From Planctomycetota bacterium (lineage in GTDB: Bacteria > Planctomycetota > UBA1135): a stretch of 64,000 nucleotides of DNA. The stretch is taken from NCBI GenBank assembly GCA_021776795.1, contig JAJFFC010000020.1, positions 310,001 to 374,000 of the forward strand, written 5' to 3'. The notes beneath the pieces were generated by a model that worked only from the letters and a program-made list of their open reading frames with translations, did no database searches and had not been told where the DNA came from. The position numbers and the translations under genes are program-made. Shown one piece after another: positions 1 through 64,000 of the stretch (position 1 is the stretch's first letter; each line of letters starts with the position of its first letter).

Positions 1-228
1 CGCATTCAAAATTCAAAGGGTGAAGCGGTGAGCAATCTGCTTGGCGGACTGCGCGGCTTCCACAACGGCTATCCGCAAGCCATTGAGACCGTGAGCTGGA
101 AAGAGCAAGAGCCTGGCGTCTATCGGGCAACGGTAGAGGCTTCTCGCCCAGGTCTATGGAAATGGCGCGCCCAGGAAGACGAAGGTCCTTGGCAGGGAGA
201 TTTTAGACTGCACATCAGCGCGCCCTAG
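1..228 (+). CDS. FixH/CcoH-like protein, C-terminal part (5' end outside window)
   Basis: The frame is open from base 1, giving 75 visible residues that end with TAG at 226-228. The visible part has the compact beta-sandwich look of the periplasmic part of FixH: a G-x-Y-x-A segment (GVYRATV) followed by a G-x-W-x-W segment (GLWKWRA). FixH proteins are membrane-anchored helpers of cbb3-type cytochrome c oxidase assembly. The membrane anchor would lie upstream of the window. Only two bases separate it from the next gene, and ccoI and ccoS follow, which fits the common fixGHIS order. The family call rests more on context than on sequence because so little is visible. A GTG at 28 is an internal codon and not the likely start. 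Confidence 0.6.
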   Translation, partial: RIQNSKGEAVSNLLGGLRGFHNGYPQAIETVSWKEQEPGVYRATVEASRPGLWKWRAQEDEGPWQGDFRLHISAP

Positions 229-230
229 TC

Positions 231-1013
231 ATGCTCACCATCTTCACCACGGTCTTCGTCGCGAGTTTGCTTGGCAGTTTGCACTGCGCGGGCATGTGCG
301 GCGGCGTGGTGGCCTTTTTGGGTGGCAGTTCGTGTAACACCCAAGGGCGCCAAGACCATGGGCCGCACCTGACCTACCATTTCGGTCGTTTGCTTAGCTA
401 TGCCATTCTCGGCGCAATCGCTGGTAGCGTCGGCGCCGCCCTCGACCTCGGCGGCGAAGCCTTGGGATTCGGACGCACCGCGGTGGTGCTGGCCGGCACG
501 CTCATGATTGCCTACGGCATCATTTTGCTGCTGCGCACGCGCGGCAAACGCATCACGATTCCGGTGCCGTCTGTTTTGGCCAAGGGCTATCAGCGTGGAA
601 GCCAACTCATGCAAGGCCGCGGTCCACGCGCGCGCGGTTTGATCTTGGGTCTACTCACCGCCTTCCTTCCTTGCGGTTGGCTTTACCTCTTCGCAGGAAC
701 CGCCGCAGCCACGGCATCGCCATGGCAAGGTGCGCTCGTCATGGGCGCCTTCTGGGCCGGCAGCGTGCCGATGCTCGCCATCTTGGGAGTGGGGGTGCAA
801 CACCTCGCCGCACCTTTGCGTCGCCAACTGCCTTCGCTTTCCGCGGTACTGTTGATTGCCGTCGGCCTCATGGCTCTGGCTGGCCGCTTGGATCCGCCCG
901 CCTTCGCCGCGACCACGAATCAGGGCCTCGACAACATTGGCGAACAGGCGCCGGCTTGTTGCGCCGACGAGGAGACGGAACAGCATGAGCTGCTGCACCC
1001 TTCCGACGGCTAA
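231..1013 (+). CDS. TauE/SafE (UreH-2)-like membrane protein in cbb3 oxidase assembly cluster
   Basis: This is a 260-residue integral membrane protein with about six hydrophobic segments. It begins with the motif HCAGMCGG in the first membrane segment and carries PCGWLYLF near residue 150, both hallmarks of the family annotated as sulfite exporter TauE/SafE or cytochrome c biogenesis transmembrane protein. Members next to ccoI/ccoS are thought to act in copper handling or oxidase maturation; the conserved cysteines fit metal or thiol chemistry. The C-terminal tail contains a CC pair (ACCADE) that may also bind metal. It starts 2 nt after the FixH-like stop and ends 9 nt before ccoI, so it is probably co-transcribed. 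The exact substrate cannot be told from sequence. Confidence 0.8.
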   Translation: MLTIFTTVFVASLLGSLHCAGMCGGVVAFLGGSSCNTQGRQDHGPHLTYHFGRLLSYAILGAIAGSVGAALDLGGEALGFGRTAVVLAGTLMIAYGIILLLRTRGKRITIPVPSVLAKGYQRGSQLMQGRGPRARGLILGLLTAFLPCGWLYLFAGTAAATASPWQGALVMGAFWAGSVPMLAILGVGVQHLAAPLRRQLPSLSAVLLIAVGLMALAGRLDPPAFAATTNQGLDNIGEQAPACCADEETEQHELLHPSDG

Positions 1014-1022
1014 AGTAGGCGC

Positions 1023-3464
1023 GTGAACGAGGTCGCCTGCGACCACTGCGGCTTGCCGGTGCCGGCGGGGCTGTATCAGGAAACTCAGTCGGAGCAGTTT
1101 TGCTGTGCTGCTTGCCAGGTGGTGTATGAAACCCTGCATGCGCGCGGGCTCGACCGCTATTACGACTTAGTCGAGGACGGTGGTGACCCCAGTTTGCGTC
1201 GCGGCCAAGCCACCGGTCGCAAGTTTGCGGAGTATGACCACGAGAGCTTTCAAGAAGAACAAGTGCGGGTCGAACAGGGCGTCGCCAATATCGAGTTCTA
1301 TCTCGAGGGTGTGCATTGCGCCGCCTGCGTGTGGTTGGTCGAGAAGCTTCCGCAAGTTCTAGCCGGCGTGAAAGAAGCGCGTCTCGACCTTGGCCGACGT
1401 CGAGTGTGGTTGCGTTGGGACCCGCAGCAAGTGTCGCTTTCCGCCATTGCGATTGCTCTCGACCGCTTGGGCTACCCGCCTTACCCATTGCGCGGCCGCG
1501 AAGACCGCGAACAGCGTAGGCAGGAATCGCGCCGCGCATTAATCCGCATTGCCTTTGCCGGCGCGATTGCGGGAAACGTCATGGCGATTGCCTTTGCGCT
1601 TTATGGCGGTTACCTCGAAGGCATGGAGCAAGGCTTTTTGAGCATGTTCCGCTGGACCAGCTTGGGTTTGACCGCGCTGGCCTTGCTCGGTCCGGGACGT
1701 GTGTTCTTCCGTGGCGCTTGGGCTGCCCTGCGCACGCGCACACCGCATATGGATTTACCCATAGCGATTGGCTTAATGGCTGGTTTCTTCGGTGGCGCTT
1801 GGAATACCTGGCGTGTCGGCGGCGAGGTCTACTTTGAGTCAATCGCCATTCTGGTTTTCTTGTTGTTGGTCGGTCGCTTTCTGCAACAACGCCAACAACA
1901 ACGCGCTTTTGAGTCCTTGGAGATGTTGCATGCGGTCACGCCATCCCTGGCGCGGCGCATCACCTCAGATGGCAGCATCGAAGAGGTGCCCCTAACCGCT
2001 CTGGCCCTCGGCGAAGTGCTCGAAGTGCGCCAAGCGGAAACCATTCCTGCCGACGGCGTCTTGGTGTCGGCCGAAGCACGGCTGGACCTAGCTGTCCTCA
2101 GCGGGGAATCACGTTCGGTACGCATTAGGGAAGGCGACAAACTCTTCGCCGGAGCGGTCAATCTCGGCGGAACTATCCGTTGCAAGGTCGAAGCCCTCGG
2201 TAAAGCCAGTCGCGTCGGCCGTTTGATGGCCTTGGTCGAAGAACACGCCCGACGCCCTGCCGAAATCGTGCGCATCGCCGACCGCATGGCGGGTTACTTC
2301 ACGGTCATTGTGCTGTTGTTGGCAGCAGCGGGCGCCGCGTTTTGGACATGGCATGGTGGCGCCGACCCCATCGAGGTTGCGGTTTCCCTGTTGATCATTG
2401 CCTGCCCCTGCGCGCTTGGCTTAGCCACACCGCTGGCGGTGGTAGCCGCGGTCGGTCAAGCCGCACGCGAAGGCTTCCTCATTCAGGGTGGAGATGCCCT
2501 CGAGCGTTTGGCCCACCCCGGCCGCTTACTGCTGGACAAAACCGGCACCCTGACCGAAGCGCGATTGCAGCGCTTGTCATGGCAGGGGAGCGCGGCACTC
2601 GCCCGAGCCGTGGCCGTGGTCGAAGAAGAATCGACTCACCCCATTGCCCAGGCTTTGCGCGAAGCGGAAAGTGAAGCTCTTACTCAACACCCGCGACCGC
2701 AAGTCAAAGCCGTGGAGTTGATCGCCGGAATGGGTTTACGTGCCATGGTCGATGGCCGCCCGTTGTTGGTCGGAAGCCCAGCCTTCCTCGCCGCCGAGGG
2801 GCATGAACTTCCCGAACAAGACATCGCCCAAGTGCTCGGGCAAGGTGCCTCACCCATCGCGGCTTATTGGCAAGGCGAAGGTCTTGGCCTTGCGGCCATG
2901 GGCGACCCCATGCAAGCTGGCGCGCGCGCATCTCTCGATGCCCTCCGCGCCCAAGGCTGGCAACTCGAAATCCTCTCCGGCGATCACCCTCAGGTGGTGC
3001 AAGCCGTCGGCACTGCCCTTGGATTACCGGCAGAAGCCTGCCAAGGCAGCATGAGCCCAGAAGCCAAACTCGCTCACGTCGAACAAGCGGTGGCCGTCGC
3101 GCCACGCAAACCTTTAGAGCCAGTCGTCATGGTCGGCGACGGTTGGAACGATGCCGCCGCCCTCGCCGCCGCCGACGTCGGCATTGCCGTGCATGGCAGC
3201 GCCGAAGCCAGTCTCGCCGCCGCGGATATTTTCGTCGCCCGCCCCGGCATCGCCCGCTTGGTCCATCTCACCCAAGGCGCACGCAATACGCTCCGCCTCA
3301 TCCGCCGCAATCTCCTCGTCAGCCTTTCTTACAATGCACTCGGAGTGGGCCTCGCCCTCAGCGGTTTGTTAAATCCATTGATTGCTGCGGTGATCATGCC
3401 GGTCAGCTCCCTCACCGTCGTCAGTCTCGCCTGGCGCGGCCGCAGTTTCACTCGTCCAGTTTGA
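1023..3464 (+). CDS. ccoI: Copper-transporting P1B-type ATPase CcoI/FixI
   Basis: An 813-residue heavy-metal P-type ATPase that supplies copper for cbb3 oxidase assembly. The start is GTG at 1023. Order of elements: an N-terminal cysteine cluster (CDHCG, then FCCAAC near residues 6-31), an HMA domain with GVHCAAC (Cys99 and Cys102), membrane helices, the LSGES actuator motif, the CPC ion-binding motif (IIACPCALGLATP, about residue 460), the phosphorylation motif DKTGTLT (about 504), the STHP motif and GDGWNDA (about 704). The double cysteine module at the N terminus is typical of CcoI rather than CopA. ccoS, its usual neighbour, lies 5.9 kb away. The last codons (RGRSFTRPV) differ from those of a duplicated copy of its 3' end at 7427-7555, which suggests the present C terminus may have been replaced. 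Confidence 0.95.
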   Translation: MNEVACDHCGLPVPAGLYQETQSEQFCCAACQVVYETLHARGLDRYYDLVEDGGDPSLRRGQATGRKFAEYDHESFQEEQVRVEQGVANIEFYLEGVHCAACVWLVEKLPQVLAGVKEARLDLGRRRVWLRWDPQQVSLSAIAIALDRLGYPPYPLRGREDREQRRQESRRALIRIAFAGAIAGNVMAIAFALYGGYLEGMEQGFLSMFRWTSLGLTALALLGPGRVFFRGAWAALRTRTPHMDLPIAIGLMAGFFGGAWNTWRVGGEVYFESIAILVFLLLVGRFLQQRQQQRAFESLEMLHAVTPSLARRITSDGSIEEVPLTALALGEVLEVRQAETIPADGVLVSAEARLDLAVLSGESRSVRIREGDKLFAGAVNLGGTIRCKVEALGKASRVGRLMALVEEHARRPAEIVRIADRMAGYFTVIVLLLAAAGAAFWTWHGGADPIEVAVSLLIIACPCALGLATPLAVVAAVGQAAREGFLIQGGDALERLAHPGRLLLDKTGTLTEARLQRLSWQGSAALARAVAVVEEESTHPIAQALREAESEALTQHPRPQVKAVELIAGMGLRAMVDGRPLLVGSPAFLAAEGHELPEQDIAQVLGQGASPIAAYWQGEGLGLAAMGDPMQAGARASLDALRAQGWQLEILSGDHPQVVQAVGTALGLPAEACQGSMSPEAKLAHVEQAVAVAPRKPLEPVVMVGDGWNDAAALAAADVGIAVHGSAEASLAAADIFVARPGIARLVHLTQGARNTLRLIRRNLLVSLSYNALGVGLALSGLLNPLIAAVIMPVSSLTVVSLAWRGRSFTRPV
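3348..3439 (+). repeat. 3' end of ccoI, copy 1 of a 92-bp direct repeat
   Basis: This part of ccoI recurs at 7427-7518, offset 4079. By eye 88 of 92 positions match: three mismatches fall in the first 14 bases and one at 3425 versus 7504. The 63 bases 3362-3424 are identical to 7441-7503. Similarity ends abruptly at 3440. The repeat brackets the beta-helix gene and the first FG-GAP gene. Confidence 0.9.
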
Positions 3465-3479
3465 CAATCTGCAAACTGG
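3456..3479 (+). other. Inverted repeat over the ccoI stop codon
   Basis: CCAGTTTG (3456-3463) and CAAACTGG (3472-3479) form a perfect 8-bp stem with an 8-nt loop. It covers the ccoI TGA and lies just after the divergence point of the ccoI repeat. No T-run follows, so it is not a convincing intrinsic terminator. It could be an mRNA hairpin or a remnant of a junction. Confidence 0.55.
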
Positions 3480-3487
3480 CTGATAGT
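3461..3487 (+). promoter_or_regulatory. Possible promoter for the beta-helix gene
   Basis: A perfect TTGACA lies at 3461-3466 and GATAGT (four of six matches to TATAAT) at 3482-3487, spacer 15. The ATG at 3495 follows 7 nt later. The short spacer and weak -10 keep this tentative. Confidence 0.3.
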
Positions 3488-3494
3488 CTCAGAC

Positions 3495-5707
3495 ATGGTC
3501 TTTTCAACCACTTTATTACTTTGGGTGAGCACAATGCTGCCCCCCCCCCCCCAATTCAGACAACCGATGTAGTTGATGGTTCTGGAAGCACTCCCGGTGC
3601 TTTTACCTCGATTACCGGAGCTTTGGCGAGTTCAGCCAGTGGAGACACCATTCAAGTGAAAGGCATGGTGGATTTAGTAAGTAATCTTCCTGTTGGCTAC
3701 ACCGAAAATAATTTTTTTGGAGGGATAGGGGAAACATTCCCATTGGTGGTTCCTTCTGGAGTCACCATCGCTGGAACATCTGGTCCGGTATATGTGTACA
3801 GCCAGAATGCTTCGCCTCCGGCGGCAATTTTTGACCTCAATACTGGTGTCTCCCAAACTCGGATAGGAAATCTAGGCGTCCTTGGTGGGTCCATCGGAAT
3901 CAAAGTTCACGGTGGCAATGCCGATGTTCTCCTTCAGAAAATTACGTTTTCTAATAACGTAGTTGGATTCTCTTCCCTAGCGCAAGACACTTCCCTTCAT
4001 ACCTTGGAGATTACAGGCTGTACGTTTAAGGGACTGCTGCCTTCACTTGCGAATCCACCAGGCAGTTATGCTGAATCCGTTGGACTTAAGTTTGAAGCGG
4101 ATGAACTAACCTCTGGGCTCATCCCACGAATTGAAGCAACAGTCAATAATTTGGCTTCTGTCGGACCTTTTACGGGAATGGGCGGAGTCGGCTCTTATTC
4201 CGTCTCTGATTTACCATTTGGTAATGGATCTTCCGCATCCTGCTTGGTCCAAGTGTTAGCACAGGGGGATTCGCAAGAATTTCTAAGCCCCCTTGGCGTT
4301 GCGCAACCAATTGCCGAGGCAGTGGTTTCTCTAAATGGAGGTACCTTAGATGGTGGCCCAGACCCAGCGCATGCAGGCGGCTGGGACATTGGAGTATATA
4401 GCGCCATAAAATCAAAATTTTCTGGCACCTCCACCAATTACACAGCAGCAACAACCGTAACCCTAACTGGTGTTGTGCTTGAGGATTTCCGCGAGGCTGG
4501 AGTTCACGGTACAGCCAATGTCGGAACGAGGGGGATTGTGAACCTACGAGGACAGACGACGGTCCAAAACACTGGTTCCGGGTTAACTCACAACACTTCG
4601 GCCTATCCCATACACAATGGAGTCCACATGTTCTGCATTGAGGGGTATTTAGCCCTCTCATGCGACGATTCAAATTTCGGCAACAACCTTGGTTCTGGTG
4701 TATTCTTGAGCTGTCCGGGCACCCTAAATCAGGAAACCACCTTTGATATGGGCCTTTTCCTCGGAATTAGAAGGAGCAAAATGCATCTCAACGGAGAATC
4801 CGGCCTAGAACTCTTTTCGGGAGTGATTCCCCCCTCTGCGCCATTTTTCGCGCAGCCTGGAATTGTTGGTGGCACCTGGACCATTGCCTCAGATCCTGCC
4901 TACTCCGGGGAAGTATTACTTGTGGAAGGAGATGCCTCCGCAACTAAGCCCTATGGCCAAGGAGTCGTAGATCGGTGCGCAATCAGCAACAACGGCCGAA
5001 ATGGAATTCACGTTCGAGTTGAAGGCGATGAAAAACATTATGTATTCACTCGGTTCGTGAACAACATCATCTGGAATAACGAATGGGAGGGTTTCTTGAG
5101 TGAAATCTCACTTGCCCCAGGAGAGGCCGGAGTGGATGGAGTTATCCTAACTCCACTGGTTCACTGCACACTTGCTGGAAATGGTGATGTGACTGACGCC
5201 ACCATTGAATTTGCTGAACCTGCCAGCGGTGGTGGGACACGGGCTTATGCTTGGGCGCACCCCCTTGGAGGCAACCCAATCTTTGGAACGGAAATTGTGA
5301 ATACGATTATGCAAAGAAAAACTTCAGGAGATATTGATCTAGGACCAAATGTTGACGTGGGTCGCGGAGAGCCGATGTCCTCCTCGGCTATTCTGTCCCC
5401 GGACTTTATTGGCTTTGGCGGTGTTCGATTTACCACTTCGGCTCGAATTGGAGGGCTAAATGCTGCCTTATTGCCGGCATCTACGATTCATTCCACCCCT
5501 TATTCAGTTGGATCTCCGACATGGACCAGTCTCCTTGCGTCCCAGTTTTACTTGGATCCTGGCGGTTCCTTTATTTCCTCCTTTAAGGACGCGACACTCC
5601 TCTTCTTCCACTTGTTGGGTAATGAATGGGGTACGGATTTCTCTGGCAACAGCAGTAGGGCCTCAATGATTGATGGAACTGCTGATAAGGGGGCGGAGGA
5701 ACTCTAA
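3495..5707 (+). CDS. Exported right-handed beta-helix protein, out of frame at a poly-C tract
   Basis: The main frame (codons from about 3554 to TAA 5705-5707, roughly 717 residues) has many N/G-rich strand repeats such as NNGRNGIHV and NNIIWNNEWEG, the pattern of parallel beta-helix or DUF1565-type surface proteins. It has no good start in its own frame. ATG 3495 reads MVFSTTLLLWVSTMLPPPP, a plausible signal peptide, but in another frame: it passes through the C13 run (3540-3552) and meets TAG soon after. With 14 or 11 C the signal peptide would join the beta-helix domain (about 737 residues with 14 C). The gene may therefore be phase-variable, or the run length may be mis-sequenced. An in-frame TTG at 3521 is a weak alternative start with no signal peptide. 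The stop overlaps the next ATG (TAATG), suggesting coupled translation. Third-position A/T is higher than in ccoI. The substrate is unknown. Confidence 0.75.
3540..3552 (+). repeat. Poly-C tract (13 C) at the 5' end of the beta-helix gene
   Basis: Thirteen consecutive C residues lie inside the coding start, directly after ATGCTG. A tract of 3n+2 C (11 or 14) would join the ATG 3495 and ATG 3534 frames to the long downstream frame; 13 does not. Mononucleotide G/C runs of this length are classic slipped-strand contingency sites. Confidence 0.9.
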
Positions 5708-7383
5708 TGCTGCTATCACTTTTCCTTCAAATCGCTGCGCCCCAGTGGGTCGTGGATGACGTAATTCCTCCGGACCCTGTCTATACCTCGGAACAATCCT
5801 TCCAATGGGTGCGGTCCGTCCCATTAGGGGATTTGACTGATTCAGGCCGAAGCGCGTTCTTGAATAAGGGATATAGAACCATCCATACCCCTTTGTTTGA
5901 TCAGACTCTTAGCGCCAAGATATCAACAGGTTTTGGGAAGCCTGATTTTTCTTTCGCGGTGCCAGAAATTGGATCCATCCACGACAATTGGTACTCTTAT
6001 TTTGGCACTGGAACCTCGGTCTTAAAGAATCCGCAAGGACTGTTTGCCGTTGTGGTCAACCAGCCACAGCTCATGGTTGCTAATTTGAGCACGGGCCAGT
6101 TTCATACAAGAGTTGACCCGCCCATACCAGGTGGAGGGCTTCAGCCCCTTGCGCAATGGGATAGCCTTCACAACGCTGGAGACATCAACCTCGATGGTTT
6201 CGACGAGCTCCTTTACTACGGCCATCCCTCCCCAGGGTTGCAATGGGGGACTTACATCGGCTTACTGGACGGAGCTACCTTCCAAAGCCTTTGGCAATCC
6301 TATCTCCCCGATGGGTGGTTGCCCACGCCAATTTTCCCAACAGACATTGGAGAATGGCAAGACATCGACGGCGACCTGGTCCCGGATTTTGTGATTGGGA
6401 ATACCCTTTGGTATTTACAAACCTCCCAGTTAGAAGGCTATGTCGCTGCCCTGTCTGGTATTGACGGAACCTTGATTTGGGAAAACCTGAACCAAGCTTT
6501 GATTGGCGGGTCCGGAAAACTGGGTAGTGACCTGACTGGAGATGGAATCCGTGAGATTTTTGTGGCTGGAGATGGCGATCAGATTGAACTCATCAACGGC
6601 AGTAATGGCTTAAGCCTTTGGAATAAGTCCCTCCAAGATTTTTTGCCGTGGTTGCCGCTGGGTTTTTCGTTTCCGAGATTTGATCACCCTCCCATGTTCG
6701 GTCCAGTAGATGACAGCGGATTGGTGGATGAGCTTTACATTCCGGTTAATGGAAACTTCACCGGCGAGGCTTTACGGCATCAATACATTTTCACTCTAGA
6801 CCCATTAACCGGCATCATTCTCAGGATGGATATCTTGCCCTACTCGTTTGAGCCCTGGTCGCCAGACACCATTGGCGGAATACGGACGCCTGCCCTGCAA
6901 TACCTTGGCGACATCGACCGCGACGGCCTACCTGAAATCGCCAGAGCGGTGAATACACCAAGCTATTCTCCACCCAACTGGCCAGGATGGGCGGATAGCA
7001 ACATTGTCATGGGCCAGGAAACCCTGGATTTCCCCACTCAACTCCCACTGAGCGGTAGTCACACCGCCCATATCGCGATTCCTGGCGCCGCTGGGCGATC
7101 AGGGCAGCTTATCTTTAGCAACGACTTCCACCGGGAAGATGGATTCTCTCCAGATGGCTGGCGCACTGGGCTAGTGAGCAATGACTTGCTGGATTGGAGC
7201 AAGAGCCAGGGCATTGGAGTGGCATTAGATGCCTCCGGCGAGGGCCAGGTGACCTTTCAGCTTCCCAATCAGCCGGCGCTCATCGGCCAATCCTTGTATG
7301 CCCGCTTTATGGTTCCTGATTTAGCAAGGCCAGGCTCCATCTGGACCATGAGCAGTTTGGGATATGGCGAAGTGATTCCATAG
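5707..7383 (+). CDS. Exported FG-GAP/VCBS-type repeat protein (paralogue A)
   Basis: A 558-residue protein with a short hydrophobic N terminus (MLLSLFLQIAAPQ) that looks like a signal sequence. It has four calcium-loop-like motifs typical of FG-GAP/VCBS beta-propeller blades: DINLDGFDE (about residue 159), DIDGDLVPD (219), DLTGDGIRE (275) and DIDRDGLPE (402). The C-terminal 120 residues form a separate beta-rich module ending in [14 protein letters not shown]. The start overlaps the stop of the beta-helix gene by one base, so the two are probably translated together. It aligns with paralogue B (7627-9303) at a constant offset of 1920 with equal length, and is a more distant match to paralogue C (10081-11754). 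No function is known; a surface or extracellular binding role is inferred. Confidence 0.88.
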   Translation: MLLSLFLQIAAPQWVVDDVIPPDPVYTSEQSFQWVRSVPLGDLTDSGRSAFLNKGYRTIHTPLFDQTLSAKISTGFGKPDFSFAVPEIGSIHDNWYSYFGTGTSVLKNPQGLFAVVVNQPQLMVANLSTGQFHTRVDPPIPGGGLQPLAQWDSLHNAGDINLDGFDELLYYGHPSPGLQWGTYIGLLDGATFQSLWQSYLPDGWLPTPIFPTDIGEWQDIDGDLVPDFVIGNTLWYLQTSQLEGYVAALSGIDGTLIWENLNQALIGGSGKLGSDLTGDGIREIFVAGDGDQIELINGSNGLSLWNKSLQDFLPWLPLGFSFPRFDHPPMFGPVDDSGLVDELYIPVNGNFTGEALRHQYIFTLDPLTGIILRMDILPYSFEPWSPDTIGGIRTPALQYLGDIDRDGLPEIARAVNTPSYSPPNWPGWADSNIVMGQETLDFPTQLPLSGSHTAHIAIPGAAGRSGQLIFSNDFHREDGFSPDGWRTGLVSNDLLDWSKSQGIGVALDASGEGQVTFQLPNQPALIGQSLYARFMVPDLARPGSIWTMSSLGYGEVIP

Positions 7384-7426
7384 AAAGGCAGTTGTCTTAG
7401 GATTGCCCCAACATAAGTCTACCCTT

Positions 7427-7555
7427 GGCCTCACTCTCACCGGTTTGTTAAATCCATTGATTGCTGCGGTGATCATGCCGGTCAGCTCCCTCACCGTCGT
7501 CAGCCTCGCCTGGCGCGGGCATAGCTTTCTGAATGGGTCTAAGGAGAGATTTTGA
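7427..7555 (+). pseudogene. Duplicated 3' fragment of ccoI
   Basis: The fragment reads in the ccoI frame from GLTLTGLLNPLIAAV to AWRGHSFLNGSKERF and ends at TGA 7553-7555. The first 92 bp (7427-7518) match 3348-3439 with four mismatches; after that the two C termini differ. It lacks a start and all catalytic regions. Either it is the displaced original end of ccoI after insertion of the 3.4-7.4 kb segment, or it was carried in with that segment. It lies between two FG-GAP paralogues and just upstream of a TATAAT box. Confidence 0.88.
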
Positions 7556-7563
7556 ACCTAGTG

Positions 7564-7569
7564 TATAAT
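7564..7569 (+). promoter_or_regulatory. TATAAT -10 box upstream of FG-GAP paralogue B
   Basis: A perfect TATAAT lies 57 nt before the chosen ATG 7627 and 18 nt before the GTG at 7588. No good -35 is visible at the usual distance. It follows the stop of the ccoI fragment directly. Confidence 0.5.
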
Positions 7570-7626
7570 TGACGGTGCTCATTTCGCGTGCCTAAGGGCT
7601 CGGCGGTTCCTTCAGCGCCCTTTTCT

Positions 7627-9303
7627 ATGCTCGTAATTCTCCTCCTTCAAATCGCTTCGCCCCAGTGGGTCGTGGATGATGTGGTTCCGCCAGATCCGGT
7701 GGTTGCATCAGACCAATCCTTTCAATGGGTTCGTTCTGTACCGTTAGGCGACTTAACCAATTCTGGGCGCAGCGCCTTCATGAATAAGGGTGCCAGGAAC
7801 ATCCATGGCCCTGTTTTCAATCAAATTCTTAGTGGCAATATTTCAAGCGGCTTTGGTTTGCCAAATCTTTCTTTTGATGTGCCGCGCATCGGCGTGGTTC
7901 ACAATAATTGGTACTCCTATTTTGGCACCGGTACCTCAGTGCTACAAAGCCCACAGGGCCTCCTAGCGGCGGTAGTCAACCAACCTCAATTGATGATTGC
8001 TAATTTGAGTACCGGACAATTCCAGGGAAGGGTGGATCCCCCCATTCCTGGCGGAGGCCTATTACCTCTCGCGCAATGGGACAGTCTCCACAATGCTGGA
8101 GACATCAATCAGGATGGTGTTGATGATTTGCTTTACTACGGGCATCCATCGCCAGGGCTGCAATGGGGGACCTACATTGGGTTGCTCGATGGAGCGACCT
8201 TCCAAAGCCTTTGGCAAACCTATCTTCCTGATGGCTGGTTACCTACGCCAATTTTCCCCACTGACATTGGGGAATGGCAGGACATTGATGGTGACTTAGT
8301 CCCAGATATGGTGATTGGAAATACCTTGTGGTATTTGCAAACCACCCAATTAGAAGGTTATGTCGCCGCCTTGTCCGGCCTAGATGGCAGCATTATTTGG
8401 GAAAACCTGAATCAAGCGTTGATCGGTGGATCGGGGAAATTGGGCAGCGATCTCACAGGCGATGGCATCCGTGATGTTTTTGTTGCAGGCGAAGGCGATC
8501 AAATTGAACTGATAAACGGTAGTAATGGGTTAAGCCTTTGGAATAAATCGTTACAAGATTTCGTACCTTGGGTGCCCTTTGGATTTGTTCCGTATCGATT
8601 TGATCACCCACCAATGTTTGGGCCGCTTGATAGCCTGGGATCCGTCCAGGAACTCTATATTCCTGTTCGTGGATACTTTTCAGGGGAAGCATTTGAGCAT
8701 CAGTACATTTTTACCCTGGATCCATTGACCGGTGTCATTCTTCGCATGGACACCCTGCCCTACTCCTTTGAGCCCTGGGCGCCGGATACGATTGGCGCGT
8801 TGCGCATGCCTGCCCTGCAATATTTAGGTGACATTGATCGCGACGGCCTACCTGAAATCGCCAGAGCGGTGAATACACCAAGCTATTCTCCACCCAATTG
8901 GCCGGGCTGGGCGGATAGCAACATTGTCATGGGACAGGAGACCCTGGATTTCCCCACTCAACTCCCACTGAATGGGAATCACACCGCCCATATCGCGATT
9001 CCTGGCGCCGCTGGGCGCTCAGGACAGTTGCTCTTCAGCAACGACTTCCATCGGGAAGATGGATTCACTCCAGATGGCTGGCGTACCGGACTGGTGAGTA
9101 ATGGCTTACTCGACTGGAGCAAACAGCAGGCACTCGGCGTGAGCCTTGATGCCTCTGGCAATGGTCATTTGAGCTTCCAGCTTCCCAATAAGCCGGGTCT
9201 GATTGGGCAGATGCTCTACGCACGCTTTATTGTTCCTGATGTAATCGATCCTGGCACCATCTGGACCATGAGTAGTCTTGGCATTGGTCAAGTAATTCCT
9301 TAG
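7627..9303 (+). CDS. Exported FG-GAP/VCBS-type repeat protein (paralogue B)
   Basis: A 558-residue protein. ATG 7627 is preferred over GTG 7588 because it gives [14 protein letters not shown], aligned residue for residue with paralogue A and equal in length. Calcium-loop-like motifs are [27 protein letters not shown] and DIDRDGLPE; the C-terminal module ends [14 protein letters not shown]. The DNA is collinear with 5707-7383 without visible indels. Much of it differs at third positions, but there are identical blocks, for example 59 bp at 8839-8897 versus 6919-6977, which suggests gene conversion. It is preceded by the ccoI 3' fragment and followed by ccoS. It is probably exported; ligand and partner are unknown. 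Confidence 0.88.
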
Positions 9304-9325
9304 GTCTGCGCTTTCTCTGAGGCTC

Positions 9326-9331
9326 TACAAT
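9326..9331 (+). promoter_or_regulatory. TACAAT -10-like box for ccoS
   Basis: TACAAT is followed by 15 nt and the ccoS ATG (9347), which would leave a leader of about 9 nt. No -35 consensus is evident. A separate promoter would be needed here because ccoS has been cut off from ccoI. Confidence 0.4.
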
Positions 9332-9346
9332 GAGGGCGGTTTCACC

Positions 9347-9535
9347 ATGACCGTCCTCTACATCGTCCTGCCTTTGGCGCTGCTCATCGCTGCCGTCGCG
9401 GTGGGGGCCTTTGCGTGGTCGGCCAAAAGCGGACAGCTCGATGATCTCGAGACTCCAGCGCAACGCGCGCTCCTCGACGATGATCCGGTCGACCCTTCCC
9501 CGGCTGACGACCCCCAAGAAAGCACCAAAGCATGA
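9347..9535 (+). CDS. ccoS: cbb3-type cytochrome oxidase assembly protein CcoS
   Basis: A 62-residue protein with one N-terminal membrane helix ([20 protein letters not shown]) and the CcoS signature in which [19 protein letters not shown] follows the helix. CcoS is a small membrane protein needed to insert cofactors into cbb3 oxidase. Length and domain pattern are normal. Normally it directly follows ccoI; here 5.9 kb of unrelated genes lie between them. Its stop overlaps the start of the YcxB-like gene (ATGA, 9532-9535), so the two are translationally linked. Confidence 0.92.
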
Positions 9536-10038
9536 CCACCGAACTGCGCTACCACCTGGCCTTTCAAGACTGGGCTGCCTTTACGCATCATGTGCAGCTG
9601 ACCATGAAGAGTTACCGGCGCGTGCATGCCTTCAGCCGCTTCGGCGTGACCGCGGCTTATGTCTTTTGCGCCGTTCTCGCCTGGCAGATGAAGCAAGACT
9701 GGCTGGTGGCTTCGGCCCTCGGTCTGCTCGCGATTGCTTGGGTGATTTTGTTTCCCGCGGTGCAGCGTCGCCGCACTCATCGCCAGTTGCAACGCATGGA
9801 AAAAGACGGCGCCGCCAAGGGAATCCTCGGCGACTATCACCTCACCGCGACCGAAGAAGGCCTCATCGCCGAGCTCGACGGCAACCGTTCCGAGTTCCTG
9901 TGGTCGAGCTTTTCTGGCGTCGATACCGACGGCGACCGCCACTTTCTCATGCTGTCGCCCAACCGCGCCCTGGTGATTCCACCCAAGGTGGAGGGCAGCG
10001 AAGCCTTCCTCGAGGATTTTAAAGCTCGGCTTTCTTAA
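9532..10038 (+). CDS. YcxB-like membrane protein
   Basis: A 168-residue protein. The N-terminal part is soluble and two hydrophobic segments lie at about residues 38-52 and 61-76 ([26 protein letters not shown]). The C-terminal half has the YcxB-like pattern of short strands: [13 protein letters not shown], then W-S-x-x-S-G-V, a run of hydrophobics, and ALVIPPK. YcxB-like proteins are small membrane proteins of unknown function. It overlaps ccoS by four bases, so it may belong to the oxidase assembly operon or be a passenger. Confidence 0.7.
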
Positions 10039-10080
10039 CCCTGTGCTAGAGTGTTATGGATATTCCTGACCCATATTTCC

Positions 10081-11754
10081 ATGCTTGCACTGCTCCTACT
10101 TCAAATTCCCAATGGTCCATGGGTTGTTGAGGATCTAATTCCGCCTGAACCGACTCCCCTCCTGGACGAGTCCTTTCAATGGACTCACTCCACAGCCTTA
10201 GGAGACATTTTTGGCTCCGGAAGATCCGGCTTCCTGAGTAAAGGATATCGAGATATTCATGGCCCCTCATGGGAGGCTGTCATGACCTGCCGTGTTTCCG
10301 GCGGATTTGGCCAACCAGAATTTACCTTTGCACTACCGGATCGATATGGGTTTGAAGATCGTTGGTTCGCCTCTGAGGTGTCTACGACCACGGTTCTGAA
10401 GACTCCCACTGGACTAGAAGGCTATGTCGCCAATGGTTCACGATTATTGGTCATCGATTTTCCAAGTGGTTCGCTCCAGGGTTGGATTGATGGCATCGCT
10501 CCATTTGGAATGACCCCTTTAGATCATTGGAACACCTTAATGAGTGCTGGGGATGTCAACCTTGATGGCTATGACGACCTCCTGTTTCATGGTCATCCTC
10601 ATTACAGATGGGCGGCCTATTTTGGAGTTATCGATGGCGCCACGAAACAAGTTCTTTGGCAGCGGGCTTTGCACCATGCGAATGGGCTACTCGAAGTTCC
10701 CATTCAGCCTCAAGAAATGGGTCAATGGCAAGACATCGACGGTGACCAGATTCCTGATTATCTAATTGGTTTGAATCAATGGTCAGAAACCGCCTTGGAC
10801 TATGAAGGATTCATTGTTGCGCTTTCCGGTATAGACGGTTCTACCATTTGGAGACATGCCGCCAGGCGGCGTTTAGTCGGGGCGGGCATCCTTGGTGGAG
10901 ATTTCAATGGAGACGGCATTAGCGAAGTTCTCATGCGCCAGGGAAGCAATGAGATTTTCCTCTTGGAAGGAAGTCGTGGAGATTTGTTATGGCGCAAAAG
11001 CATTAGTGATTTTTCGCCTTGGCTCCCTCCAGGAGTTCAATGGTCCTATCTTTCCCACCCCGCTTTTTTCACCACAAGCGCAAGCGGGTTTCCAGGTGGA
11101 GAGATCATTGTCATTGTGGAAGGTGCCGAAATGGGGGAGTTGTTCTCTACCCAATTCATCTTTGCACTGGATTCGGTTTCTGGGCACATCTTGCGAATGG
11201 ATCGATTCCCATCCTTCCTCTGGCCGTGGGCCACCGACACCACTGGCACCATTCGGTTTCCCATGGCTCAATACCTAGGCGATATCGATCGGGATGGATT
11301 ACCTGAGATTAGTCGTGCGGCAAATACACCGAGCCTAGATGACCCAAACTGGTTAGGTTGGGCGGCCAGTAACATCATAATCGGGCAAGAAACACTGGCG
11401 CTTCCCGACCAATTGCCGCTTCAGAGCAATCACGTTGCCCAAGTGGCCATCCCTGGGGCAGCAAATATGTCAGGGCAGTTACTTATCAGTGATGAATTTA
11501 GCCGTGACCATGGGGTGTCACCAGATTCTTGGAGATTAGGCTTAGTGGATGGAGACCTTCTTGCATGGAGTAGGGATGAGGGCATTCGGTTGACTCTCGA
11601 CGCCTCAGGAAATGGCCAACTTAATTTCCAACTCCCCAACAAGCCAGGTTTGGTCGGGAAGCTTCTTTACTTTCGCTTTATCGTGCCAGAACCTGGGCAG
11701 CCTGATTCGATTTGGACCATGAGCAGCCTGGAGCAGGCAGTGGTAATCCAATAA
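10081..11754 (+). CDS. Exported FG-GAP/VCBS-type repeat protein (paralogue C)
   Basis: A 557-residue homologue of paralogues A and B. ATG 10081 (MLALLLLQIPNGPWV) is preferred over an upstream TTG/ATG because it matches the N termini of A and B. The four acidic loops are DVNLDGYDD, DIDGDQIPD, DFNGDGISE and DIDRDGLPE. The C-terminal module is kept and ends IWTMSSLEQAVVIQ. It is clearly more diverged than A is from B. It lies directly after the ccoS-YcxB pair, so paralogues flank ccoS on both sides. A lipoprotein gene follows after one base. Function unknown; surface exposure inferred. Confidence 0.87.
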   Translation: MLALLLLQIPNGPWVVEDLIPPEPTPLLDESFQWTHSTALGDIFGSGRSGFLSKGYRDIHGPSWEAVMTCRVSGGFGQPEFTFALPDRYGFEDRWFASEVSTTTVLKTPTGLEGYVANGSRLLVIDFPSGSLQGWIDGIAPFGMTPLDHWNTLMSAGDVNLDGYDDLLFHGHPHYRWAAYFGVIDGATKQVLWQRALHHANGLLEVPIQPQEMGQWQDIDGDQIPDYLIGLNQWSETALDYEGFIVALSGIDGSTIWRHAARRRLVGAGILGGDFNGDGISEVLMRQGSNEIFLLEGSRGDLLWRKSISDFSPWLPPGVQWSYLSHPAFFTTSASGFPGGEIIVIVEGAEMGELFSTQFIFALDSVSGHILRMDRFPSFLWPWATDTTGTIRFPMAQYLGDIDRDGLPEISRAANTPSLDDPNWLGWAASNIIIGQETLALPDQLPLQSNHVAQVAIPGAANMSGQLLISDEFSRDHGVSPDSWRLGLVDGDLLAWSRDEGIRLTLDASGNGQLNFQLPNKPGLVGKLLYFRFIVPEPGQPDSIWTMSSLEQAVVIQ

Positions 11755-11755
11755 T

Positions 11756-12550
11756 ATGGTGATTAAGGCTTTCCTCGGCCTTGGGTGCTCCCTTCTGGCA
11801 GCCTGCTCCGATGCCGTCCAAGAGCAGCTTCCTTTAGCGGAGGGTATTTTTGCAGCTGCAGTGATGGATCATCATGTGGTTCTGCAATTGAACCAAGACG
11901 GTACTGCGCTTTATGCCGCGCGCGGCCCTAGTCCAGAAATCATGATGGATTGGAGTGGACAATGGGAGTTGGAATACCGCGAGGAGAAAATGGTAGTGGT
12001 GACAAATTTTGCCAATGACCGCAGATTGGAATGGCTATGGATGCCCAATCGCGAAGGCGTTCTGCAGCGCAATGGCACCCTGTGGCCAACGAATCTGCAG
12101 GGCGAAAGCCCATTAGAAATGGGGCGTATGGAACTCAGTTTTGCCGGCTCAGCATTTGGCGAAGCTTATCGATTTGATAGCGCCGAAATGTTGGTCATGG
12201 TGCTTCTGCATCCAAAAGGTAAGGCAACGTTTATTCAGGACAGGTTTTCCTCGGAAGGGCAGTTGAATATCTCTTGCACTTGGGAGGAATCCGAGCCGGA
12301 TTTGGTTGTGCTTCAAGGCGTGGAAGAGAAATGCACGCCTGAGCAACAGCGCTTTCTCCCCGGTCTTCGCTTTCTGCGCCGAGAGCATGAAGGCGTGCCC
12401 ATTCTCGTTTCGGAAGGCTTCGCTCAGGAGTATGAAGCTGGACAACTGGATGGAACAGGCATGCTTTGGCCCATCTCAGGAGCCAAGTCTGGCGCCTTCT
12501 GCCGCAAGAAAGGGAAGGGAACCGAGTTGTTGCTCCAGCCCTTGAAGTAG
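11756..12550 (+). CDS. Putative lipoprotein, no recognised domain
   Basis: A 264-residue protein with a lipoprotein signal: the hydrophobic stretch FLGLGCSLL is followed by LAAC, with Cys17 as the likely lipidated residue. The rest is beta-rich and contains two similar halves, each with a W-E-x-E/S segment (QWELEYREE and CTWEESEPD) and a later TLWP/MLWP segment, so an internal duplication is possible. The gene starts one base after the paralogue C stop and is probably in the same transcript. The base composition resembles the FG-GAP genes rather than nqr. I do not recognise the family. Confidence 0.75.
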   Translation: MVIKAFLGLGCSLLAACSDAVQEQLPLAEGIFAAAVMDHHVVLQLNQDGTALYAARGPSPEIMMDWSGQWELEYREEKMVVVTNFANDRRLEWLWMPNREGVLQRNGTLWPTNLQGESPLEMGRMELSFAGSAFGEAYRFDSAEMLVMVLLHPKGKATFIQDRFSSEGQLNISCTWEESEPDLVVLQGVEEKCTPEQQRFLPGLRFLRREHEGVPILVSEGFAQEYEAGQLDGTGMLWPISGAKSGAFCRKKGKGTELLLQPLK

Positions 12551-12591
12551 GGAGCCAGGCTGTCTGGACGGCCTAAACATTAGAAAATCCA

Positions 12592-12608
12592 TTCAGGGGC
12601 CCCCTGAA
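12592..12608. other. Palindrome TTCAGGGG-C-CCCCTGAA
   Basis: A perfect 8-bp inverted repeat around one central C, between the lipoprotein stop and the chalcone-isomerase-like gene. There is no T-run on either side, so it is more like a protein-binding site or an imperfect terminator. It lies about 38 bp upstream of the TATACT box. Confidence 0.5.
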
Positions 12609-12645
12609 CACCGTTTGGGGCTGGGAATTCCTCATCCTCGCGGCC

Positions 12646-12669
12646 TATACTGGCCGATGGAGGTAATAC
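12646..12669 (+). promoter_or_regulatory. -10 box and Shine-Dalgarno for the chalcone-isomerase-like gene
   Basis: TATACT (12646-12651) is followed by GGAGGTAA (about 12659-12666), 7-8 nt before ATG 12674. This is one of the few genes here with a clear Shine-Dalgarno sequence. Confidence 0.5.
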
Positions 12670-12673
12670 CCAG

Positions 12674-13432
12674 ATGATTCGCCCACTCACCTTGTCACTG
12701 TGCGCCCTGCTGTCTGTCGGCCTGGTTGCGCAACCCCAAGATCCCGCCAAGGCTCCTGGAGCCAACGGCCAGGAAGGCACCAAGCCCAAGGAAGTGGCGC
12801 CCACCGTCATCGAAAAGGAAACGGAAATCCCGTTCCCGATTTGGATGGACGTGCTCAAAGATGAGCGCCATCACCTTTGCGGCACCGGCGTGCGTGAGAA
12901 GACCATCTTCCACGTCAACGTTTACGGCTTTGGTTATTACGTCGATCGCGATAAAGCGGTCAAGGTATTGAACAAGGCAGGCGGCAAAAACATGACCTTG
13001 AAGAAGGCGCTGAAGGATCAGGGCTTCATCAACAAGTTCATGACCGGTGACTTCAACAAGTCCATGCGCTGGGTCATGGCTCGCGATGTCGATGGAGAAG
13101 ACGTCGCCGAAGCTTTCGACGACTTCCTCGATCCAGGCATTCGTGCGATTGCCCGCGACGAGAAGCAACTCGAAGCTGGATTAACGGCCATGCGCGAAAT
13201 GCGTGGCTACTTCGCCTCGGGCAAGCTCAACGAAGACGATGAACTGATCTTCGTTTGGGAAATGCCGGCGAAAATGCATACCATCCTGAACGGTCGCGAG
13301 CTCGGTGTCATCGACAACTGGCACTTGTGCTACGCCTTGTACAACTCCTTCCTGGGGAAGGATCCCATCGACAAAGATGGCAAGAAGGCGATCATTTCGG
13401 GCTTGTACCCCTACATCTACCCTGAGCAATAA
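12674..13432 (+). CDS. Exported chalcone-isomerase-like domain protein
   Basis: A 252-residue protein with a signal peptide (MIRPLTLSLCALLSVGLVAQ). From about residue 55 it shows the bacterial chalcone-isomerase-like fold: a G-T-G-V-R-x-K segment, NVYGFGYYVD, then KSMRWVMARDVDGEDVAEAF and a W-E-M-P strand. Bacterial members are usually periplasmic, bind small hydrophobic ligands or have no known activity, and lack evidence for flavonoid chemistry. The PilZ gene follows 9 nt downstream and is probably co-transcribed. Role unknown. Confidence 0.75.
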   Translation: MIRPLTLSLCALLSVGLVAQPQDPAKAPGANGQEGTKPKEVAPTVIEKETEIPFPIWMDVLKDERHHLCGTGVREKTIFHVNVYGFGYYVDRDKAVKVLNKAGGKNMTLKKALKDQGFINKFMTGDFNKSMRWVMARDVDGEDVAEAFDDFLDPGIRAIARDEKQLEAGLTAMREMRGYFASGKLNEDDELIFVWEMPAKMHTILNGRELGVIDNWHLCYALYNSFLGKDPIDKDGKKAIISGLYPYIYPEQ

Positions 13433-13441
13433 GGCTCAAGC

Positions 13442-13699
13442 ATGACATCATCCGAAAAGCGGCGCTCCGAGCGCCACGACCATGTGGTCCCAACGGCCAT
13501 GCTGTTGGCGGCCGGTTCCCTCGAGGGCGAGACTGTCAACGCCTCGCAACACGGCCTTCTGATTCGCGGCACAGGCCGCATTTCGGTGGTGGTCAAGATT
13601 GGGGGCAAGGAATACCGCGGGCGTTTGGTCCGCGCCGAGCCGATGGTCGATGGCGGCACCTATTACGCGCTCGACCTAGACGACCCCTACGAAATTTAG
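13442..13699 (+). CDS. Small PilZ-domain protein
   Basis: An 85-residue protein built of little more than a PilZ domain. It shows the two c-di-GMP-binding motifs of that family in order: an arginine cluster (KRRSERHD, residues 6-13) and an N-x-S-x-x-G motif (NASQHGLLI, residues 33-41). The ending YALDLDDP is also usual. PilZ domains are c-di-GMP receptors that act on a partner protein. The only c-di-GMP synthase-like gene in the window is at 50.6 kb. It follows the chalcone-isomerase-like gene closely. Confidence 0.75.
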   Translation: MTSSEKRRSERHDHVVPTAMLLAAGSLEGETVNASQHGLLIRGTGRISVVVKIGGKEYRGRLVRAEPMVDGGTYYALDLDDPYEI

Positions 13700-13709
13700 G
13701 GAGCTGTCC

Positions 13710-13715
13710 TACAAT
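13710..13715 (+). promoter_or_regulatory. TACAAT box 6 nt before the nqrM start
   Basis: TACAAT is followed by six bases (AGGGGA) and the GTG at 13722. Transcription would begin at or next to the start codon, implying a leaderless mRNA. Confidence 0.5.
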
Positions 13716-13721
13716 AGGGGA

Positions 13722-14018
13722 GTGACCACTGTCCTCCTGACCTTCATGCTGTTTGCTGTGGCTTTGACTGCCATGGCGGTCGGTGTGCTGCTGTCTGGGC
13801 GCCACCTCAAGGGCTCCTGCGGAGGTGCTGCGAGCGATCTTGCCGAAGATGCCTTGCTCGGGGATTGCGTGTGCGCGCGCAAAGAGGCCGATATCTGCGC
13901 CTCAGACGAGGGCAACGAGTTCGTCATGCTCGCCGAGCTCGGCAATCCGAGCCGCAAGGACTACTTCCGTGAGCAGCGTCGTGGCCCGCAAGAGCCGCCG
14001 CCGCAGCTCGAGGTCTGA
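13722..14018 (+). CDS. nqrM: Na+-NQR maturation protein NqrM
   Basis: A 98-residue protein with one N-terminal membrane helix followed by KGSCGG and a CVC-x7-C cluster. Cys33, Cys49, Cys51 and Cys59 fit the four conserved cysteines of NqrM (formerly DUF539), which delivers iron for the membrane Fe centre between NqrD and NqrE. The GTG start is supported by the membrane helix and by a TACAAT box just upstream. It is convergent with apbE, ending 3 nt from it; usually it lies on the same strand downstream of nqrF/apbE. Confidence 0.92.
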   Translation: MTTVLLTFMLFAVALTAMAVGVLLSGRHLKGSCGGAASDLAEDALLGDCVCARKEADICASDEGNEFVMLAELGNPSRKDYFREQRRGPQEPPPQLEV

Positions 14019-14021
14019 GCG

Positions 14022-15119
14022 CTAGTCCCGCTCGCGCGGCCAATCCGCGCTGGTGTAGACCTGAAAGCGCTCGCCATCATGCGCAATCAGCATGGCTTCA
14101 GTATCTGGCGTGGCTGCAATCAAGGCCAGAGCCTCTTCACGGCCCATCACCATGCATGCGGTGGCGAGGGCGTCGGCCATCATGCAGGTGGGCGCCAAAA
14201 TGCTCACCGAAGCTAGGCCATGCTGCAGCGGTCTGCCGCTGCGCGGATCAATCGTGTGGCTGACGCGTGCGCCATCAAGCACGCGGTAGTTGCGGTAGTC
14301 GCCGCTGGTGGCAACGGCGCCGTCACCTGGCTCGAGTACCGTCTGCAGGCTTTCGCCGGGGCGGCTCATGTCGCCAGGGGCGTCTATGCCAATGCGCCAG
14401 GGCCTTCCGCTGGGGGACACCCCTTTGCAGCGCAGTTCGCCGCCGACTTCGACCAAGTAGTCGGGCACGCCCAAGGCATCGAGCGCGGCGCAGGCGGCGT
14501 CGACGCCATAACCTTTGGCGATGGCGGACAAATCCAGTTTGCGCTCGGCATGCTCCTTCCACAGGACCGGCAGGCCATCCTTGGCGGAGTCGACGCGAAT
14601 CGCCTCCCAGCCGATGCTTTGTAGCGCTTGGGCGAGGGCTTCCTCGCTTGGTGCTTCCAGATGACGGCCAGCTGGGCCAAAGCCCCAAAGGTCGACCAAA
14701 GGCATGACCGTGGGGTCAAAGGCGCCTTCAGTGGTAGCCGCCAAAGTCAGCGCGGCATCGACCACAAAGGCAGTCTCGGCATCGACCACGAAGGGGACGT
14801 TCGCCGGCGCGGCATTGAAGCGACTCAACTCGGAGTCGGGCTTATAGGTCGACATCAGTAAGTCGACACGGTCCAAAGCGGTTCCAATGGCGCGCAGGAC
14901 CTCGGCAACTTCAAGCTCCCCGCGAAAGGTGCCAGTGGCATTCCAGGTCGTGCCCATGACGCTCCCTTCTAGGCGCCAAGAACCCTGGCTGGAATCGGTG
15001 GTGGTCACGGGCTGCGGTTCCGCGCGACCGCAGCTCGGCGCTGAAAAGGCGAAGAGCAGTAATAGCAGCTGAAGGGAGCTGCTGGTTAGTCCATCTTTAC
15101 GGCACCTAAATAGTGACAT
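14022..15119 (-). CDS. apbE: FAD:protein FMN transferase ApbE
   Basis: A 365-residue lipoprotein-like enzyme that attaches FMN covalently to threonines of NqrB and NqrC. ATG 15119 gives MSLFRCRKDGL, then a hydrophobic signal and Cys30 (APSC, a non-ideal lipobox). Family motifs in order: VMGTTWNA, STYKPDSELSRFN, GAFDPTV, AIAKGYGVD, VEVGGELR, ATSGDYRNY, HTIDPRSG and MADALATACMVMG. The longer ORF start at 15188 would overlap the upstream gene and is not preferred. TACCAT stands 6 nt before ATG 15119. The nqrB and nqrC targets lie nearby on the same strand but an unrelated gene separates them from apbE. Confidence 0.95.
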   Translation of the reverse strand: MSLFRCRKDGLTSSSLQLLLLLFAFSAPSCGRAEPQPVTTTDSSQGSWRLEGSVMGTTWNATGTFRGELEVAEVLRAIGTALDRVDLLMSTYKPDSELSRFNAAPANVPFVVDAETAFVVDAALTLAATTEGAFDPTVMPLVDLWGFGPAGRHLEAPSEEALAQALQSIGWEAIRVDSAKDGLPVLWKEHAERKLDLSAIAKGYGVDAACAALDALGVPDYLVEVGGELRCKGVSPSGRPWRIGIDAPGDMSRPGESLQTVLEPGDGAVATSGDYRNYRVLDGARVSHTIDPRSGRPLQHGLASVSILAPTCMMADALATACMVMGREEALALIAATPDTEAMLIAHDGERFQVYTSADWPRERD

Positions 15120-15125
15120 GCCCTC

Positions 15126-15131
15126 ATGGTA
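15126..15131 (-). promoter_or_regulatory. TACCAT box 6 nt before the apbE start
   Basis: On the minus strand TACCAT is followed by GAGGGC and ATG 15119. It is the same arrangement as at nqrM and suggests apbE can be transcribed on its own. Confidence 0.4.
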
Positions 15132-15162
15132 CCGAACTGTGCTTCCGGAACTGGCAAGGCAA

Positions 15163-17697
15163 TCATGGCTTCTTGGACACCCGAACATTCACCGTATGCA
15201 CTCCGCCAGAATCGGGGATTTCGAAATCAAGCTCGTCTTGGCCATCGAGCAATAGGTAATCCTCGCGCTTGGTCTTCGGCTGATCTACCAAACGATATTG
15301 TGTGAAAACTTGTAAGTGATAGAGCCCTGCATGGGGAAGATGAATCGATTTCAATTGTTGCGGATCCCAAGGAATAATCTGGAGAAATTGGTTCTCTGGG
15401 CTGGAAAGGAGGAGGGAATAGGTGGCATTCTCTGGAAGAACCGGCAAGGCCGTTGCTTGGAGTTGCAATGGAAACGCTGGCTGAAGGTGAACCTCTTGTG
15501 TCGTCCTGGATAGAGTTACTACCGATGCGCGCGAATCCGTAGCCCAAATCTGCACTTGATTGGACGATTTGGCAAAGGGGAAAGGAACTCCTGATTGCCC
15601 AACTAAGCCGCCGTCATTACCAGCAAAGCGGTAATGAAATTCTTTGAGCGGCTCGCCATGGATGCCGAAAACCTGGACCTCGCCCATGTTTAGATAAGGA
15701 CGGAGATCCAGTGGCAGCAAGCGCGGATCTTGTGCTGCGCCTGAAGTTAAGTCGACGTTTTCCACGCTTAAGATTGGCGCATTCACTCCTCGCAGGCGAA
15801 TTCTTAAAGTGTAAACGCCTTCTGGATATGCGCCTAAATCCAGAGGAGATCCGTCCACGGGGATGTCCGGAAGTAACCAAGTGGGCCCCGATCCAGTTGA
15901 TTGGAATTCAAGTCTTAGTAGATTGCTATGGGCGCCAGTGGGAAGCTGAACTTGGAGTTGCTGTTGCGCGGACGGCTTCATCACCACGGTGATTTCAGCG
16001 TTTCCAGCCAGGAAGACCGAATCGGTTGGCAAGAAGGGTTGGCGAGTGACTTGCACCCGGATTGCTCCGCTCCCAGAATTCCCCCAGAGCTGGAATTGGC
16101 CTTTGGTGTTTGTCCAAAAGGTTTCGCCTCCATCTAAGTTACGGTGAGGAGCGCCTTGAAAATTTGGCTCAGCAAGAATGCGAACCTGTGCGCCCCTCAG
16201 CCCTTGACCTTGTTGGTCGACGACCTGGCCCTGTGCGAGTAATGCCGCCCCCAAGACAAGGTCTCCGCCAAGGTTATTTCCGGGATCTAAGTCTTTGTCA
16301 AGGAGATGAACACCCGTAATCCTTACTCCATGTTCAAGGTCACCGAACACAGCCAAGGCTCGTGGAGCTAATCCTTGTCGGTCGTCATCGCTTGACGCCG
16401 CGATGCGGTCGTCAACTGGAACCCGAAGCACGCCCTCAGCGTCTGTTGTGCCTCGGAAGCGTCCCTGCCGGCCACTGGTCAGCAAATTTGCGACCACTTG
16501 TTGCCTCGCCAGTGGATTGCCGTTTCGATCGATGAGGCGAAAATTCAAATAGCATGGCGCTTCTTGAAGCTGCAGCGTAAACACCTTGGTTTCTCCTTCG
16601 AGGGTTGGCCCTAGTCCTGAGTCCCATGGAAGCTTGTGGTGATCGGGAAGGTGAATAGCAAATTCTAGATGCTCCTGTAAAGCGACTGGAAAGGTTGCGA
16701 CGCCCTGAACGAGTGGCTCTTGATTCCAGCCTCGAATTGGTTCCGGCCGTAGGAATACATGATTCAAGGATTCCGTGCCTGGGTGCCCGGGGCGGGAACC
16801 TTGGAGGGAAACCCTCCATCCATCGGGAAAGGAACTTCCGGTCTCTTGAAGGGCACGAACTTGCGCAATGCCGAGTGGGGGAAGTTTGAGCTCAATCTCA
16901 TGAGGCATTTCTTCGCCGACAGAAAAGCGTCGCATCGGTGGGTTTACGCTGGCGATACCGGCGACAACAAAGAGACTATCTTTTCCTTGCGATGACCGTG
17001 GATGAGGACGAAACAGCTGCATATGAGATAGAAGCGCAATCCCCTCTTGATTAGTTTTGGCAAAATGGAATTCAGTCGATTTGCCTGTGCGCCGATTTTT
17101 CCCGGCAAAGCTAACTCGAATATTTTGAGCGTGTGAGCCATCATGATGTTGGACATGAACGCGAAGGGTTTGGTCTGGGAATACATATACGGTGGCGATA
17201 TCTGGCGCGATTCGAGCCCAGTAATATCCCCGGCCATACAGCTCACCCGTGTTCACTTGGAACTCGATATTTCGTTTCTCAGGCCTTTTTATCCAAATCG
17301 CCCCGTCTTTCCCAGTGGATTGGAAATCCTTAGAGGCCATTAAAAGCCGGTCGAAATCTTCCGGCTTGGTCTGCGACCCTGGTTCGACAACCTGCCAATG
17401 AACCGTGACATTCTTCATCAACTCTTTGGTGACCGCATGAAGGACTTGCACTTGCAGTCTTTCATTTTCTGGAATCAGGTCGATATCGTTTTTGGCGACA
17501 AGATCATCTCTCTCGAGGTCAGAACTCTCTTCCGCCATTTTGTCTGCCTGGGTTGGCTTTGAAGCAGCGTCTTTCGGGGAAGTGACCTCCTGTTTGGGGT
17601 GTGGCTCGTTGGAATTTGGCGGACTCTGAAGGAACCAAAGGCCAAAGCCAAACAGGCACAGAATGAGAAGGAGGAGAAGGCGATTCCTGGAAACCAT
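15163..17697 (-). CDS. Membrane-anchored protein with carboxypeptidase-regulatory-like repeats
   Basis: About 844 residues. ATG 17697 gives MVSRNRLLLLLILCLFGFGL, a signal anchor; ATG 17706 and 17739 are alternatives. A low-complexity linker (residues about 30-70) leads to a series of beta-sandwich repeats of the carboxypeptidase-regulatory type, visible in segments such as GNPLARQQVVANLLTSG with TDAEGVLRVPVDD, and GQGLRGAQVRILAEP with NTKGQFQLWG. Such proteins are extracytoplasmic and mostly uncharacterised. It sits between nqrF and apbE after the nqr terminator. Its DNA is AT-richer than the nqr genes, so it may be a later insertion between functionally linked genes. Confidence 0.75.
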   Translation of the reverse strand: MVSRNRLLLLLILCLFGFGLWFLQSPPNSNEPHPKQEVTSPKDAASKPTQADKMAEESSDLERDDLVAKNDIDLIPENERLQVQVLHAVTKELMKNVTVHWQVVEPGSQTKPEDFDRLLMASKDFQSTGKDGAIWIKRPEKRNIEFQVNTGELYGRGYYWARIAPDIATVYVFPDQTLRVHVQHHDGSHAQNIRVSFAGKNRRTGKSTEFHFAKTNQEGIALLSHMQLFRPHPRSSQGKDSLFVVAGIASVNPPMRRFSVGEEMPHEIELKLPPLGIAQVRALQETGSSFPDGWRVSLQGSRPGHPGTESLNHVFLRPEPIRGWNQEPLVQGVATFPVALQEHLEFAIHLPDHHKLPWDSGLGPTLEGETKVFTLQLQEAPCYLNFRLIDRNGNPLARQQVVANLLTSGRQGRFRGTTDAEGVLRVPVDDRIAASSDDDRQGLAPRALAVFGDLEHGVRITGVHLLDKDLDPGNNLGGDLVLGAALLAQGQVVDQQGQGLRGAQVRILAEPNFQGAPHRNLDGGETFWTNTKGQFQLWGNSGSGAIRVQVTRQPFLPTDSVFLAGNAEITVVMKPSAQQQLQVQLPTGAHSNLLRLEFQSTGSGPTWLLPDIPVDGSPLDLGAYPEGVYTLRIRLRGVNAPILSVENVDLTSGAAQDPRLLPLDLRPYLNMGEVQVFGIHGEPLKEFHYRFAGNDGGLVGQSGVPFPFAKSSNQVQIWATDSRASVVTLSRTTQEVHLQPAFPLQLQATALPVLPENATYSLLLSSPENQFLQIIPWDPQQLKSIHLPHAGLYHLQVFTQYRLVDQPKTKREDYLLLDGQDELDFEIPDSGGVHTVNVRVSKKP

Positions 17698-17753
17698 GGC
17701 GTGCATTCGTAAATAGGGTTTTGCCTCTTGCCCAATCAACGGCTGTGACAGGG

Positions 17754-17798
17754 CAAAAAGAAAGCCGGTGACATCCTATCAAGGAATGTCACCGGCTT
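17754..17798 (-). terminator. Intrinsic terminator of the nqr operon
   Basis: On the minus strand the stem (17785-17798 with 17762-17775), about 14 bp and rich in G/C (AAGCCGGTGACAT), is followed by TTCTTTTTGCC. It lies about 50 nt after the nqrF stop and separates nqr transcription from the following genes. Confidence 0.9.
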
Positions 17799-17847
17799 CG
17801 CAGCAGTCAAGGCCGCAAGGCGGGGCGAACCCGCAGCTCAGGTGGGT

Positions 17848-19083
17848 TTACCCGCCGAAGTCGTCGAGGAAGATGTCTTCCGGTTCCACGCCCAGCTCAC
17901 CGAGCATGTTCATGCACGCGGTATTCATCATCGGCGGGCCGCACATGTAGTACTGACACTCTTCTGGAGCGTCGTGGCTACCGAGATAGCTTTCCATCAA
18001 CACTTGGTGGATGAAGCCGGTCTTGCCCTTCCAGTTATCCTCTGGCAAAGGATCGCTCAGTGCCAAGTGCCATTCGAAGTTGGGGAACTCCTCGGCAATG
18101 GCATCGAACTCGTCGACGTAGAAAGCCTCGCGCAGCGAGCGTGCGCCGTACCAGAAGCTGACCTTCTTGCCAGTTTTCAGCGTACGGAAGAGGTGCATTA
18201 GGTGTGAGCGCATGGGAGCCATGCCAGCACCACCGCCGATGAAGACCATTTCGCGGTCATTCTCCTTGAGGAAGAACTCACCGAAGGGACCAGAGATGGT
18301 GACTTTGTCGCCAGGCTTCTGGTTGAAGATGTAGGACGAGGCCTTGCCGGTGGGGATTTCTGGTCCAGCGCCCGGTGGGGGCGTGGCAATACGCACATTG
18401 AGCATGATGCGGTTGCCCTCGGCCGGGTACGACGCCATGGAATAGGCGCGCTCCACGGTTTCCGTGGTGGTCGAGCGAATATCCCACAGGTTGAACTTGT
18501 CCCAGTCTTCGCGGTACTGCTCTTCGATTTCGAAGCCAGTGTACGGAATGTCGTGCGGGGGAATCTCGATCTGGATGTAACCACCCGACTTGTAGTCGAG
18601 GGTTTCGCCTTCGGGAAGCTGCACCACGAACTCCTTAATGAAGGTAGCCACGTTGCGGTTCGAGACCACTTCGCACTCCCACTTCTGCACCGAGAAGATG
18701 GATTCATCGACGCGCAGATGCATGTCATTTTTGACCTTGATCTGACAAGACAAGCGCCAGTTCTCTTTAGCCATGCCGCGGTTGATATGCGTTTCTTCGG
18801 TCGGCAGCAAGGCGCCGCCGCCTTCGTCGATTTGCACCAGGCATTGGCCGCAAGTGCCACCGCCGCCACAAGCCGAAGGAATGAAAATCTTCTGCTCGGC
18901 TAGAGTCGTGAGCAAGTTGCCACCGGCAGCAACCGGGATGGCGTCGCCCTCGTTACCGTTGATGACGAGGTTCACGTTTCCGCTCGCGACAAGCTTGGCT
19001 TTGGCTGCGAGCAGGACAAACACCAGGGCGACCACAACGACCGTGAAGCCGCCGACGCCGAGGAAAATGGTGGTGAGATCCAT
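17848..19083 (-). CDS. nqrF: Na+-translocating NADH:quinone reductase subunit F
   Basis: A 411-residue NADH-oxidising subunit of Na+-NQR. There is an N-terminal membrane helix, then a plant-type 2Fe-2S domain with Cys72, Cys78, Cys81 and Cys113 ([11 protein letters not shown]), an FAD domain with RAYSMASYP, and an NADH domain with [11 protein letters not shown] and CGPPMM; it ends [10 protein letters not shown]. Length and motifs are complete. It is the last gene of nqrABCDEF, starting 16 nt after nqrE, and an intrinsic terminator follows. Confidence 0.98.
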
Positions 19084-19099
19084 GTGATGTTCTCCAGCC

Positions 19100-19717
19100 T
19101 TAGAGCTGGATACCTCCGAAGATCATGAAGCCCATGGCCATGAGGCCAGTGGTGATGAAGGTAATGCCCAACCCTCTTAGGCCAGGGGGCACGTTGGAGT
19201 ACTTCAATTTCTCGCGAATCGCGGCGAGCGCGACCATGGCGAGGGCGAAACCGGTACCAGCACCGACACCGAACACGGTGCTTTCGGCGAGGTTGTATTC
19301 GCGCTGCACCATGAACAGCGAGCCACCCAAGATGGCGCAGTTCACCGCGATCAGCGGCAAGAACACACCAAGCGAACCGTAGAGCGCAGGGGAGAACTTA
19401 TCGATGGCCATCTCCACAATCTGCACCATGGCAGCAATCGTGGCAATGAACGCGATGAATGTTAGGAACTCCAAGTTAATCGTGGAGGCCCGCTCTTCAC
19501 CGAGCATCCAGCTCAGCGCACCTTCCTGCAGCAGGTAGTGGTAGATCAGGTTGTTGAGTGGGGTGGTGATTAGCAGCACGAAGATCACGGCAAAGCCAAG
19601 GCCCACCGCGGTCTCGACCTTCTTCGACACCGCCAAAAAGGAGCACATGCCGAGGAAGAAAGCCAACGCCATGTTCTCGATGAACGTGGCCTTGATGAAC
19701 AAGTTGAGGAGTTCCAT
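19100..19717 (-). CDS. nqrE: Na+-NQR subunit E
   Basis: A 205-residue six-helix membrane subunit. It has the NqrE/RnfA-type start ([20 protein letters not shown]) and the central [12 protein letters not shown] segment with the conserved cysteine. NqrD and NqrE each supply two cysteines to the 2Fe-2S centre in the membrane. The start overlaps the nqrD stop by one base (TAATG). Length normal. Confidence 0.97.
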
Positions 19718-20343
19718 TAGTTCTCGTCCTCCTGCAGCTCACCGGAGTAGCTGCGCTGTGCCCAAATGATCAGGCCGATGATGAAGAAAGCGCCAGGCGA
19801 CAGCACCATCAGACCGTTGGGGTTGTACCAGCCGCCATTGTTGACGGTCGGCATGACCACATGGCCGAGCAGCTTGCCCGAGCCAAGCAGCTCGCGGAAG
19901 AAACCCACGATGATCAAAATCGCGGAGTAGCCCAGCGAGTTGCCGAGGCCATCCAATGCCGACTTCATGGGTGGGTTGGCCATGGCGAAGGCTTCGGCGC
20001 GACCCATCACAATGCAGTTAGTGATGATTAGGCCGACGAAGACCGACAGCTGCTTGCTCACATCGAACAAGAAGGCCTTCATGATTTGGTCGGCCAGAAT
20101 CACCAAGGAGGCGATGATGGCCAGCTGCGTGATCACGCGGATGCTGCCGGGGATCTTGTTGCGCAACAGCGAAACGGTGACATTGGAGCCGACCAAAACG
20201 AAGGTCAGTGCGGCGCTCATCACCAAGGCCGGTTCCAGCTGCGTGGTCACCGCGAGCGCCGAGCAAATGCCTAGCACTTGCAAGGTGATCGGGTTCTTCA
20301 GGTGGATGGGGCCGAAGAGGATGTCTTTGCTTTCCTTTTGCAT
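19717..20343 (-). CDS. nqrD: Na+-NQR subunit D
   Basis: A 208-residue membrane subunit homologous to NqrE and RnfE. Recognisable parts are [19 protein letters not shown] near the N terminus and [17 protein letters not shown] in the middle, with the conserved cysteine. The ATG at 20343 overlaps the nqrC TGA by one base (TGATG); a GTG one codon earlier is possible. The 3' end overlaps nqrE by one base, so subunits C, D and E are tightly coupled. Confidence 0.97.
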
Positions 20344-21107
20344 CACTCGCCCTCCTTCTTGAGGAACTTGCCAAAGGCTTCGTCGTCGAACCAGGCTTGC
20401 ATCGTGGCACCGACAGCGACACTGGTGATGGTGGCACCCGAGATGCCATCGACCTGGTAGCTGTCATCTTTGACTTGACCGAACTTGGTCACGTCGAGAA
20501 TTACCTTGCCAGAATCGTCGAAGACTTTCTTGCCGGGCCACTGCGCGACCCAAGTGGGGTTCACAATCTCGCCACCCAAGCCGGCGGTTTCGCCGTGCTC
20601 ATAGAAGGCGATGCCCTTCACCGTTTCGAGATCCGGCTCCAGTGCAATGTAGCCGTACATGGTCGACCACAGGCCGTTGCCCCAGATCAGGAACACGAAG
20701 CAAGGATGCTTGGGGTCGGTGACCTCAAGGATCATCAATTCCTTGGGGATTCTGCTCACGCGTGCGCGCTTGGCCGCCTTGGAGGTGGCGGGTTCGGCGG
20801 TTGCTGCAGACTTGGAAGCCTTGATGATGGCCTTCGAGTCGAAGGGCATGTCGCCAAGAACCTCGCCCGTTTCCGGGGAGAACTTCAGCACCTTAATCGT
20901 GCTGAACATTTGGTTGGCTTCTTCGCTGGTCGGTTTGGCGTCAGCCTCGATCATGCCCGACACGCGCAGAATTTGCGTCTGCATGTCGAGCAGGGCGTTG
21001 GCCGCCTGCCGGTCTTTAAGGGCGACCGCGGTGGTAGACACGGCCAAGCTGCACACCAGGCAGAGCGCCAGGGCGAAGCCCACGATGTAGCGGTTACTGA
21101 ATTCCAA
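20343..21107 (-). CDS. nqrC: Na+-NQR subunit C (covalent FMN subunit)
   Basis: A 254-residue protein with one N-terminal membrane helix and a periplasmic FMN-binding domain. The flavinylation motif is [10 protein letters not shown] with Thr226 as the likely FMN-linked residue, the substrate of Apb[10 protein letters not shown] is also typical. The start is a TTG preceded by GGGAGAAG, 14 nt inside the end of nqrB. A lysine/alanine-rich insertion near residues 95-118 is longer than I would expect but does not break the domain. Confidence 0.97.
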
Positions 21108-22287
21108 GACGCTTCTCCCGTCGCTTGACGTTGGCTTTGACCACGTAGTAATCGATGGTCGGCGCGAACACGTTCATGAAGATGATGGCGAGCATCATGC
21201 CTTCGGGGTAAGCCGGGTTCAGCACCCGCACCAACACCGTTAGCAATCCGATCAAGATGCCGTAAATCCATTTGCCGGTGTCGGTTTGTGATGCCGAGAC
21301 CGGGTCGGTGGCCATGAACACCGTGCCGAAGGCGAAACCGCCCACGACCAAGTGCCAGGTCCAATCGATGGCCATGTAGTGGCCAGGTGCGGCAAAGAAG
21401 TTGAGCAAGTAGCTCATGCCGATCATGCCGAACAGGCAACCGAGCATGATGCGCCAGCTACCGACGCCACTGCCAATCAGGATGACTGCGCCGATCAAAC
21501 AGGCCAGTGTGCTGGTCTCGGCGAAGGACCCCGGCATCAGCCCGAGGAAGGCATCCCACCAGGACATGTCCTGCAAGGCATTTGCTCCGTCGGTGTAGAA
21601 AGCAGCGAGCGCGGTGGCGCCACTGTGGCCGTCGACGGCAAGCGCCGGATCCGAAGGCAACAAGGTCCAAACTTCACCCGAAATCTGCGCCGGGTAAGCA
21701 ATGAACAAGAACAAACGGCCAGTCAGCGCCGGGTTCAAGATGTTCATGCCAGTGCCGCCAAACACTTCCTTACCAATCAAGGTACCGAAGATGATGCCCA
21801 CCGCGACCTGCCACAACGGAATGCTCGCCGGCACAATCAAAGGGAACAACATGGAAGTGACCAGGAAGCCCTCGTTGATTTCGTGTTTGCGCACGATGGA
21901 GAACAGCGCCTCCACCGCGCCACCCGCAGCTAATGTCACGATGTAAATCGGCAGGAAGGCGAGCAGGCCAATCCACGAAGCGCTCATCACCACATCCATG
22001 GTGATGGAGTCCGCCGCAGCTAGGCCGTAGCTCGAATCCGCCAACATCGCTTGGTAGCCGGTGTTGAAGATCGACCACAAGATGCAGGGCATCAGCGCGA
22101 TGACCACCGTGGTCATCATGCGCTTAAGGTCAATCGCGTCGCGGACGTGTGGCCCCGACATGGTGCGGTGACCAGGGGTGTACAAGAAGCTGTCGCCCGC
22201 TTCCCACAGCGGATACCACTTCTCGAACTTGCCGCCCTTCTCAAACAAAGGGGCGATGGCATCGAGTTTCTTACGCAGGAACTTCAT
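21094..22287 (-). CDS. nqrB: Na+-NQR subunit B (covalent FMN subunit)
   Basis: A 397-residue polytopic subunit that forms the Na+ channel region. The FMN site is [12 protein letters not shown] with Thr225 as the expected flavinylated residue. Other family segments are [20 protein letters not shown] near the N terminus, [19 protein letters not shown] and [15 protein letters not shown]. It starts 2 nt after the nqrA stop and overlaps nqrC by 14 bp. Length normal. Confidence 0.98.
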
Positions 22288-22289
22288 GG

Positions 22290-23636
22290 TTAACCTTCCT
22301 TCTCGATACGTGTGAGCATGGCGCGCAGCATGTCGGTCATGTCAATCTTGGAGGGGCACACGTATTGGCACAGGGCGATGTCTTCCTCGTCCAGTTCCAG
22401 CACACCCAATTTTTCCGCGCCTTCCAAATCATCGGAGGCGATGGCTTTGATCAGCTGAGTGGGCAGAATGTCCATCGGCATGACCTTCTCGTAGTTGCCG
22501 AGCGGCACGATCGCGCGCTCGCCACCGTTGACGTCGGTGTCAAAGCGCAGGGACTTCTTCAGGAACTTGGCGAGGTAAGTGTTGGTCAGCGACCAGCGGC
22601 TTCCGATGGGCTTGGTCCAACCCAGGAACTCGCGCTCGGGCGCATCGTCGATCAGCGTGAGCTGGCGCGAGTAGCGGCCAAGGTAACCCTTCAGGGTTCC
22701 GGGGTCGGCAGTGGCGCCATCCAGAGCCGAACCGTTGACGAAGCGCGTAACTTCGGCGGAGGCGTAGTCCTGGAAGGCCTTGGTCGCGGCACCACGGCGG
22801 GTGTTGACGATGGCCGCCTCTTTGGCAGCCGGACCCACAACCGCAACGCGACGTTCGGTCGGGACTTTGCCACTGCGCAGGAAGGCGCCAATCTCTGCCA
22901 CGCCCTGTACATCGATGTGCCACGCGGTGCGGTTTTGCCCAACCGGGTCGAGGTGGTGGATATGCACCCCGGCATTGCCTGCAGGGTGTTTCCCGCCAAA
23001 GGCTTGTTCTTTCACGCCATCGACCATGAGCTCGGACCAGTTGTCCTTCGGCGAGGTGCACAAGTAAGTAGCACCACCAGACAGTTTGGTCAGGGCAGTC
23101 AATCCTGCGCGGAAGTCATCTTCGCGGCCAGCGAGGAATTCGCGCGGGGAAACCGCCTGCGGCGCAGTGTCGATTGCCGTGACAAAGATACTGCGTGGGG
23201 TTTCGCTGGAGACGGCCACCTTGTTGAAGGGGCGCTGGCGCAGGTTGGGCCACAACCCAGAAGGCTGCAGTGCTGCCACCAGTTCATCGCGCGAAGCTTT
23301 ACCCGGATCTACCGGGAGGAACTCCACAGTCTCTTCATGGCCGCCGACTTCGACGACTACCGAAAGGACTACGCGACGCTCTCCGCGATGAACCGCTTTC
23401 AGCGTGCCACCAGCAGGGGAGGTGTAGAGGACATCGGGATCGCGCTTGTCGCAAAACAGCGGGGTGCCGATTTGGACTGCGTCGCCGACTTGGGCCAACA
23501 TGCGCACCTTGATGCCCCAGGACTCACCTGGAAGCAGTGCGATTTCGGAGACGGCAGGGCCGTCAACTATGTTGTGGGAAGGGAGGGGGCCCTGAATGGG
23601 TAGATTCAGACCCCGTTTGATTGTGATGACCGCCAT
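22290..23636 (-). CDS. nqrA: Na+-NQR subunit A
   Basis: A 448-residue peripheral subunit at the head of the operon. It begins with [13 protein letters not shown] and contains [26 protein letters not shown]-like [18 protein letters not shown], and a C-terminal [10 protein letters not shown] segment. The minus-strand leader carries AGGAG about 9 nt before the ATG. A TAAAAT element at 23733-23738 (minus) could be the -10 of the nqr promoter, giving a leader of about 90 nt, but no -35 is visible. The gene upstream on the same strand ends 179 nt away. Confidence 0.97.
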
Positions 23637-23814
23637 CGAACCGGACTCCTAGGGAGAGGTGGTGAAGGTTCCTAAGACCGACTGCGTACCGTCCCCTAGG
23701 AAATCACGGGGAAAGCGCAGAAAACGGGTGAGATTTTACGATGGCGGGGCCACTTGCTGTCCCCTCATCAGCCAGGATTATTGTGCCCACTTTTGGGTCC
23801 GCCTTCGAGTCGAA

Positions 23815-26760
23815 TTACTCTTCCTTGGGCTGTTCCAGAGGAATGTCCATGCGCAGGTTTTCGCCCTCCCGAATCTCGAACGGCTCGGACTTGTAGTTGC
23901 CCTTGCGCAAGCGATAGGTGCCGGCACCAATTTCGGTCAGGCGGAACTTGCCATTCTCATCGATCTGCGCCATGCCGACGCTTTGCCGGCTATCCGCGAG
24001 CTCCAAGCGGACCGAACTGCGCCAGCTGAAGTAGCCACGGTTGTCCTGCTGCTGGTTGGGCTGCCAATTCTCGTCGCGGCCCTGAATCGTGGCCATGGCG
24101 TTGAGGCGTCGCGAGCCCATGTCGGCCTTGTCGTCACCGCGGACCTGGAAGGGATCCGAGGTCCAAGGGGCATGGCCCTCAGCGCGCGCCACGACCATCC
24201 AGCGGCCTTCGGGGACATCGCGGAAGGCATAGTTTCCACTCGCATCGGAGCGGGTCGAGGTCCTCATTTCGGCAATATTGACGAATTCCACGCCATTTGG
24301 GCCCCAGTTGGTCGACATCTGCGGCCGCTTCGGCTGCATGGTGCCGTCTTCGCCGACCTCTTCCTCATAGGGAATCAGGCCTACTTTTGCGCCGGCCAGC
24401 TTACCGCTGTTCTTATTGAGCAAGCTACCCTCGATGCGCGCGCCATTGAGGCTGACCTCGACCTGTTGCGAGCCACCATGGAGCTCCACGCGCTGGCGCA
24501 GCTCCGGGGTGTCTTGCGAGCTCTTGACGATGACTTCGTAGCTCCCTGACTTGACCGGGGAAAGCGTGATCTGGCCGCGGCCATCGGTGGGCTCACCAGT
24601 TTGGCCGCCGCCGTAGTACCAGCCGCCATGCTCATCATCGCGGACCTCTTCTAGGCGCACGCCGATGCCAGGTGCGGGAACGCCACTGCGATGCACGGTG
24701 ACCGTCAGCAGGGCGAGGTCGTGAACAATCAAGGTCTGCTCCTTGTTTTCGCCGGCCTTAATCTCCACTACCGGCTGATCATGCGCGGCTTCTGGATTAT
24801 CGTTGTTGCCCCACCACCAACCGTCGGCGTCATTGGCCTTGTAAGCAATCTGATACAGACCGGCTTCTAAGTCTTGCCACACGGCGCGGCCGAGTGCGTC
24901 GGTGTTCACGCTATTGAGCTCCTCACCGCTGGCGGCATTCTTGAGCGTGACCGGGAGATTCCGCACCGGCTCGCCGGAATCATCGGTAAGGAAGAGTTGC
25001 AGGTTGGCGCCCGAGGTGAGGGTGATTTCTGTGTCCTTGCTTTCTAGTCCCAAGGACAACGGCTCCATCAGCTGCGAGTAGCCCATGGCATGGGCGATCA
25101 ATTCGTAGTCGCCGCCCTCGATGGCCGGGAACTCGGCCCAACCGCTTTCATCGGTCTTGCTCGAAACCAGGGAACCTCCTCCGGGGAAGAAGTTGGAATT
25201 CCCGAAGGCAGAGAGATCGGTGAATTCCACCGAGGCATATCCCAGCACATTGAGATTGGCATCGATGTTTTGATCGTTGGACCCTGGAGGTGCCAGCGAC
25301 ACGGTGGCAAAGGGAATGGCCTCGCCTTCTGGGTTGACGACATGCACGCGCAGGCCTGGTGCTTGTGGCAACTTGAGTTCCAGATCATCGCGATCTTCAT
25401 TCAGCTGCAGAACCAGCGGGGCAATCTCCACCGGTGAGTCCTGTACCTCGACACGATAGGAACCAGCGCCATGACTCTTGAAGTCGAAGTTGCCTTCCTC
25501 ATCTGTGTCGGTATAGGAAACCTGCTCTTCTTCATCGGCGCCTTGTACTCGAATCAAGGCCATGCCGAGGTCGGGCATTCCCTTGCCATCGTGCGTGAGT
25601 GCTTTGCCGGAAACGGCGAAGGCCTTCGCCAGGCGCAAGGTGACATCTTGGTTCTTGCCTTCGTAGTCCATTTGCGCCGAGGCATGTCCCTCCGCGCGCG
25701 CGCCCAAGGAGTACATCGTGTCCTTGGCAATGCCGTGCACGGTAAAGCGGCCATCGGCATCGGTGACCGCTTGGCCATCGCCATCGGGCACAGGTGGCCG
25801 CCAATCACCCCAATAGGCGTATTCCGCCTGCAAGGTAATCAGGTGCACTTGGGCTCCCTCCACTGGATTTCCATTGGCGGCGAGCACGCGACCGCTGAGG
25901 GAATCACCCAAAGACAACACAAAGTCTTCCTCATGCTCTTCTTGCAAGCCAAGCTCGAGTTGGTCAATCTCATGCTGCACATAACCGGCAGCGGTCACGG
26001 TCAGTTTGTAGCTGCCGGCGGGAATGCTAGGAAGTTCATAGGAACCATCCTCATTGGACTGGACTGAGTCAGAGAAACCGCCGCCCCAAAAACCTGCGCC
26101 GGCGGGAGAAACTTGCAGAGTGGCGTCAGCTAAACCCTCGCCTTTGGCGTTCAACACTTGGCCACGGATGAGACTGGCTGGAGACAGGTGAATATCGCCG
26201 AGGTCGATACTTTCGCCGGCCTGCAACGGCTGCAGCTGTCGCATTTGCGAGCGCCAGGTGGGGCCACCCAAGTTCAGAGAAAGCGTGGCCACTGCGGGCA
26301 ATTGAATGTGGACTCGCCCTTGGTCATCGCTCGCGACCTTATTGCCTTCGAGCCAAGCATCTTCATCAATCACGCCGCGTTCTTTGAGCTCTTCATTCTG
26401 TAGCCCCCAACCGAGGTTCACCTCCATATGGGCGTTGGTGGCGGGGCGACCTTGGCCATCGAGCAAGCGCAGGGTGAGATCGGCGGCGGGGCCGGTGAAG
26501 GCGAGCGCAGTGACAAAGCCATCGGCCATTTCCTCGGCATTGGGCTGCAACGAAGCGTCGGTGGGTGTCGCCTCGGTGCGGTCCATGCCCGCTTCGGCCA
26601 ATCCTGTGTCCGAATCAGCCGCTGTGGGGCCTTCCGGCAGGGTGCTAGTCTGTTCTTGTTCAGGTAGATTTTGGTTCCCACCATCATTTCCGCCGATAAG
26701 AACGAGTAGAACCGCGCCGAGGAGAGCGAGGCCGCCAAATAGAAGTGCCCAGTTTTTCAT
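23815..26760 (-). CDS. Large membrane-anchored protein with repeated carboxypeptidase-regulatory-like domains
   Basis: A 981-residue protein. An N-terminal hydrophobic anchor (LLFGGLALLGAVLLVLIGG) and an acidic, Ser/Thr-rich linker lead into about eight beta-sandwich units of the carboxypeptidase-regulatory/SpaA-like kind. Repeated signatures are G-x-P-V-x-G-A-x-V followed about 30 residues later by D-x-x-G-x-F/Y: NGNPVEGAQVHL, TDADGRFTVHG, TDTDEEGNFDF, RSDASGNYAFRDVPEG. The protein is probably outside the cytoplasm as a scaffold or adhesin; no enzymatic motif is visible. It is upstream of nqrA on the same strand but 179 nt away. The HtrA-like gene diverges from it with 45 nt between the starts. 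Confidence 0.8.
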   Translation of the reverse strand: MKNWALLFGGLALLGAVLLVLIGGNDGGNQNLPEQEQTSTLPEGPTAADSDTGLAEAGMDRTEATPTDASLQPNAEEMADGFVTALAFTGPAADLTLRLLDGQGRPATNAHMEVNLGWGLQNEELKERGVIDEDAWLEGNKVASDDQGRVHIQLPAVATLSLNLGGPTWRSQMRQLQPLQAGESIDLGDIHLSPASLIRGQVLNAKGEGLADATLQVSPAGAGFWGGGFSDSVQSNEDGSYELPSIPAGSYKLTVTAAGYVQHEIDQLELGLQEEHEEDFVLSLGDSLSGRVLAANGNPVEGAQVHLITLQAEYAYWGDWRPPVPDGDGQAVTDADGRFTVHGIAKDTMYSLGARAEGHASAQMDYEGKNQDVTLRLAKAFAVSGKALTHDGKGMPDLGMALIRVQGADEEEQVSYTDTDEEGNFDFKSHGAGSYRVEVQDSPVEIAPLVLQLNEDRDDLELKLPQAPGLRVHVVNPEGEAIPFATVSLAPPGSNDQNIDANLNVLGYASVEFTDLSAFGNSNFFPGGGSLVSSKTDESGWAEFPAIEGGDYELIAHAMGYSQLMEPLSLGLESKDTEITLTSGANLQLFLTDDSGEPVRNLPVTLKNAASGEELNSVNTDALGRAVWQDLEAGLYQIAYKANDADGWWWGNNDNPEAAHDQPVVEIKAGENKEQTLIVHDLALLTVTVHRSGVPAPGIGVRLEEVRDDEHGGWYYGGGQTGEPTDGRGQITLSPVKSGSYEVIVKSSQDTPELRQRVELHGGSQQVEVSLNGARIEGSLLNKNSGKLAGAKVGLIPYEEEVGEDGTMQPKRPQMSTNWGPNGVEFVNIAEMRTSTRSDASGNYAFRDVPEGRWMVVARAEGHAPWTSDPFQVRGDDKADMGSRRLNAMATIQGRDENWQPNQQQDNRGYFSWRSSVRLELADSRQSVGMAQIDENGKFRLTEIGAGTYRLRKGNYKSEPFEIREGENLRMDIPLEQPKEE

Positions 26761-26805
26761 GGTGTGATGGCGCTTTGCGCCGTAGGAGTCATAGAGAACA
26801 ACGAC

Positions 26806-27855
26806 ATGAATCGCCGCCCATTGCCTAAAACTTTGCCTTGGTTCATCCTAGCAGCTGTGCTGGCTGTTAGCTGGGCTCGTCCCTTGACCTCAGGACCCAA
26901 TAACAATGCCGTAGACTTGTTGGAGATGTCGGATAGCCTTGGTGACCTTGCCGAGACCGTCTCGAAAGGCACGGTTTTGCTGAGTGTGGCCAAGACCGAG
27001 GGCAATCAGCTCGGCCGCGGACTCGGCACCGGCTTTGTGGTCGATGCCCTGCGCGGCATCATCGTCACCAATGCCCACGTGGTGGAAGGCGCCGAAACCA
27101 CCAAGGTTCACTTCAGCGATGGTCGCGAAGTCAAAGGCACGGTGCTCGGCCGCGATGTCCAAACCGACTTGGCGGTGATCGATATTCCACCGGGATCTGC
27201 ACGCCATCAGTTGCCATGGGGAGATTCCGATGTCCTCCGCCCCGGCAACTTGGTCATGGCGGTCGGCAGTCCATTGGGCCTAGAAGGCACCACCAGTTTG
27301 GGCGTGGTCAGTGCGCTGGGTCGTAGCTTGGAAATGGTCGACGACGCCTACGAAGACTTCATTCAGTTCGACGCTTTCATTGACCGCGGCAGCTCCGGTG
27401 GTCCACTGGTGAACATGGCCGGCGAAGTCATCGGCATCAATGCCGCGATTGGTGGCGGCGGGAGTGGCGAACCCATGTGGCGCGGCATTGGCTATGCGAT
27501 TCCCACCGCGATTGCCCGTCGTTATGTCGACAACCTTGCCGAACACGGCGAGGTCATGCGTGGTTGGTTAGGGATTACCGCCCAAGGTCTCACCCCAAGT
27601 CGCGCCCGCCTGTTGGGATTGAACCACACCTATGGTGTCGAAATTATCCGCTTGGTCGAAGACGGTCCTGCCGCAACTGCCGGTCTCAAAAAGGGCGATG
27701 TCATCTTGACCATCGAAGGCCGCGAAGTTTCGAGCAGCAGTCAGGTCCGCGCGCGCATCGCCGCACTAGAACCTGGCACCGAAGTCAAAGTCAAAATCCT
27801 CAGCCGTCGCGCACAAAAGGTGCTGCGCATCGAGCTGGGTACGTCTCCGGGTTAA
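26806..27855 (+). CDS. Trypsin-like serine protease with PDZ domain (HtrA/DegP family)
   Basis: A 349-residue protein starting at ATG 26806 (MNRRPLPKTLPWFILAAV), which gives a clean signal anchor; the longer form from 26764 lacks one at its start. The catalytic triad is complete: His91 in VTNAHVVEG, Asp121 in VQTDLAVID and Ser197 in DRGSSGGPLV. One PDZ domain follows (GWLGITAQGLT, then DGPAATAGLKKGDVILTI). The single PDZ is like DegS rather than DegP. The role is probably envelope protein quality control. It is divergent from the large repeat protein and convergent with the TatD-like gene. Confidence 0.92.
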   Translation: MNRRPLPKTLPWFILAAVLAVSWARPLTSGPNNNAVDLLEMSDSLGDLAETVSKGTVLLSVAKTEGNQLGRGLGTGFVVDALRGIIVTNAHVVEGAETTKVHFSDGREVKGTVLGRDVQTDLAVIDIPPGSARHQLPWGDSDVLRPGNLVMAVGSPLGLEGTTSLGVVSALGRSLEMVDDAYEDFIQFDAFIDRGSSGGPLVNMAGEVIGINAAIGGGGSGEPMWRGIGYAIPTAIARRYVDNLAEHGEVMRGWLGITAQGLTPSRARLLGLNHTYGVEIIRLVEDGPAATAGLKKGDVILTIEGREVSSSSQVRARIAALEPGTEVKVKILSRRAQKVLRIELGTSPG

Positions 27856-27858
27856 GTC

Positions 27859-28725
27859 CTACTGCGCGAAGTCTTTGCGCAACGAGCTGTGCGTTGCGTT
27901 TGCGGCAACCGGGTCGAAGGCTTCGCCATTGGCTGGCAAGTCCATGCGCTCGGCACCGAAGAATTCGATGGGGTTATCCCACACCAAACGCTGCAGCGTG
28001 GCGGGGTCGGCGCCGCGGTGCTCCAACAGAGCCACGGACTTGACCACCAAGAGTGGGTCAGCCTTGCCCCAGTCGGCACTACTGTTCAGCAACATGCGCT
28101 CAATGCCAAACTCCTGGTAAATGTTGGCAAAACGCTCGGGCGTGAGTTTGGTTTGCGGATACACCGTGTGACCTGCCCAGAAACCGCGATCCAAAATCGC
28201 CTTAGTGGTTTCCTCGGTGGAGTGATCGATGATGGCTTTGTCTGGCGACACGCCCATCTCTTCCAAGATGTCCATCAGCAAAATCGCGCCGCGCGCTTTG
28301 TCGCGATGCGGGGTGTGGACCAAAATCGGCATGTCGCGAGCGACCGCCATTTCAATTTGCACTCGCAATGCTTTTTCTTCGGCGGCGGTGATTTCATCGA
28401 AACCCAACTCGCCGACGGCGACCACACCATGCTGATCTAAAAACTCGGGAAGCATGTCGAGCACTTCTTCGGCAAGCGCTTCGTTGTTTGACTCCTTCGG
28501 GTTCAGACCCATCGTGCAGCGATGGGTGATGCCAAAGTCAGCGGCACGAGCGCGCTCGAACTCCAAAATGGAGTGGAAATAGTCGCGGAAGGTGCCGGCA
28601 GAGGTGCGCGGCTGGCCCAGCCAAAACGAGGGCTCCACTACCGCCCGGACTCCGGCGAGGTACATGGCCTCGTAGTCGTCGGTGGTGCGGGAATAGCAGT
28701 GAATGTGAGGGTCGATGTAGCGCAT
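27859..28725 (-). CDS. TatD-like metal-dependent hydrolase
   Basis: A 288-residue amidohydrolase-fold protein. It begins MRYIDPHIHCYSRT, giving the H-x-H metal site; GELGFDE supplies the usual acidic residue after strand four, VHTPHRD the next histidine, and IIDHSTEE another. TatD-like enzymes are nucleases or hydrolases of unknown substrate; the sequence also resembles the hydrolases found in ebo clusters, but no other ebo gene is near. It ends 3 nt from the convergent HtrA-like gene. The next gene upstream on the same strand ends 39 nt away. Confidence 0.75.
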   Translation of the reverse strand: MRYIDPHIHCYSRTTDDYEAMYLAGVRAVVEPSFWLGQPRTSAGTFRDYFHSILEFERARAADFGITHRCTMGLNPKESNNEALAEEVLDMLPEFLDQHGVVAVGELGFDEITAAEEKALRVQIEMAVARDMPILVHTPHRDKARGAILLMDILEEMGVSPDKAIIDHSTEETTKAILDRGFWAGHTVYPQTKLTPERFANIYQEFGIERMLLNSSADWGKADPLLVVKSVALLEHRGADPATLQRLVWDNPIEFFGAERMDLPANGEAFDPVAANATHSSLRKDFAQ

Positions 28726-28764
28726 GGCATGGGGGTGGGCCGGAGCCCGGGGAAGAGGTCGATT

Positions 28765-29205
28765 CTAGTCGCCTCGCGGCCCTAGGAAACGCGCTTTCAG
28801 GAGGTCCTCGGCCACATCCATGGTGGTGATGGGGAGAGTCTCCGCGACCGCCTGGCGCATCTGCTCCTGCCACCTCTGGACCTGCGGATTGGGCTGCTTT
28901 GGGGTGGGGTCTTGCGCGGCCTGCCACAGCTCGCGTGAAGGCCACTGCGCATAGGCTGCATGAGTGCCATCATCAAGCCGATGAAGCCGCGAACCAAGCC
29001 CGCCCAAGTTTCGCGCGATGTCATGCGACCAAAGTTGCATGCTGACGCGTGCGCCGAGGTTGGTCCATTGCGGATGATGGTCTTGGGCTTCGGCGGCATG
29101 CCCAACGTCGGCGACAAAGGCCATGGCGGTGGCAAAATCAGCAAAGCAAAACTCCCGCACCAAGCGCCCGTCTTGTTCGGTCCAGCCTTCAGGCAATGCC
29201 GCCAT
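28765..29205 (-). CDS. DCoH/pterin-4a-carbinolamine dehydratase-like protein
   Basis: A 146-residue protein. The N-terminal 65 residues match the family: PEGWTEQDGRLVREF, then HHPQWTNLGARVSMQLWSHD with the paired catalytic histidines (His43-His44) and the final S/T-H-D. The usual glycine-leucine-threonine and D-x-x-L-A end of the family is not recognisable; instead about 80 extra residues follow. ATG 29205 overlaps the Lon-like stop (TGATG), so the two are coupled; a GTG one codon earlier is possible. Pterin recycling is the family role, but the altered end makes activity uncertain. Confidence 0.7.
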   Translation of the reverse strand: MAALPEGWTEQDGRLVREFCFADFATAMAFVADVGHAAEAQDHHPQWTNLGARVSMQLWSHDIARNLGGLGSRLHRLDDGTHAAYAQWPSRELWQAAQDPTPKQPNPQVQRWQEQMRQAVAETLPITTMDVAEDLLKARFLGPRGD

Positions 29206-31703
29206 CACTTGCTGCCTTTACTGTCCTTGTCGTCTTTGTTGTCGTCCTTGTCTTGCTCTTTGTTGGCCTTTTCCAGCGCATCGAGACGCGTTTCGACTTT
29301 GGCGTGCAGTTCCTTCGCGGGAATGCCAGTGAGCAATGCCAAGGCTTGGTCGGCGTTGTCGGCGGCGTACAAGTGGAAGCGGCCGGCAGTAATGTCTTCC
29401 ACCAAATGGTGGGGGAGCATGAGGTCGGCGACATTGACCTCGGGGATCAAGCAACCTTGATTTCCGGTCAGGCCACGGCTAACGCACAGGTCATAAAAGC
29501 CTTCGACCTTTTCATTGATGCCACCCACGGCGGTTAAGCCGCCGCGAAGATCAATCGCACCCGTCACCGCAATGTCTTGGCGAATCGGGACTTCCGCGAG
29601 TGCCGACAACACGGCGTAGAGTTCGGTGGAGGAAGCGGAATCGCCATCGATTGGGCCGTAGTTCTGCTCAAACACCAAACTAGTGCGCGTTGGCAAGCTG
29701 CGGTGCGCACCGTATCGGGCACGTAGGAATTGCTCGACGGTCAACAAGCCCTTGTTATGGATGTTGCCTGCCAAATCCACTTCACGGTCGAGGCTCGTGA
29801 GCGAGTCATCGCCGCCGGTCACCGAGGCCGCCACGCGTGCCGGACGGCCGAAGCCTAAGGGGCCGAGCGTGACTACAGTGAGACCATTCACCATGCCGAT
29901 GTGCTCGCCTTCGGTGGAAATGCGGTAGATGCCGTCTTCCATTTGCCGCTGATACCACTCGGCATCTAAGGCATGTTGGGCGCGGAAGGAGCGCCGTGCA
30001 ACTTCGACGGCATCGCGGTCGATTTGTTTGCCGCCAACGCGTGCAGCATGCCAAGAAGCTTCGCGCGCATAGTCGCCAAGTTGCGGCAAGCGGGAGGACA
30101 AGCGACCGCGTCCGCCGGCATCGCGCACGCCGCGCTCGACTAAAGCTTGCAACCCGGTGCGCGCAAAGGGCAACAGTTTTTCCTGACTGCCGACGCCGCG
30201 CAAACAACGCACCAGGCGTGCGACATGGTCTTTGGCTAAGGGCAGGCTGTCATCGAACTCGGCCTTGACCTTGAAGATGTGTAGGAAGTCAAAGTCTTCG
30301 TCGTGCAAGCCTTCGTAAAGACCATTGTCACCGACCAAGACCACCTTGATGTCCAACTCAATCGCTTCCGGGCGTGCGCCGGTCACGCCGAGTGGCGACA
30401 GGTTTTCTAAAGCATGGACCGCCAAGGAACTCGTTTGCAGGGTGCGCTTCAAAGCGCGCCATACTTGCGATTCGCGCAAGATGTCGCGGGCATCCAGGAC
30501 CATGAAGCCACCATCGGCGCCAAGAATCGAACCCGGACGCACGGCCATGTGCACATAGCCGGGGCCACTTTGCATGCGCGTGCGTTCCACCGTGCCGAAC
30601 AAGTTGGAATAGTTCGGGTGGGGCTCATGCACAATCGGGCAGGCGTTGTCGCGCACCGAACGCACGATGTTGACCTCGAACACCTCTAGGCCCAAGCGTG
30701 TGCTGGTGTCCTCGCTGGATTCCTCGCTTTCTGGATTACCTTCTCGGCGCACAAACAGGCGGCTATTGTTCAGCGCGAAGCTGGCACATTCCCCCAGATA
30801 AGAGCCGAGTGGCATATCCGCTTCAAGCTCGTCGGCCAGGGCCAAGGTCAGGTCTTGCACCGCGCCATGCACGACGGCTTCATCGAGGCGGCGTGACTCC
30901 CGCAACAAGCGTAGGCCAAGCGCGCGCGATTTGCGCATGGCTTCATCGATCCACGGCAATCGTTTCTCGCGGGCCTCGCGCATCTTCTTCCACGCTGCGC
31001 CTTTGGGGCGAATCTTGCCCGGCAAGGCTTCGACTTGTTCTTCGGAGAGCAACTTGCCATCGACGCGGAAGAAGATGTCATGGCGCATGCCGGACTCTTC
31101 TTCGACGGTGGCCAGGCCAAGGCGCACTGCGCGCATGCGGCGGTCGAGGCGTTGCAACAGTTGCTTCTCCGCTTTGCGATAACGCTCGAACAAGGCTTGG
31201 CGGCGCGCCAAATGATCTTCCGAGCGCAACAATTTTGGTAGTGCACTGCGCAGAGCGCTCACCCAACTTTCCATACCTTCGCGCAATTGCTCGCCACCTC
31301 CTGGAGGAAGTGCGAGGTGCCGCGGCTGCATCGGATCCTGAAAGTTGAACAGGAACACATGATCTCTCGGCATGGCGCAAGTCAGTTGCAGCTTGGCCAA
31401 CAACTGGCGCACGACTTCGGTCTTGTCGGTACCGCCAATGCCCGAGATGAATACGTTGTAGCCAGGCGCGCGCACGCCAAGGCCAAGTTCAATCGCTTCG
31501 AGTGCCCGCTCTTGCCCAAACAGGCGCTCACTAGGGTCGACTTCAAGAGCCTTGCGACTGCGCGGTGAACCTGGAATCCAACTTGCCGGGCAAGTCCAGC
31601 GCAATTCACGGCCGCGAAGGACGCGGGCCCCTGCGCGGCTGGAGCGCGAGCGACGGGATTTTGTCCGAGTGGGGGCAGAAGGCTTGGTCTTGCGCGAGGC
31701 CAT
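29205..31703 (-). CDS. Lon-family ATP-dependent protease (AAA_32/LonB-like type)
   Basis: An 832-residue protein. A basic N terminus is followed by an AAA module whose P-loop is GIGGTDKT (residues 88-95), with Asp in place of the usual last Gly, and GGFMVLDARD as Walker B. The C-terminal Lon protease domain carries the Ser-Lys dyad: DGDSASS (serine near 690) and GGINEKVEGF, with 43 residues between Ser and Lys as in Lon. Unlike classic Lon there is a long insert between the ATPase halves and no LAN domain. The end is lysine/aspartate-rich. TAGAAT stands 8 nt before the ATG. The DCoH-like gene overlaps its stop. Confidence 0.9.
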   Translation of the reverse strand: MASRKTKPSAPTRTKSRRSRSSRAGARVLRGRELRWTCPASWIPGSPRSRKALEVDPSERLFGQERALEAIELGLGVRAPGYNVFISGIGGTDKTEVVRQLLAKLQLTCAMPRDHVFLFNFQDPMQPRHLALPPGGGEQLREGMESWVSALRSALPKLLRSEDHLARRQALFERYRKAEKQLLQRLDRRMRAVRLGLATVEEESGMRHDIFFRVDGKLLSEEQVEALPGKIRPKGAAWKKMREAREKRLPWIDEAMRKSRALGLRLLRESRRLDEAVVHGAVQDLTLALADELEADMPLGSYLGECASFALNNSRLFVRREGNPESEESSEDTSTRLGLEVFEVNIVRSVRDNACPIVHEPHPNYSNLFGTVERTRMQSGPGYVHMAVRPGSILGADGGFMVLDARDILRESQVWRALKRTLQTSSLAVHALENLSPLGVTGARPEAIELDIKVVLVGDNGLYEGLHDEDFDFLHIFKVKAEFDDSLPLAKDHVARLVRCLRGVGSQEKLLPFARTGLQALVERGVRDAGGRGRLSSRLPQLGDYAREASWHAARVGGKQIDRDAVEVARRSFRAQHALDAEWYQRQMEDGIYRISTEGEHIGMVNGLTVVTLGPLGFGRPARVAASVTGGDDSLTSLDREVDLAGNIHNKGLLTVEQFLRARYGAHRSLPTRTSLVFEQNYGPIDGDSASSTELYAVLSALAEVPIRQDIAVTGAIDLRGGLTAVGGINEKVEGFYDLCVSRGLTGNQGCLIPEVNVADLMLPHHLVEDITAGRFHLYAADNADQALALLTGIPAKELHAKVETRLDALEKANKEQDKDDNKDDKDSKGSK

Positions 31704-31711
31704 AGGCCAGC

Positions 31712-31717
31712 ATTCTA
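31712..31717 (-). promoter_or_regulatory. TAGAAT box 8 nt before the Lon-like gene
   Basis: On the minus strand TAGAAT is followed by eight bases and ATG 31703. One of a series of boxes that would give very short leaders. Confidence 0.4.
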
Positions 31718-31739
31718 GGTCGGCGCACTAGGGCAAAAA

Positions 31740-33533
31740 CTAGCGCAACTTCTGCTCGAGTTGGCGGAAACGGGCAAGGACTTGCTCGTTTTGTTGACGT
31801 TGGGCCTCTGCAATTCCCACATCGAGCGCTTGCTTGGCTTCCGGAATCCGCCCTACATACTGCAGCACACTGGTCAAGCTGTAATGCGCATCAAGGCGCC
31901 GAGGATTAATCGCGAGAGCCTTGCGATATTCCTCGATGGCTTCGACATAAGAAGCATCGGCTTCTTGGCGTTGGCCGGCCTGATCAAACTGACTGCCGAT
32001 GCGCACTAGGGCTTCGGCCATGGATTCATGCAGGACCGCATCTTCGTGACCCAGCTCCAAGGCTCGGCGGAAACGGCGCAAACTCTCCTCGGCTTGATTC
32101 AGCTCCAGCGCATTGAGGCCATTGTGCAATTCATAGCGAGCGGCGAGACCTTCTACCGAATCAAAGTCGGTCGCCCGGCTCCATGTGGTGATGAGCGCAC
32201 CCGGCACTAAGGCCAAGAGCGCGCCCGTGGTTAGGGTGCCCTTCGGAGTGGGGAAGGAAAATCGTTGGCCGAGCTTTTGCGCCATCCAAGCGACGCCGAA
32301 GGGGGCGAGCAAGGCCGCCACCGGGGCAATCGGCAAGCGGTATCGCGGCGAAAACCAGAACACCAAGACCACCACAAGTGGCGCCAACAACAATGCGGCA
32401 AAGGGAAGAAAATCGCGGCCTTGGCGTCGCCACAAAATCCATAGACCGAGGAAGGCCCAGGGTAAAATCCATGGCAGCGGGAGGAATCCCGAAGGCAGCG
32501 GAATCGGGCGCGGAAAGGAGTCGTCGGCGTTTTCGAGGCTGATGTTGTACAGGTCACCGTAACGGTCCCCGGCGAAGAACCAGCGCAGCTTTTGGAATTC
32601 CAAAGCAATCGCTTCTCCGGGGTTGCCGAGCAAGTAATCCAAACCTTGGCTAAGGAAGTAACTTGAGGTATGGCTCCAACCCTGTTCGCCGGTGGCGGCG
32701 AAGACATGGTCGTAGGCGTCTTGATTTTGACGGTCGCGATTCGCGCTGACGCCTTCGAGAGGTTGGTAGGTGCCATTCGCACCGGGCGCATTGCCATGCG
32801 AAAAGGTCACGCCGGCTTGGGCGCTCAAGAAGATGAACTCACTGCCACCGGGGCTGTCTTTGGTAGCTAAGTAGTTGTGGATAGTCGCCGGTAGAAGACA
32901 CATTACACAAGTGCCGACGACCAAAGCGGTTTGCGCCATGCCCGATCCGCGCAAGCCGAGCCACAAGGCGAACACCGGCAACACAATCAACAGCGAAGGG
33001 TTGCTCAAGATGGTGAGTGCCAACACCACTCCACACACGAGCTGACGTTTCGGTTCCGCGTGGCGCAAACCCATGCATAGATAGAGCAAAACCACCACCG
33101 TGAATAGCTGGAGGCTCACATTTAGAACTCGCGTCGCATAAAACGCCGGCTCGCTCAGGCACAAAAACACCGCAGCAGCGGCGAGGCCATAACCCAGGTG
33201 CCCGCCCAGGCGCCCCCCGATTCGTGCCAGGAAATAGGCGGTCAAGCTGCGTAACAACAGCTGCAAGGCAAACACCGTGAGCAGGCCACCACCAAGGGCA
33301 CGCACCAAGCCCAAAAAGTAGGGGTAAAGCGGGGCTGAAAGGAAAGGCGTTTCGCCAACTAGCTGGCCGTCGGCGATTTCTTCCGACCAAGACCAATAGG
33401 TGGAGGCATCTCCGACCGGCGCCTGAAGGTTGGGATTCAGGTTCCAACCACGCTGCAGCCCCCAAACCTGCAGTAGCAGATCGATGGCGAGCAGGACCCA
33501 AAGGGCCCGCGTCAGGCGGCGCGAAGCGTCCAT
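31740..33533 (-). CDS. Membrane glycosyltransferase-like protein (ArnT/PMT-like) with C-terminal TPRs
   Basis: A 597-residue protein. ATG 33533 (MDASRRLTRALWVLL) is chosen because the longer frame to 33743 enters sodB and lacks a membrane start. About ten membrane helices occupy residues 10-440; the first external loop has D-A-x-x-Y (VGDASTYWSW) and the later SAPLYPYFLG, as in PMT/ArnT-type lipid-linked sugar transferases. From about residue 470 two or three tetratricopeptide units follow (LNALELNQAEESLRRFRRAL, EEYRKALAINPRRLDAHYSL). The acceptor is unknown. TACATT lies 8 nt before the ATG. Confidence 0.8.
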   Translation of the reverse strand: MDASRRLTRALWVLLAIDLLLQVWGLQRGWNLNPNLQAPVGDASTYWSWSEEIADGQLVGETPFLSAPLYPYFLGLVRALGGGLLTVFALQLLLRSLTAYFLARIGGRLGGHLGYGLAAAAVFLCLSEPAFYATRVLNVSLQLFTVVVLLYLCMGLRHAEPKRQLVCGVVLALTILSNPSLLIVLPVFALWLGLRGSGMAQTALVVGTCVMCLLPATIHNYLATKDSPGGSEFIFLSAQAGVTFSHGNAPGANGTYQPLEGVSANRDRQNQDAYDHVFAATGEQGWSHTSSYFLSQGLDYLLGNPGEAIALEFQKLRWFFAGDRYGDLYNISLENADDSFPRPIPLPSGFLPLPWILPWAFLGLWILWRRQGRDFLPFAALLLAPLVVVLVFWFSPRYRLPIAPVAALLAPFGVAWMAQKLGQRFSFPTPKGTLTTGALLALVPGALITTWSRATDFDSVEGLAARYELHNGLNALELNQAEESLRRFRRALELGHEDAVLHESMAEALVRIGSQFDQAGQRQEADASYVEAIEEYRKALAINPRRLDAHYSLTSVLQYVGRIPEAKQALDVGIAEAQRQQNEQVLARFRQLEQKLR

Positions 33534-33541
33534 GAGCCGAG

Positions 33542-33547
33542 AATGTA
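33542..33547 (-). promoter_or_regulatory. TACATT box 8 nt before the membrane glycosyltransferase start
   Basis: Minus strand TACATT, then CTCGGCTC and ATG 33533, which again implies a leaderless or nearly leaderless transcript. Confidence 0.4.
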
Positions 33548-33596
33548 GCACCCTAGCGGCTGAAATTCGCCCCGCTTTCGTGTCTTGCTCCGCTGC

Positions 33597-33631
33597 TAAA
33601 CTGTGCGACCGCAGGCGCATGGGGCGCCTGC
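33597..33631 (+). promoter_or_regulatory. sodB -10 box and 5'-UTR hairpin
   Basis: TAAACT (33597-33602) would start transcription near 33609. The leader then forms a perfect 8-bp GC-rich hairpin, GCAGGCGC (33611-33618) and GCGCCTGC (33624-33631) with a 5-nt loop, 16 nt before ATG 33648. It could affect translation or mRNA stability. Confidence 0.5.
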
Positions 33632-33647
33632 ACAAAAGCATCCCAAC

Positions 33648-34217
33648 ATGGCCTACGAACTTCCTGAACTCCCTTACGGCATGAGCGATCTCGCGCCGCA
33701 TATCAGCGCCGAGACCCTCGAGTACCACCACGGCAAGCACCACAACGCTTACCTCACCAAGCTCAACGAGCTCACCGGTGGCGATTCCTCCAAGAGCCTA
33801 GAAGAGCTCATTAAGACCACCGAAGGTGGTTTGTTTAACCAGGCCGCCCAGGTTTGGAACCACACCTTCTACTTCCAGTGCATGAAGCCTGGTGGTGGCG
33901 GTGCCCCTTCCGGCGCTTTGGCCGATGCCATCGCCCGCGACTTCGGTTCCTTCGACGACTTCGTCAGCCAGTTCAAGGCTGCCGCAATGGGTCAGTTCGG
34001 TAGCGGCTGGGCTTGGCTAGTCGAAGACGGCGGCAAACTGTCGATCGTCACCACCGGCAACGCTGGCAACCCCATGACTTCCGGTCAGAAGCCTCTGCTC
34101 ACCTGCGATGTCTGGGAGCACGCCTACTACATCGACTTCCGCAACGCACGCCCGAAGTACCTCGAGGTGTTCTTTGGCCAGCTGGTCAACTGGGACTTCG
34201 TGGCTTCGCAGCTGTAG
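33648..34217 (+). CDS. sodB: Superoxide dismutase, iron type
   Basis: A 189-residue SOD. ATG 33648 gives MAYELPELPYG, the normal N terminus; the longer frame to 33603 is not needed. Metal ligands are His27 (EYHHGKHH), His72 (VWNHTFYF), and the Asp and His of DVWEHAYYIDF. Gln68 in NQAAQVWNH is at the position that marks Fe-SOD (Mn enzymes usually have Gly there). The cytoplasmic enzyme converts superoxide to peroxide and oxygen. It is divergent from the membrane glycosyltransferase and convergent with an outer-membrane protein gene. Confidence 0.96.
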   Translation: MAYELPELPYGMSDLAPHISAETLEYHHGKHHNAYLTKLNELTGGDSSKSLEELIKTTEGGLFNQAAQVWNHTFYFQCMKPGGGGAPSGALADAIARDFGSFDDFVSQFKAAAMGQFGSGWAWLVEDGGKLSIVTTGNAGNPMTSGQKPLLTCDVWEHAYYIDFRNARPKYLEVFFGQLVNWDFVASQL

Positions 34218-34226
34218 GCGAACGTC

Positions 34227-35099
34227 CTACCAATAAATGGCCACACCAAAGTAGGGGCCATCGGCATCTAGAGTCACATCCAGGTCGGTTCCACTAATGG
34301 AGCCGACCAAATCTGCATTAATCATGCGGTAGCCAATCATGGCCTCGACGTTGGTCCAAGGGCTCCAATTGGCATTTAAGTCCAGGTCGATGAAGTTGAG
34401 ATCGATGTCGGAGACATCGGCGTTCATGCCAGTCAGTTGACCACCGAGGCGAATGCCATAGGGCAGGCGCACGTCTCCGCGCACGCCCACCACGGGAATG
34501 GCGGCATCTTCGTTGATCAAGATGTTCTCGGTATCGCCGACGTTAATCGTGGCTGCGCCTCCGCCGGCAGCGATGACCGCCTCGTTTGCGGTAATCGAGA
34601 AACGGTCGAACTGGAAAAAGTCCACGCCGAGCAGCAGACCGACGCGAACGACCGGCGAGTTGAACACGTCGTAACCAATCAGGAACTGGGTCAAGTTCAT
34701 GTCCAGATCCAATTGCGAGTTAAGGTCGGCGCTGACGGGAATCACCAAACCATTAAAGGTTGCGCCGCCAGAAACCACGCCGCTGTGCTGGCCGTTGTAG
34801 CCAAAGTCACTGACCGCAACTTCAAACGGGGCAAAGCCTGCGCGGGCACCCACCAAGAAGGAGCTTTCTCGATTCGACTGAGCAGCTAAATCGCCATCGA
34901 AGGTGAGGCCGCTGCCACTACTGTCGTCGACCTGGATGTTGTTGCCTTGGGCGTCGACGTTGACCGGGAAGGCCGCCGCGTAGGCGTTGACATGTAGGTC
35001 GCTCCAGGCGGCGTCGCCTGGAATCGAACAGGCTGGCATAAGCGCCAACGAAAACGCTGCGAGGGCTAGGCCCGGCAGCAGGCGAGGTGATAGTTCCAT
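34227..35099 (-). CDS. Predicted outer-membrane beta-barrel protein
   Basis: A 290-residue protein with a signal sequence ending in MPAC at Cys24, which could be a lipoprotein signal or a normal cleavage site. The mature part alternates polar and hydrophobic residues in strands such as FLVGARAGFAPFEVAVSDFG, VVRVGLLLGVDFFQF and NVEAMIGYRMINADLVG, and ends GVAIYW with a terminal aromatic residue, as in outer-membrane barrels. About ten strands fit an OmpW/OmpA-like small barrel. No known family is certain. It is convergent with sodB, 9 nt apart. Confidence 0.75.
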   Translation of the reverse strand: MELSPRLLPGLALAAFSLALMPACSIPGDAAWSDLHVNAYAAAFPVNVDAQGNNIQVDDSSGSGLTFDGDLAAQSNRESSFLVGARAGFAPFEVAVSDFGYNGQHSGVVSGGATFNGLVIPVSADLNSQLDLDMNLTQFLIGYDVFNSPVVRVGLLLGVDFFQFDRFSITANEAVIAAGGGAATINVGDTENILINEDAAIPVVGVRGDVRLPYGIRLGGQLTGMNADVSDIDLNFIDLDLNANWSPWTNVEAMIGYRMINADLVGSISGTDLDVTLDADGPYFGVAIYW

Positions 35100-35105
35100 G
35101 GAATC

Positions 35106-35111
35106 ACCGTA
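35106..35111 (-). promoter_or_regulatory. TACGGT box 6 nt before the beta-barrel protein gene
   Basis: Minus strand TACGGT, then GATTCC and ATG 35099. The match to a -10 box is weak, but the spacing is the same as elsewhere in the window. Confidence 0.3.
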
Positions 35112-35121
35112 AGCAGGCGGC

Positions 35122-36006
35122 CTACTTGGAACAAGGAGCGCCGAGCAAATCCCTGGGCACCCAGCGATGCCGACGTGCGGCAGCTTCTTCGAGCACCGGC
35201 GGTAGCCACTTTTTCCAGGCAGCCCTGTCGGCCAAGCGCGAATCGTAGCTTAGGAGTGCCAACATGCGTTCACTGGCGCGTACTTCGGGCGGCAGGCCGG
35301 CATGGACTGCGGCTAAATCCCGCAAGGCCACCCGCCGAGGAATATCCCGGGAAGAAAAGCGGTTGCGGTCGTGGTCGAGGAAACGCCAGTCATGGACTTC
35401 GGAGTTATTTCCCCGCTTGACCAGCAGATTGCTTGGCTTGAGGTCGCGATAGGCCACGCCGCTTTGGTGAAGGCGCCAAATCAGTTGGGCTAAATCGGTC
35501 AATAGGCGTTGTCGATCCTCGCCTTCGACTTGTAGGACCGCCTCATGCAGCGGCATGTGCTCTGGCAAATCCTCGAGCAGGAGCCAAGAACCCTCCTTCG
35601 GCCGAGACCAACACGCCAACGGGGTGGCCACGCCAAGGCCGCGGCGGGCGAGGGCATCGGCGGCGAGCAAACTGCGCATGGCCTTGCTGAAGCCCAGGCT
35701 GTCGCGTGGATCCATCTTGCGCGTGGGTAAATAGTGCTTGAGAACGGAGGCGCCGATTCCGGGGATGACCAGGCGCAGCACCCGTGAGCTTTTGCCTTGC
35801 TTGAGGAAGGCATCGGCTTTGGCTTGGTGCATGAGCTCTTCCCAACCGACGGCTTCGGCGGCACTGCCTTGACGAAACACCGCGGGGTGCTTGCCGCGGC
35901 GCAAGGCCAGGGCAGCGCGGTCCGCTTGGCGCATTTGCTGGCGCCATTGGGCCCAGGCCGAAGCAGAAGCATCGGCGGCGGGCGGCGGAGGGGGAGCGGT
36001 GCTCAT
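35122..36006 (-). CDS. WaaP/Kdo-kinase-like lipopolysaccharide kinase family protein
   Basis: A 294-residue protein starting at ATG 36006 (MSTAPPPPPAADAS). It has a protein-kinase-like fold with the catalytic loop YRDLKPSNLLV and the metal motif FLDHDR, in the arrangement of lipopolysaccharide core kinases (WaaP/InaA). LLLEDLPEHMPLHEAV is the hinge region. WaaP-like proteins phosphorylate heptose or Kdo of the LPS core. The neighbouring divergent genes encode a family 2 glycosyltransferase and an O-antigen ligase, which supports an envelope role. Only 22 nt separate its start from that of the glycosyltransferase. Confidence 0.85.
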   Translation of the reverse strand: MSTAPPPPPAADASASAWAQWRQQMRQADRAALALRRGKHPAVFRQGSAAEAVGWEELMHQAKADAFLKQGKSSRVLRLVIPGIGASVLKHYLPTRKMDPRDSLGFSKAMRSLLAADALARRGLGVATPLACWSRPKEGSWLLLEDLPEHMPLHEAVLQVEGEDRQRLLTDLAQLIWRLHQSGVAYRDLKPSNLLVKRGNNSEVHDWRFLDHDRNRFSSRDIPRRVALRDLAAVHAGLPPEVRASERMLALLSYDSRLADRAAWKKWLPPVLEEAAARRHRWVPRDLLGAPCSK

Positions 36007-36012
36007 CGAGGC

Positions 36013-36020
36013 GTTACAGT
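36013..36020. promoter_or_regulatory. Overlapping divergent -10-like boxes
   Basis: In the 22 bp between two divergent starts, TACAGT (36015-36020, plus) stands 8 nt before ATG 36029 and TGTAAC (36018-36013, minus) 6 nt before ATG 36006. Both promoters would need their -35 regions inside the opposite gene. Confidence 0.4.
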
Positions 36021-36028
36021 GTGCCAGC

Positions 36029-36823
36029 ATGGTGGAGCACGGCAACATTCCGCTCAGCGTGGTGATCATCGCCCAAAATGAGAGCGCTCATATCCAGGCA
36101 TGCTTGGAGAGTGCCGCCTTTGCCGCCGAGAAAATTGTTCTCGATGGAGGTTCGGAAGACGACACCGTGGCTTTAGCCGAATCTTGCGGCGCGCGCGTCG
36201 AAATGCAGCCCTTTGCTGGCTGGATTGCGCAGAAGAATGCAGCCTTGGCTCTGGCGACCCATGATTGGGTCCTGAGTCTCGATGCCGATGAACGCGTTTC
36301 GCCTGAGCTCGCGACAGAAATCCAAGCCTTGTTCACTGACGCCGACGGCAGAATTCAGGAACACGCCCCGGAATTCGCTGGCTATGACATGCCGCGCCGG
36401 GCCTTTCACCTTGGCAAATGGATTCGTGGTGGGGGTTGGTATCCAGATCGCAAGTTGCGCCTATTTCGGCGCTCCAAGGGGCAGTGGGGCGGCCGCGACC
36501 CGCATGACAAGCTCATGCTCGAAGGGCGCCCGGGCCGCTTGCAGCATGATTTGCTGCACTATCCTTACCGCGATTTAGCCCACCATCTGCAGAAGATGGA
36601 CCGCTACACCGACACCGCAGCGGCTCGTTTGCATGAAGATGGCCGCCGTGGCGCGTCGTGGCGACGTTTTGTGCAACCGCCCCTCGGTTTTCTCAAGGCC
36701 TACTTGTTGCAAGGTGGTTTGCGCGACGGCGCCGTCGGCTTTCGTCTCGCCACGCTCCATGCCCGCTACGAATGGCTACGCTATTCCAAGCTCCACGCCT
36801 TAGAGCGAGGGGCGGCTTCATGA
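36029..36823 (+). CDS. Family 2 glycosyltransferase (WaaE/KdtX-like)
   Basis: A 264-residue glycosyltransferase. ATG 36029 gives MVEHGNIPLSVVIIAQNES, where the first strand of the GT-A fold starts. The family motifs are AQNESAHI, LDGGSEDDTVALAE, WIAQKNAAL and the catalytic SLDADERVS. This set of motifs and length fits LPS core beta-1,4-glucosyltransferases of the WaaE/KdtX type. The stop overlaps the start of the O-antigen ligase gene (ATGA), so the genes form a unit. Confidence 0.9.
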   Translation: MVEHGNIPLSVVIIAQNESAHIQACLESAAFAAEKIVLDGGSEDDTVALAESCGARVEMQPFAGWIAQKNAALALATHDWVLSLDADERVSPELATEIQALFTDADGRIQEHAPEFAGYDMPRRAFHLGKWIRGGGWYPDRKLRLFRRSKGQWGGRDPHDKLMLEGRPGRLQHDLLHYPYRDLAHHLQKMDRYTDTAAARLHEDGRRGASWRRFVQPPLGFLKAYLLQGGLRDGAVGFRLATLHARYEWLRYSKLHALERGAAS

Positions 36824-38010
36824 CCAAGTATCTGCCCAACGCCACCTTCTTTGCTTTGGTGTTGACCCTGGTCGCCCTACCCTGGTCGACTGGTGCGTTC
36901 ACGGTTGGGTGTGGCTTGGCCGCGCTGGGTGCGTTATTGATGTGGCGCAAAGACACGCTCAACCTCGATCATCCGTTTTTAGTGCCGAGTTTGTTATGGG
37001 CGGGTGCTTTGCTGATGAGCTTCATTTGGTCGCACGCCGATCGCGCCGGCGATGAATCGCGGACCTACTACCCCTTCTTGTTGGCCTTCGCAGCTTCGCG
37101 AGTGGTGCGTTCGGCTGAACAGGTGCGCACCCTAGCTTTTGCCCTTTTGGGTTCGGCAAGCATCACTGCCGCCATTGGCTGTTGCCACCAACTCGGCTGG
37201 ATTGATGCCGGCACCTCGCGCTATTCCGGCATGGTGACGATCTTCACCTATGCCATGGTGATGGCCACCTCGTACATCATTGCCGCCTTGCTCTTTGCCA
37301 GCACCAAGCATCGCGGCGTGCAGGCAATGGCCTTTGTCATGGGCTTGATCACGCTTGGCGGCATTGTCGCCAACGGTTCGCGCGCAATTTTGATTGCGGT
37401 AGCGGCGGCCTACTTGGTAATTTTGGCATTGCTGCATCGCCGCCGCGTACCGCTGTTGTTGTTTTTGCTGCCGGTGGTGGCCGCAGCGCCTCTGGTCTTG
37501 CAAACCAAGATGGGCAAGCGGTTGCTCTATGTGCAAAGTGAACTGCACCTAGATGGATCCGCCCCATCCGCGCGCGAGGCTATGTGGGTGGTCGCGGGCA
37601 AGATGTTCTATGACCACCCTTACATGGGTGTTGGCGTCGGCGCCTATGTCGAAGAGCGCGACGCCATCTATGCTCAAGGGCGCATGGAAGGCTATCCAGA
37701 GTTGGGTGATGGCTACCACACTGCGCACAATATTCTGTTGCACATCGCCGCAACCATGGGCACGGTGGGTTTGATTGCCTTTGCGATTTGGTTTGGTGGT
37801 TACATTGTGTACTTCTTGCGTCATCGCGCGCGAGATCGTTTGCTCGCCGCTGGCGCTTTAGCCTTAGTCGCTCTAGTGCTCGGCTTTGGCGTCACGGACA
37901 TGAGTTTGCTCAACTCGCGCATTACCGGTTTGTTGGCAATTGCCTTGGGCGCCTGCCTTGGTGCGATTCGTGCGCAAGAACAGGCCGCATTGGCGGAGCC
38001 AGAAGCATGA
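36820..38010 (+). CDS. O-antigen ligase-like membrane protein
   Basis: A 396-residue protein with about eleven hydrophobic segments. After the seventh or so, a hydrophilic loop carries SAREAMWVVAGKMFYDHPYMGVGVGAY and, further on, YHTAHNILLHIAA, the conserved arginine and H-N segments of the Wzy/WaaL ligase-polymerase family. A role in joining O-antigen or another glycan to its lipid acceptor is likely. The start overlaps the glycosyltransferase stop (ATGA) and its stop overlaps the cca start (ATGA). Confidence 0.88.
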   Translation: MTKYLPNATFFALVLTLVALPWSTGAFTVGCGLAALGALLMWRKDTLNLDHPFLVPSLLWAGALLMSFIWSHADRAGDESRTYYPFLLAFAASRVVRSAEQVRTLAFALLGSASITAAIGCCHQLGWIDAGTSRYSGMVTIFTYAMVMATSYIIAALLFASTKHRGVQAMAFVMGLITLGGIVANGSRAILIAVAAAYLVILALLHRRRVPLLLFLLPVVAAAPLVLQTKMGKRLLYVQSELHLDGSAPSAREAMWVVAGKMFYDHPYMGVGVGAYVEERDAIYAQGRMEGYPELGDGYHTAHNILLHIAATMGTVGLIAFAIWFGGYIVYFLRHRARDRLLAAGALALVALVLGFGVTDMSLLNSRITGLLAIALGACLGAIRAQEQAALAEPEA

Positions 38011-39368
38011 GCTTGTTCGCTCTGGCGCGTCGCGTGGCCGAGGTCACGGCCGCAGCTGGAGGACGGACCTTTTTAGTCGGCGGTCCGGTGCGCGACCGCT
38101 TGCTGGGCCGCGAGCTCAAAGACCTTGACCTCGAGGTTTATGGCTTGCCATGGGAGCAAATTCAAAAGCTGTGCTCGAGCATCGGCAAGGTGCATTTGAT
38201 TGGCCGCTCATTCCCGGTGTTGCAGCTGGTGGCGGAGCAAGGCATCGCCGAGATCGCGCTGCCGCGGATCGAGCGCAAGACGGGTCCTGGACATCGCGGG
38301 TTCGAAATGACCGGCGATCCTTTCCTTGATCCCAAAGTGGCAAGTTCCCGTCGGGATTTCCGGGTCAACGCCATGATGGAAGATCCGCTTAGCGGCGAGA
38401 TTCTCGACTTCCATGAGGGCCAGCATGATTTGCGCATGGGGGTGCTGCGCCATGTTTCTCCCGCCTTTGCCGAAGACCCGTTGCGGGCTCTGCGTGCCGG
38501 GCGATTTGTCGCACGCTATGGCTGGCGCGTGGCGCGCGAAACTTCAGCACTCTGCCGCAGCTTAGACTTGTCCGAACTTCCCTGTGAACGCATGGAAGGG
38601 GAGTGGCGAAAGCTCCTCGAGGGCGACTACCCCGGTCAGGGCTTGCTTGCCTTAGAGGCTTGCGGCGTATTGCGTTTCTTCCCAGAACTGCAAGCCATGC
38701 GCGGAATTCCGCAAGACCCTCTGTGGCATCCAGAGGGCGATGTGCTCCATCACACCGCTCTTTGCCTCAACGCGGCAGTCCAGCGTCGCGCCGAGATGGA
38801 AGACCCTTGGGTGGAAATGCTCGGTGTGTTGTGCCATGACTTAGGCAAGGCCGGGCGCGGCACCCGTTTCGAGCGTGGTCGTTGGCGTTGCCCCGCTCAC
38901 GATGTCGATGGCGCCGAACTGGTGCCGAGTCTTTTGGCGCGCATGAACACACGTAAAGATGTCGCGCCATTGGTGCAGGCCTTCACCCGCGAACACTTGC
39001 GCCCCTCGCAACTGTTCCATGCTCGCGAGCGCGTTTCCGATGCCGCCATTCGTCGTCTCAGTTTGCGTGTGCCCATCGAGGCGCTTTGCCGCGTTGCCTG
39101 GTCCGATGCCGCCGGCCGCGAACAAGCCTTGCCCGAACCCTGGGAGCCAGAAGCGTGGTTGTTAGAGCGCGCGGCACAACTGGGCGTGGAGAAAGGGGAG
39201 CCCGAAGCCTTTTTGCGCGGCAAAGATTGCCTCGAGCGCGGTTGGCCCGCAGGGCAAGCCATCGGCAAAGTGTTAGCCGAAGCCTTTGAACTGCAAATCG
39301 AAGGCGAGTTGCCTGATCGTGCAGCAGCGCTCAGTTGGTTGGATCAGCAACCTCGCCCGAGCGCATGA
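38007..39368 (+). CDS. cca: CCA-adding enzyme / poly(A) polymerase family protein with HD domain
   Basis: A 453-residue class II nucleotidyltransferase. The N terminus has FLVGGPVRDRLLGRELKDLDLEV, with the catalytic D-x-D, followed by RRDFRVNAM and ALRAGRFVARYGW (neck region). A C-terminal HD domain is visible as CHDLGKAGRG after HHTALCL, as in bacterial multifunctional CCA enzymes with phosphohydrolase activity. The likely role is adding or repairing the 3' CCA of tRNA. It overlaps the O-antigen ligase stop (ATGA), and its 3' end overlaps the convergent hemerythrin gene by 38 bp. Confidence 0.88.
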   Translation: MSLFALARRVAEVTAAAGGRTFLVGGPVRDRLLGRELKDLDLEVYGLPWEQIQKLCSSIGKVHLIGRSFPVLQLVAEQGIAEIALPRIERKTGPGHRGFEMTGDPFLDPKVASSRRDFRVNAMMEDPLSGEILDFHEGQHDLRMGVLRHVSPAFAEDPLRALRAGRFVARYGWRVARETSALCRSLDLSELPCERMEGEWRKLLEGDYPGQGLLALEACGVLRFFPELQAMRGIPQDPLWHPEGDVLHHTALCLNAAVQRRAEMEDPWVEMLGVLCHDLGKAGRGTRFERGRWRCPAHDVDGAELVPSLLARMNTRKDVAPLVQAFTREHLRPSQLFHARERVSDAAIRRLSLRVPIEALCRVAWSDAAGREQALPEPWEPEAWLLERAAQLGVEKGEPEAFLRGKDCLERGWPAGQAIGKVLAEAFELQIEGELPDRAAALSWLDQQPRPSA

Positions 39369-39849
39369 ACTCGGCCCGTAGTTCCTGTTCCCGCGCCCAA
39401 CAGGCTGCGGCCAACTGGTGGTTGTCGTCCGGCGATAGCGCGGCAATCAACGTCGGATGCAAGGCGGCGCGTTCGCGGACATCGTGGTGTTCCAAAACTT
39501 CGCGCAACATGTGGCAGGCACTAATCCAAGCCACTCGCGTGGCCGCCGGAAGAGGCGAAGGGTGCTCTTCATTCATGCGCTCGCGTGCCTCGGCGGCCAA
39601 GCGCCGCAACTTTTGGTGTTCCTTGTCCAACAAAGCCACGGTGCAGCCATTACTCTCGAGGCCGGCGGCGGCAAAGGCGGGCAACAGCAGTTCATCTTCG
39701 CATTGGCTATGCGCGCACAGGCTCGCTTCAAAGGCCCGCCACTGCTCACGCGCCGCCGCCAAATCCCCAAGCGCCACCGCTTCCAGGCAGGCACCAAGCT
39801 CATGAGCCAGCTGCTCATGACTGCGCAAGAGGTCCTCCAAGGTCACCAT
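39331..39849 (-). CDS. Hemerythrin HHE-domain protein
   Basis: A 172-residue all-helical protein. The metal-ligand pattern fits hemerythrin-like HHE domains: HEQLAHEL (His11), HSQCEDELLLPAF, then DKEHQKLRRL and, in the last helix, LEHHDVRERAALHP. These proteins bind a di-iron centre and may sense or carry oxygen or NO. The 3' end overlaps cca by 38 bp on the opposite strand. Its start is only 11 nt from that of the divergent methyltransferase. Confidence 0.85.
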   Translation of the reverse strand: MVTLEDLLRSHEQLAHELGACLEAVALGDLAAAREQWRAFEASLCAHSQCEDELLLPAFAAAGLESNGCTVALLDKEHQKLRRLAAEARERMNEEHPSPLPAATRVAWISACHMLREVLEHHDVRERAALHPTLIAALSPDDNHQLAAACWAREQELRAEFMRSGEVADPTN

Positions 39850-39855
39850 CGTCTG

Positions 39856-39861
39856 AGTTTA
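39856..39861 (-). promoter_or_regulatory. TAAACT box 6 nt before the hemerythrin gene
   Basis: Minus strand TAAACT, then CAGACG and ATG 39849. The first base of the box (39861) is also the A of the ATG of the divergent methyltransferase gene. Confidence 0.45.
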
Positions 39862-40535
39862 TGACGGCCAGTCGCAACCGCTGCGAGTTACAGGCGCGTT
39901 ATCGCCGCCGTGCCTCGATCTACGATTGGATTTGCCGCCCGCTCTACGCCAAGCCGCGGCGCGATGCTTGCGCTTGGATTGGAGAATTTCTTCAGCAGCG
40001 GCCGGAGCCATCCTTGCTCATCGAAATCGGCTGCGGCACCGGACTGAATCTTCCGCTCCTGCGAAAATCCGTTCCCCATTCCACCACCATCCTCGGCTTA
40101 GACTGGACATCAACCATGTTGCGCAAGGCGCGCGCAAGAGGCCAAGATGTTCAACTGTTGCAAGCCGACCCCGCAACCATTGCACCAGGCCAGGCCGACG
40201 TCGTCCTGCTCGCCTATGTCCTTGCGGTCACTCCCGACTGGCAACAGGTACTGCAACAAGCGCAACAACGACTCCGCCCCGGCGGCGCCTTAGTTATCCT
40301 CGACACCGGCCGCTGGCAGGGAAAATGGCGCTGGTGCAATCCTCTTCTCGGCCCACTCGTCGCCTGGAGCGGTCACGCCGACCTAGATTGCCCTTGGCAA
40401 GCCGCTCTCGCTGCGCAATCGTCCATGGAAGTCTCATACTGTGGCGGCATGGTGCGTTTTTGGGCGGGCAGGCCTAGCCAAGAAAGGGATGTTTTAGGGA
40501 ACCGATGTGAACATTTGGTCCCTGAGCCAACATGA
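39861..40535 (+). CDS. Class I SAM-dependent methyltransferase (PmtA/UbiE-like)
   Basis: A 224-residue protein starting at ATG 39861; the longer frame back to 39585 is antisense to the hemerythrin gene. It has the class I fold: motif I IEIGCGTGLNLP, an acidic residue after strand two (LGLDWTSTML), VVLLAYVLAV as motif II and RLRPGGALVILDTGR as motif III. YDWICRPLYAK at the N terminus is like the start of phospholipid N-methyltransferases. The substrate is uncertain. The stop overlaps the DUF2892 start (ATGA). Confidence 0.85.
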   Translation: MTASRNRCELQARYRRRASIYDWICRPLYAKPRRDACAWIGEFLQQRPEPSLLIEIGCGTGLNLPLLRKSVPHSTTILGLDWTSTMLRKARARGQDVQLLQADPATIAPGQADVVLLAYVLAVTPDWQQVLQQAQQRLRPGGALVILDTGRWQGKWRWCNPLLGPLVAWSGHADLDCPWQAALAAQSSMEVSYCGGMVRFWAGRPSQERDVLGNRCEHLVPEPT

Positions 40536-40717
40536 GTAAGAACGTTGGCGCTTTAGATCGTGGCATCCGCCTCATTCTCGGCTTGGCTGTGCTGTCCTTA
40601 GTTTTCATCGGCCCGAAGACACCATGGGGCTGGCTTGGCTTGGTTCCGCTACTGACCGCAGGTGTGAGCTTTTGCCCGCTTTACACTTTGCTCGGCATCA
40701 AGACCTGCAAAGTCTAG
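40532..40717 (+). CDS. DUF2892 (YgaP-like transmembrane) protein
   Basis: A 61-residue protein with the family signature: MSKNVGALDRGIRLILGLAV at the start, two hydrophobic segments and SFCPLYTLLGIKTCK at the end with the conserved C-P-x-Y and C. DUF2892 modules are found alone or fused to rhodanese domains and have no settled function. It overlaps the methyltransferase gene by four bases. Confidence 0.92.
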   Translation: MSKNVGALDRGIRLILGLAVLSLVFIGPKTPWGWLGLVPLLTAGVSFCPLYTLLGIKTCKV

Positions 40718-40736
40718 AGCGCACAACAAACTAAGC

Positions 40737-41519
40737 TCAGCGCTGACTTTTCTGAATCAGCCGGGCCGCCACAATCGCCGACAGTCGGCGCGGTGCGAAG
40801 CGGGTGCCGAAACTCATGACACGGTTCCACCAACCGTGCACTGTGCTTCCGCCGCGGGGGAGGCGGTGCAAACTCAGGCGCACCACATCTTCCGGCTTGG
40901 CCATCTTGAGCCCGGTGGCCACACCACCGGCTACAGCATGAAACTCAGTATCGGTGGAGCCGGGGCATATTGCCAAGACATCGACCCCGGTGCCGCGCAG
41001 TTCTTGGGTTAGGCCCTCGGACCAGTGCAAATCAAAGACCTTGGTCGCGCCGTACACGCTCATAAATGGTGTGGCTTGATAAGCCGAGGTGCTCGCCAGC
41101 ACAATCATGCCGCCGCGCCCGCGCGCGACCATCGGCGGCAAAAAGGCATGCGCCATCAACACCGGCACCACGCAATTGAGCTGAATCATTTGCGCATTGA
41201 TGTGGGCATCGGCCTCGAGGAAAGCGCCCTTGGCTCCGAATCCGGCGTTGGCTACCAATAGGCCGACTTCTCGAGGGCCGACGAGTTCTTGAATCGCCGG
41301 AATGGCCTCGGCGTTGGTGAGGTCGACCGCGCAGCACAACACCTCGACCGCATATTTCCCGCGCAAATTTTCGGCAAGTTGCTCGAGGCGATCCTGGCGC
41401 CGCGCAACAAGGCACAAATCCATGCCTTTTGCCGCCAACTGATGGGCGTAATGCAGACCAAGGCCGGCCGAGGCTCCGGTGACCATGGCCATAGGGCCGT
41501 AGCGGCTCTGGAAATCCAT
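40737..41519 (-). CDS. Short-chain dehydrogenase/reductase
   Basis: A 260-residue SDR starting at ATG 41519 (MDFQSRYGPMAMVTG). The nucleotide site is TGASAGLGLHYA, followed by D-L-T in CAVDLTNAE, VANAGFGAKG, the catalytic Ser in LASTSAYQA and Tyr-x-x-x-Lys in VYGATK; PGSTDTEF is the usual C-terminal loop. NADP preference is suggested by the arginines of VARRQDRL. The substrate is unknown; such enzymes often reduce lipid-like ketones. It is convergent with the DUF2892 gene. Confidence 0.9.
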   Translation of the reverse strand: MDFQSRYGPMAMVTGASAGLGLHYAHQLAAKGMDLCLVARRQDRLEQLAENLRGKYAVEVLCCAVDLTNAEAIPAIQELVGPREVGLLVANAGFGAKGAFLEADAHINAQMIQLNCVVPVLMAHAFLPPMVARGRGGMIVLASTSAYQATPFMSVYGATKVFDLHWSEGLTQELRGTGVDVLAICPGSTDTEFHAVAGGVATGLKMAKPEDVVRLSLHRLPRGGSTVHGWWNRVMSFGTRFAPRRLSAIVAARLIQKSQR

Positions 41520-41571
41520 GCCCCAGTGTGACGGCGCGGAGAGGGGAGCCAAAGCGCCGAGCTAGGCCCAT

Positions 41572-41615
41572 AAAAATGGGAAGCGCCGCGACCCCCCCGG
41601 ATCTCGGCGCTTCCC
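41572..41615 (-). terminator. Minus-strand intrinsic terminator with no matching gene
   Basis: GGGAAGCGCCG (41578-41588) and CGGCGCTTCCC (41605-41615) make a perfect 11-bp stem. On the minus strand it is followed by ATTTTTA, on the plus strand only by a C/T mixture. The only minus-strand gene nearby begins downstream of it, so it would end an unannotated transcript from the 175-bp region before recG. Confidence 0.65.
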
Positions 41616-41778
41616 CCTTCTTCCTTGAATGTTTCGGAGAAAGGTGTTGGGTCCATCCCCCCGAATGGTCAACCAACGCCTTATTTACGCCGTTCACCTC
41701 AGGGGGTAACCGCGCTTTTGCAGAAATCCGCATTTTTCTTTGCTGTACGGGCGCGACCTCCTGAGGGCCGCCAGTCCC

Positions 41779-41784
41779 TACATT
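41779..41784 (+). promoter_or_regulatory. TACATT box 6 nt before the recG start
   Basis: TACATT, then AGGGAG and GTG 41791. This has the same shape as TACAAT-AGGGGA-GTG at nqrM and supports GTG 41791 as the recG start. Confidence 0.5.
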
Positions 41785-41790
41785 AGGGAG

Positions 41791-43845
41791 GTGAGCAAAG
41801 CCTCCGCGCCCTCCGCCGCCCCGAGCGAAGAACCCCCGGCGGAGGAGGGTCTGAGCCTCCAGGACTCGCTCACGGTGCTGCCTGGAGTCGGGCCGAAGCG
41901 GGCGGCCCGGTTCACTTCGTCTTTCGGCGTGACCAAAGTGAGTGGATTGCTCGGGCTGTTGCCGCGAAAATATGAAGATCCGCCGGTGCTCACCACCCTC
42001 GATCAGCTCGGGGAGTTCGCTGGTCTCAGGGTTCGGGTTTGGGCGGTGGTGGCGCGGCAGCAATTTTGGCGACGAGGCCGACGCTCGACCTTGCGTTTAG
42101 GCCTCACGCTGCCGGCAAACGGTAAGGGTGACACCACCGAGGTCCTGGCCGAGGCCCTGTTTTTTAATCAGCCCTATCGCCGTAGCGCCTTCTCGGAGAA
42201 AGATCCCATTCTGCTGGAAGCGCAGGTGCGCCTCGATCCCGAGAAATCCCCGGCGCTGCCGCAACTCCTGGCGCCCAAGTCCTTGCCGGCTGATGCCCCG
42301 CCGCCCTCGACCGGTCCGATTCCGGTCTACCCCGAAGGCGAGGGTCTGTCCTCTGGTGTCGTCGGCCGAATGGTCCATGCCGCGCTCGAACTGCTTCCGC
42401 AAATCCAAGACCCGCTGCCCGAGTGGTTGCGCGCCAAAGTCGAAGTGCCCACTTTGTCGGAAGCACTCAGCGCGCTGCACACGCCACCGAATCCGGAACA
42501 ACTGCAGGCGGGCCGTCGGCGCCTGGCTTGGGGTGAAGTTTTACGCCGGGAACTGCACCACCAAGAAGCGCTGCAGAATCCAAGTGCCGAGGCCGCCCCC
42601 GTTCCCACAGACTCAGACCTTTGGCAGCGGATTGCCGCGCGCCTGCCCTTCCGCTTGAGCGCGGAACAGGAAGAGGTGCTGTCCGAGCTGCGCGCCGACC
42701 TCGACGGCGGCCGGCCCATGGCGCGGCTCCTGCATGGCGAAGTAGGCAGTGGAAAGACGGCGGTGGCCTTTGCTTTGGCGCTCGCCGTCGTGGCTGCAGG
42801 CGGGCAAGTGGCGCTGTTGGCGCCCACCGAAATCCTTGCGCGCCAACATTTAGACACCTTCCGCACTTGGCTGCGCGACAGCGCGGTTGAAGTGGTCGCC
42901 TTCTTGGGCGATGACTCCACCGCCGCACGCCGCGCCGCCCTCGCCACTTTGGGAGCTGGCCGTCCGGCGATTGCAATTGGCACGCATGCGCTGTTCCAAC
43001 CCAAGGTGAGCTTTCGCAACTTGCGTTTGGTGGTCTTCGATGAGCAGCATCGCTTCGGCGTGCGCCAAAAGGCCGCGCTATTGGCCAAGGGTGACCATCC
43101 GCATGTTTTAACCATGACCGCCACGCCGATTCCACGCACCCTGGCCTGGGCGCATTACGGCGCGGTGCAATCTTGCACTTTGCGCAGTCGCGCCGGCACC
43201 ACCGCCACCATTCACACCGAAGTCGCCGAGTGCAATCGTTGGCGGGAAGTGGCCAAGGCTTGGCGCCCCGCACTAGAGGCCGGAGAGCGCGCCTTTGTCG
43301 TCGTGCCCCATGTCGATGGCGACGACGGCTTGCAAGCTTGGCAAGATCGACTTCTACAAGGTCCATGGAAGGGCTTGTCCTCGGCCTTTGTCCACGGCCG
43401 CCTGCCCGGCCAAGAAACTGCGCGCGCCGTCGGCCGCTTCCGCCGCGAGGAAGTCACCCTGCTGTTTGGCACTACGGTGGTCGAGGTCGGCCTCGATGTT
43501 CCCCAAGTCCCGCGCATGCTGATTCTCGGCGCCGAACGCTTCGGTTTGGCTTCTTTGCACCAGCTCCGCGGCCGCCTCAGTCGGGGTGCAGGCGCGGCAA
43601 ATGGCCATTGCCAGATTTTGGCCAAGGGCGCAGAGGCGGTGGAGCGCCTGAAATTTCTCGAGCAAGCTGCCGATGGTTTTGCCGTCGCCGAGGAGGATTT
43701 GCGACGCAGGGGGCCTGGAACCCTGCGAGGCCGCGCTCAGCACGGTCACAGCCGCTTCCAAATGTTCGACCCGGTCGCCGATGCCGATTTAATTCTTCAT
43801 CTTGCGGACAAAGACATACGCAACTGGATTGAAGACCAGGGCTAG
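41791..43845 (+). CDS. recG: ATP-dependent DNA helicase RecG
   Basis: A 684-residue helicase that remodels stalled forks and branched DNA. GTG 41791 is chosen for the TACATT box 6 nt upstream; a TTG at 41740 is the longer alternative. The wedge domain has VLPGVGPKRAARF at its start. Helicase motifs: GEVGSGKTAVAFAL (I), DEQHRFGVRQ (II, typical of RecG), MTATPIPRTLAW (III), a later VVEVGLDVPQ (V) and HQLRGRLSRGA (VI; the second glycine of the usual GRVGRG is serine here). It is a little shorter at both ends than E. coli RecG. The TAG stop is part of a TAGAAT box upstream of the next gene. Confidence 0.95.
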   Translation: MSKASAPSAAPSEEPPAEEGLSLQDSLTVLPGVGPKRAARFTSSFGVTKVSGLLGLLPRKYEDPPVLTTLDQLGEFAGLRVRVWAVVARQQFWRRGRRSTLRLGLTLPANGKGDTTEVLAEALFFNQPYRRSAFSEKDPILLEAQVRLDPEKSPALPQLLAPKSLPADAPPPSTGPIPVYPEGEGLSSGVVGRMVHAALELLPQIQDPLPEWLRAKVEVPTLSEALSALHTPPNPEQLQAGRRRLAWGEVLRRELHHQEALQNPSAEAAPVPTDSDLWQRIAARLPFRLSAEQEEVLSELRADLDGGRPMARLLHGEVGSGKTAVAFALALAVVAAGGQVALLAPTEILARQHLDTFRTWLRDSAVEVVAFLGDDSTAARRAALATLGAGRPAIAIGTHALFQPKVSFRNLRLVVFDEQHRFGVRQKAALLAKGDHPHVLTMTATPIPRTLAWAHYGAVQSCTLRSRAGTTATIHTEVAECNRWREVAKAWRPALEAGERAFVVVPHVDGDDGLQAWQDRLLQGPWKGLSSAFVHGRLPGQETARAVGRFRREEVTLLFGTTVVEVGLDVPQVPRMLILGAERFGLASLHQLRGRLSRGAGAANGHCQILAKGAEAVERLKFLEQAADGFAVAEEDLRRRGPGTLRGRAQHGHSRFQMFDPVADADLILHLADKDIRNWIEDQG

Positions 43846-43848
43846 AAT
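43843..43848 (+). promoter_or_regulatory. TAGAAT box overlapping the recG stop
   Basis: TAGAAT is formed by the recG stop codon and the next three bases, 33 nt before ATG 43882. A modest -10 candidate for the following operon. Confidence 0.3.
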
Positions 43849-43881
43849 AGGCCTCTTGTCCAGGCCTTCTGGCCCTTGAAC

Positions 43882-46845
43882 ATGTTTCCCCGCCTCCTGA
43901 CCTTCCTTCTGCTCGCGGCATTGCCCGTGTCCGCCCTTTCCGCCCAAGGGCTTGAGCTGCCTCCGCCGCCGAAGCCCGAACCCGAGCAGGGGGGTGGCGA
44001 AAAGGATCCGAAGAAGGACCAGCAACAAGGCGAGGGCGAAGACCAGGAGGGCGAGGCCACCGAAGCCGTCGCCGATGTCCCCAAGCTATGGGAAGATGCC
44101 TCCGGCCGCGCGGAAGAGATTTTCCGCGATTTCGAAATCGCTCGCCGCGATACCGATGTCGTCCACAAGCGCACGTTGAATGAGCTGCGGAACCTCGGGC
44201 TCAACACCAAAGATGCGGCGCTCAAGGCACTCAACTCGACCTACCCGCCCACCGTGGTGATTGCCGCCGAGTTGTTGGAGTGGGTTGGCGATCCTGCAGA
44301 TGCCGAGAAAATTGTCGCGGCCTCCTTTCAGGCGCCGGACACCACCTCAGTCAATGCTTGCCTGACCTGCGCCATGAAGTTGGGCAATGGCAAGTTGCCC
44401 GCCAACGCCGTGAAGTTGCTCGACCATCCGCGCCGCCCGGTGCGGACTTTGGCCGAAGCGCGTTTGGGCGAAGCTAGGTCGGAAGAGTATTTGCCGAAGT
44501 TGTTGCAGTTCCTCAATTACGGCCGCGACAAAGACCTCAAGTTGCGTTCGGCGCGTTTGCTGTCCCTCTACCCAGAAATGGAAGAAGTGCGCGCGGGCTT
44601 ACGCAAGACCTTGGCCGGTGATTCGGTCGAGATCGCCATGGTCGCCATTCACACCTTGCAGGGCGAAGGCAGTGAAGAGGACATCGCCTGGATGGAAAAG
44701 GAGTTGTTGGTTGCGCAAACCACCCTAGAAGCTGGTTACTTGGCTTTTGGTTTGGTGGAGTTGCAAGATCAACGTCCAGAACTGATTTTGAACCCTGGTT
44801 TGGAATCGCGTTTGCGCTTCCTGCTCGATGACAAAGACATCTTTGTCAGTGGCGCCGCTGCCGCCGCGCTTGCGGAGTTGGCTTTCCGCATGGATTTAGT
44901 CGGTAGCCAAGCCGAACTCGACCGCAAGTTGCCGTTGTTCTTGGTGCGCGCAGTCGGCGGTGTGATTTTCTATCCACAGTACTCCACCTTTGCGCCGCTC
45001 GCCGAGCGCAGTCTGCGCCGCATCACCGGCGAAGACTTTCGCGGTGAAGATGGCTCGGCCTGGATTCGTTGGTTGCAAGCGAACCAAGAAGGCTTCCGTT
45101 TGGTGCGCGGGCGTCTCGATATCAACGCGGACACGGTGAGCCGGTTGCGTGTGGCCTGGAGCCACCGCGAAGGCGTGCCGGCTCATGTCTTGGTCGGCCC
45201 TGAAGCGGCGTGGAATTACGGCGACCGTGTGTTGGGTGCGCAAGCACTTGACCGCTTACATCGCGCGCTCGAAGACGCCCACCTGCTCGATGCTTCGGTC
45301 CTTCCCGGCACCTATGGCTTGCCCGAAGCGGCTCTTGCTGCCAGTTTCGATATTTCCATGGGCACGCAGCGCAAGACCGTGAAGTACCGCGGCCGCGCTG
45401 GCAGTGGAAGAGTGCAGCCCTTGTTGGCGCTGTTGACCGAGTTGGATCACAAAACCGCATGGCAATCCCTAGCCAGCCGCGATGAACTCGGTCATCAGTT
45501 TGTGCTCGATCACTTGGAAGAGTTTGATCAGCTTGGCGCTGGCGAGGCGCGCAATGCCGCATTGCTTGGCCTCATGCGCGACCGCTTGTCTAGTCTCGAC
45601 CCAGAATCTCTGCGCAACTGGGTGGGAGAGCTTCGCAACATGCCTGACCTTGCTGGCGTTTGGTCTGACGAGCTAGCACAAGACTTCTTCACGGTGGCCT
45701 TACGTGAGGCTCCCGCCGATCCTTTGTTTGCGGTGCAGATTTTGGACTTGGCCTTGACTTCGCCGCAAGCAGAAGGCTTGCCGGCCAACATCGACGCCAT
45801 CATGGCCCTTGAGCCACCGGCCGCGGGCATGTTGTTGGAAGCGGCCTTCACCCATTACGCGCCGACTGATTTAGCCGCTGCCTTGCAAGATCAGCGCAGT
45901 GAAGTGCGCGTGGCTGCGGTCTCCGCGCTTGCCATAGCGGATGTTGCCGAAGCCCCTGCCCTCTTGCGTCAGGCTTTGCGTGATGAAGATGCGCAAGTAC
46001 AGCAATTGGCCCTTCGTGGCCTCGGTCGCTTGGCCCCGGCCGATGAGGAGACTTACCAGGCTTTGCTGTCCTTCGCCCAAGCAGGGAACCCCAATGGCTT
46101 GCGCAATGAAGCCTTGTGGGGGCTCGGTCGCCTTGGCCGACCGCAAGCCGTCGCCACTTTGGTCGAAGCGGCTCTGGACACCGAAATGACTGTGCAAGTT
46201 GCCGGTCTCGATGCCCTTGGTCGTGTCGGTGGTCGCGAGGCTGACGACGCGCTGTCGCAGTTGTTCTCTGCCTTTGCCGATGGCCCGCTGGAATCGAGTT
46301 ATCTGCGCGCGGTCATGAGTGAAGGCGCCTCCCGTGCGCGCGGCATTTTGCGCCCAAACCTCCTTGCCGAAGATCCTCTGGTGTCTAACCGCGCTGCGGT
46401 CCTGGCCGGTAGCCTCGGCGACCCAGCCGCCGCGCCATCTTTAATGGCCATGTTGCCCGCCAACCCGCGCGATGCCGAGTTGCTCGAAGCTTTAGCCACC
46501 ACCCTGTGCACCGACTTCCGTCGTCTACCTGACCCGGCCGGTACCTACACCGCATGGTGGGAGAAAAATCGCCTCACTTCGCCGGCGCTGTGGCTGCAAA
46601 AGCCTGCCGCTGATTCCGGCTATGCCTTGTCGCCAGCCTTCCTCGACCCAGAGCGTGTATCCACACGCACCAGTGCCGCGATCTTGCTCGACCTTCTGGT
46701 CAACGGTCCCACCTGGATGCGCCCGGCAGCTGCCTACTACCTAGACGCCCTGAGTGGTCGCGATGCTCCCGTCATCTTGGCACGCACGCCGAAAGAGGAA
46801 GTCGAGCGCCGCGCAGCAGTGTGGCGAGATTGGCTCAAGCAGTGA
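43882..46845 (+). CDS. Exported HEAT-repeat protein
   Basis: A 987-residue protein. ATG 43882 gives the signal peptide MFPRLLTFLLLAALPVSALSA; a TTG two codons earlier is possible. A Pro/Glu/Gly/Lys-rich stretch (about residues 24-60) is followed by HEAT-type helical repeats over most of the length, clearest in residues 640-860: RSEVRVAAVSALAIADV, EDAQVQQLALRGLGRLAP, GLRNEALWGLGRLGRPQAV, MTVQVAGLDALGRVGG. Such solenoids bind other proteins; this one would act outside the cytoplasm. The stop overlaps the next start (GTGA). Confidence 0.85.
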   Translation: MFPRLLTFLLLAALPVSALSAQGLELPPPPKPEPEQGGGEKDPKKDQQQGEGEDQEGEATEAVADVPKLWEDASGRAEEIFRDFEIARRDTDVVHKRTLNELRNLGLNTKDAALKALNSTYPPTVVIAAELLEWVGDPADAEKIVAASFQAPDTTSVNACLTCAMKLGNGKLPANAVKLLDHPRRPVRTLAEARLGEARSEEYLPKLLQFLNYGRDKDLKLRSARLLSLYPEMEEVRAGLRKTLAGDSVEIAMVAIHTLQGEGSEEDIAWMEKELLVAQTTLEAGYLAFGLVELQDQRPELILNPGLESRLRFLLDDKDIFVSGAAAAALAELAFRMDLVGSQAELDRKLPLFLVRAVGGVIFYPQYSTFAPLAERSLRRITGEDFRGEDGSAWIRWLQANQEGFRLVRGRLDINADTVSRLRVAWSHREGVPAHVLVGPEAAWNYGDRVLGAQALDRLHRALEDAHLLDASVLPGTYGLPEAALAASFDISMGTQRKTVKYRGRAGSGRVQPLLALLTELDHKTAWQSLASRDELGHQFVLDHLEEFDQLGAGEARNAALLGLMRDRLSSLDPESLRNWVGELRNMPDLAGVWSDELAQDFFTVALREAPADPLFAVQILDLALTSPQAEGLPANIDAIMALEPPAAGMLLEAAFTHYAPTDLAAALQDQRSEVRVAAVSALAIADVAEAPALLRQALRDEDAQVQQLALRGLGRLAPADEETYQALLSFAQAGNPNGLRNEALWGLGRLGRPQAVATLVEAALDTEMTVQVAGLDALGRVGGREADDALSQLFSAFADGPLESSYLRAVMSEGASRARGILRPNLLAEDPLVSNRAAVLAGSLGDPAAAPSLMAMLPANPRDAELLEALATTLCTDFRRLPDPAGTYTAWWEKNRLTSPALWLQKPAADSGYALSPAFLDPERVSTRTSAAILLDLLVNGPTWMRPAAAYYLDALSGRDAPVILARTPKEEVERRAAVWRDWLKQ

Positions 46846-47399
46846 GCGCAAGACCCGGACGCGCGCAACGCATTTTTGGCCTCGTCTTTGTCGGCGTGGG
46901 CCTTGCAGTATTGCTGATTTCCTGGCGCCTTGGCGCAGGCGAGCGGAAAGTTGCGGCGTGGCAAGAGCAGATCACCCTCGCCGCGGAGGAACATGGCATC
47001 GAGCCGGCCATGCTTGCCGCCCTGGTCTACGCAGAATCACGTGGCGACGAAAACGCAGTGTCTTCGATTGGTGCCCTCGGCCTGTGCCAACTTCTACCGA
47101 CCACCGCCGAAGAAGAGGCTAAGCGCCAGGGCATCAGTGGCCCGCCCTACACCGCGCAAGACAATCTGCGTTTGGGTGCTGGCTATCTAGCGCGCATGTT
47201 CCAATACTGGGATGGCGACGAGGATTTGGCCTTGCTTTCCTATCGCTTAGGCCCGACAGGGGTAAGGCGGCGCATGGAAGCTGCAGGCGGCCGCGAAGCT
47301 TGGCTCCAGGAGCTGCAACAAAATCTGCCCTCGCCTTGGGGATACCGCGCGCAAATCGAGCGCATGCAGGAAGTCTTCGCCAAACGTTTTCAGCCCTAG
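46842..47399 (+). CDS. Lytic transglycosylase-like (SLT) protein
   Basis: A 185-residue protein starting at GTG 46842, with one N-terminal membrane helix (IFGLVFVGVGLAVLLISW). The SLT domain has the catalytic Glu in VYAESRGDENAVSSIGALGL, then CQLLPTTAEEEA, NLRLGAGYLARMF and ALLSYRLGPTGV (usually A-Y-N-x-G-x-x-x-V). It would cleave the glycan strand of peptidoglycan and is close in size to small periplasmic transglycosylases. It overlaps the HEAT gene by four bases; the next gene begins after two. Confidence 0.87.
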   Translation: MSARPGRAQRIFGLVFVGVGLAVLLISWRLGAGERKVAAWQEQITLAAEEHGIEPAMLAALVYAESRGDENAVSSIGALGLCQLLPTTAEEEAKRQGISGPPYTAQDNLRLGAGYLARMFQYWDGDEDLALLSYRLGPTGVRRRMEAAGGREAWLQELQQNLPSPWGYRAQIERMQEVFAKRFQP

Positions 47400-47401
47400 T
47401 C

Positions 47402-47722
47402 ATGCCTCGTCCGCAACGACTCATCCTGATGTGCACCAATGTGCGCCCACCCGACCGCAAGGAGAGTTGTGGGGGGCATCACCAAGGTGCCGAGATCGCC
47501 ACCGCCTTCCGCCGCGAACTCAAGGCGCGAGGTTTGAGTGGTCGCCTCCGCGCCTCGCAAACCTCTTGCTTGGGGCCATGCCTTGGCGGCCCCCATGCAG
47601 TCGTGATGCCCGACAATGTTTGGTATTCTGGCTTCCGCGAGAGCGACATCGCGGCCATCATTGACGAGCATCTACTTGCTGGCCGCCCGGTCGAACGACT
47701 TCGCACACCCCCCGCGCCCTAA
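47402..47722 (+). CDS. Thioredoxin-like 2Fe-2S ferredoxin domain protein
   Basis: A 106-residue protein starting at ATG 47402. Cys residues in LMCTNVRPPDRKESCGG (two cysteines, 12 residues apart) and TSCLGPCLGGPHAVVMP are arranged like those of thioredoxin-fold 2Fe-2S ferredoxins (Shethna type and (2Fe-2S) ferredoxin domain-containing proteins). WYSGFRESDIAAIIDEHL is the usual last helix. It is 3 nt from a plant-type ferredoxin gene, so the pair may act as redox partners of an enzyme elsewhere. Confidence 0.85.
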   Translation: MPRPQRLILMCTNVRPPDRKESCGGHHQGAEIATAFRRELKARGLSGRLRASQTSCLGPCLGGPHAVVMPDNVWYSGFRESDIAAIIDEHLLAGRPVERLRTPPAP

Positions 47723-47725
47723 CGC

Positions 47726-48013
47726 ATGTCACGCCTTGATGTAGAAACGCCGAGTGGTCTCGAAGTGGTTGCCTATGAAGAAGGCAGCCCATTGATGGAC
47801 CTTGCCGAAGACCAAGATCTGCCGATTCCCTTCGGTTGTCAGTCGGGAAAGTGTGGAATCTGCCAGGTCGAAGTGCTTTCGGGTGAGTTGGCCGAGCCCG
47901 GCACCTTCGAAAAGGCCGTGCTTGAGAGCTTTGCCTGCGAACCCAAGGTGCGTTTGGCCTGCCAGGCCATGATGGGCGAGGGCCGCGTGCGCCTGCGCAT
48001 CCTCAACGTGTGA
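47726..48013 (+). CDS. Plant-type 2Fe-2S ferredoxin
   Basis: A 95-residue ferredoxin. The cluster ligands are C-x4-C-x2-C in CQSGKCGICQVEVLSG and a last cysteine in RLACQAMMG. The length is that of a stand-alone ferredoxin. It could transfer electrons to a reductase or oxygenase, but the neighbours (thioredoxin-like ferredoxin, transglycosylase, M1 peptidase) do not show which. Confidence 0.92.
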   Translation: MSRLDVETPSGLEVVAYEEGSPLMDLAEDQDLPIPFGCQSGKCGICQVEVLSGELAEPGTFEKAVLESFACEPKVRLACQAMMGEGRVRLRILNV

Positions 48014-48037
48014 GCCTGCGCTGGCGCTTGCGTCAGA

Positions 48038-49702
48038 ATGAATCCGAGCTTCCTTAGAATGGCAGGCGTCATGCTGGCCATGTCCATCCTCCTTCTGCTG
48101 GCGCTCCAAAACGCCTCCCCGGAATCGACCGCGCCCGCGCCCGCGGCCGCTCCTGCCGCCGAGGCCGCCGCCCTCACCGATTTAGATACGCCCAACTACA
48201 TGGGTTATCCGGCGCAAGATGCCCTGAGCTACGGATTGGCCGTCGAAGTCCACGCCGATGGCACCTTCTCTGGCTCCATTCGCTATCACTTCCGCATGCT
48301 CGAAGATGCCGACGCCATCTACCTCGACTTCGTGCCGAGCGCAGATTGGAAGGTCGAGTTCCATGACATGAAGGCTCAGGTTATGGAAGGCAATGAGCTC
48401 AAAATCGAGCGTGGCAAGGCCAAAGTGAGATTGTCGCGCCCATTCCCTTATGAGAAGGGAAATGATGTCTTCTTCAGTGCAACTTTCTCCGGCAAACCGG
48501 TGCATGGTTTGTACCGCGAGCGCAATCGCCACGGCACCACCTATGTCTTCACCGATCACTTCAGTACGCGTGGCAGGCATTGGCTACCGCTAGAAGACGC
48601 CAACACCGATCGCGCGGCGTGGTCGGTCAGCCTCAGCATCTTGCCAGGCTGGGAGGCTTTGGGGAGTGGCAAGTGGGAGGCCCAAGATGAAGCCGGGCGC
48701 AAGTTCTCCGGCGAAACCCAGGCCGACATCCCGCCCAGCCTGTTCGCCTTTGCCGCCGGGCCCTTCACGCGCGTGGCCGAGGCCGGCGATGACCGTCTAG
48801 AACCGCATTACATTTTCCCGCAGGATGTCGCCGCTTCAAAGGAGGGGTTGAAACACCACGCCGCGTGGATGGCCTTGATGGAGGAAACCTTTGGGCCATA
48901 TCAATACGCCAAATACACCACCGCCCAAATCCCCACGCGCTGGGGTGGGGTGGAGTACCCGGGCAATGTTTGGCTGTCGCAGCACATTTTCCGCGGCCGC
49001 GACCATGGCATCGGCACTTTGTCGCATGAGTTCGCGCATATGTGGTTTGGCGATGGCGTCGGCTACGCCGATTGGCAAGATGCTTGGCTGGCCGAGGGTT
49101 TTGCCACCTATTTTGGGCCCTGGCTGGCCGATGCCGTCGGCGAATCTGAACTGGGCGCTTCCATGCGTGGCGTGCGTCAGCGCTGGCTCCGCGCCAAGAA
49201 CGCGCATATTTTGCCGATTCGTTGGGGCGAATACGAAAACCCGGACCAGATGTATGGCCGCGCGTCTTCGAATACCTACCAGAAGGCGGCTTTCGTGTTG
49301 CACATGCTGCGCCAAGAGATCGGCGACGAAGCCTTCTTCGGTGGCATCCGGGCGTGGTACCTAGAGCACCTCAATCAGGCCGTCGATTCCGCCAGTTTAC
49401 AGGCCGCGATTTCGAAGGCCGCAGACCGTGACATGAGTTGGTTCTTTGCGCAGTGGCTCGACCGCCCCGGTGCGCCCACCTTGTCTTGGAACCTCGAGGG
49501 CGAGACCTTGCACCTCGAGCAAAATCAAGACGCCGAGGCATTCCGCCTGCGTATTCCGGTGCGTTGGCAAGGTGCCGACGGCAACGCCCAACTCCAAGTG
49601 GTGGAGATGACGGACAAGCAAGCCAGCTTGTCACTCGGCGCTGGCGCCACGGCAGTACAGGTCGATCCGGACGGAGTCGTCCTTTACATGCCTGGCGGTT
49701 GA
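48038..49702 (+). CDS. M1-family metallopeptidase
   Basis: A 554-residue protein with an N-terminal membrane segment (VMLAMSILLLLALQ; ATG 48071 is another possible start) and an Ala/Pro linker. The zinc site is complete: His330-Glu331-x2-His334 in SHEFAHMWFGD and Glu353 in WLAEGFATYF. The usual G-x-M-E-N exopeptidase motif reads GGVEYPG, so Glu is kept and the neighbours differ. The domain order (beta-rich N-terminal domain, thermolysin-like domain, C-terminal beta domain) is that of aminopeptidase N/LTA4 hydrolase, shortened at the C terminus. Probably an exported aminopeptidase. The last 19 bp overlap the convergent lipoprotein gene. Confidence 0.9.
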   Translation: MNPSFLRMAGVMLAMSILLLLALQNASPESTAPAPAAAPAAEAAALTDLDTPNYMGYPAQDALSYGLAVEVHADGTFSGSIRYHFRMLEDADAIYLDFVPSADWKVEFHDMKAQVMEGNELKIERGKAKVRLSRPFPYEKGNDVFFSATFSGKPVHGLYRERNRHGTTYVFTDHFSTRGRHWLPLEDANTDRAAWSVSLSILPGWEALGSGKWEAQDEAGRKFSGETQADIPPSLFAFAAGPFTRVAEAGDDRLEPHYIFPQDVAASKEGLKHHAAWMALMEETFGPYQYAKYTTAQIPTRWGGVEYPGNVWLSQHIFRGRDHGIGTLSHEFAHMWFGDGVGYADWQDAWLAEGFATYFGPWLADAVGESELGASMRGVRQRWLRAKNAHILPIRWGEYENPDQMYGRASSNTYQKAAFVLHMLRQEIGDEAFFGGIRAWYLEHLNQAVDSASLQAAISKAADRDMSWFFAQWLDRPGAPTLSWNLEGETLHLEQNQDAEAFRLRIPVRWQGADGNAQLQVVEMTDKQASLSLGAGATAVQVDPDGVVLYMPGG

Positions 49703-50247
49703 ACCGGGTGCACGCGCAGCATCGATTCCATGGCTTGGTACGCGCCTTCGCTGCGCAAAATCACCATGGCATCGCCTTGTGGTAGCAGATAATCCACGCC
49801 GACTTTGGCGAAGTGCGTGCCCGCCGACCAAGCCTCACTGTCAAGTTGGCCGAGTAAACGTTCCTGCCCATTTTCCACCGCAATCAAGCTAAAGCGAATT
49901 GGGTAGGGGGCCAAGGCTTTGGCGGCCAAGTGCAGGCTGCCGTCTTCGTTCATGTGCGCATCGAGGGCGCGAATCCATTGCGCATGGTCACGACCGATAA
50001 GGGGAGAGGCCGGAGCTTCTGCTGCTTCCCATGCGCGAGTCAAGGCAGGATTGTGCGCATCGTGGACATCGGCATTGCTCCAAGAAGCACCCTCGGCAGG
50101 AACCTCCAACCAAATGGTGTTGGTATCGAGCTGATAAAAGGCCTGATGTTCCCACTGCGCCAGACCAGTGGGTCCGGTGGGGGAGGTGCAAGCGCTCGCG
50201 CCAAGGCCGAGCAAAAGGCAAAAACCGACGAGGGGAATCCGCGACAT
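49684..50247 (-). CDS. Putative lipoprotein of unknown function
   Basis: A 187-residue protein. ATG 50247 gives MSRIPLVGFCLLLGLGASAC, with a good lipobox and lipidated Cys20. The mature part is predicted to be beta-rich (HEDGSLHLAAKALAPYPIRFSLIAVEN-like stretches of alternating residues) with no domain I can name. TATCTT lies 9 nt before the ATG. The 3' end overlaps the M1 peptidase gene by 19 bp on the opposite strand. Confidence 0.75.
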   Translation of the reverse strand: MSRIPLVGFCLLLGLGASACTSPTGPTGLAQWEHQAFYQLDTNTIWLEVPAEGASWSNADVHDAHNPALTRAWEAAEAPASPLIGRDHAQWIRALDAHMNEDGSLHLAAKALAPYPIRFSLIAVENGQERLLGQLDSEAWSAGTHFAKVGVDYLLPQGDAMVILRSEGAYQAMESMLRVHPVQPPGM

Positions 50248-50385
50248 CGTGCAGCTAAGATACCACGCTGCGGACATCGCTTGCGCTGCCTGCAACAATT
50301 CATCCCTACCCCCAGTTTTCCCTAATTCTTAGATTTCACTCACCGATGACGTAGAAAACCGCATTTTGCCTGCATAATTTTGAGA

Positions 50386-50592
50386 ATGGGCAAAGCAATT
50401 GCCTTGGAGTCGGCACTTAAGACGACCGGTTTCTTGGGCGATGATAAGCCTGTCCACCTGGACTATGGAATGGTCGAAGGCGCTAACGCCAAGTCGACGA
50501 GAGGCAAATATCTACGTCATCCTTTCACCGATGTGCACGTCACCTCGGTGGAGGGAGTCTCGTCCGGCTGGCGTAAAAGTGAGAAAGTCTAA
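50386..50592 (+). CDS. Small ORF upstream of the GGDEF gene, no homology recognised
   Basis: A 68-codon frame from ATG 50386 to TAA 50590-50592. CATAAT (50373-50378, preceded by TG) lies 7 nt before the ATG, the same geometry as at other gene starts here. The product is hydrophilic (ALKTTGFLGDDKPVHLDYGM) with no signal or known motif. It may be a real small protein, a leader of the GGDEF gene 34 nt downstream, or chance. Codon usage is not as strongly GC3-biased as in neighbours. Confidence 0.4.
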   Translation: MGKAIALESALKTTGFLGDDKPVHLDYGMVEGANAKSTRGKYLRHPFTDVHVTSVEGVSSGWRKSEKV

Positions 50593-50626
50593 GTATCCGA
50601 ACGACGATTCACACGTACATATCCCG

Positions 50627-52135
50627 ATGACCCTGCGCCCCCATGTTGGGGAGGCAGCGGCAAGGTCCGCAGAAGCCGGACTTTCTCTCTGCTTATCCCC
50701 CCTTTTACTTGCCGACCCTAACGGCAAACTTGTCCTCGCCAACCGTGCTGCCAAGCGTTTTTTTGCCTTGGTCGACGGCCAAGATTTCCCTCCGTTGTCG
50801 GCTTTGCTGCAACGGCATTTAGCCAAACCCGAACAGCTATCGGAGCTGCGTTTATTTTTGGCGCGCCCGGGCAATCGCTCGCTGTGCCTGAATCTTCACA
50901 ATAAAGCCAAGCAACCACACCAAATGTTGTTGCGGCAACAACCGTTGTCGGCGATCGCTCCGGATTTAGCAGCGCAGATAGCACCTCGTGGGGGAGCCAT
51001 GTTGCTGCAACTCGACGACGTCACGGCTTTAGTCGAGGATTTTGAACAGCGCGAGGAAAACACCCATGCCGACGCCTTATTGGACCTTCTTGGCACCAAT
51101 ATGAGTGACTTGGAGTACCCGCTCGGCGCGTTGCGCTGGATGGCAGACCTCGAAGAGGACGAACTTCACGATAATCCGCAGATGTTGCGGCGCCAACTGC
51201 GCTCGGTGCGCAAGGCATCCCGCCACTTGGTCGGCATGTTCGACAACCTGCGCATTCCTGCTCAGGGTGAAGACGTGGGCAAAACCGAACTCGATGTCGT
51301 CCGCGTCCTGGTTCTCGGCACCACGCCCACGCGCGCGGCCCATTTGATTGACCGCCTGCGCAACGAAGGTCTGCGCCTGTTGTTCCGTGCCGGCCGCAAT
51401 GCCCAAGACGTGCTGCGCGCCGCCCAAGCCAACGAGGCCGACGTCGTTCTCGTCGATCGCCACCTGCCTTCCGCCGAAGCCGAAGACCTAGGCAAACTGC
51501 TCGAAGAGTCAGGACACAAGCTTCCCATGCTGTTTGTGCAGGAAGATAGTGCCGCCATGGCCAGGGAGTTGCGCCAAGCCGCCCACCAGGCCGAAATGGT
51601 CGGAGAGGGCGACAAAGTCTGGCGCCGTCTCGAGGAATTGGCTCTGCGCGATTCGCTCACCGGAGTTCTGAACCGTCGCGCTTTCGAGCGTTTTGGCGGG
51701 CAAGAGTTCGACCGTGCTCGCCGCTATCAGTTCCCATTGAGCCTGGCCTTCTTCGACCTCGATCACTTTAAGCAAGTGAACGATAGTCTTGGCCACGCTG
51801 CTGGCGACCGTATGTTGCAAGTCTTTGCCAGCTACTTACAGACGGCCACGCGTCAATCCGACTTGGTGGCGCGCCTCGGCGGAGATGAATTTGCCGTCCT
51901 GATGTCCCACACCGATGGCGCAGGCGCCCTAATCCTCACGCAACGCTTACGCGACTCGGTGGAGCTGCACTTGCGCGAAGTTCTGCCCCCGCTAGATCCG
52001 GAACCAGGAGTCTCGGTGGGCTTAGCCGTATTCCCAGAGCGCGAGGTCGAAGACTTCAGCGCCCTGATTGATGCCGCCGACCAGGCCCTTTACGGAGCCA
52101 AACGGGCTGGGCGAGGGCGCTTAAGCACGGACTGA
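50627..52135 (+). CDS. Diguanylate cyclase with receiver-like domain
   Basis: A 502-residue cytoplasmic protein. ATG 50627 (MTLRPHVGEAAARSAEA) is chosen; the upstream part of the longer frame is out of frame with the small ORF and lacks features. A PAS-like segment (LLADPNGKLVLANRAAKRFF) and a histidine-kinase-like helix region (residues 140-220) precede a receiver-like domain (VRVLVLGTTPTRAAHLIDRL; ADVVLVDRHLP, with the Asp kept). The C-terminal GGDEF domain has RLGGDEFAVL (near residue 418) and the inhibitory site R-x-x-D (RQSD). It should make c-di-GMP; the PilZ protein at 13.4 kb is a possible reader. Confidence 0.9.
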   Translation: MTLRPHVGEAAARSAEAGLSLCLSPLLLADPNGKLVLANRAAKRFFALVDGQDFPPLSALLQRHLAKPEQLSELRLFLARPGNRSLCLNLHNKAKQPHQMLLRQQPLSAIAPDLAAQIAPRGGAMLLQLDDVTALVEDFEQREENTHADALLDLLGTNMSDLEYPLGALRWMADLEEDELHDNPQMLRRQLRSVRKASRHLVGMFDNLRIPAQGEDVGKTELDVVRVLVLGTTPTRAAHLIDRLRNEGLRLLFRAGRNAQDVLRAAQANEADVVLVDRHLPSAEAEDLGKLLEESGHKLPMLFVQEDSAAMARELRQAAHQAEMVGEGDKVWRRLEELALRDSLTGVLNRRAFERFGGQEFDRARRYQFPLSLAFFDLDHFKQVNDSLGHAAGDRMLQVFASYLQTATRQSDLVARLGGDEFAVLMSHTDGAGALILTQRLRDSVELHLREVLPPLDPEPGVSVGLAVFPEREVEDFSALIDAADQALYGAKRAGRGRLSTD

Positions 52136-52158
52136 CCAACGCCAGGGGCATCAGTGCG

Positions 52159-52164
52159 TATGAT
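52159..52164 (+). promoter_or_regulatory. TATGAT box 8 nt before the M16 peptidase gene
   Basis: TATGAT, then eight bases and ATG 52173. Confidence 0.45.
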
Positions 52165-52172
52165 ATTGCGCC

Positions 52173-55157
52173 ATGTTGTCTCATCCCCGCCTGTGGTCTT
52201 CGGTGCTCGCGACGAGCGCTCTAGCCCTCTCTGGTCTGGCGCTGTTCACAGCCCCGACCACCGCCCAAGAGCCGGCACCCGCTGTACAGGCTGAAGGCCT
52301 GCGCCAACCGGGTTCGGTGGCCCCCTGGGATCACGTCAGCAGTGATATTCCGGTTGACCCTCGGATTCAGTTCGGCGCCCTGCCCAACGGCATGCGTTTC
52401 GCCTGGGTGCAAAACCCGAAGCCGGAAGAGCGCGTGTATTTGCGCATGCACGTCGATGCCGGCAGCTTTGCCGAAGGCACCACTGAGCAGGGGCTGGCCC
52501 ACTTTCTGGAGCACATGGCCTTCAATGGTTCGACCAACTTTGAAGCCGGCACTCTAATTGAGTGGTTCCAAGAACACGGCATGAGCTTTGGTGCTGACAC
52601 CAACGCCCACACCGCGTATTCGGAAACGGTGTACAAACTGGATTTACCGCACAACGACGTCGAAACCATTACCGATGGTCTGCGCGTCATGCGCGATTTC
52701 GCCTCGGAAATGTTGCTTGCCGAAGAGGAAGTGCAAGCCGAGAAGGGCGTGATTGATGGTGAGCAGCGCGAGCGCGACTCGGCTGGCTTCCGCACCTTTG
52801 TCCAAGTGCTGAATCGTCAATACTCCGGCACGCGCCTACCTAAGCGTTTGCCGATTGGCACCAAGGAAGTGCGCGACGAGTTTACCGCCGCTGGTGTTCG
52901 CGCCTTCTATGAGCGTTGGTATCGCCCGGAAAATACCACCCTGGTGATTGTCGGCGATCTGGGTGACCTCAACCCAGAGCAAATGATCCGTGATGCCTTT
53001 GCGTCTTGGGAGGGCCCCGGCACCCCGGTGGAAGCTGAGCCCGCCATGGGGCAGCCCGACATGCTCGACTTGGTCTTTGCTCTCTACGACGAGGAAATCC
53101 CTGCCCAATCCATTCAAATCGCCAATTTGAAGCCTTATCAACACCGTCCAGACACGGTGGAGCAGCGTCGTCAGGATTTGGTCAAGAGCGTCGCCTACAG
53201 CATGCTCAATCTGCGCTTCAGTGAAATGTTACGCAAGGAAGACACGCCCTTCGTGAGTGCCTCGATTGGCCAAGCTGGCGGGCTCAAAGTGTTTGAAGGC
53301 GGACAGCTTTCGGTGACGACCGATGGCGACGAGTGGGAAGAGGGCATGAAGGCAGCTTATATCGAGCTGCGTCGTGCCTTGAACTATGGCTTCCAGGAAG
53401 CCGAGCTCGAAGAAATCCGCGCCAACTTGCGCCTCGCTCTCGATGAGGCGGTCGAGCGTGAAGCCACCGCTTCCAGCGCTTCGATTCGCGAAGCCATCCT
53501 GCAGACCATCGAAGAGGGCGGAGTGGTGTCCAACGCGGAAACCGACCGCGAGATCTTGCTGCCCGCGCTCAATGCCATGTCCGTGGAGGATTGCCTTAAT
53601 GCGTTGCGCAATGATTGGCGCAAGGGAGAGTTGAGCATCATCGCCACCGGTAGCGTGCAGATTGACAACGACCGCGAAAAGTTGCTCGCAGTGCTGGAGG
53701 AAGCGCGCAACGTGAAAATTTCCAAGGGTGACGACATTGCAGTAGCCGAGTTTGCCTATGCCTCCGACCCGGCCAACGCCGGCGAGATTGTCAGCCAAGA
53801 GCATGTCGAAGATCTCGATTTTTGGCAGGTCCAGTTCGCCAATGGCGTGCGCCTAAACGTCAAGCAAACTGACTTTAAAGAGCGTCAAGTCTTGCTTCAC
53901 GCCCGTCTGGGGCATGGCCTTGCTGGCGTGGAAGACGACCATGTCATCACTGGGTCATTGGCCAGTTTCGCCTACGACGCCGGTGGCCTCGAAGCGCACT
54001 CCGCCGATGAACTGCGCCGCATCAATGCCGGTCGCCAAGTCGGCGTCGGTATGGCGGTCGAGGAAGATCAGTTCTCCATCAGCGGAGGAACCACGCGCGA
54101 CGATCTTTTGCGGACCATGGAAATGGCTGTGGCGAAGATCAATCACGGCGGATACCGCGAAGAGGGAATGGCCCAATTCAAGAGCATCTTGCCTTTGATC
54201 TACAACCAGTTCGCGGTGACTCCGCAAGGCCCCATCTTTTTCGAGTTCGCTCCTGCAGTGCTCGAAGGCGATTCGCGAGCCAGCTTGTTCGGCATCACCG
54301 CCTTCCCCGAGAAAGAGGTGCTGGAAGCGATCGACATGGCTGCCATCAAAACGGCCATTTCTGGCGCGATGAAAGAGGCTCCCCTGGAGATTACGGTGGT
54401 CGGCGACGTCGAAGTCAATGACGTCATCGCCTTGGCTGCACAGACCTTCGGCGCGATGGCCCCACGTCGGGAGCTGACCATGGAGCAACGCCACGCCAGC
54501 ATTAAGTCGGGTGTAGAAGTGCGCAGTGAAATCGCCACCGCCGACCAAAAGGCGACTCTCATGATGGTGTTTCCAGCCGATGATGGCTTCGATAGTAAGC
54601 GCCGTCGCAACTTGTCCTTCTTGGGCCAAGTGCTGAATGATCGTTTGCGCTTGGTGGTTCGCGAAGAACTGGGCGCGGCCTATTCTCCAGGTGCCGGCGC
54701 CGAATCTAGCCAGGTCTTTCATGGCCTTGGTGGACTCATGATTCAAGCTAATGGCGAGCCGAGTGGCGTAGAAGACCTCATCGTTGCCTGCCGCGGTGTC
54801 GCCGAAGATTTGGCCACCAACGGTGTCACCCAAGAGGAAATCGACCGTTTAAGTGAGCCGATTTTGAATCAGCTTCGCGATGCGCAGCGCACGAATGGCT
54901 TCTGGCTGGGTTCGCTCAACGAAGCGCAAGGCAACCCGCAAACGCTGCAAGATATGCGCAGCTTGATGGAGGACTACAGCAACCTGCAGGTCGCTGAAAT
55001 CTCGGCATTGGCAGCGAGCTACTTGCTCCCAGATCGCGCCTCGATGCTAGTCGTTTTGCCTAAAGTCACCGCCGAAGCCGTGCCACCGGCGCCACCGGCT
55101 CCTCCTGCAGACGAAGCGGGCGGAGTCGACGCTGCAGCAGGCGACGCTAACCTTTAG
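52173..55157 (+). CDS. M16-family zinc peptidase (pitrilysin-like), exported
   Basis: A 994-residue protein with a signal peptide (VLATSALALSGLALFTAPTTAQ). The inverted zinc motif is His110-x2-Glu113-His114 in HFLEHMAFNGS, with the distal glutamate in EEVQAEKGVIDGE. GMSFGADTNAHTAYSETVY and the later RFYERWYRP-type segment (FYERWYRPENTTLVIVGD) are typical. A second, inactive M16 half follows (about 560-960), so the architecture is two tandem M16 domain pairs as in pitrilysin/PqqL-type enzymes. It ends in a Pro/Ala/Asp-rich tail. It probably degrades peptides in the periplasm. Confidence 0.93.
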   Translation: MLSHPRLWSSVLATSALALSGLALFTAPTTAQEPAPAVQAEGLRQPGSVAPWDHVSSDIPVDPRIQFGALPNGMRFAWVQNPKPEERVYLRMHVDAGSFAEGTTEQGLAHFLEHMAFNGSTNFEAGTLIEWFQEHGMSFGADTNAHTAYSETVYKLDLPHNDVETITDGLRVMRDFASEMLLAEEEVQAEKGVIDGEQRERDSAGFRTFVQVLNRQYSGTRLPKRLPIGTKEVRDEFTAAGVRAFYERWYRPENTTLVIVGDLGDLNPEQMIRDAFASWEGPGTPVEAEPAMGQPDMLDLVFALYDEEIPAQSIQIANLKPYQHRPDTVEQRRQDLVKSVAYSMLNLRFSEMLRKEDTPFVSASIGQAGGLKVFEGGQLSVTTDGDEWEEGMKAAYIELRRALNYGFQEAELEEIRANLRLALDEAVEREATASSASIREAILQTIEEGGVVSNAETDREILLPALNAMSVEDCLNALRNDWRKGELSIIATGSVQIDNDREKLLAVLEEARNVKISKGDDIAVAEFAYASDPANAGEIVSQEHVEDLDFWQVQFANGVRLNVKQTDFKERQVLLHARLGHGLAGVEDDHVITGSLASFAYDAGGLEAHSADELRRINAGRQVGVGMAVEEDQFSISGGTTRDDLLRTMEMAVAKINHGGYREEGMAQFKSILPLIYNQFAVTPQGPIFFEFAPAVLEGDSRASLFGITAFPEKEVLEAIDMAAIKTAISGAMKEAPLEITVVGDVEVNDVIALAAQTFGAMAPRRELTMEQRHASIKSGVEVRSEIATADQKATLMMVFPADDGFDSKRRRNLSFLGQVLNDRLRLVVREELGAAYSPGAGAESSQVFHGLGGLMIQANGEPSGVEDLIVACRGVAEDLATNGVTQEEIDRLSEPILNQLRDAQRTNGFWLGSLNEAQGNPQTLQDMRSLMEDYSNLQVAEISALAASYLLPDRASMLVVLPKVTAEAVPPAPPAPPADEAGGVDAAAGDANL

Positions 55158-55213
55158 GCCGTTTACTAGGGTGGCCAACGGCCCCCATCTTGACCTCACT
55201 CAAGTCCAACCCC

Positions 55214-55726
55214 ATGTCCAATTTCTCTAAAAGCCTCGATCAAGAGATTGATCGACTAGTCCACGCTGCCATTCGCAAAGCTCTCAAGCCAATGCAAGTC
55301 AGCTTGGCAGCCGAGCAAAAGCGCGTCAGCCAACTCGAACAAGAACTGGTGCGCCTGCGCAGTGCTAAAGGCCTTCCCTCGCGTAAAACCGCGGCATCAA
55401 AAGCCAAAAGCAAAGTCAAGAGTGCCGGCCTGATTCGCGATTTGCGCAGTAAGCACGCTCTTTCACAGCGTGCGGTTTCTCTGCTCACCGATGTCAGCCT
55501 CAACACAGTTTGGTTGTGGGAACAAGGGCGCACCAACCCCCGCGCTGCGCAGGCCGCCAAGCTCGAAACCCTGCTGCAATTGGGCCCGACAGCCATGCGC
55601 AATCGCCTTGCCAAAGTTGGCCTCAAGGAAGGAAAAAGCAAGCCAGGCCGCAAGGTCGGTAGCGGCAAAAAGGCGGGAAAAAAGACCGCGAAACGGGCCA
55701 AAAAGGCTTCTAAGGCAAAGAAGTAG
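55214..55726 (+). CDS. HTH DNA-binding protein with lysine/alanine-rich histone-H1-like tail
   Basis: A 170-residue protein; ATG 55214 is preferred to a TTG at 55190. An N-terminal coiled-coil region (DQEIDRLVHAAIRKALKPM and AAEQKRVSQLEQELVRLRS, residues 7-50) is followed by a basic linker, an XRE-like HTH (LIRDLRSKHALSQRAVSLL, then VSLNTVWLWEQGRTNPRAAQ) and a C-terminal tail of about 35 residues of Lys, Ala and Gly (KKAGKKTAKRAKKASKAKK). The tail resembles eukaryotic H1 and bacterial HU-like or MucR/Hc1-type nucleoid proteins. The combination suggests a DNA-organising regulator. Function not known. Confidence 0.75.
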   Translation: MSNFSKSLDQEIDRLVHAAIRKALKPMQVSLAAEQKRVSQLEQELVRLRSAKGLPSRKTAASKAKSKVKSAGLIRDLRSKHALSQRAVSLLTDVSLNTVWLWEQGRTNPRAAQAAKLETLLQLGPTAMRNRLAKVGLKEGKSKPGRKVGSGKKAGKKTAKRAKKASKAKK

Positions 55727-55748
55727 GTTGCTGGCGGCAGCTGTGAGA

Positions 55749-55754
55749 TAAACT
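55749..55754 (+). promoter_or_regulatory. TAAACT box 5 nt before the DUF2961 gene
   Basis: TAAACT, then CTGGC and ATG 55760. Confidence 0.45.
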
Positions 55755-55759
55755 CTGGC

Positions 55760-57709
55760 ATGCTGCTGTCCATGTTGCTTACGTTGGCGGTGCAGGCCGA
55801 AGGTCTGCCCCAAGAGCCCACCCTTGCCTTCCCTGATTTGGTCGAGCGCGTTGCCGAGTTGGATTGGATGCTGGAAGCTCCGCTCCCTGGCGAAGGGGTC
55901 GAGGAGTTCGATGGCACCCAGATTGCCGCTAATCAACCGATTGAGTTCACCGTTGCCGATGCCGGCGCCTTGGCGCGGCTTTGGATTTCGGATCGCCAAG
56001 GCCGTCTAGAACTCAGCATCGATGGCGAAACCGTTGAAGTCTTGCCACTGAACCTAGATGACTGGGACACCCAACCCGAAGCGGATCGTCCTCTTTGGCA
56101 AGGCGCCCCCCTCATGTCTTCATTAGGCCGCGGTTGGGTCAGCCATCTGCCAGTGCCTTTTGCCAAATCCATGACCCTGCGTTGGCATGGTGCTCCCGTG
56201 GGCGCGCGTATGCAGCTCAGCGTGCGTCGCTTCGGCGACGGCGTGCAAGTGATTGGTTTCACCTCGGCAGACTTGAAGGAGGGGGACCGCAAGGTGCGTC
56301 GCGCCCTACGTCGGCTCAACGCCACAGATAACCCCGATGTCCCGGTCAAGCCGGCTCCCTTCAAAGTGGGCGGAGCCCGCAAGCGTTCCGCGGATTCCCC
56401 GGAAATGACCACCAATGGTGAGTTCCGCTGGCCAATCCACGGCCATGGCATTTTGCGCTGGTTCGAAGTGGACTTCATCCACAAAGATGCGCCAGCTCCA
56501 GAGGAAGAACTTCTGCGCAGTTTGGTTCTGCGCGTCGAGGTCGGCAGTGGAGATCTCGTGAAGCCAGGCGAAGTTTTGTTCCGCGTTCCCCTGGGAGACT
56601 TCTTCGGCAGTGGCCCAGGCAAGCAACAATGGCAATCGCCCCACATGGGTTTCGATGTCGAGAAGAGCACCTTCTACTTCCGTTTGCCGATTCCTTATCG
56701 AAGTGGGTTAAAGATCTGCGTGGAGAGTGATCTCCCTGGGATTGCCCGCTTCCGCGTGCGCGCCGGCTTTGAACCGCGCCAATACGCGACCGATGTCCCG
56801 CCCATGCGTTTGCACGCTGGCTGGATTCAGGGCAATCATCTCGGCAGCTCGGAAGCCGCGGTATGGAACACACAAGGCCCGGCCCGCTTGGCCGCCATGT
56901 CCTTCACCTCGACCAGTTCTTCGACTGCGCCTTTTCGCCACGATGGCCCCTTTGCCTTCGCCGGTTCGTGGGGGGCAAGTCAACCGCTCGCCTTGGAGCA
57001 GGTCACCCTTTGGGATGGCCCAGGGAATTTTGGTCGCAGCAGCATGATTCGCCATTTTGGACTTGACGCTCCGACTAGTGGTTCCGATGACTCCTTACGC
57101 AAGGCGGCGGGTGTCTTGTTCGATGGTGAGGATGAGGTGAACTACCGCATGTTCGCTTGGTGGTACGCGCCCTCGGAAAATATCAGCAATCTCGACGATC
57201 CAGGCGCAGTGGAAGATCGCTTGCCGGTCCCTCTACCAGAACCCACCTTTGCTGTGACTCCAGGAGCCTTTGAAGGAGAACATGTTGCTGGCGTCTTGCG
57301 TGCACTAAACACCAAGATCGAACGTGTGCAAGCGCCGTTGGAGTTGGGCTTCAGTCGTGCTCAGTACTTGGAGTGGAACCACACCAAGGCCAATGACAAC
57401 CTGGTGTTGCCATTTCCCATTTATGAATCGGGCCGCTATCGCGTGGCGCTGCGCCTGGCGACCGGCCCGAGCCGAGGCAAAGTGCAAGTTTTCCTCGATG
57501 GCCGACCCATGGGCGAAGTTCTGGACCTCCATGCCGAGACCGCCGGAGTCAGTGAAGAGTTGCCGTTGGGCGAAACGCGCATGATGCCACGAATCGATCA
57601 CCGGTTTGGCTTGCGCACACTAGATGGCAAGCCCATTGGCATTGACTACTTCTTGCTCGAGCCGATTGTCGCCGCCGAATCTTCGGTCCCGTCAGAGGAT
57701 ACTGAGTAG
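55760..57709 (+). CDS. DUF2961-domain exported protein
   Basis: A 649-residue protein with a short signal sequence (MLLSMLLTLAVQAEG). The central part has the signatures of DUF2961: FRVPLGDFFGSGPG, FYFRLPIPYRSGLKICVES and RLHAGW, with a two-domain jelly-roll layout. DUF2961 proteins are found in polysaccharide-degrading bacteria, and some are now known as carbohydrate-active enzymes acting on fructofuranose- or arabinofuranose-containing glycans. The last 150 residues (FEGEHVAGVLRALNTKIERV onwards) are a further beta domain. It could act on an algal or bacterial glycan; the substrate is unknown. Confidence 0.85.
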   Translation: MLLSMLLTLAVQAEGLPQEPTLAFPDLVERVAELDWMLEAPLPGEGVEEFDGTQIAANQPIEFTVADAGALARLWISDRQGRLELSIDGETVEVLPLNLDDWDTQPEADRPLWQGAPLMSSLGRGWVSHLPVPFAKSMTLRWHGAPVGARMQLSVRRFGDGVQVIGFTSADLKEGDRKVRRALRRLNATDNPDVPVKPAPFKVGGARKRSADSPEMTTNGEFRWPIHGHGILRWFEVDFIHKDAPAPEEELLRSLVLRVEVGSGDLVKPGEVLFRVPLGDFFGSGPGKQQWQSPHMGFDVEKSTFYFRLPIPYRSGLKICVESDLPGIARFRVRAGFEPRQYATDVPPMRLHAGWIQGNHLGSSEAAVWNTQGPARLAAMSFTSTSSSTAPFRHDGPFAFAGSWGASQPLALEQVTLWDGPGNFGRSSMIRHFGLDAPTSGSDDSLRKAAGVLFDGEDEVNYRMFAWWYAPSENISNLDDPGAVEDRLPVPLPEPTFAVTPGAFEGEHVAGVLRALNTKIERVQAPLELGFSRAQYLEWNHTKANDNLVLPFPIYESGRYRVALRLATGPSRGKVQVFLDGRPMGEVLDLHAETAGVSEELPLGETRMMPRIDHRFGLRTLDGKPIGIDYFLLEPIVAAESSVPSEDTE

Positions 57710-57750
57710 GGTTTTGCGCTTAGAAGGGGATTCATCCTCCTGCCGCTTGC

Positions 57751-57756
57751 TAGACT
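57751..57756 (+). promoter_or_regulatory. TAGACT box 8 nt before the M32 carboxypeptidase gene
   Basis: TAGACT, then CGCGGCTC and ATG 57765. Confidence 0.4.
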
Positions 57757-57764
57757 CGCGGCTC

Positions 57765-59279
57765 ATGGCTTCTCCCTCCCTGAATGCATTCCTCGCGCAA
57801 TGGGCGACCATTGCCGACCTTGGTTCGGTCACGGCGCTGTTGCAGTGGGATCAGGAGACGGGGCTACCGGAAAAGGGCAACGGAGCCCGAGGTAAGGCAT
57901 TGTCCACGCTCGCGGCATTGCGCCATGAGCAGATGACTTCCGATGCCCTGTTCGACTCCTTGCAGGCTGCCGAGGCAGAAGATCAAGACGAGATTGGCAA
58001 AGGCCAGTTACGGCAAGCGCGTCGGGATATCGAACAGGCGCGGCTGATTCCCAAACGCTTGGCCACCGCGCTCGCGGAGTGCGATAGTCGCAACCTGCAT
58101 CTTTGGCAAAAGGCGCGTGGGGAAAACAACTTTGCCCTGTTTGCCGAGGGCCTGGAAGAAAGCGTGGCCTTGAATCGTGAACGCGCGGCTTGTCTTTCGC
58201 CAGATGGCGATGCTTACGACGCCATGCTCAACCTATACGAGCCAGGAGTCACCGCCGCAGATTTAGTTCCCGTGTTTGAGGAACTCGAAGGCGTGTTAAT
58301 TCCCCTTCTGCGCGAGGTCGCAGACAGCAACATCGTGGTCGATGAGTCACCGGCCCAGGGGCACTTTGCTGCCGATGCGCAGCGTGATTTTGCGGTGATG
58401 GTGGCCAAGCAAATGGGCTACTCCTTTGAAGCCGGTCGCCTCGACGCGACCACCCATCCCTTCTGTACCACCATTGGCGCCAACGATGTCCGCATCACTT
58501 GGCGCCACCAGGAAGATGACTTCCGCCCCGCGCTTTACGGCATCATGCATGAAGCGGGTCACGGTTTGTATGAGCAAGGATTGCCGCAAGAATGGGCACG
58601 CACCCCTTTGTTCCAAGCCACTGGTCTTGGCATGCATGAGTCCCAGTCGCGTCTCTGGGAGAACTTGGTCGGCCGTAGTGAAGCCTTCTGGGATTGGGCC
58701 ATGCCGCAGTTTCATCAAGCCTTCCCCGAGAAGAATGAACTCACCCCGCGTGAGCTGTATCCCTGTCTGCACACTTGCCGGCCAAGCTTCATTCGCGTCG
58801 AAGCCGATGAGGCCACCTACAACCTGCACATTGCTGCGCGTTTTCACATCGAGCGGGCACTTTTTGCAGGCAAGGTCGACGTCGCCGAACTGCCCGAGCT
58901 TTGGGACGACACCTATGAGCGTCTGTTGGGGATCCGCCCCACGAATGCAGCCGAGGGCGTTTTGCAGGACATTCACTGGGCGATGGGTGCCTTTGGCTAT
59001 TTCCCGACCTACACGCTGGGCAATTTAATTGCCTCGCAGTTGTACGAGCAGGCAGAAAAGGAGCTTGGCAACCAACACGAGGCCTTCCGCCAAGGAGAGT
59101 TTTCCCCGCTGCGGGATTGGCTGCGCGCCAAGGTTCACAGCCAGGGCTGCCTCAAGGACACCCGCTCTCTGGTGCAAGAAATCTGCGGAGAGAGCATTCA
59201 GGCCGCTCCGCTGCTACGCTCGCTCTCCAAATCGTTGGAGAGGGTTTACGGTATCAGGGTGGGCGCGAGCTCCGCCTAG
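57765..59279 (+). CDS. M32-family metallocarboxypeptidase (thermostable carboxypeptidase Taq type)
   Basis: A 504-residue cytoplasmic enzyme. ATG 57765 ([13 protein letters not shown]) is chosen over a frame extending to 57624 inside the DUF2961 gene. The helical M32 fold is recognised by ALLQWDQET near the start, [13 protein letters not shown], the zinc motif His262-Glu263-x2-His266 in [14 protein letters not shown] and the next [15 protein letters not shown], then [15 protein letters not shown]. It removes C-terminal residues from peptides. Length is normal. Confidence 0.93.
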
Positions 59280-59351
59280 AGGGCCCGTAGACACACCTTC
59301 AGAGAGAGTTCGGATTGGTCAAAACTGCCTGCGGCAGGGCCATTTGCGTGG

Positions 59352-59357
59352 TACAGT
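59352..59357 (+). promoter_or_regulatory. TACAGT -10-like box upstream of the exported protein gene
   Basis: TACAGT lies 28 nt before ATG 59386, giving a leader of about 22 nt. No clear -35. Confidence 0.3.
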
Positions 59358-59385
59358 TGGTTGGATTTCATCCCCCGCACTACCC

Positions 59386-60210
59386 ATGTTGCCTACCGCA
59401 CGATTCACTCTCGCGGCTGTCGCTGCCCTCGCGCTGACAGCCTTTTCTTCGCCGCTGGCCGCCCAGACCATTGACCAGGAACAATCTGGGGCCTCGGTCT
59501 GCATGTCCGGCCTGTGGAACATCGACCTCGCGCAGTCCTTCACAGCCCAAGGTCTTAACAGCGTTGGCGGCGGCTTCAAAATGCACAACAGTGGTGGTAG
59601 TTCGGAGACCGTGACCATCTCGTTGTGGGACGACCTGCCACCTCTGGGAGGAACGATGTTGGCTTCGGCAAGCGCCTTGGCCAACCGTGGCGAATGGGTC
59701 GATGTGTTCTGGAACCCAGTCGACATCACCCCCGGAAATGAGTATTTCCTCCTCATCGAAGGTACCGCCTTGTCGCTGTGTGTGGGTGGAGAGCCTTCCG
59801 ACCAATACGCCGGCGGCCATGTCTACACCAACGCAGGTTTCCAGCCTTTCCCGGCCTTCGACTTTGCCTTCCGTACCTTCTCGAACACCTCCCCGATTCT
59901 CAACTTGATCGACGTCATGCCTGGCTCGTTCATGACCTTCGAGATTCTGGGCATCGCCCAAGACGCCACGGTAATCACCCTGGTTTCTTTGAACGGCAAT
60001 GGTCCAACCAGCTCGCCTTTCGGTGACCTTGCCGTCACCGCCCCTTTCTTGATGACTCCGGCCTTCCCGCCAAATGCTCAAGGGATTGTCAGCTTCACCT
60101 CAACCATGCCACCTTCTCTCAGCGGGGAAACACTATCCATGCATGCGATTGAGTTTGAATCCGGCGGCGTGACTGAGCTCAGTAATCCGCTCGTCTTCGC
60201 GGTTCCCTAA
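59386..60210 (+). CDS. Exported beta-rich protein of unknown function
   Basis: A 274-residue protein starting at ATG 59386 (MLPTARFTLAAVAALALTAF), a clear signal peptide ending near ALAAQ. The first 170 residues resemble a jelly-roll domain (SFTAQGLNSVGGGFKMHNSG, TVTISLWDDLPP, EYFLLIEGTALSLCV), and the last 90 are a beta module ending ELSNPLVFAVP, similar in style to the C-terminal ends of the FG-GAP proteins (PxLxGxxLYARF ... SLG). Two cysteines in the first domain may form a disulfide. No enzyme motif is visible. An intrinsic terminator follows. Confidence 0.75.
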   Translation: MLPTARFTLAAVAALALTAFSSPLAAQTIDQEQSGASVCMSGLWNIDLAQSFTAQGLNSVGGGFKMHNSGGSSETVTISLWDDLPPLGGTMLASASALANRGEWVDVFWNPVDITPGNEYFLLIEGTALSLCVGGEPSDQYAGGHVYTNAGFQPFPAFDFAFRTFSNTSPILNLIDVMPGSFMTFEILGIAQDATVITLVSLNGNGPTSSPFGDLAVTAPFLMTPAFPPNAQGIVSFTSTMPPSLSGETLSMHAIEFESGGVTELSNPLVFAVP

Positions 60211-60230
60211 GGATTCCGAGTCATCTTTCC

Positions 60231-60266
60231 AGGCCCACCTCAGGAATGAGATGGGCCTTCCTTTTT
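60231..60266 (+). terminator. Intrinsic terminator
   Basis: AGGCCCACCTCA and TGAGATGGGCCT (60231-60242, 60247-60258) pair with one mismatch around a GGAA loop and are followed by TCCTTTTT. It lies 21 nt after the exported-protein stop. Confidence 0.85.
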
Positions 60267-60275
60267 GCCCTGAAG

Positions 60276-60281
60276 TAAGAT
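60276..60281 (+). promoter_or_regulatory. TAAGAT box 6 nt before the sialate-esterase-like gene
   Basis: TAAGAT, then AGAAAA and ATG 60288. It begins just after the preceding terminator, so the next gene must have its own promoter here. Confidence 0.5.
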
Positions 60282-60287
60282 AGAAAA

Positions 60288-61700
60288 ATGCCCCTTCCCC
60301 TCACGTTCCTGTTCTGGCTGGTCTCCACCTGCCTGTTTGCGCAAGTTCCCAACTATGCGCTTGGCGAAAGCCCGCAAGACTTGCGCCTCTATCCGCGAGA
60401 CCAAGATGGGCTCGGACAGATTGTGGTGAATGGGCGTTTCGATGCCGCCGCCGAGGGGCGCTTCCGTTTGGAAGTGGTTGGTGATGATGGCTTCGAGGCG
60501 GTCGCGATGTCGCCTGTTGCGCAGGGAAGTCCATCGCTGCAGCAAGGCCAGCAGCGCTTTTCGCTGAGCATTGCCGCACCTGCAGGCCTGGTGAACTACG
60601 AGGTGTTTTTGGTTTGGCGTACGCCTACGGAAGACACCATCGTGCAGTCGTGGGAGAACATCGTGGTGGGCGATGTCTTTTTGATTCATGGCCAATCCAA
60701 TGCCGTGGCTGCCGATTACTACGACGAGCAGTTGTCCAATGCACGCGACCAGAGCTTTTGGATTCGCAGCTATGGCACCACCAGTCAAGTACCGAGTGTG
60801 GTCGCGGCAGACCAGAGTTGGTACTTGGCCGATGGTGAGGCGGAAAGTCACAGCGCCGCGGTGGGGGTATGGGCTCTGCATTTGGCGCGCCGGATTGTTC
60901 AGGAAAACGGCATGCCGGTGGCTTTGCTGAATGGAGCCGTCGGCGGAACCACCGTTGCCCAGCACCAGAAGGATCAAGCCAATCCGACCAACCTCGACAC
61001 CATTTATGGACGGCTGTTATGGCGTGCCCAGCAAGCGCAGGTCGCGACCGCGGCGCGCGCCTTGCTGTGGTATCAAGGCGAGTCCGACGGCGCGAATGCT
61101 CAGGGTTGGCGCAGCGGATTCGAGGACGTGCTACAGGATTGGAGCGTAGACTTCCCCGGCATCGAGGACCTTTGGTTAATCCAAGTTCGACGCGGGTGCG
61201 GCTCGCCAAGTTTGGAATTGCGCGATGAACAACGACGTTTGCCATTGGCTTATCCAACGATGCATCAGGCCACCGCAAATGGACTACTGCGCCACGATGG
61301 CTGTCACTTCCATGACCAAGGCTACCTGAACTTAGCCCAAGATTTAGTGCCGAGTGTGGCCAAGCATGTCTACGGCCGCCCGGTTCCTGGCGATGTCGAA
61401 CCGCCTGACATCCAATCGGCAACCTGGGCCAGTCCGGCTCAAGATTCGCTTTACTTGGATTTCCGCAATGTCACTGCACCACTTAGCGTTCCCTATAACA
61501 GCTGGAGCACCTTGACCGTCAGCGATGGTACCCATGTGCAATCGGTCAGTGCGGTGGGCAATCGACTCCTGGTCACGCTATCCGGGCCTTCGCAGGCGGC
61601 GACCGTGAGTTTTCAGGGGCACGCGTACAACAGCCCGGAATGGATCCGCAATGCACGCGGACTGGCCATGATGAGCTTTCACCAGATCTCGATTCATTAG
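60288..61700 (+). CDS. Sialate O-acetylesterase (SASA)-like exported esterase
   Basis: A 470-residue protein with a signal peptide (LPLTFLFWLVSTCLFA). The SGNH/SASA fold is shown by FLIHGQSNAV (catalytic Ser in GQSN), LLNGAVGGTTVAQ, LLWYQGESDG and, at the end of the domain, HDGCHFHDQGY with the Asp-x-x-His pair. A beta-sandwich of about 100 residues follows. SASA enzymes remove acetyl groups from sugars; the substrate need not be sialic acid. It is 14 nt from the convergent methyltransferase gene. Confidence 0.88.
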   Translation: MPLPLTFLFWLVSTCLFAQVPNYALGESPQDLRLYPRDQDGLGQIVVNGRFDAAAEGRFRLEVVGDDGFEAVAMSPVAQGSPSLQQGQQRFSLSIAAPAGLVNYEVFLVWRTPTEDTIVQSWENIVVGDVFLIHGQSNAVAADYYDEQLSNARDQSFWIRSYGTTSQVPSVVAADQSWYLADGEAESHSAAVGVWALHLARRIVQENGMPVALLNGAVGGTTVAQHQKDQANPTNLDTIYGRLLWRAQQAQVATAARALLWYQGESDGANAQGWRSGFEDVLQDWSVDFPGIEDLWLIQVRRGCGSPSLELRDEQRRLPLAYPTMHQATANGLLRHDGCHFHDQGYLNLAQDLVPSVAKHVYGRPVPGDVEPPDIQSATWASPAQDSLYLDFRNVTAPLSVPYNSWSTLTVSDGTHVQSVSAVGNRLLVTLSGPSQAATVSFQGHAYNSPEWIRNARGLAMMSFHQISIH

Positions 61701-61714
61701 AGCCGGGGAAAGGT

Positions 61715-62545
61715 TTAGCGGTCCTTCCATGCCACGAGGTAGGCGATAAACGTCTCCTCGTTTTCGGCGTGCTTCTTTTTGCGGAAGTTGCCATCGCCTT
61801 CGCCATCTTCATCGGTGCCTTCCCAGTAGGTGTCTACCGTGGTGAAGCCGGCTTCATACATGATGTCGCGCAATTCGGCCAAGCTCCATAGTCGCCAGCT
61901 GTAATCGAAGGCGTTGTCCATACGCGTGCCATCTTCAAAGGCGAAGTGGATGTGGCAGTCCATGTGATGGGTGATGGCATCCATGGCCTCTTGCTCCCAG
62001 ACATAAGTAAAGCCAGCGTCTTCCTCGCGCTCTTCTTCACATTCGGACTGCGCTCCTGGCCCGCCCATGAGGTCTACCGCAAACATGCCGCCCTCCTGGA
62101 GTATGCGGTGGACCTTACGGAAGTACTCGAGCATGATTTTGCGCTCTTCGAAGATCCAGTAGCTGAAGTTGAAGGCGGTGACGACGTCGACCTTGGGAGT
62201 CTTGACCTCGAGCACATTCTTCTCCAACTGCTTGACGCGTTTGGCCTTGTCGCCGAGCGGCTCGATGTGCTTGTGGTAACCCCATTTCATGGGTTCTGGA
62301 TCAAGGTCCACGGCCCATGCTTCGGCTTCTGGGTGCTTCTTCACCCACAACGCGGAAAGCTGAGAGGTGCCGGCAAAATCTTCACGCAGGCGCATTGGCC
62401 GACGCTTATGCGCTTGGCGATATGCCTTGACCAAGAAATCGTGGTCGGCTTCCGGCATGTACACCGAGCCTTCATAAAGCTCGTAACGGTCGGCGGTATC
62501 TGCCGTGAACCGGCTAGTCTTTTTCTTCTTGCGGCGTTTGGCCAT
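61715..62545 (-). CDS. Class I SAM-dependent methyltransferase
   Basis: A 276-residue protein. A lysine-rich N terminus (MAKRRKKKKTSR) is followed by a Rossmann-like fold: REDFAGTSQLSALWV as motif I with a degenerate glycine loop, AVDLDPEPM with the acidic residue after strand two, VDVVTAFNFSYWIF and RILQEGGMFAVDLMGG. It is similar to uncharacterised methyltransferases with the start YELYEGSVY. The substrate is unknown. TAAGGT stands 8 nt before the ATG (62559-62554). Confidence 0.8.
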   Translation of the reverse strand: MAKRRKKKKTSRFTADTADRYELYEGSVYMPEADHDFLVKAYRQAHKRRPMRLREDFAGTSQLSALWVKKHPEAEAWAVDLDPEPMKWGYHKHIEPLGDKAKRVKQLEKNVLEVKTPKVDVVTAFNFSYWIFEERKIMLEYFRKVHRILQEGGMFAVDLMGGPGAQSECEEEREEDAGFTYVWEQEAMDAITHHMDCHIHFAFEDGTRMDNAFDYSWRLWSLAELRDIMYEAGFTTVDTYWEGTDEDGEGDGNFRKKKHAENEETFIAYLVAWKDR

Positions 62546-62553
62546 GGGCGGAA

Positions 62554-62559
62554 ACCTTA
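62554..62559 (-). promoter_or_regulatory. TAAGGT box 8 nt before the methyltransferase gene
   Basis: Minus strand TAAGGT, then TTCCGCCC and ATG 62545. Confidence 0.35.
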
Positions 62560-62602
62560 CGGCGACCTTGGCAATGGCGCAAGGAGCTAGCCAAAATGTT
62601 GC

Positions 62603-63466
62603 TCAAAGTTTGAGGGATTTCAAGATCATACGATCCATCATGCGGTCACTGAGCAACCACCGGCGGAGGAAAAGTAGGATCTTGCCGGAGCGATTTACGA
62701 CATAGCGGGTGCGTGGGCGCGAACTCTCTAAAGCACGGCGGATGACCCTGGCACATTCTTCTGCGGGGACTCCACTTTTCTCCGATTTCGCGGCTGCTTT
62801 GGCAACTTGGGTCATCATGCATTCGTAATCGGCAAAGGCTTCTGGGGATAAGCGTTTCTCCGCTTCCTGCGCATGAGCCTTCGCTGTCTGCCAGACTTGC
62901 GATTGAACCGGGCCAGGTTCAATCAGCACCACATCGACTCCTAGGTGCTTCAGCTCCATGCGTAGGCAATCACTCATGCCTTCAAGACCATGTTTGCTGG
63001 CGTGATAGGGGCCCAACAGCGGAAACCCGATTTTGCCGGCAATCGAGGACACCTGAATCAGGCGTGATGGGCCACCGCGCATGAGTGGGAGGAAGGCCTG
63101 GGTGCAATGCAACACTCCAGTGAGGTTGATCGCAATCTGGCGCTCAAAATCTTCCATGGGGAGGTATGCCAAAGGACCGCCTATCGCGACACCAGCATTA
63201 TTGACTAGGGCATGAAGGCGCTCGCCTTGAAGCAGCTCCTGCAAATCCCCTTTGGCTTGATCGATTGAAGCGCGGTCGGTGACATCGAAGAGCAAAGGGG
63301 TCATGCGCAGGGCATTCGCCGGAGTGGATGCGGCAAAGGCATCGGCATCTTGCTCGCGGCGCACGCTGCCAAACACCTGCCACCCTCTCGCAGCAAGATC
63401 GAGGCAAACTGCGCGACCAATGCCAGTGGAAGCGCCAGTGACGAGAACGGTGCGGGCGGAGGCCAT
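62603..63466 (-). CDS. Short-chain dehydrogenase/reductase
   Basis: A 287-residue classical SDR. The dinucleotide loop is TGASTGIGRAV, then LLFDVTDRAS, VNNAGVAIGG, the catalytic Ser in VSSIAGKIG and Tyr-x-x-x-Lys in YHASKHG, and PGPVQSQVW. The length and C-terminal helix fit the group related to retinol or 17-beta-hydroxysteroid dehydrogenases. The substrate cannot be told. The gene is divergent from the MOSC gene with 17 bp between start codons. Confidence 0.92.
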   Translation of the reverse strand: MASARTVLVTGASTGIGRAVCLDLAARGWQVFGSVRREQDADAFAASTPANALRMTPLLFDVTDRASIDQAKGDLQELLQGERLHALVNNAGVAIGGPLAYLPMEDFERQIAINLTGVLHCTQAFLPLMRGGPSRLIQVSSIAGKIGFPLLGPYHASKHGLEGMSDCLRMELKHLGVDVVLIEPGPVQSQVWQTAKAHAQEAEKRLSPEAFADYECMMTQVAKAAAKSEKSGVPAEECARVIRRALESSRPRTRYVVNRSGKILLFLRRWLLSDRMMDRMILKSLKL

Positions 63467-63471
63467 GCAGC

Positions 63472-63478
63472 TATCCTA
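63472..63478. promoter_or_regulatory. Overlapping divergent -10-like boxes TATCCT / TAGGAT
   Basis: The 7-bp TATCCTA gives TATCCT on the plus strand (63472-63477), 6 nt before ATG 63484, and TAGGAT on the minus strand (63478-63473), 6 nt before ATG 63466. Both genes would be leaderless and could not be transcribed from the same molecule at the same moment. Confidence 0.5.
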
Positions 63479-63483
63479 GGGCT

Positions 63484-64000
63484 ATGGCGACGGCACACCT
63501 GCATGCAGTTTTGCTTTCTCCCGTTGTGGAGTTTTCTCGTGGCGGTGAGCCGCTGCGCACGGCTTTATGCAAGCAGCCGGTGGCGACCCGGGTTTGGCTG
63601 GGGCCCCGCGGCCTGGCTGGCGATGAATGTGCCGACCGCAAGCACCATGGGCATGAGGATCAAGCCGTCTGCGTGTACCCGATGGAGTACTACCCGGCTT
63701 GGCGGGAATGGCTCCAACTCGATGCCGAGGCCTTTCCTTTCGGCAGCTTTGGCGAGAACTTCACCATCTCTGGCTTGGTCGAGTCCGATGTCTTCGCTGG
63801 TGATCAGGTTCGCATTGGCGAGGCGGTGGTGGAAGTCACCAAGCCCCGTCAGCCTTGTGCCACCCTGAACAAAGTTTGGGAGCGTCGCGACTTTGCCGCG
63901 CACATGGGGCGAGAAGGTTGGACCGGCTGGTACCTCCGCGTGCTCACGCCAGGCCATGTCGATGCCGGCGACGCCTGGGAGCTTTTAGCTCGCCAATCCC
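63484..64000 (+). CDS. MOSC-domain protein (YiiM-like), cut by the window end
   Basis: The frame is open from ATG 63484 to the last base, 172 codons, so the 3' end lies outside. Recognisable MOSC segments are KHHGHEDQAVCVYPMEYY, FGSFGENFTISGL and VTKPRQPCATLNK with the conserved cysteine, close to the YiiM group, which reduces N-hydroxylated compounds with molybdenum cofactor. Total length would be a little over 200 residues if typical. It is divergent from the SDR gene. Confidence 0.9.
   Translation, partial: MATAHLHAVLLSPVVEFSRGGEPLRTALCKQPVATRVWLGPRGLAGDECADRKHHGHEDQAVCVYPMEYYPAWREWLQLDAEAFPFGSFGENFTISGLVESDVFAGDQVRIGEAVVEVTKPRQPCATLNKVWERRDFAAHMGREGWTGWYLRVLTPGHVDAGDAWELLARQS

What the first reader, a model, noticed from the sequence alone, without database searches (positions are those of the whole stretch)
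3495..3560. Poly-C tract separates a signal peptide from a beta-helix protein: possible phase-variable surface gene
Seen: ATG 3495 encodes a hydrophobic signal-like start (MVFSTTLLLWVSTML) that enters a run of 13 C. In this frame translation soon stops; the long beta-helix frame continues from another phase. A tract of 11 or 14 C would make one exported protein of about 737 residues. Known: G/C mononucleotide runs at 5' ends of surface genes are classic ON/OFF contingency sites. Inference: the gene is OFF in this sequence and the FG-GAP gene coupled to it (TAATG) may switch with it. A mis-called homopolymer is the main alternative.
Basis: partly seen in the sequence, partly recalled or inferred. 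Interest (0 to 1): 0.75.

Follow-up and report, generated by a model that had tools for sequence, protein, structure and literature searches.

The report
Repeat-tract switch of planctomycete surface operon
In an uncultured planctomycete, a run of 13 cytosines sits between the hydrophobic start and the body of a gene for a large, likely surface protein, and related genes carry other repeats at the same spot, so the run likely turns the gene on and off by slipping when DNA is copied.

Summary
Confirmed. A 13-C run (3540-3552) lies between a hydrophobic leader (ATG 3495) and a 717-codon frame in another phase; it is the only C/G run above 10 in the 3.26 Mb genome. The gene belongs to a Planctomycetota family, predicted right-handed beta-helix, with an FG-GAP gene directly behind it in 17 of 20 loci. 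At the same place, the leader end, 15 of 25 members carry a clear non-triplet repeat: C7-C13, (CTCGG)n or (TCGCAGC)n; the other 44.7 kb of these genes has five runs, all of 7. Two paralogues in the same genome carry the 7-mer, found nowhere else in 26 family genomes. An ATG lies in the long frame in 6 of 16 repeat-bearing members, about the third that random phase predicts, against 9 of 10 without. A 95%-identical metagenome protein reads through the tract in frame. Best reading: a slipped-strand contingency locus that works like Neisseria opa, several per genome, in a phylum where I found no such report. Not shown: slippage itself, surface location, and the OFF state of this copy, which one miscounted base would change.

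The parts
3495..3539 (+). Leader-coding stretch, ATG 3495, MVFSTTLLLWVSTML
   Evidence: Sequence; hydrophobic peak 2.1 on the Kyte-Doolittle scale over 9 residues
3540..3552 (+). 13-C tract, the proposed slippage site
   Evidence: repeats at the same place in relatives
3554..5707 (+). Long frame of 717 codons plus stop, predicted right-handed beta-helix protein
5707..7383 (+). FG-GAP gene starting on the stop of the beta-helix gene (TAATG), likely translationally coupled
   Evidence: Pfam FG-GAP_3 3.1e-06; 17 of 20 family loci have this gene behind the beta-helix gene
1023..3464 (+). CcoI-like copper-type P-ATPase gene directly upstream
   Evidence: Pfam
7427..7527 (+). Second copy of the 3' end of the ATPase gene (93 of 101 bases), mark of a duplication
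7627..9303 (+). Second FG-GAP gene, 83.5% identical, without a beta-helix partner
9347..9535 (+). FixS/CcoS gene, in relatives directly behind the ATPase gene
   Evidence: Pfam FixS 1.6e-17
10084..11754 (+). Third FG-GAP gene, 49% identical to the first

Best explanation
The 13-C run joins a hydrophobic leader to the body of a beta-helix gene in the wrong frame, and it likely works as a slipped-strand ON/OFF switch: gain or loss of C during replication would put leader and body in frame (ON) or out of frame (OFF). Inferred steps: in the ON state an exported right-handed beta-helix protein of about 737 residues is made, and the FG-GAP gene, whose start overlaps its stop, is translated with it; in the OFF state the ribosome stops after 25 codons and both products drop. 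The same arrangement recurs at several loci per genome, so a population would be a mixture of cells showing different combinations of these pairs. Shown here: the tract, its place, the frame break, unrelated non-triplet repeats at the same place in relatives and paralogues, and members both in frame and out of frame. Not shown: slippage, expression, coupling and surface location.
For: Sixteen of 25 family members with a 5' end have a non-triplet repeat in the 150 bases around the leader end (one of them, L035, only a weak 4-mer at a contig edge); the rest of these genes (44.7 kb) has five, all runs of 7; expected 0.4 from that rate. Three unrelated units (C, CTCGG, TCGCAGC) sit at the same site; the 7-mer is found at two places in 26 genomes, both this family in the window's genome; the 5-mer at four places, at least three of them this family. 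A 400 kb sample of the own genome has no 5-, 7- or 8-mer array and no run of 9 or more. In-frame ATG: 6 of 16 with a repeat, 9 of 10 without (Fisher P 0.014, or 0.003 if the tenth, cut by a contig end, is left out). P0001, 95% identical, is continuous through the tract. Each unit is stop-free in all three frames. FG-GAP genes of the same loci have no repeat at their 5' end (0 of 17), so the repeats are not a general habit of leaders.
Against: No reads and no second allele of this strain. None of the four 5-mer or 7-mer members tested has an in-frame ATG (L227 and L233, cut by contig ends, look the same by eye), so some may use another start or be decayed. All three family members of G013 and the one of G017 have no repeat. 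In G008 and G017 long C/G runs are common elsewhere (56 and 197 of 10 or more; in G008 most of the 30 inspected lie in long open frames), so the C runs of G008 are weak evidence. The window's leader has no positive charge at its start and no clear cleavage site, and no signal-peptide predictor was available. L024 has leader-like starts in two frames.
Confidence: 0.8

Rival explanations
1. Miscounted homopolymer: the tract exists but the assembly is a base off, the gene is simply ON and the tract does not switch.
For: Long C runs are error-prone in sequencing; one base more would bring this copy in frame. All sources are draft MAGs.
Against: It does not explain why different repeats, 5-mers and 7-mers included, gather at this one site, nor the avoidance of such runs elsewhere in this genome.
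Confidence: 0.09
2. Proline codons in the leader: a Pro-Pro stretch near the cleavage site written in CCC gives C runs without any switching role.
For: Shorter runs (C7-C9) encode motifs such as APPL in frame in L013, L018 and L021.
Against: Runs of 10-13, out-of-frame members and the 5-mer and 7-mer arrays are not explained; the partner FG-GAP leaders have no repeat (0 of 17).
Confidence: 0.04
3. Recoding: RNA polymerase or the ribosome slips on the tract, so that every cell makes some joined protein and the DNA does not need to change.
For: Frameshifting on homopolymers is known in bacteria (PMC3711429, passages).
Against: That source names runs of A or T for transcriptional slippage; 5-mer and 7-mer arrays are not recoding sites; tract lengths differ among relatives instead of being kept.
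Confidence: 0.04
4. Pseudogene: the frame break is simple decay.
For: A broken frame here; L020 has an in-frame TGA inside and L032 is broken at an internal G9.
Against: The 717 codons are open, aligned over their length with relatives and modelled with confidence; the break sits exactly at the recurrent repeat.
Confidence: 0.03

Closest known systems
Neisseria opa genes (CTCTT pentamers in the leader-coding region)
   Same: Non-triplet repeat in the stretch that codes for the leader of an exported surface protein, several loci per genome, ON/OFF by frame (PMC3960869, passage).
   Different: Opa proteins are outer-membrane barrels (recalled); here a predicted beta-helix with an FG-GAP gene behind it, another phylum, and three repeat units at the same site. 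Switching is shown for opa, not here.
Neisseria pilC genes (mononucleotide G/C tract, 9-20, within the reading frame)
   Same: Mononucleotide tract in a pilus gene switching it by frame (PMC5953494, passages); that the tract lies in the signal-peptide stretch is recalled.
   Different: Unrelated protein and phylum.
Right-handed beta-helix proteins of phage tailspikes, AlgE/AlgG epimerases and the adhesin PfbA
   Different: 8-16% identity in the 50 rows shown; a shared fold says nothing of activity; Foldseek itself gave one match at E 0.001 or better.

Membership tests
Simple-sequence contingency locus (translational phase variation) | Repeat of non-triplet units in the 5' coding stretch, far above background | tested here: met
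Simple-sequence contingency locus (translational phase variation) | Alleles or homologues in both ON and OFF frames | tested here: met
   Homologues only, not alleles of one strain: in-frame ATG in 6 of 16 repeat-bearing members
Simple-sequence contingency locus (translational phase variation) | Tract length differs between close relatives at one locus | tested here: inconclusive
   P0001 (35 of 717 residues differ) reads ML-PPP-I in one frame, about 8 C if the flanking A is kept, against 13; protein only, DNA and leader not seen
Simple-sequence contingency locus (translational phase variation) | Reversible switching in a clonal population | not testable with these tools
   No reads or culture
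Neisseria opa family | CTCTT pentamers in the leader | tested here: not met
   The window has C13; pentamers exist only in G015 and are CTCGG
Neisseria opa family | Outer-membrane barrel protein | tested here: not met
   The model matches beta-helices over residues 1-647
Right-handed beta-helix proteins | Pfam Beta_helix above cut-off | tested here: not met
   15 bits against 25.9; two relatives carry PF13229 in the precomputed column along with one more (P0005, P0007, P0009)
Right-handed beta-helix proteins | Predicted fold | tested here: met
Exported surface protein | Cleavable signal peptide and surface location | tested here: inconclusive
   Hydrophobic leaders across the family; no signal-peptide predictor, no localisation data

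The most novel reading that the evidence does not exclude
Uncultured Planctomycetota run a multi-locus contingency system: paired beta-helix/FG-GAP surface operons, each with its own slippage tract in the export leader, where C runs, pentamers and heptamers arose independently at the same site, so that each cell shows a random combination of surface proteins. This would be the first phasome of the phylum, built on one gene position that was hit again and again.
Probability: 0.6. Interest if true: 0.82.

Novelty: new member of a known kind. Interest (0 to 1): 0.68.

Why it matters
[quoted passage not shown] Here genomes titled Planctomycetota, for which my searches listed no such report, show several repeat-bearing members of one exported family per genome: three in the window's genome, four in G011 and at least three in G015. 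One family with three unrelated repeat types at one site makes the birth of contingency loci testable, and counts of tract length in existing metagenome reads could settle it without culture. Whether these bacteria are free-living is not known from my calls.

Tried and rejected
Pfam on the long frame: Beta_helix below cut-off, so the fold was predicted. Poly-C alone as a signature: in G008, 30 of 56 runs of 10 or more were inspected and most lie in long open frames; in G017 many of the runs listed lie near contig ends; so place and unit type were used instead. In G011 (27 runs of 9 or more) 15 stretches were inspected; most are not at leaders. Runs of 10 behind hydrophobic starts of other genes (L043, L061) were seen by eye and not counted. 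A 17-row profile was too divergent for the named-genome scan; an 8-row one gave 7 loci. The origin of these MAGs: the search found only unrelated papers. Catalytic residues were not tested, so no enzyme activity is claimed. A planctomycete paper holding 'phase-variable' uses it for a microscope image (PMC5845749, passage).

Rows dropped before counts: of the 30 matches, five were left out (L003, L030: 5' end not in the match; L028, L031, L033: inner or rear pieces); L098 is the same gene as L029; L100, L081, L092 and L099 are distant or partial. L030 is but not. L227 and L233 are in neither. L032's internal G9 lies just behind the stretch counted for it; counting it would make six repeats in the rest of the genes.

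Full report
WHAT IS THERE. The window is 64 kb of a 3.26 Mb, 31-contig genome, 89% complete. Positions 3540-3552 are 13 C. Upstream, ATG 3495 opens MVFSTTLLLWVSTML; in that frame a stop follows after 25 codons. The 717-codon frame 3554-5704 is in another phase; 11 or 14 C would join them. The next gene starts on the stop (TAATG, 5705-5709). No other run of 8 C/G or 9 A/T lies in the window. The genome has one other C/G run of 10 or more and 15 of 8 or more, where an independent-base model expects about 264: it avoids such runs, yet has 13 here.

THE RECURRENT REPEAT. With one definition of simple repeats I scanned the 5' end (-110..+40 of the profile start) of the 25 of 30 matches that have one. 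Sixteen have a non-triplet repeat there: C13 (window, L024), C12 (L025), C10 (L012), C9 (L018, L019, L020), C8 (L014, L015, L021), C7 (L013), TCGCAGC x3.6 and x7.1 (L002, L004), CTCGG x6.2 (L017, L023) and a weak 4-mer at a contig edge (L035). The other 44.7 kb of these genes has five, all runs of 7, and the 32.2 kb upstream has six. An internal G9 of L032 lies just outside the counted stretch. No repeat was found in L005, L011, L016, L022, L026, L027, L029, L032 and L034. The 7-mer (three or more copies) occurs at two places in 26 genomes, both this family in the window's own genome. The 5-mer (four copies) occurs at four places, all in G015: L023, L017, L227 (this family by its start, cut by the contig end) and L233 (13 copies, cut, undecided). 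A 400 kb sample of the own genome that holds none of these loci has no 5-, 7- or 8-mer array of three copies and no run of 9 or more. So three of the four own-genome members with a 5' end (window, C7:174456, C27; not the fragment at C7:192) carry a repeat, of two kinds.

PHASE. Whether an ATG within 135 bases upstream lies in the long frame: yes in 6 of 16 repeat-bearing members (L013, L018, L020, L021, L024, L025; L030 is included here, L035 is not), no in 10 (window, L002, L004, L012, L014, L015, L017, L019, L023, L030); yes in 9 of 10 others, the tenth (L035) being cut 78 bases upstream. Fisher P is 0.014, or 0.003 without L035. One third is what a freely varying tract gives. L024 is ambiguous, with leader-like starts in two frames; without it the count is 5 of 16. 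In five out-of-frame members (window, L012, L015, L019, L030) the hydrophobic leader is plain in another frame; in L014 it starts at a GTG by my reading. None of the four 5-mer or 7-mer members is in frame, which a larger sample should test. Each unit is stop-free in all three frames and codes the same repeated peptide in each.

ALLELES. The protein search gave 13 relatives. P0001 differs at 35 of 717 residues, 30 of them behind residue 518, with 114-518 identical. It starts ML-PPP-IQTT, continuous through the tract in the ATG frame: about 8 C if the flanking A is kept. Its DNA and full leader were not seen. P0004 and P0006 start with a full leader; the other ten start behind it, as gene callers do when a leader is out of frame, though contig ends would do the same.

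SITE. FixS follows the ATPase gene within about 40 bases in 9 of 11 relatives' loci; one of the others is cut by the contig end and one is a more distant ATPase. In the window 5.9 kb separate them. The ATPase 3' end recurs at 7427-7527 (93 of 101 bases), followed by a second FG-GAP gene without a beta-helix gene. The cassette was likely inserted between ccoI and ccoS and partly duplicated.

LITERATURE. Opa pentamers in the leader stretch (PMC3960869, passage) and pilC tracts (PMC5953494, passages) are nearest. Searches pairing planctomycetes with 'phase variation' (16 papers, 15 listed) and 'phase-variable' (9) listed none about it in this phylum by title or abstract; passages were seen of PMC4060949, PMC3711429 and PMC5845749, the last using the word for a microscope image. 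Broader searches added none. Subscription papers are mostly not held. The open question on pathogens is from PMC11868660 (passages).

VERDICT. A slipped-strand contingency locus is the simplest account of different repeats at one site of one family. Direct evidence of length change in one strain is missing, and the OFF state of this copy is uncertain by one base.

Noticed in passing
window 3348-3448, 7427-7527 and 3465-9346: A beta-helix/FG-GAP cassette stands between the ATPase and FixS genes, which adjoin in 9 of 11 relatives' loci; the ATPase 3' end is repeated (93 of 101 bases) before a second FG-GAP gene, a sign of insertion and tandem duplication.
   Followed up: partly
L206 / G000:C29:324406-324415, minus strand: The genome's other C run of 10 lies 18 bases before the ATG of an ORF starting MNVTSLAGALCAFALVAAPLGAQ, a likely exported protein; the run may act on initiation or transcription.
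   Followed up: partly
L152 / G000:C25:19298: A C9 run ends 5 bases before an ATG that opens MFRTSSLLGVLA, another possible start-site repeat.
   Followed up: no
L043 (G021) and L061 (G041), near position 1502: C10 runs directly behind hydrophobic starts of other ORFs in related genomes, in frame by eye; the switch may not be limited to the beta-helix family.
   Followed up: no
L189 / G011:C73:12990-12999: A beta-helix family gene is split between two frames at an internal G9, a possible second switch site inside the gene.
   Followed up: no
G008 and G017 whole genomes: 56 and 197 C/G runs of 10 or more, against 0-21 in the other 24 genomes of the family; in G008 many lie in long open frames, which is odd for GC-rich coding DNA or points to the assembly.
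   Followed up: partly
P0001 versus window 3554-5704: The two proteins are identical over residues 114-518 and differ at 30 of 199 residues behind, which suggests recombination between alleles or paralogues.
   Followed up: partly
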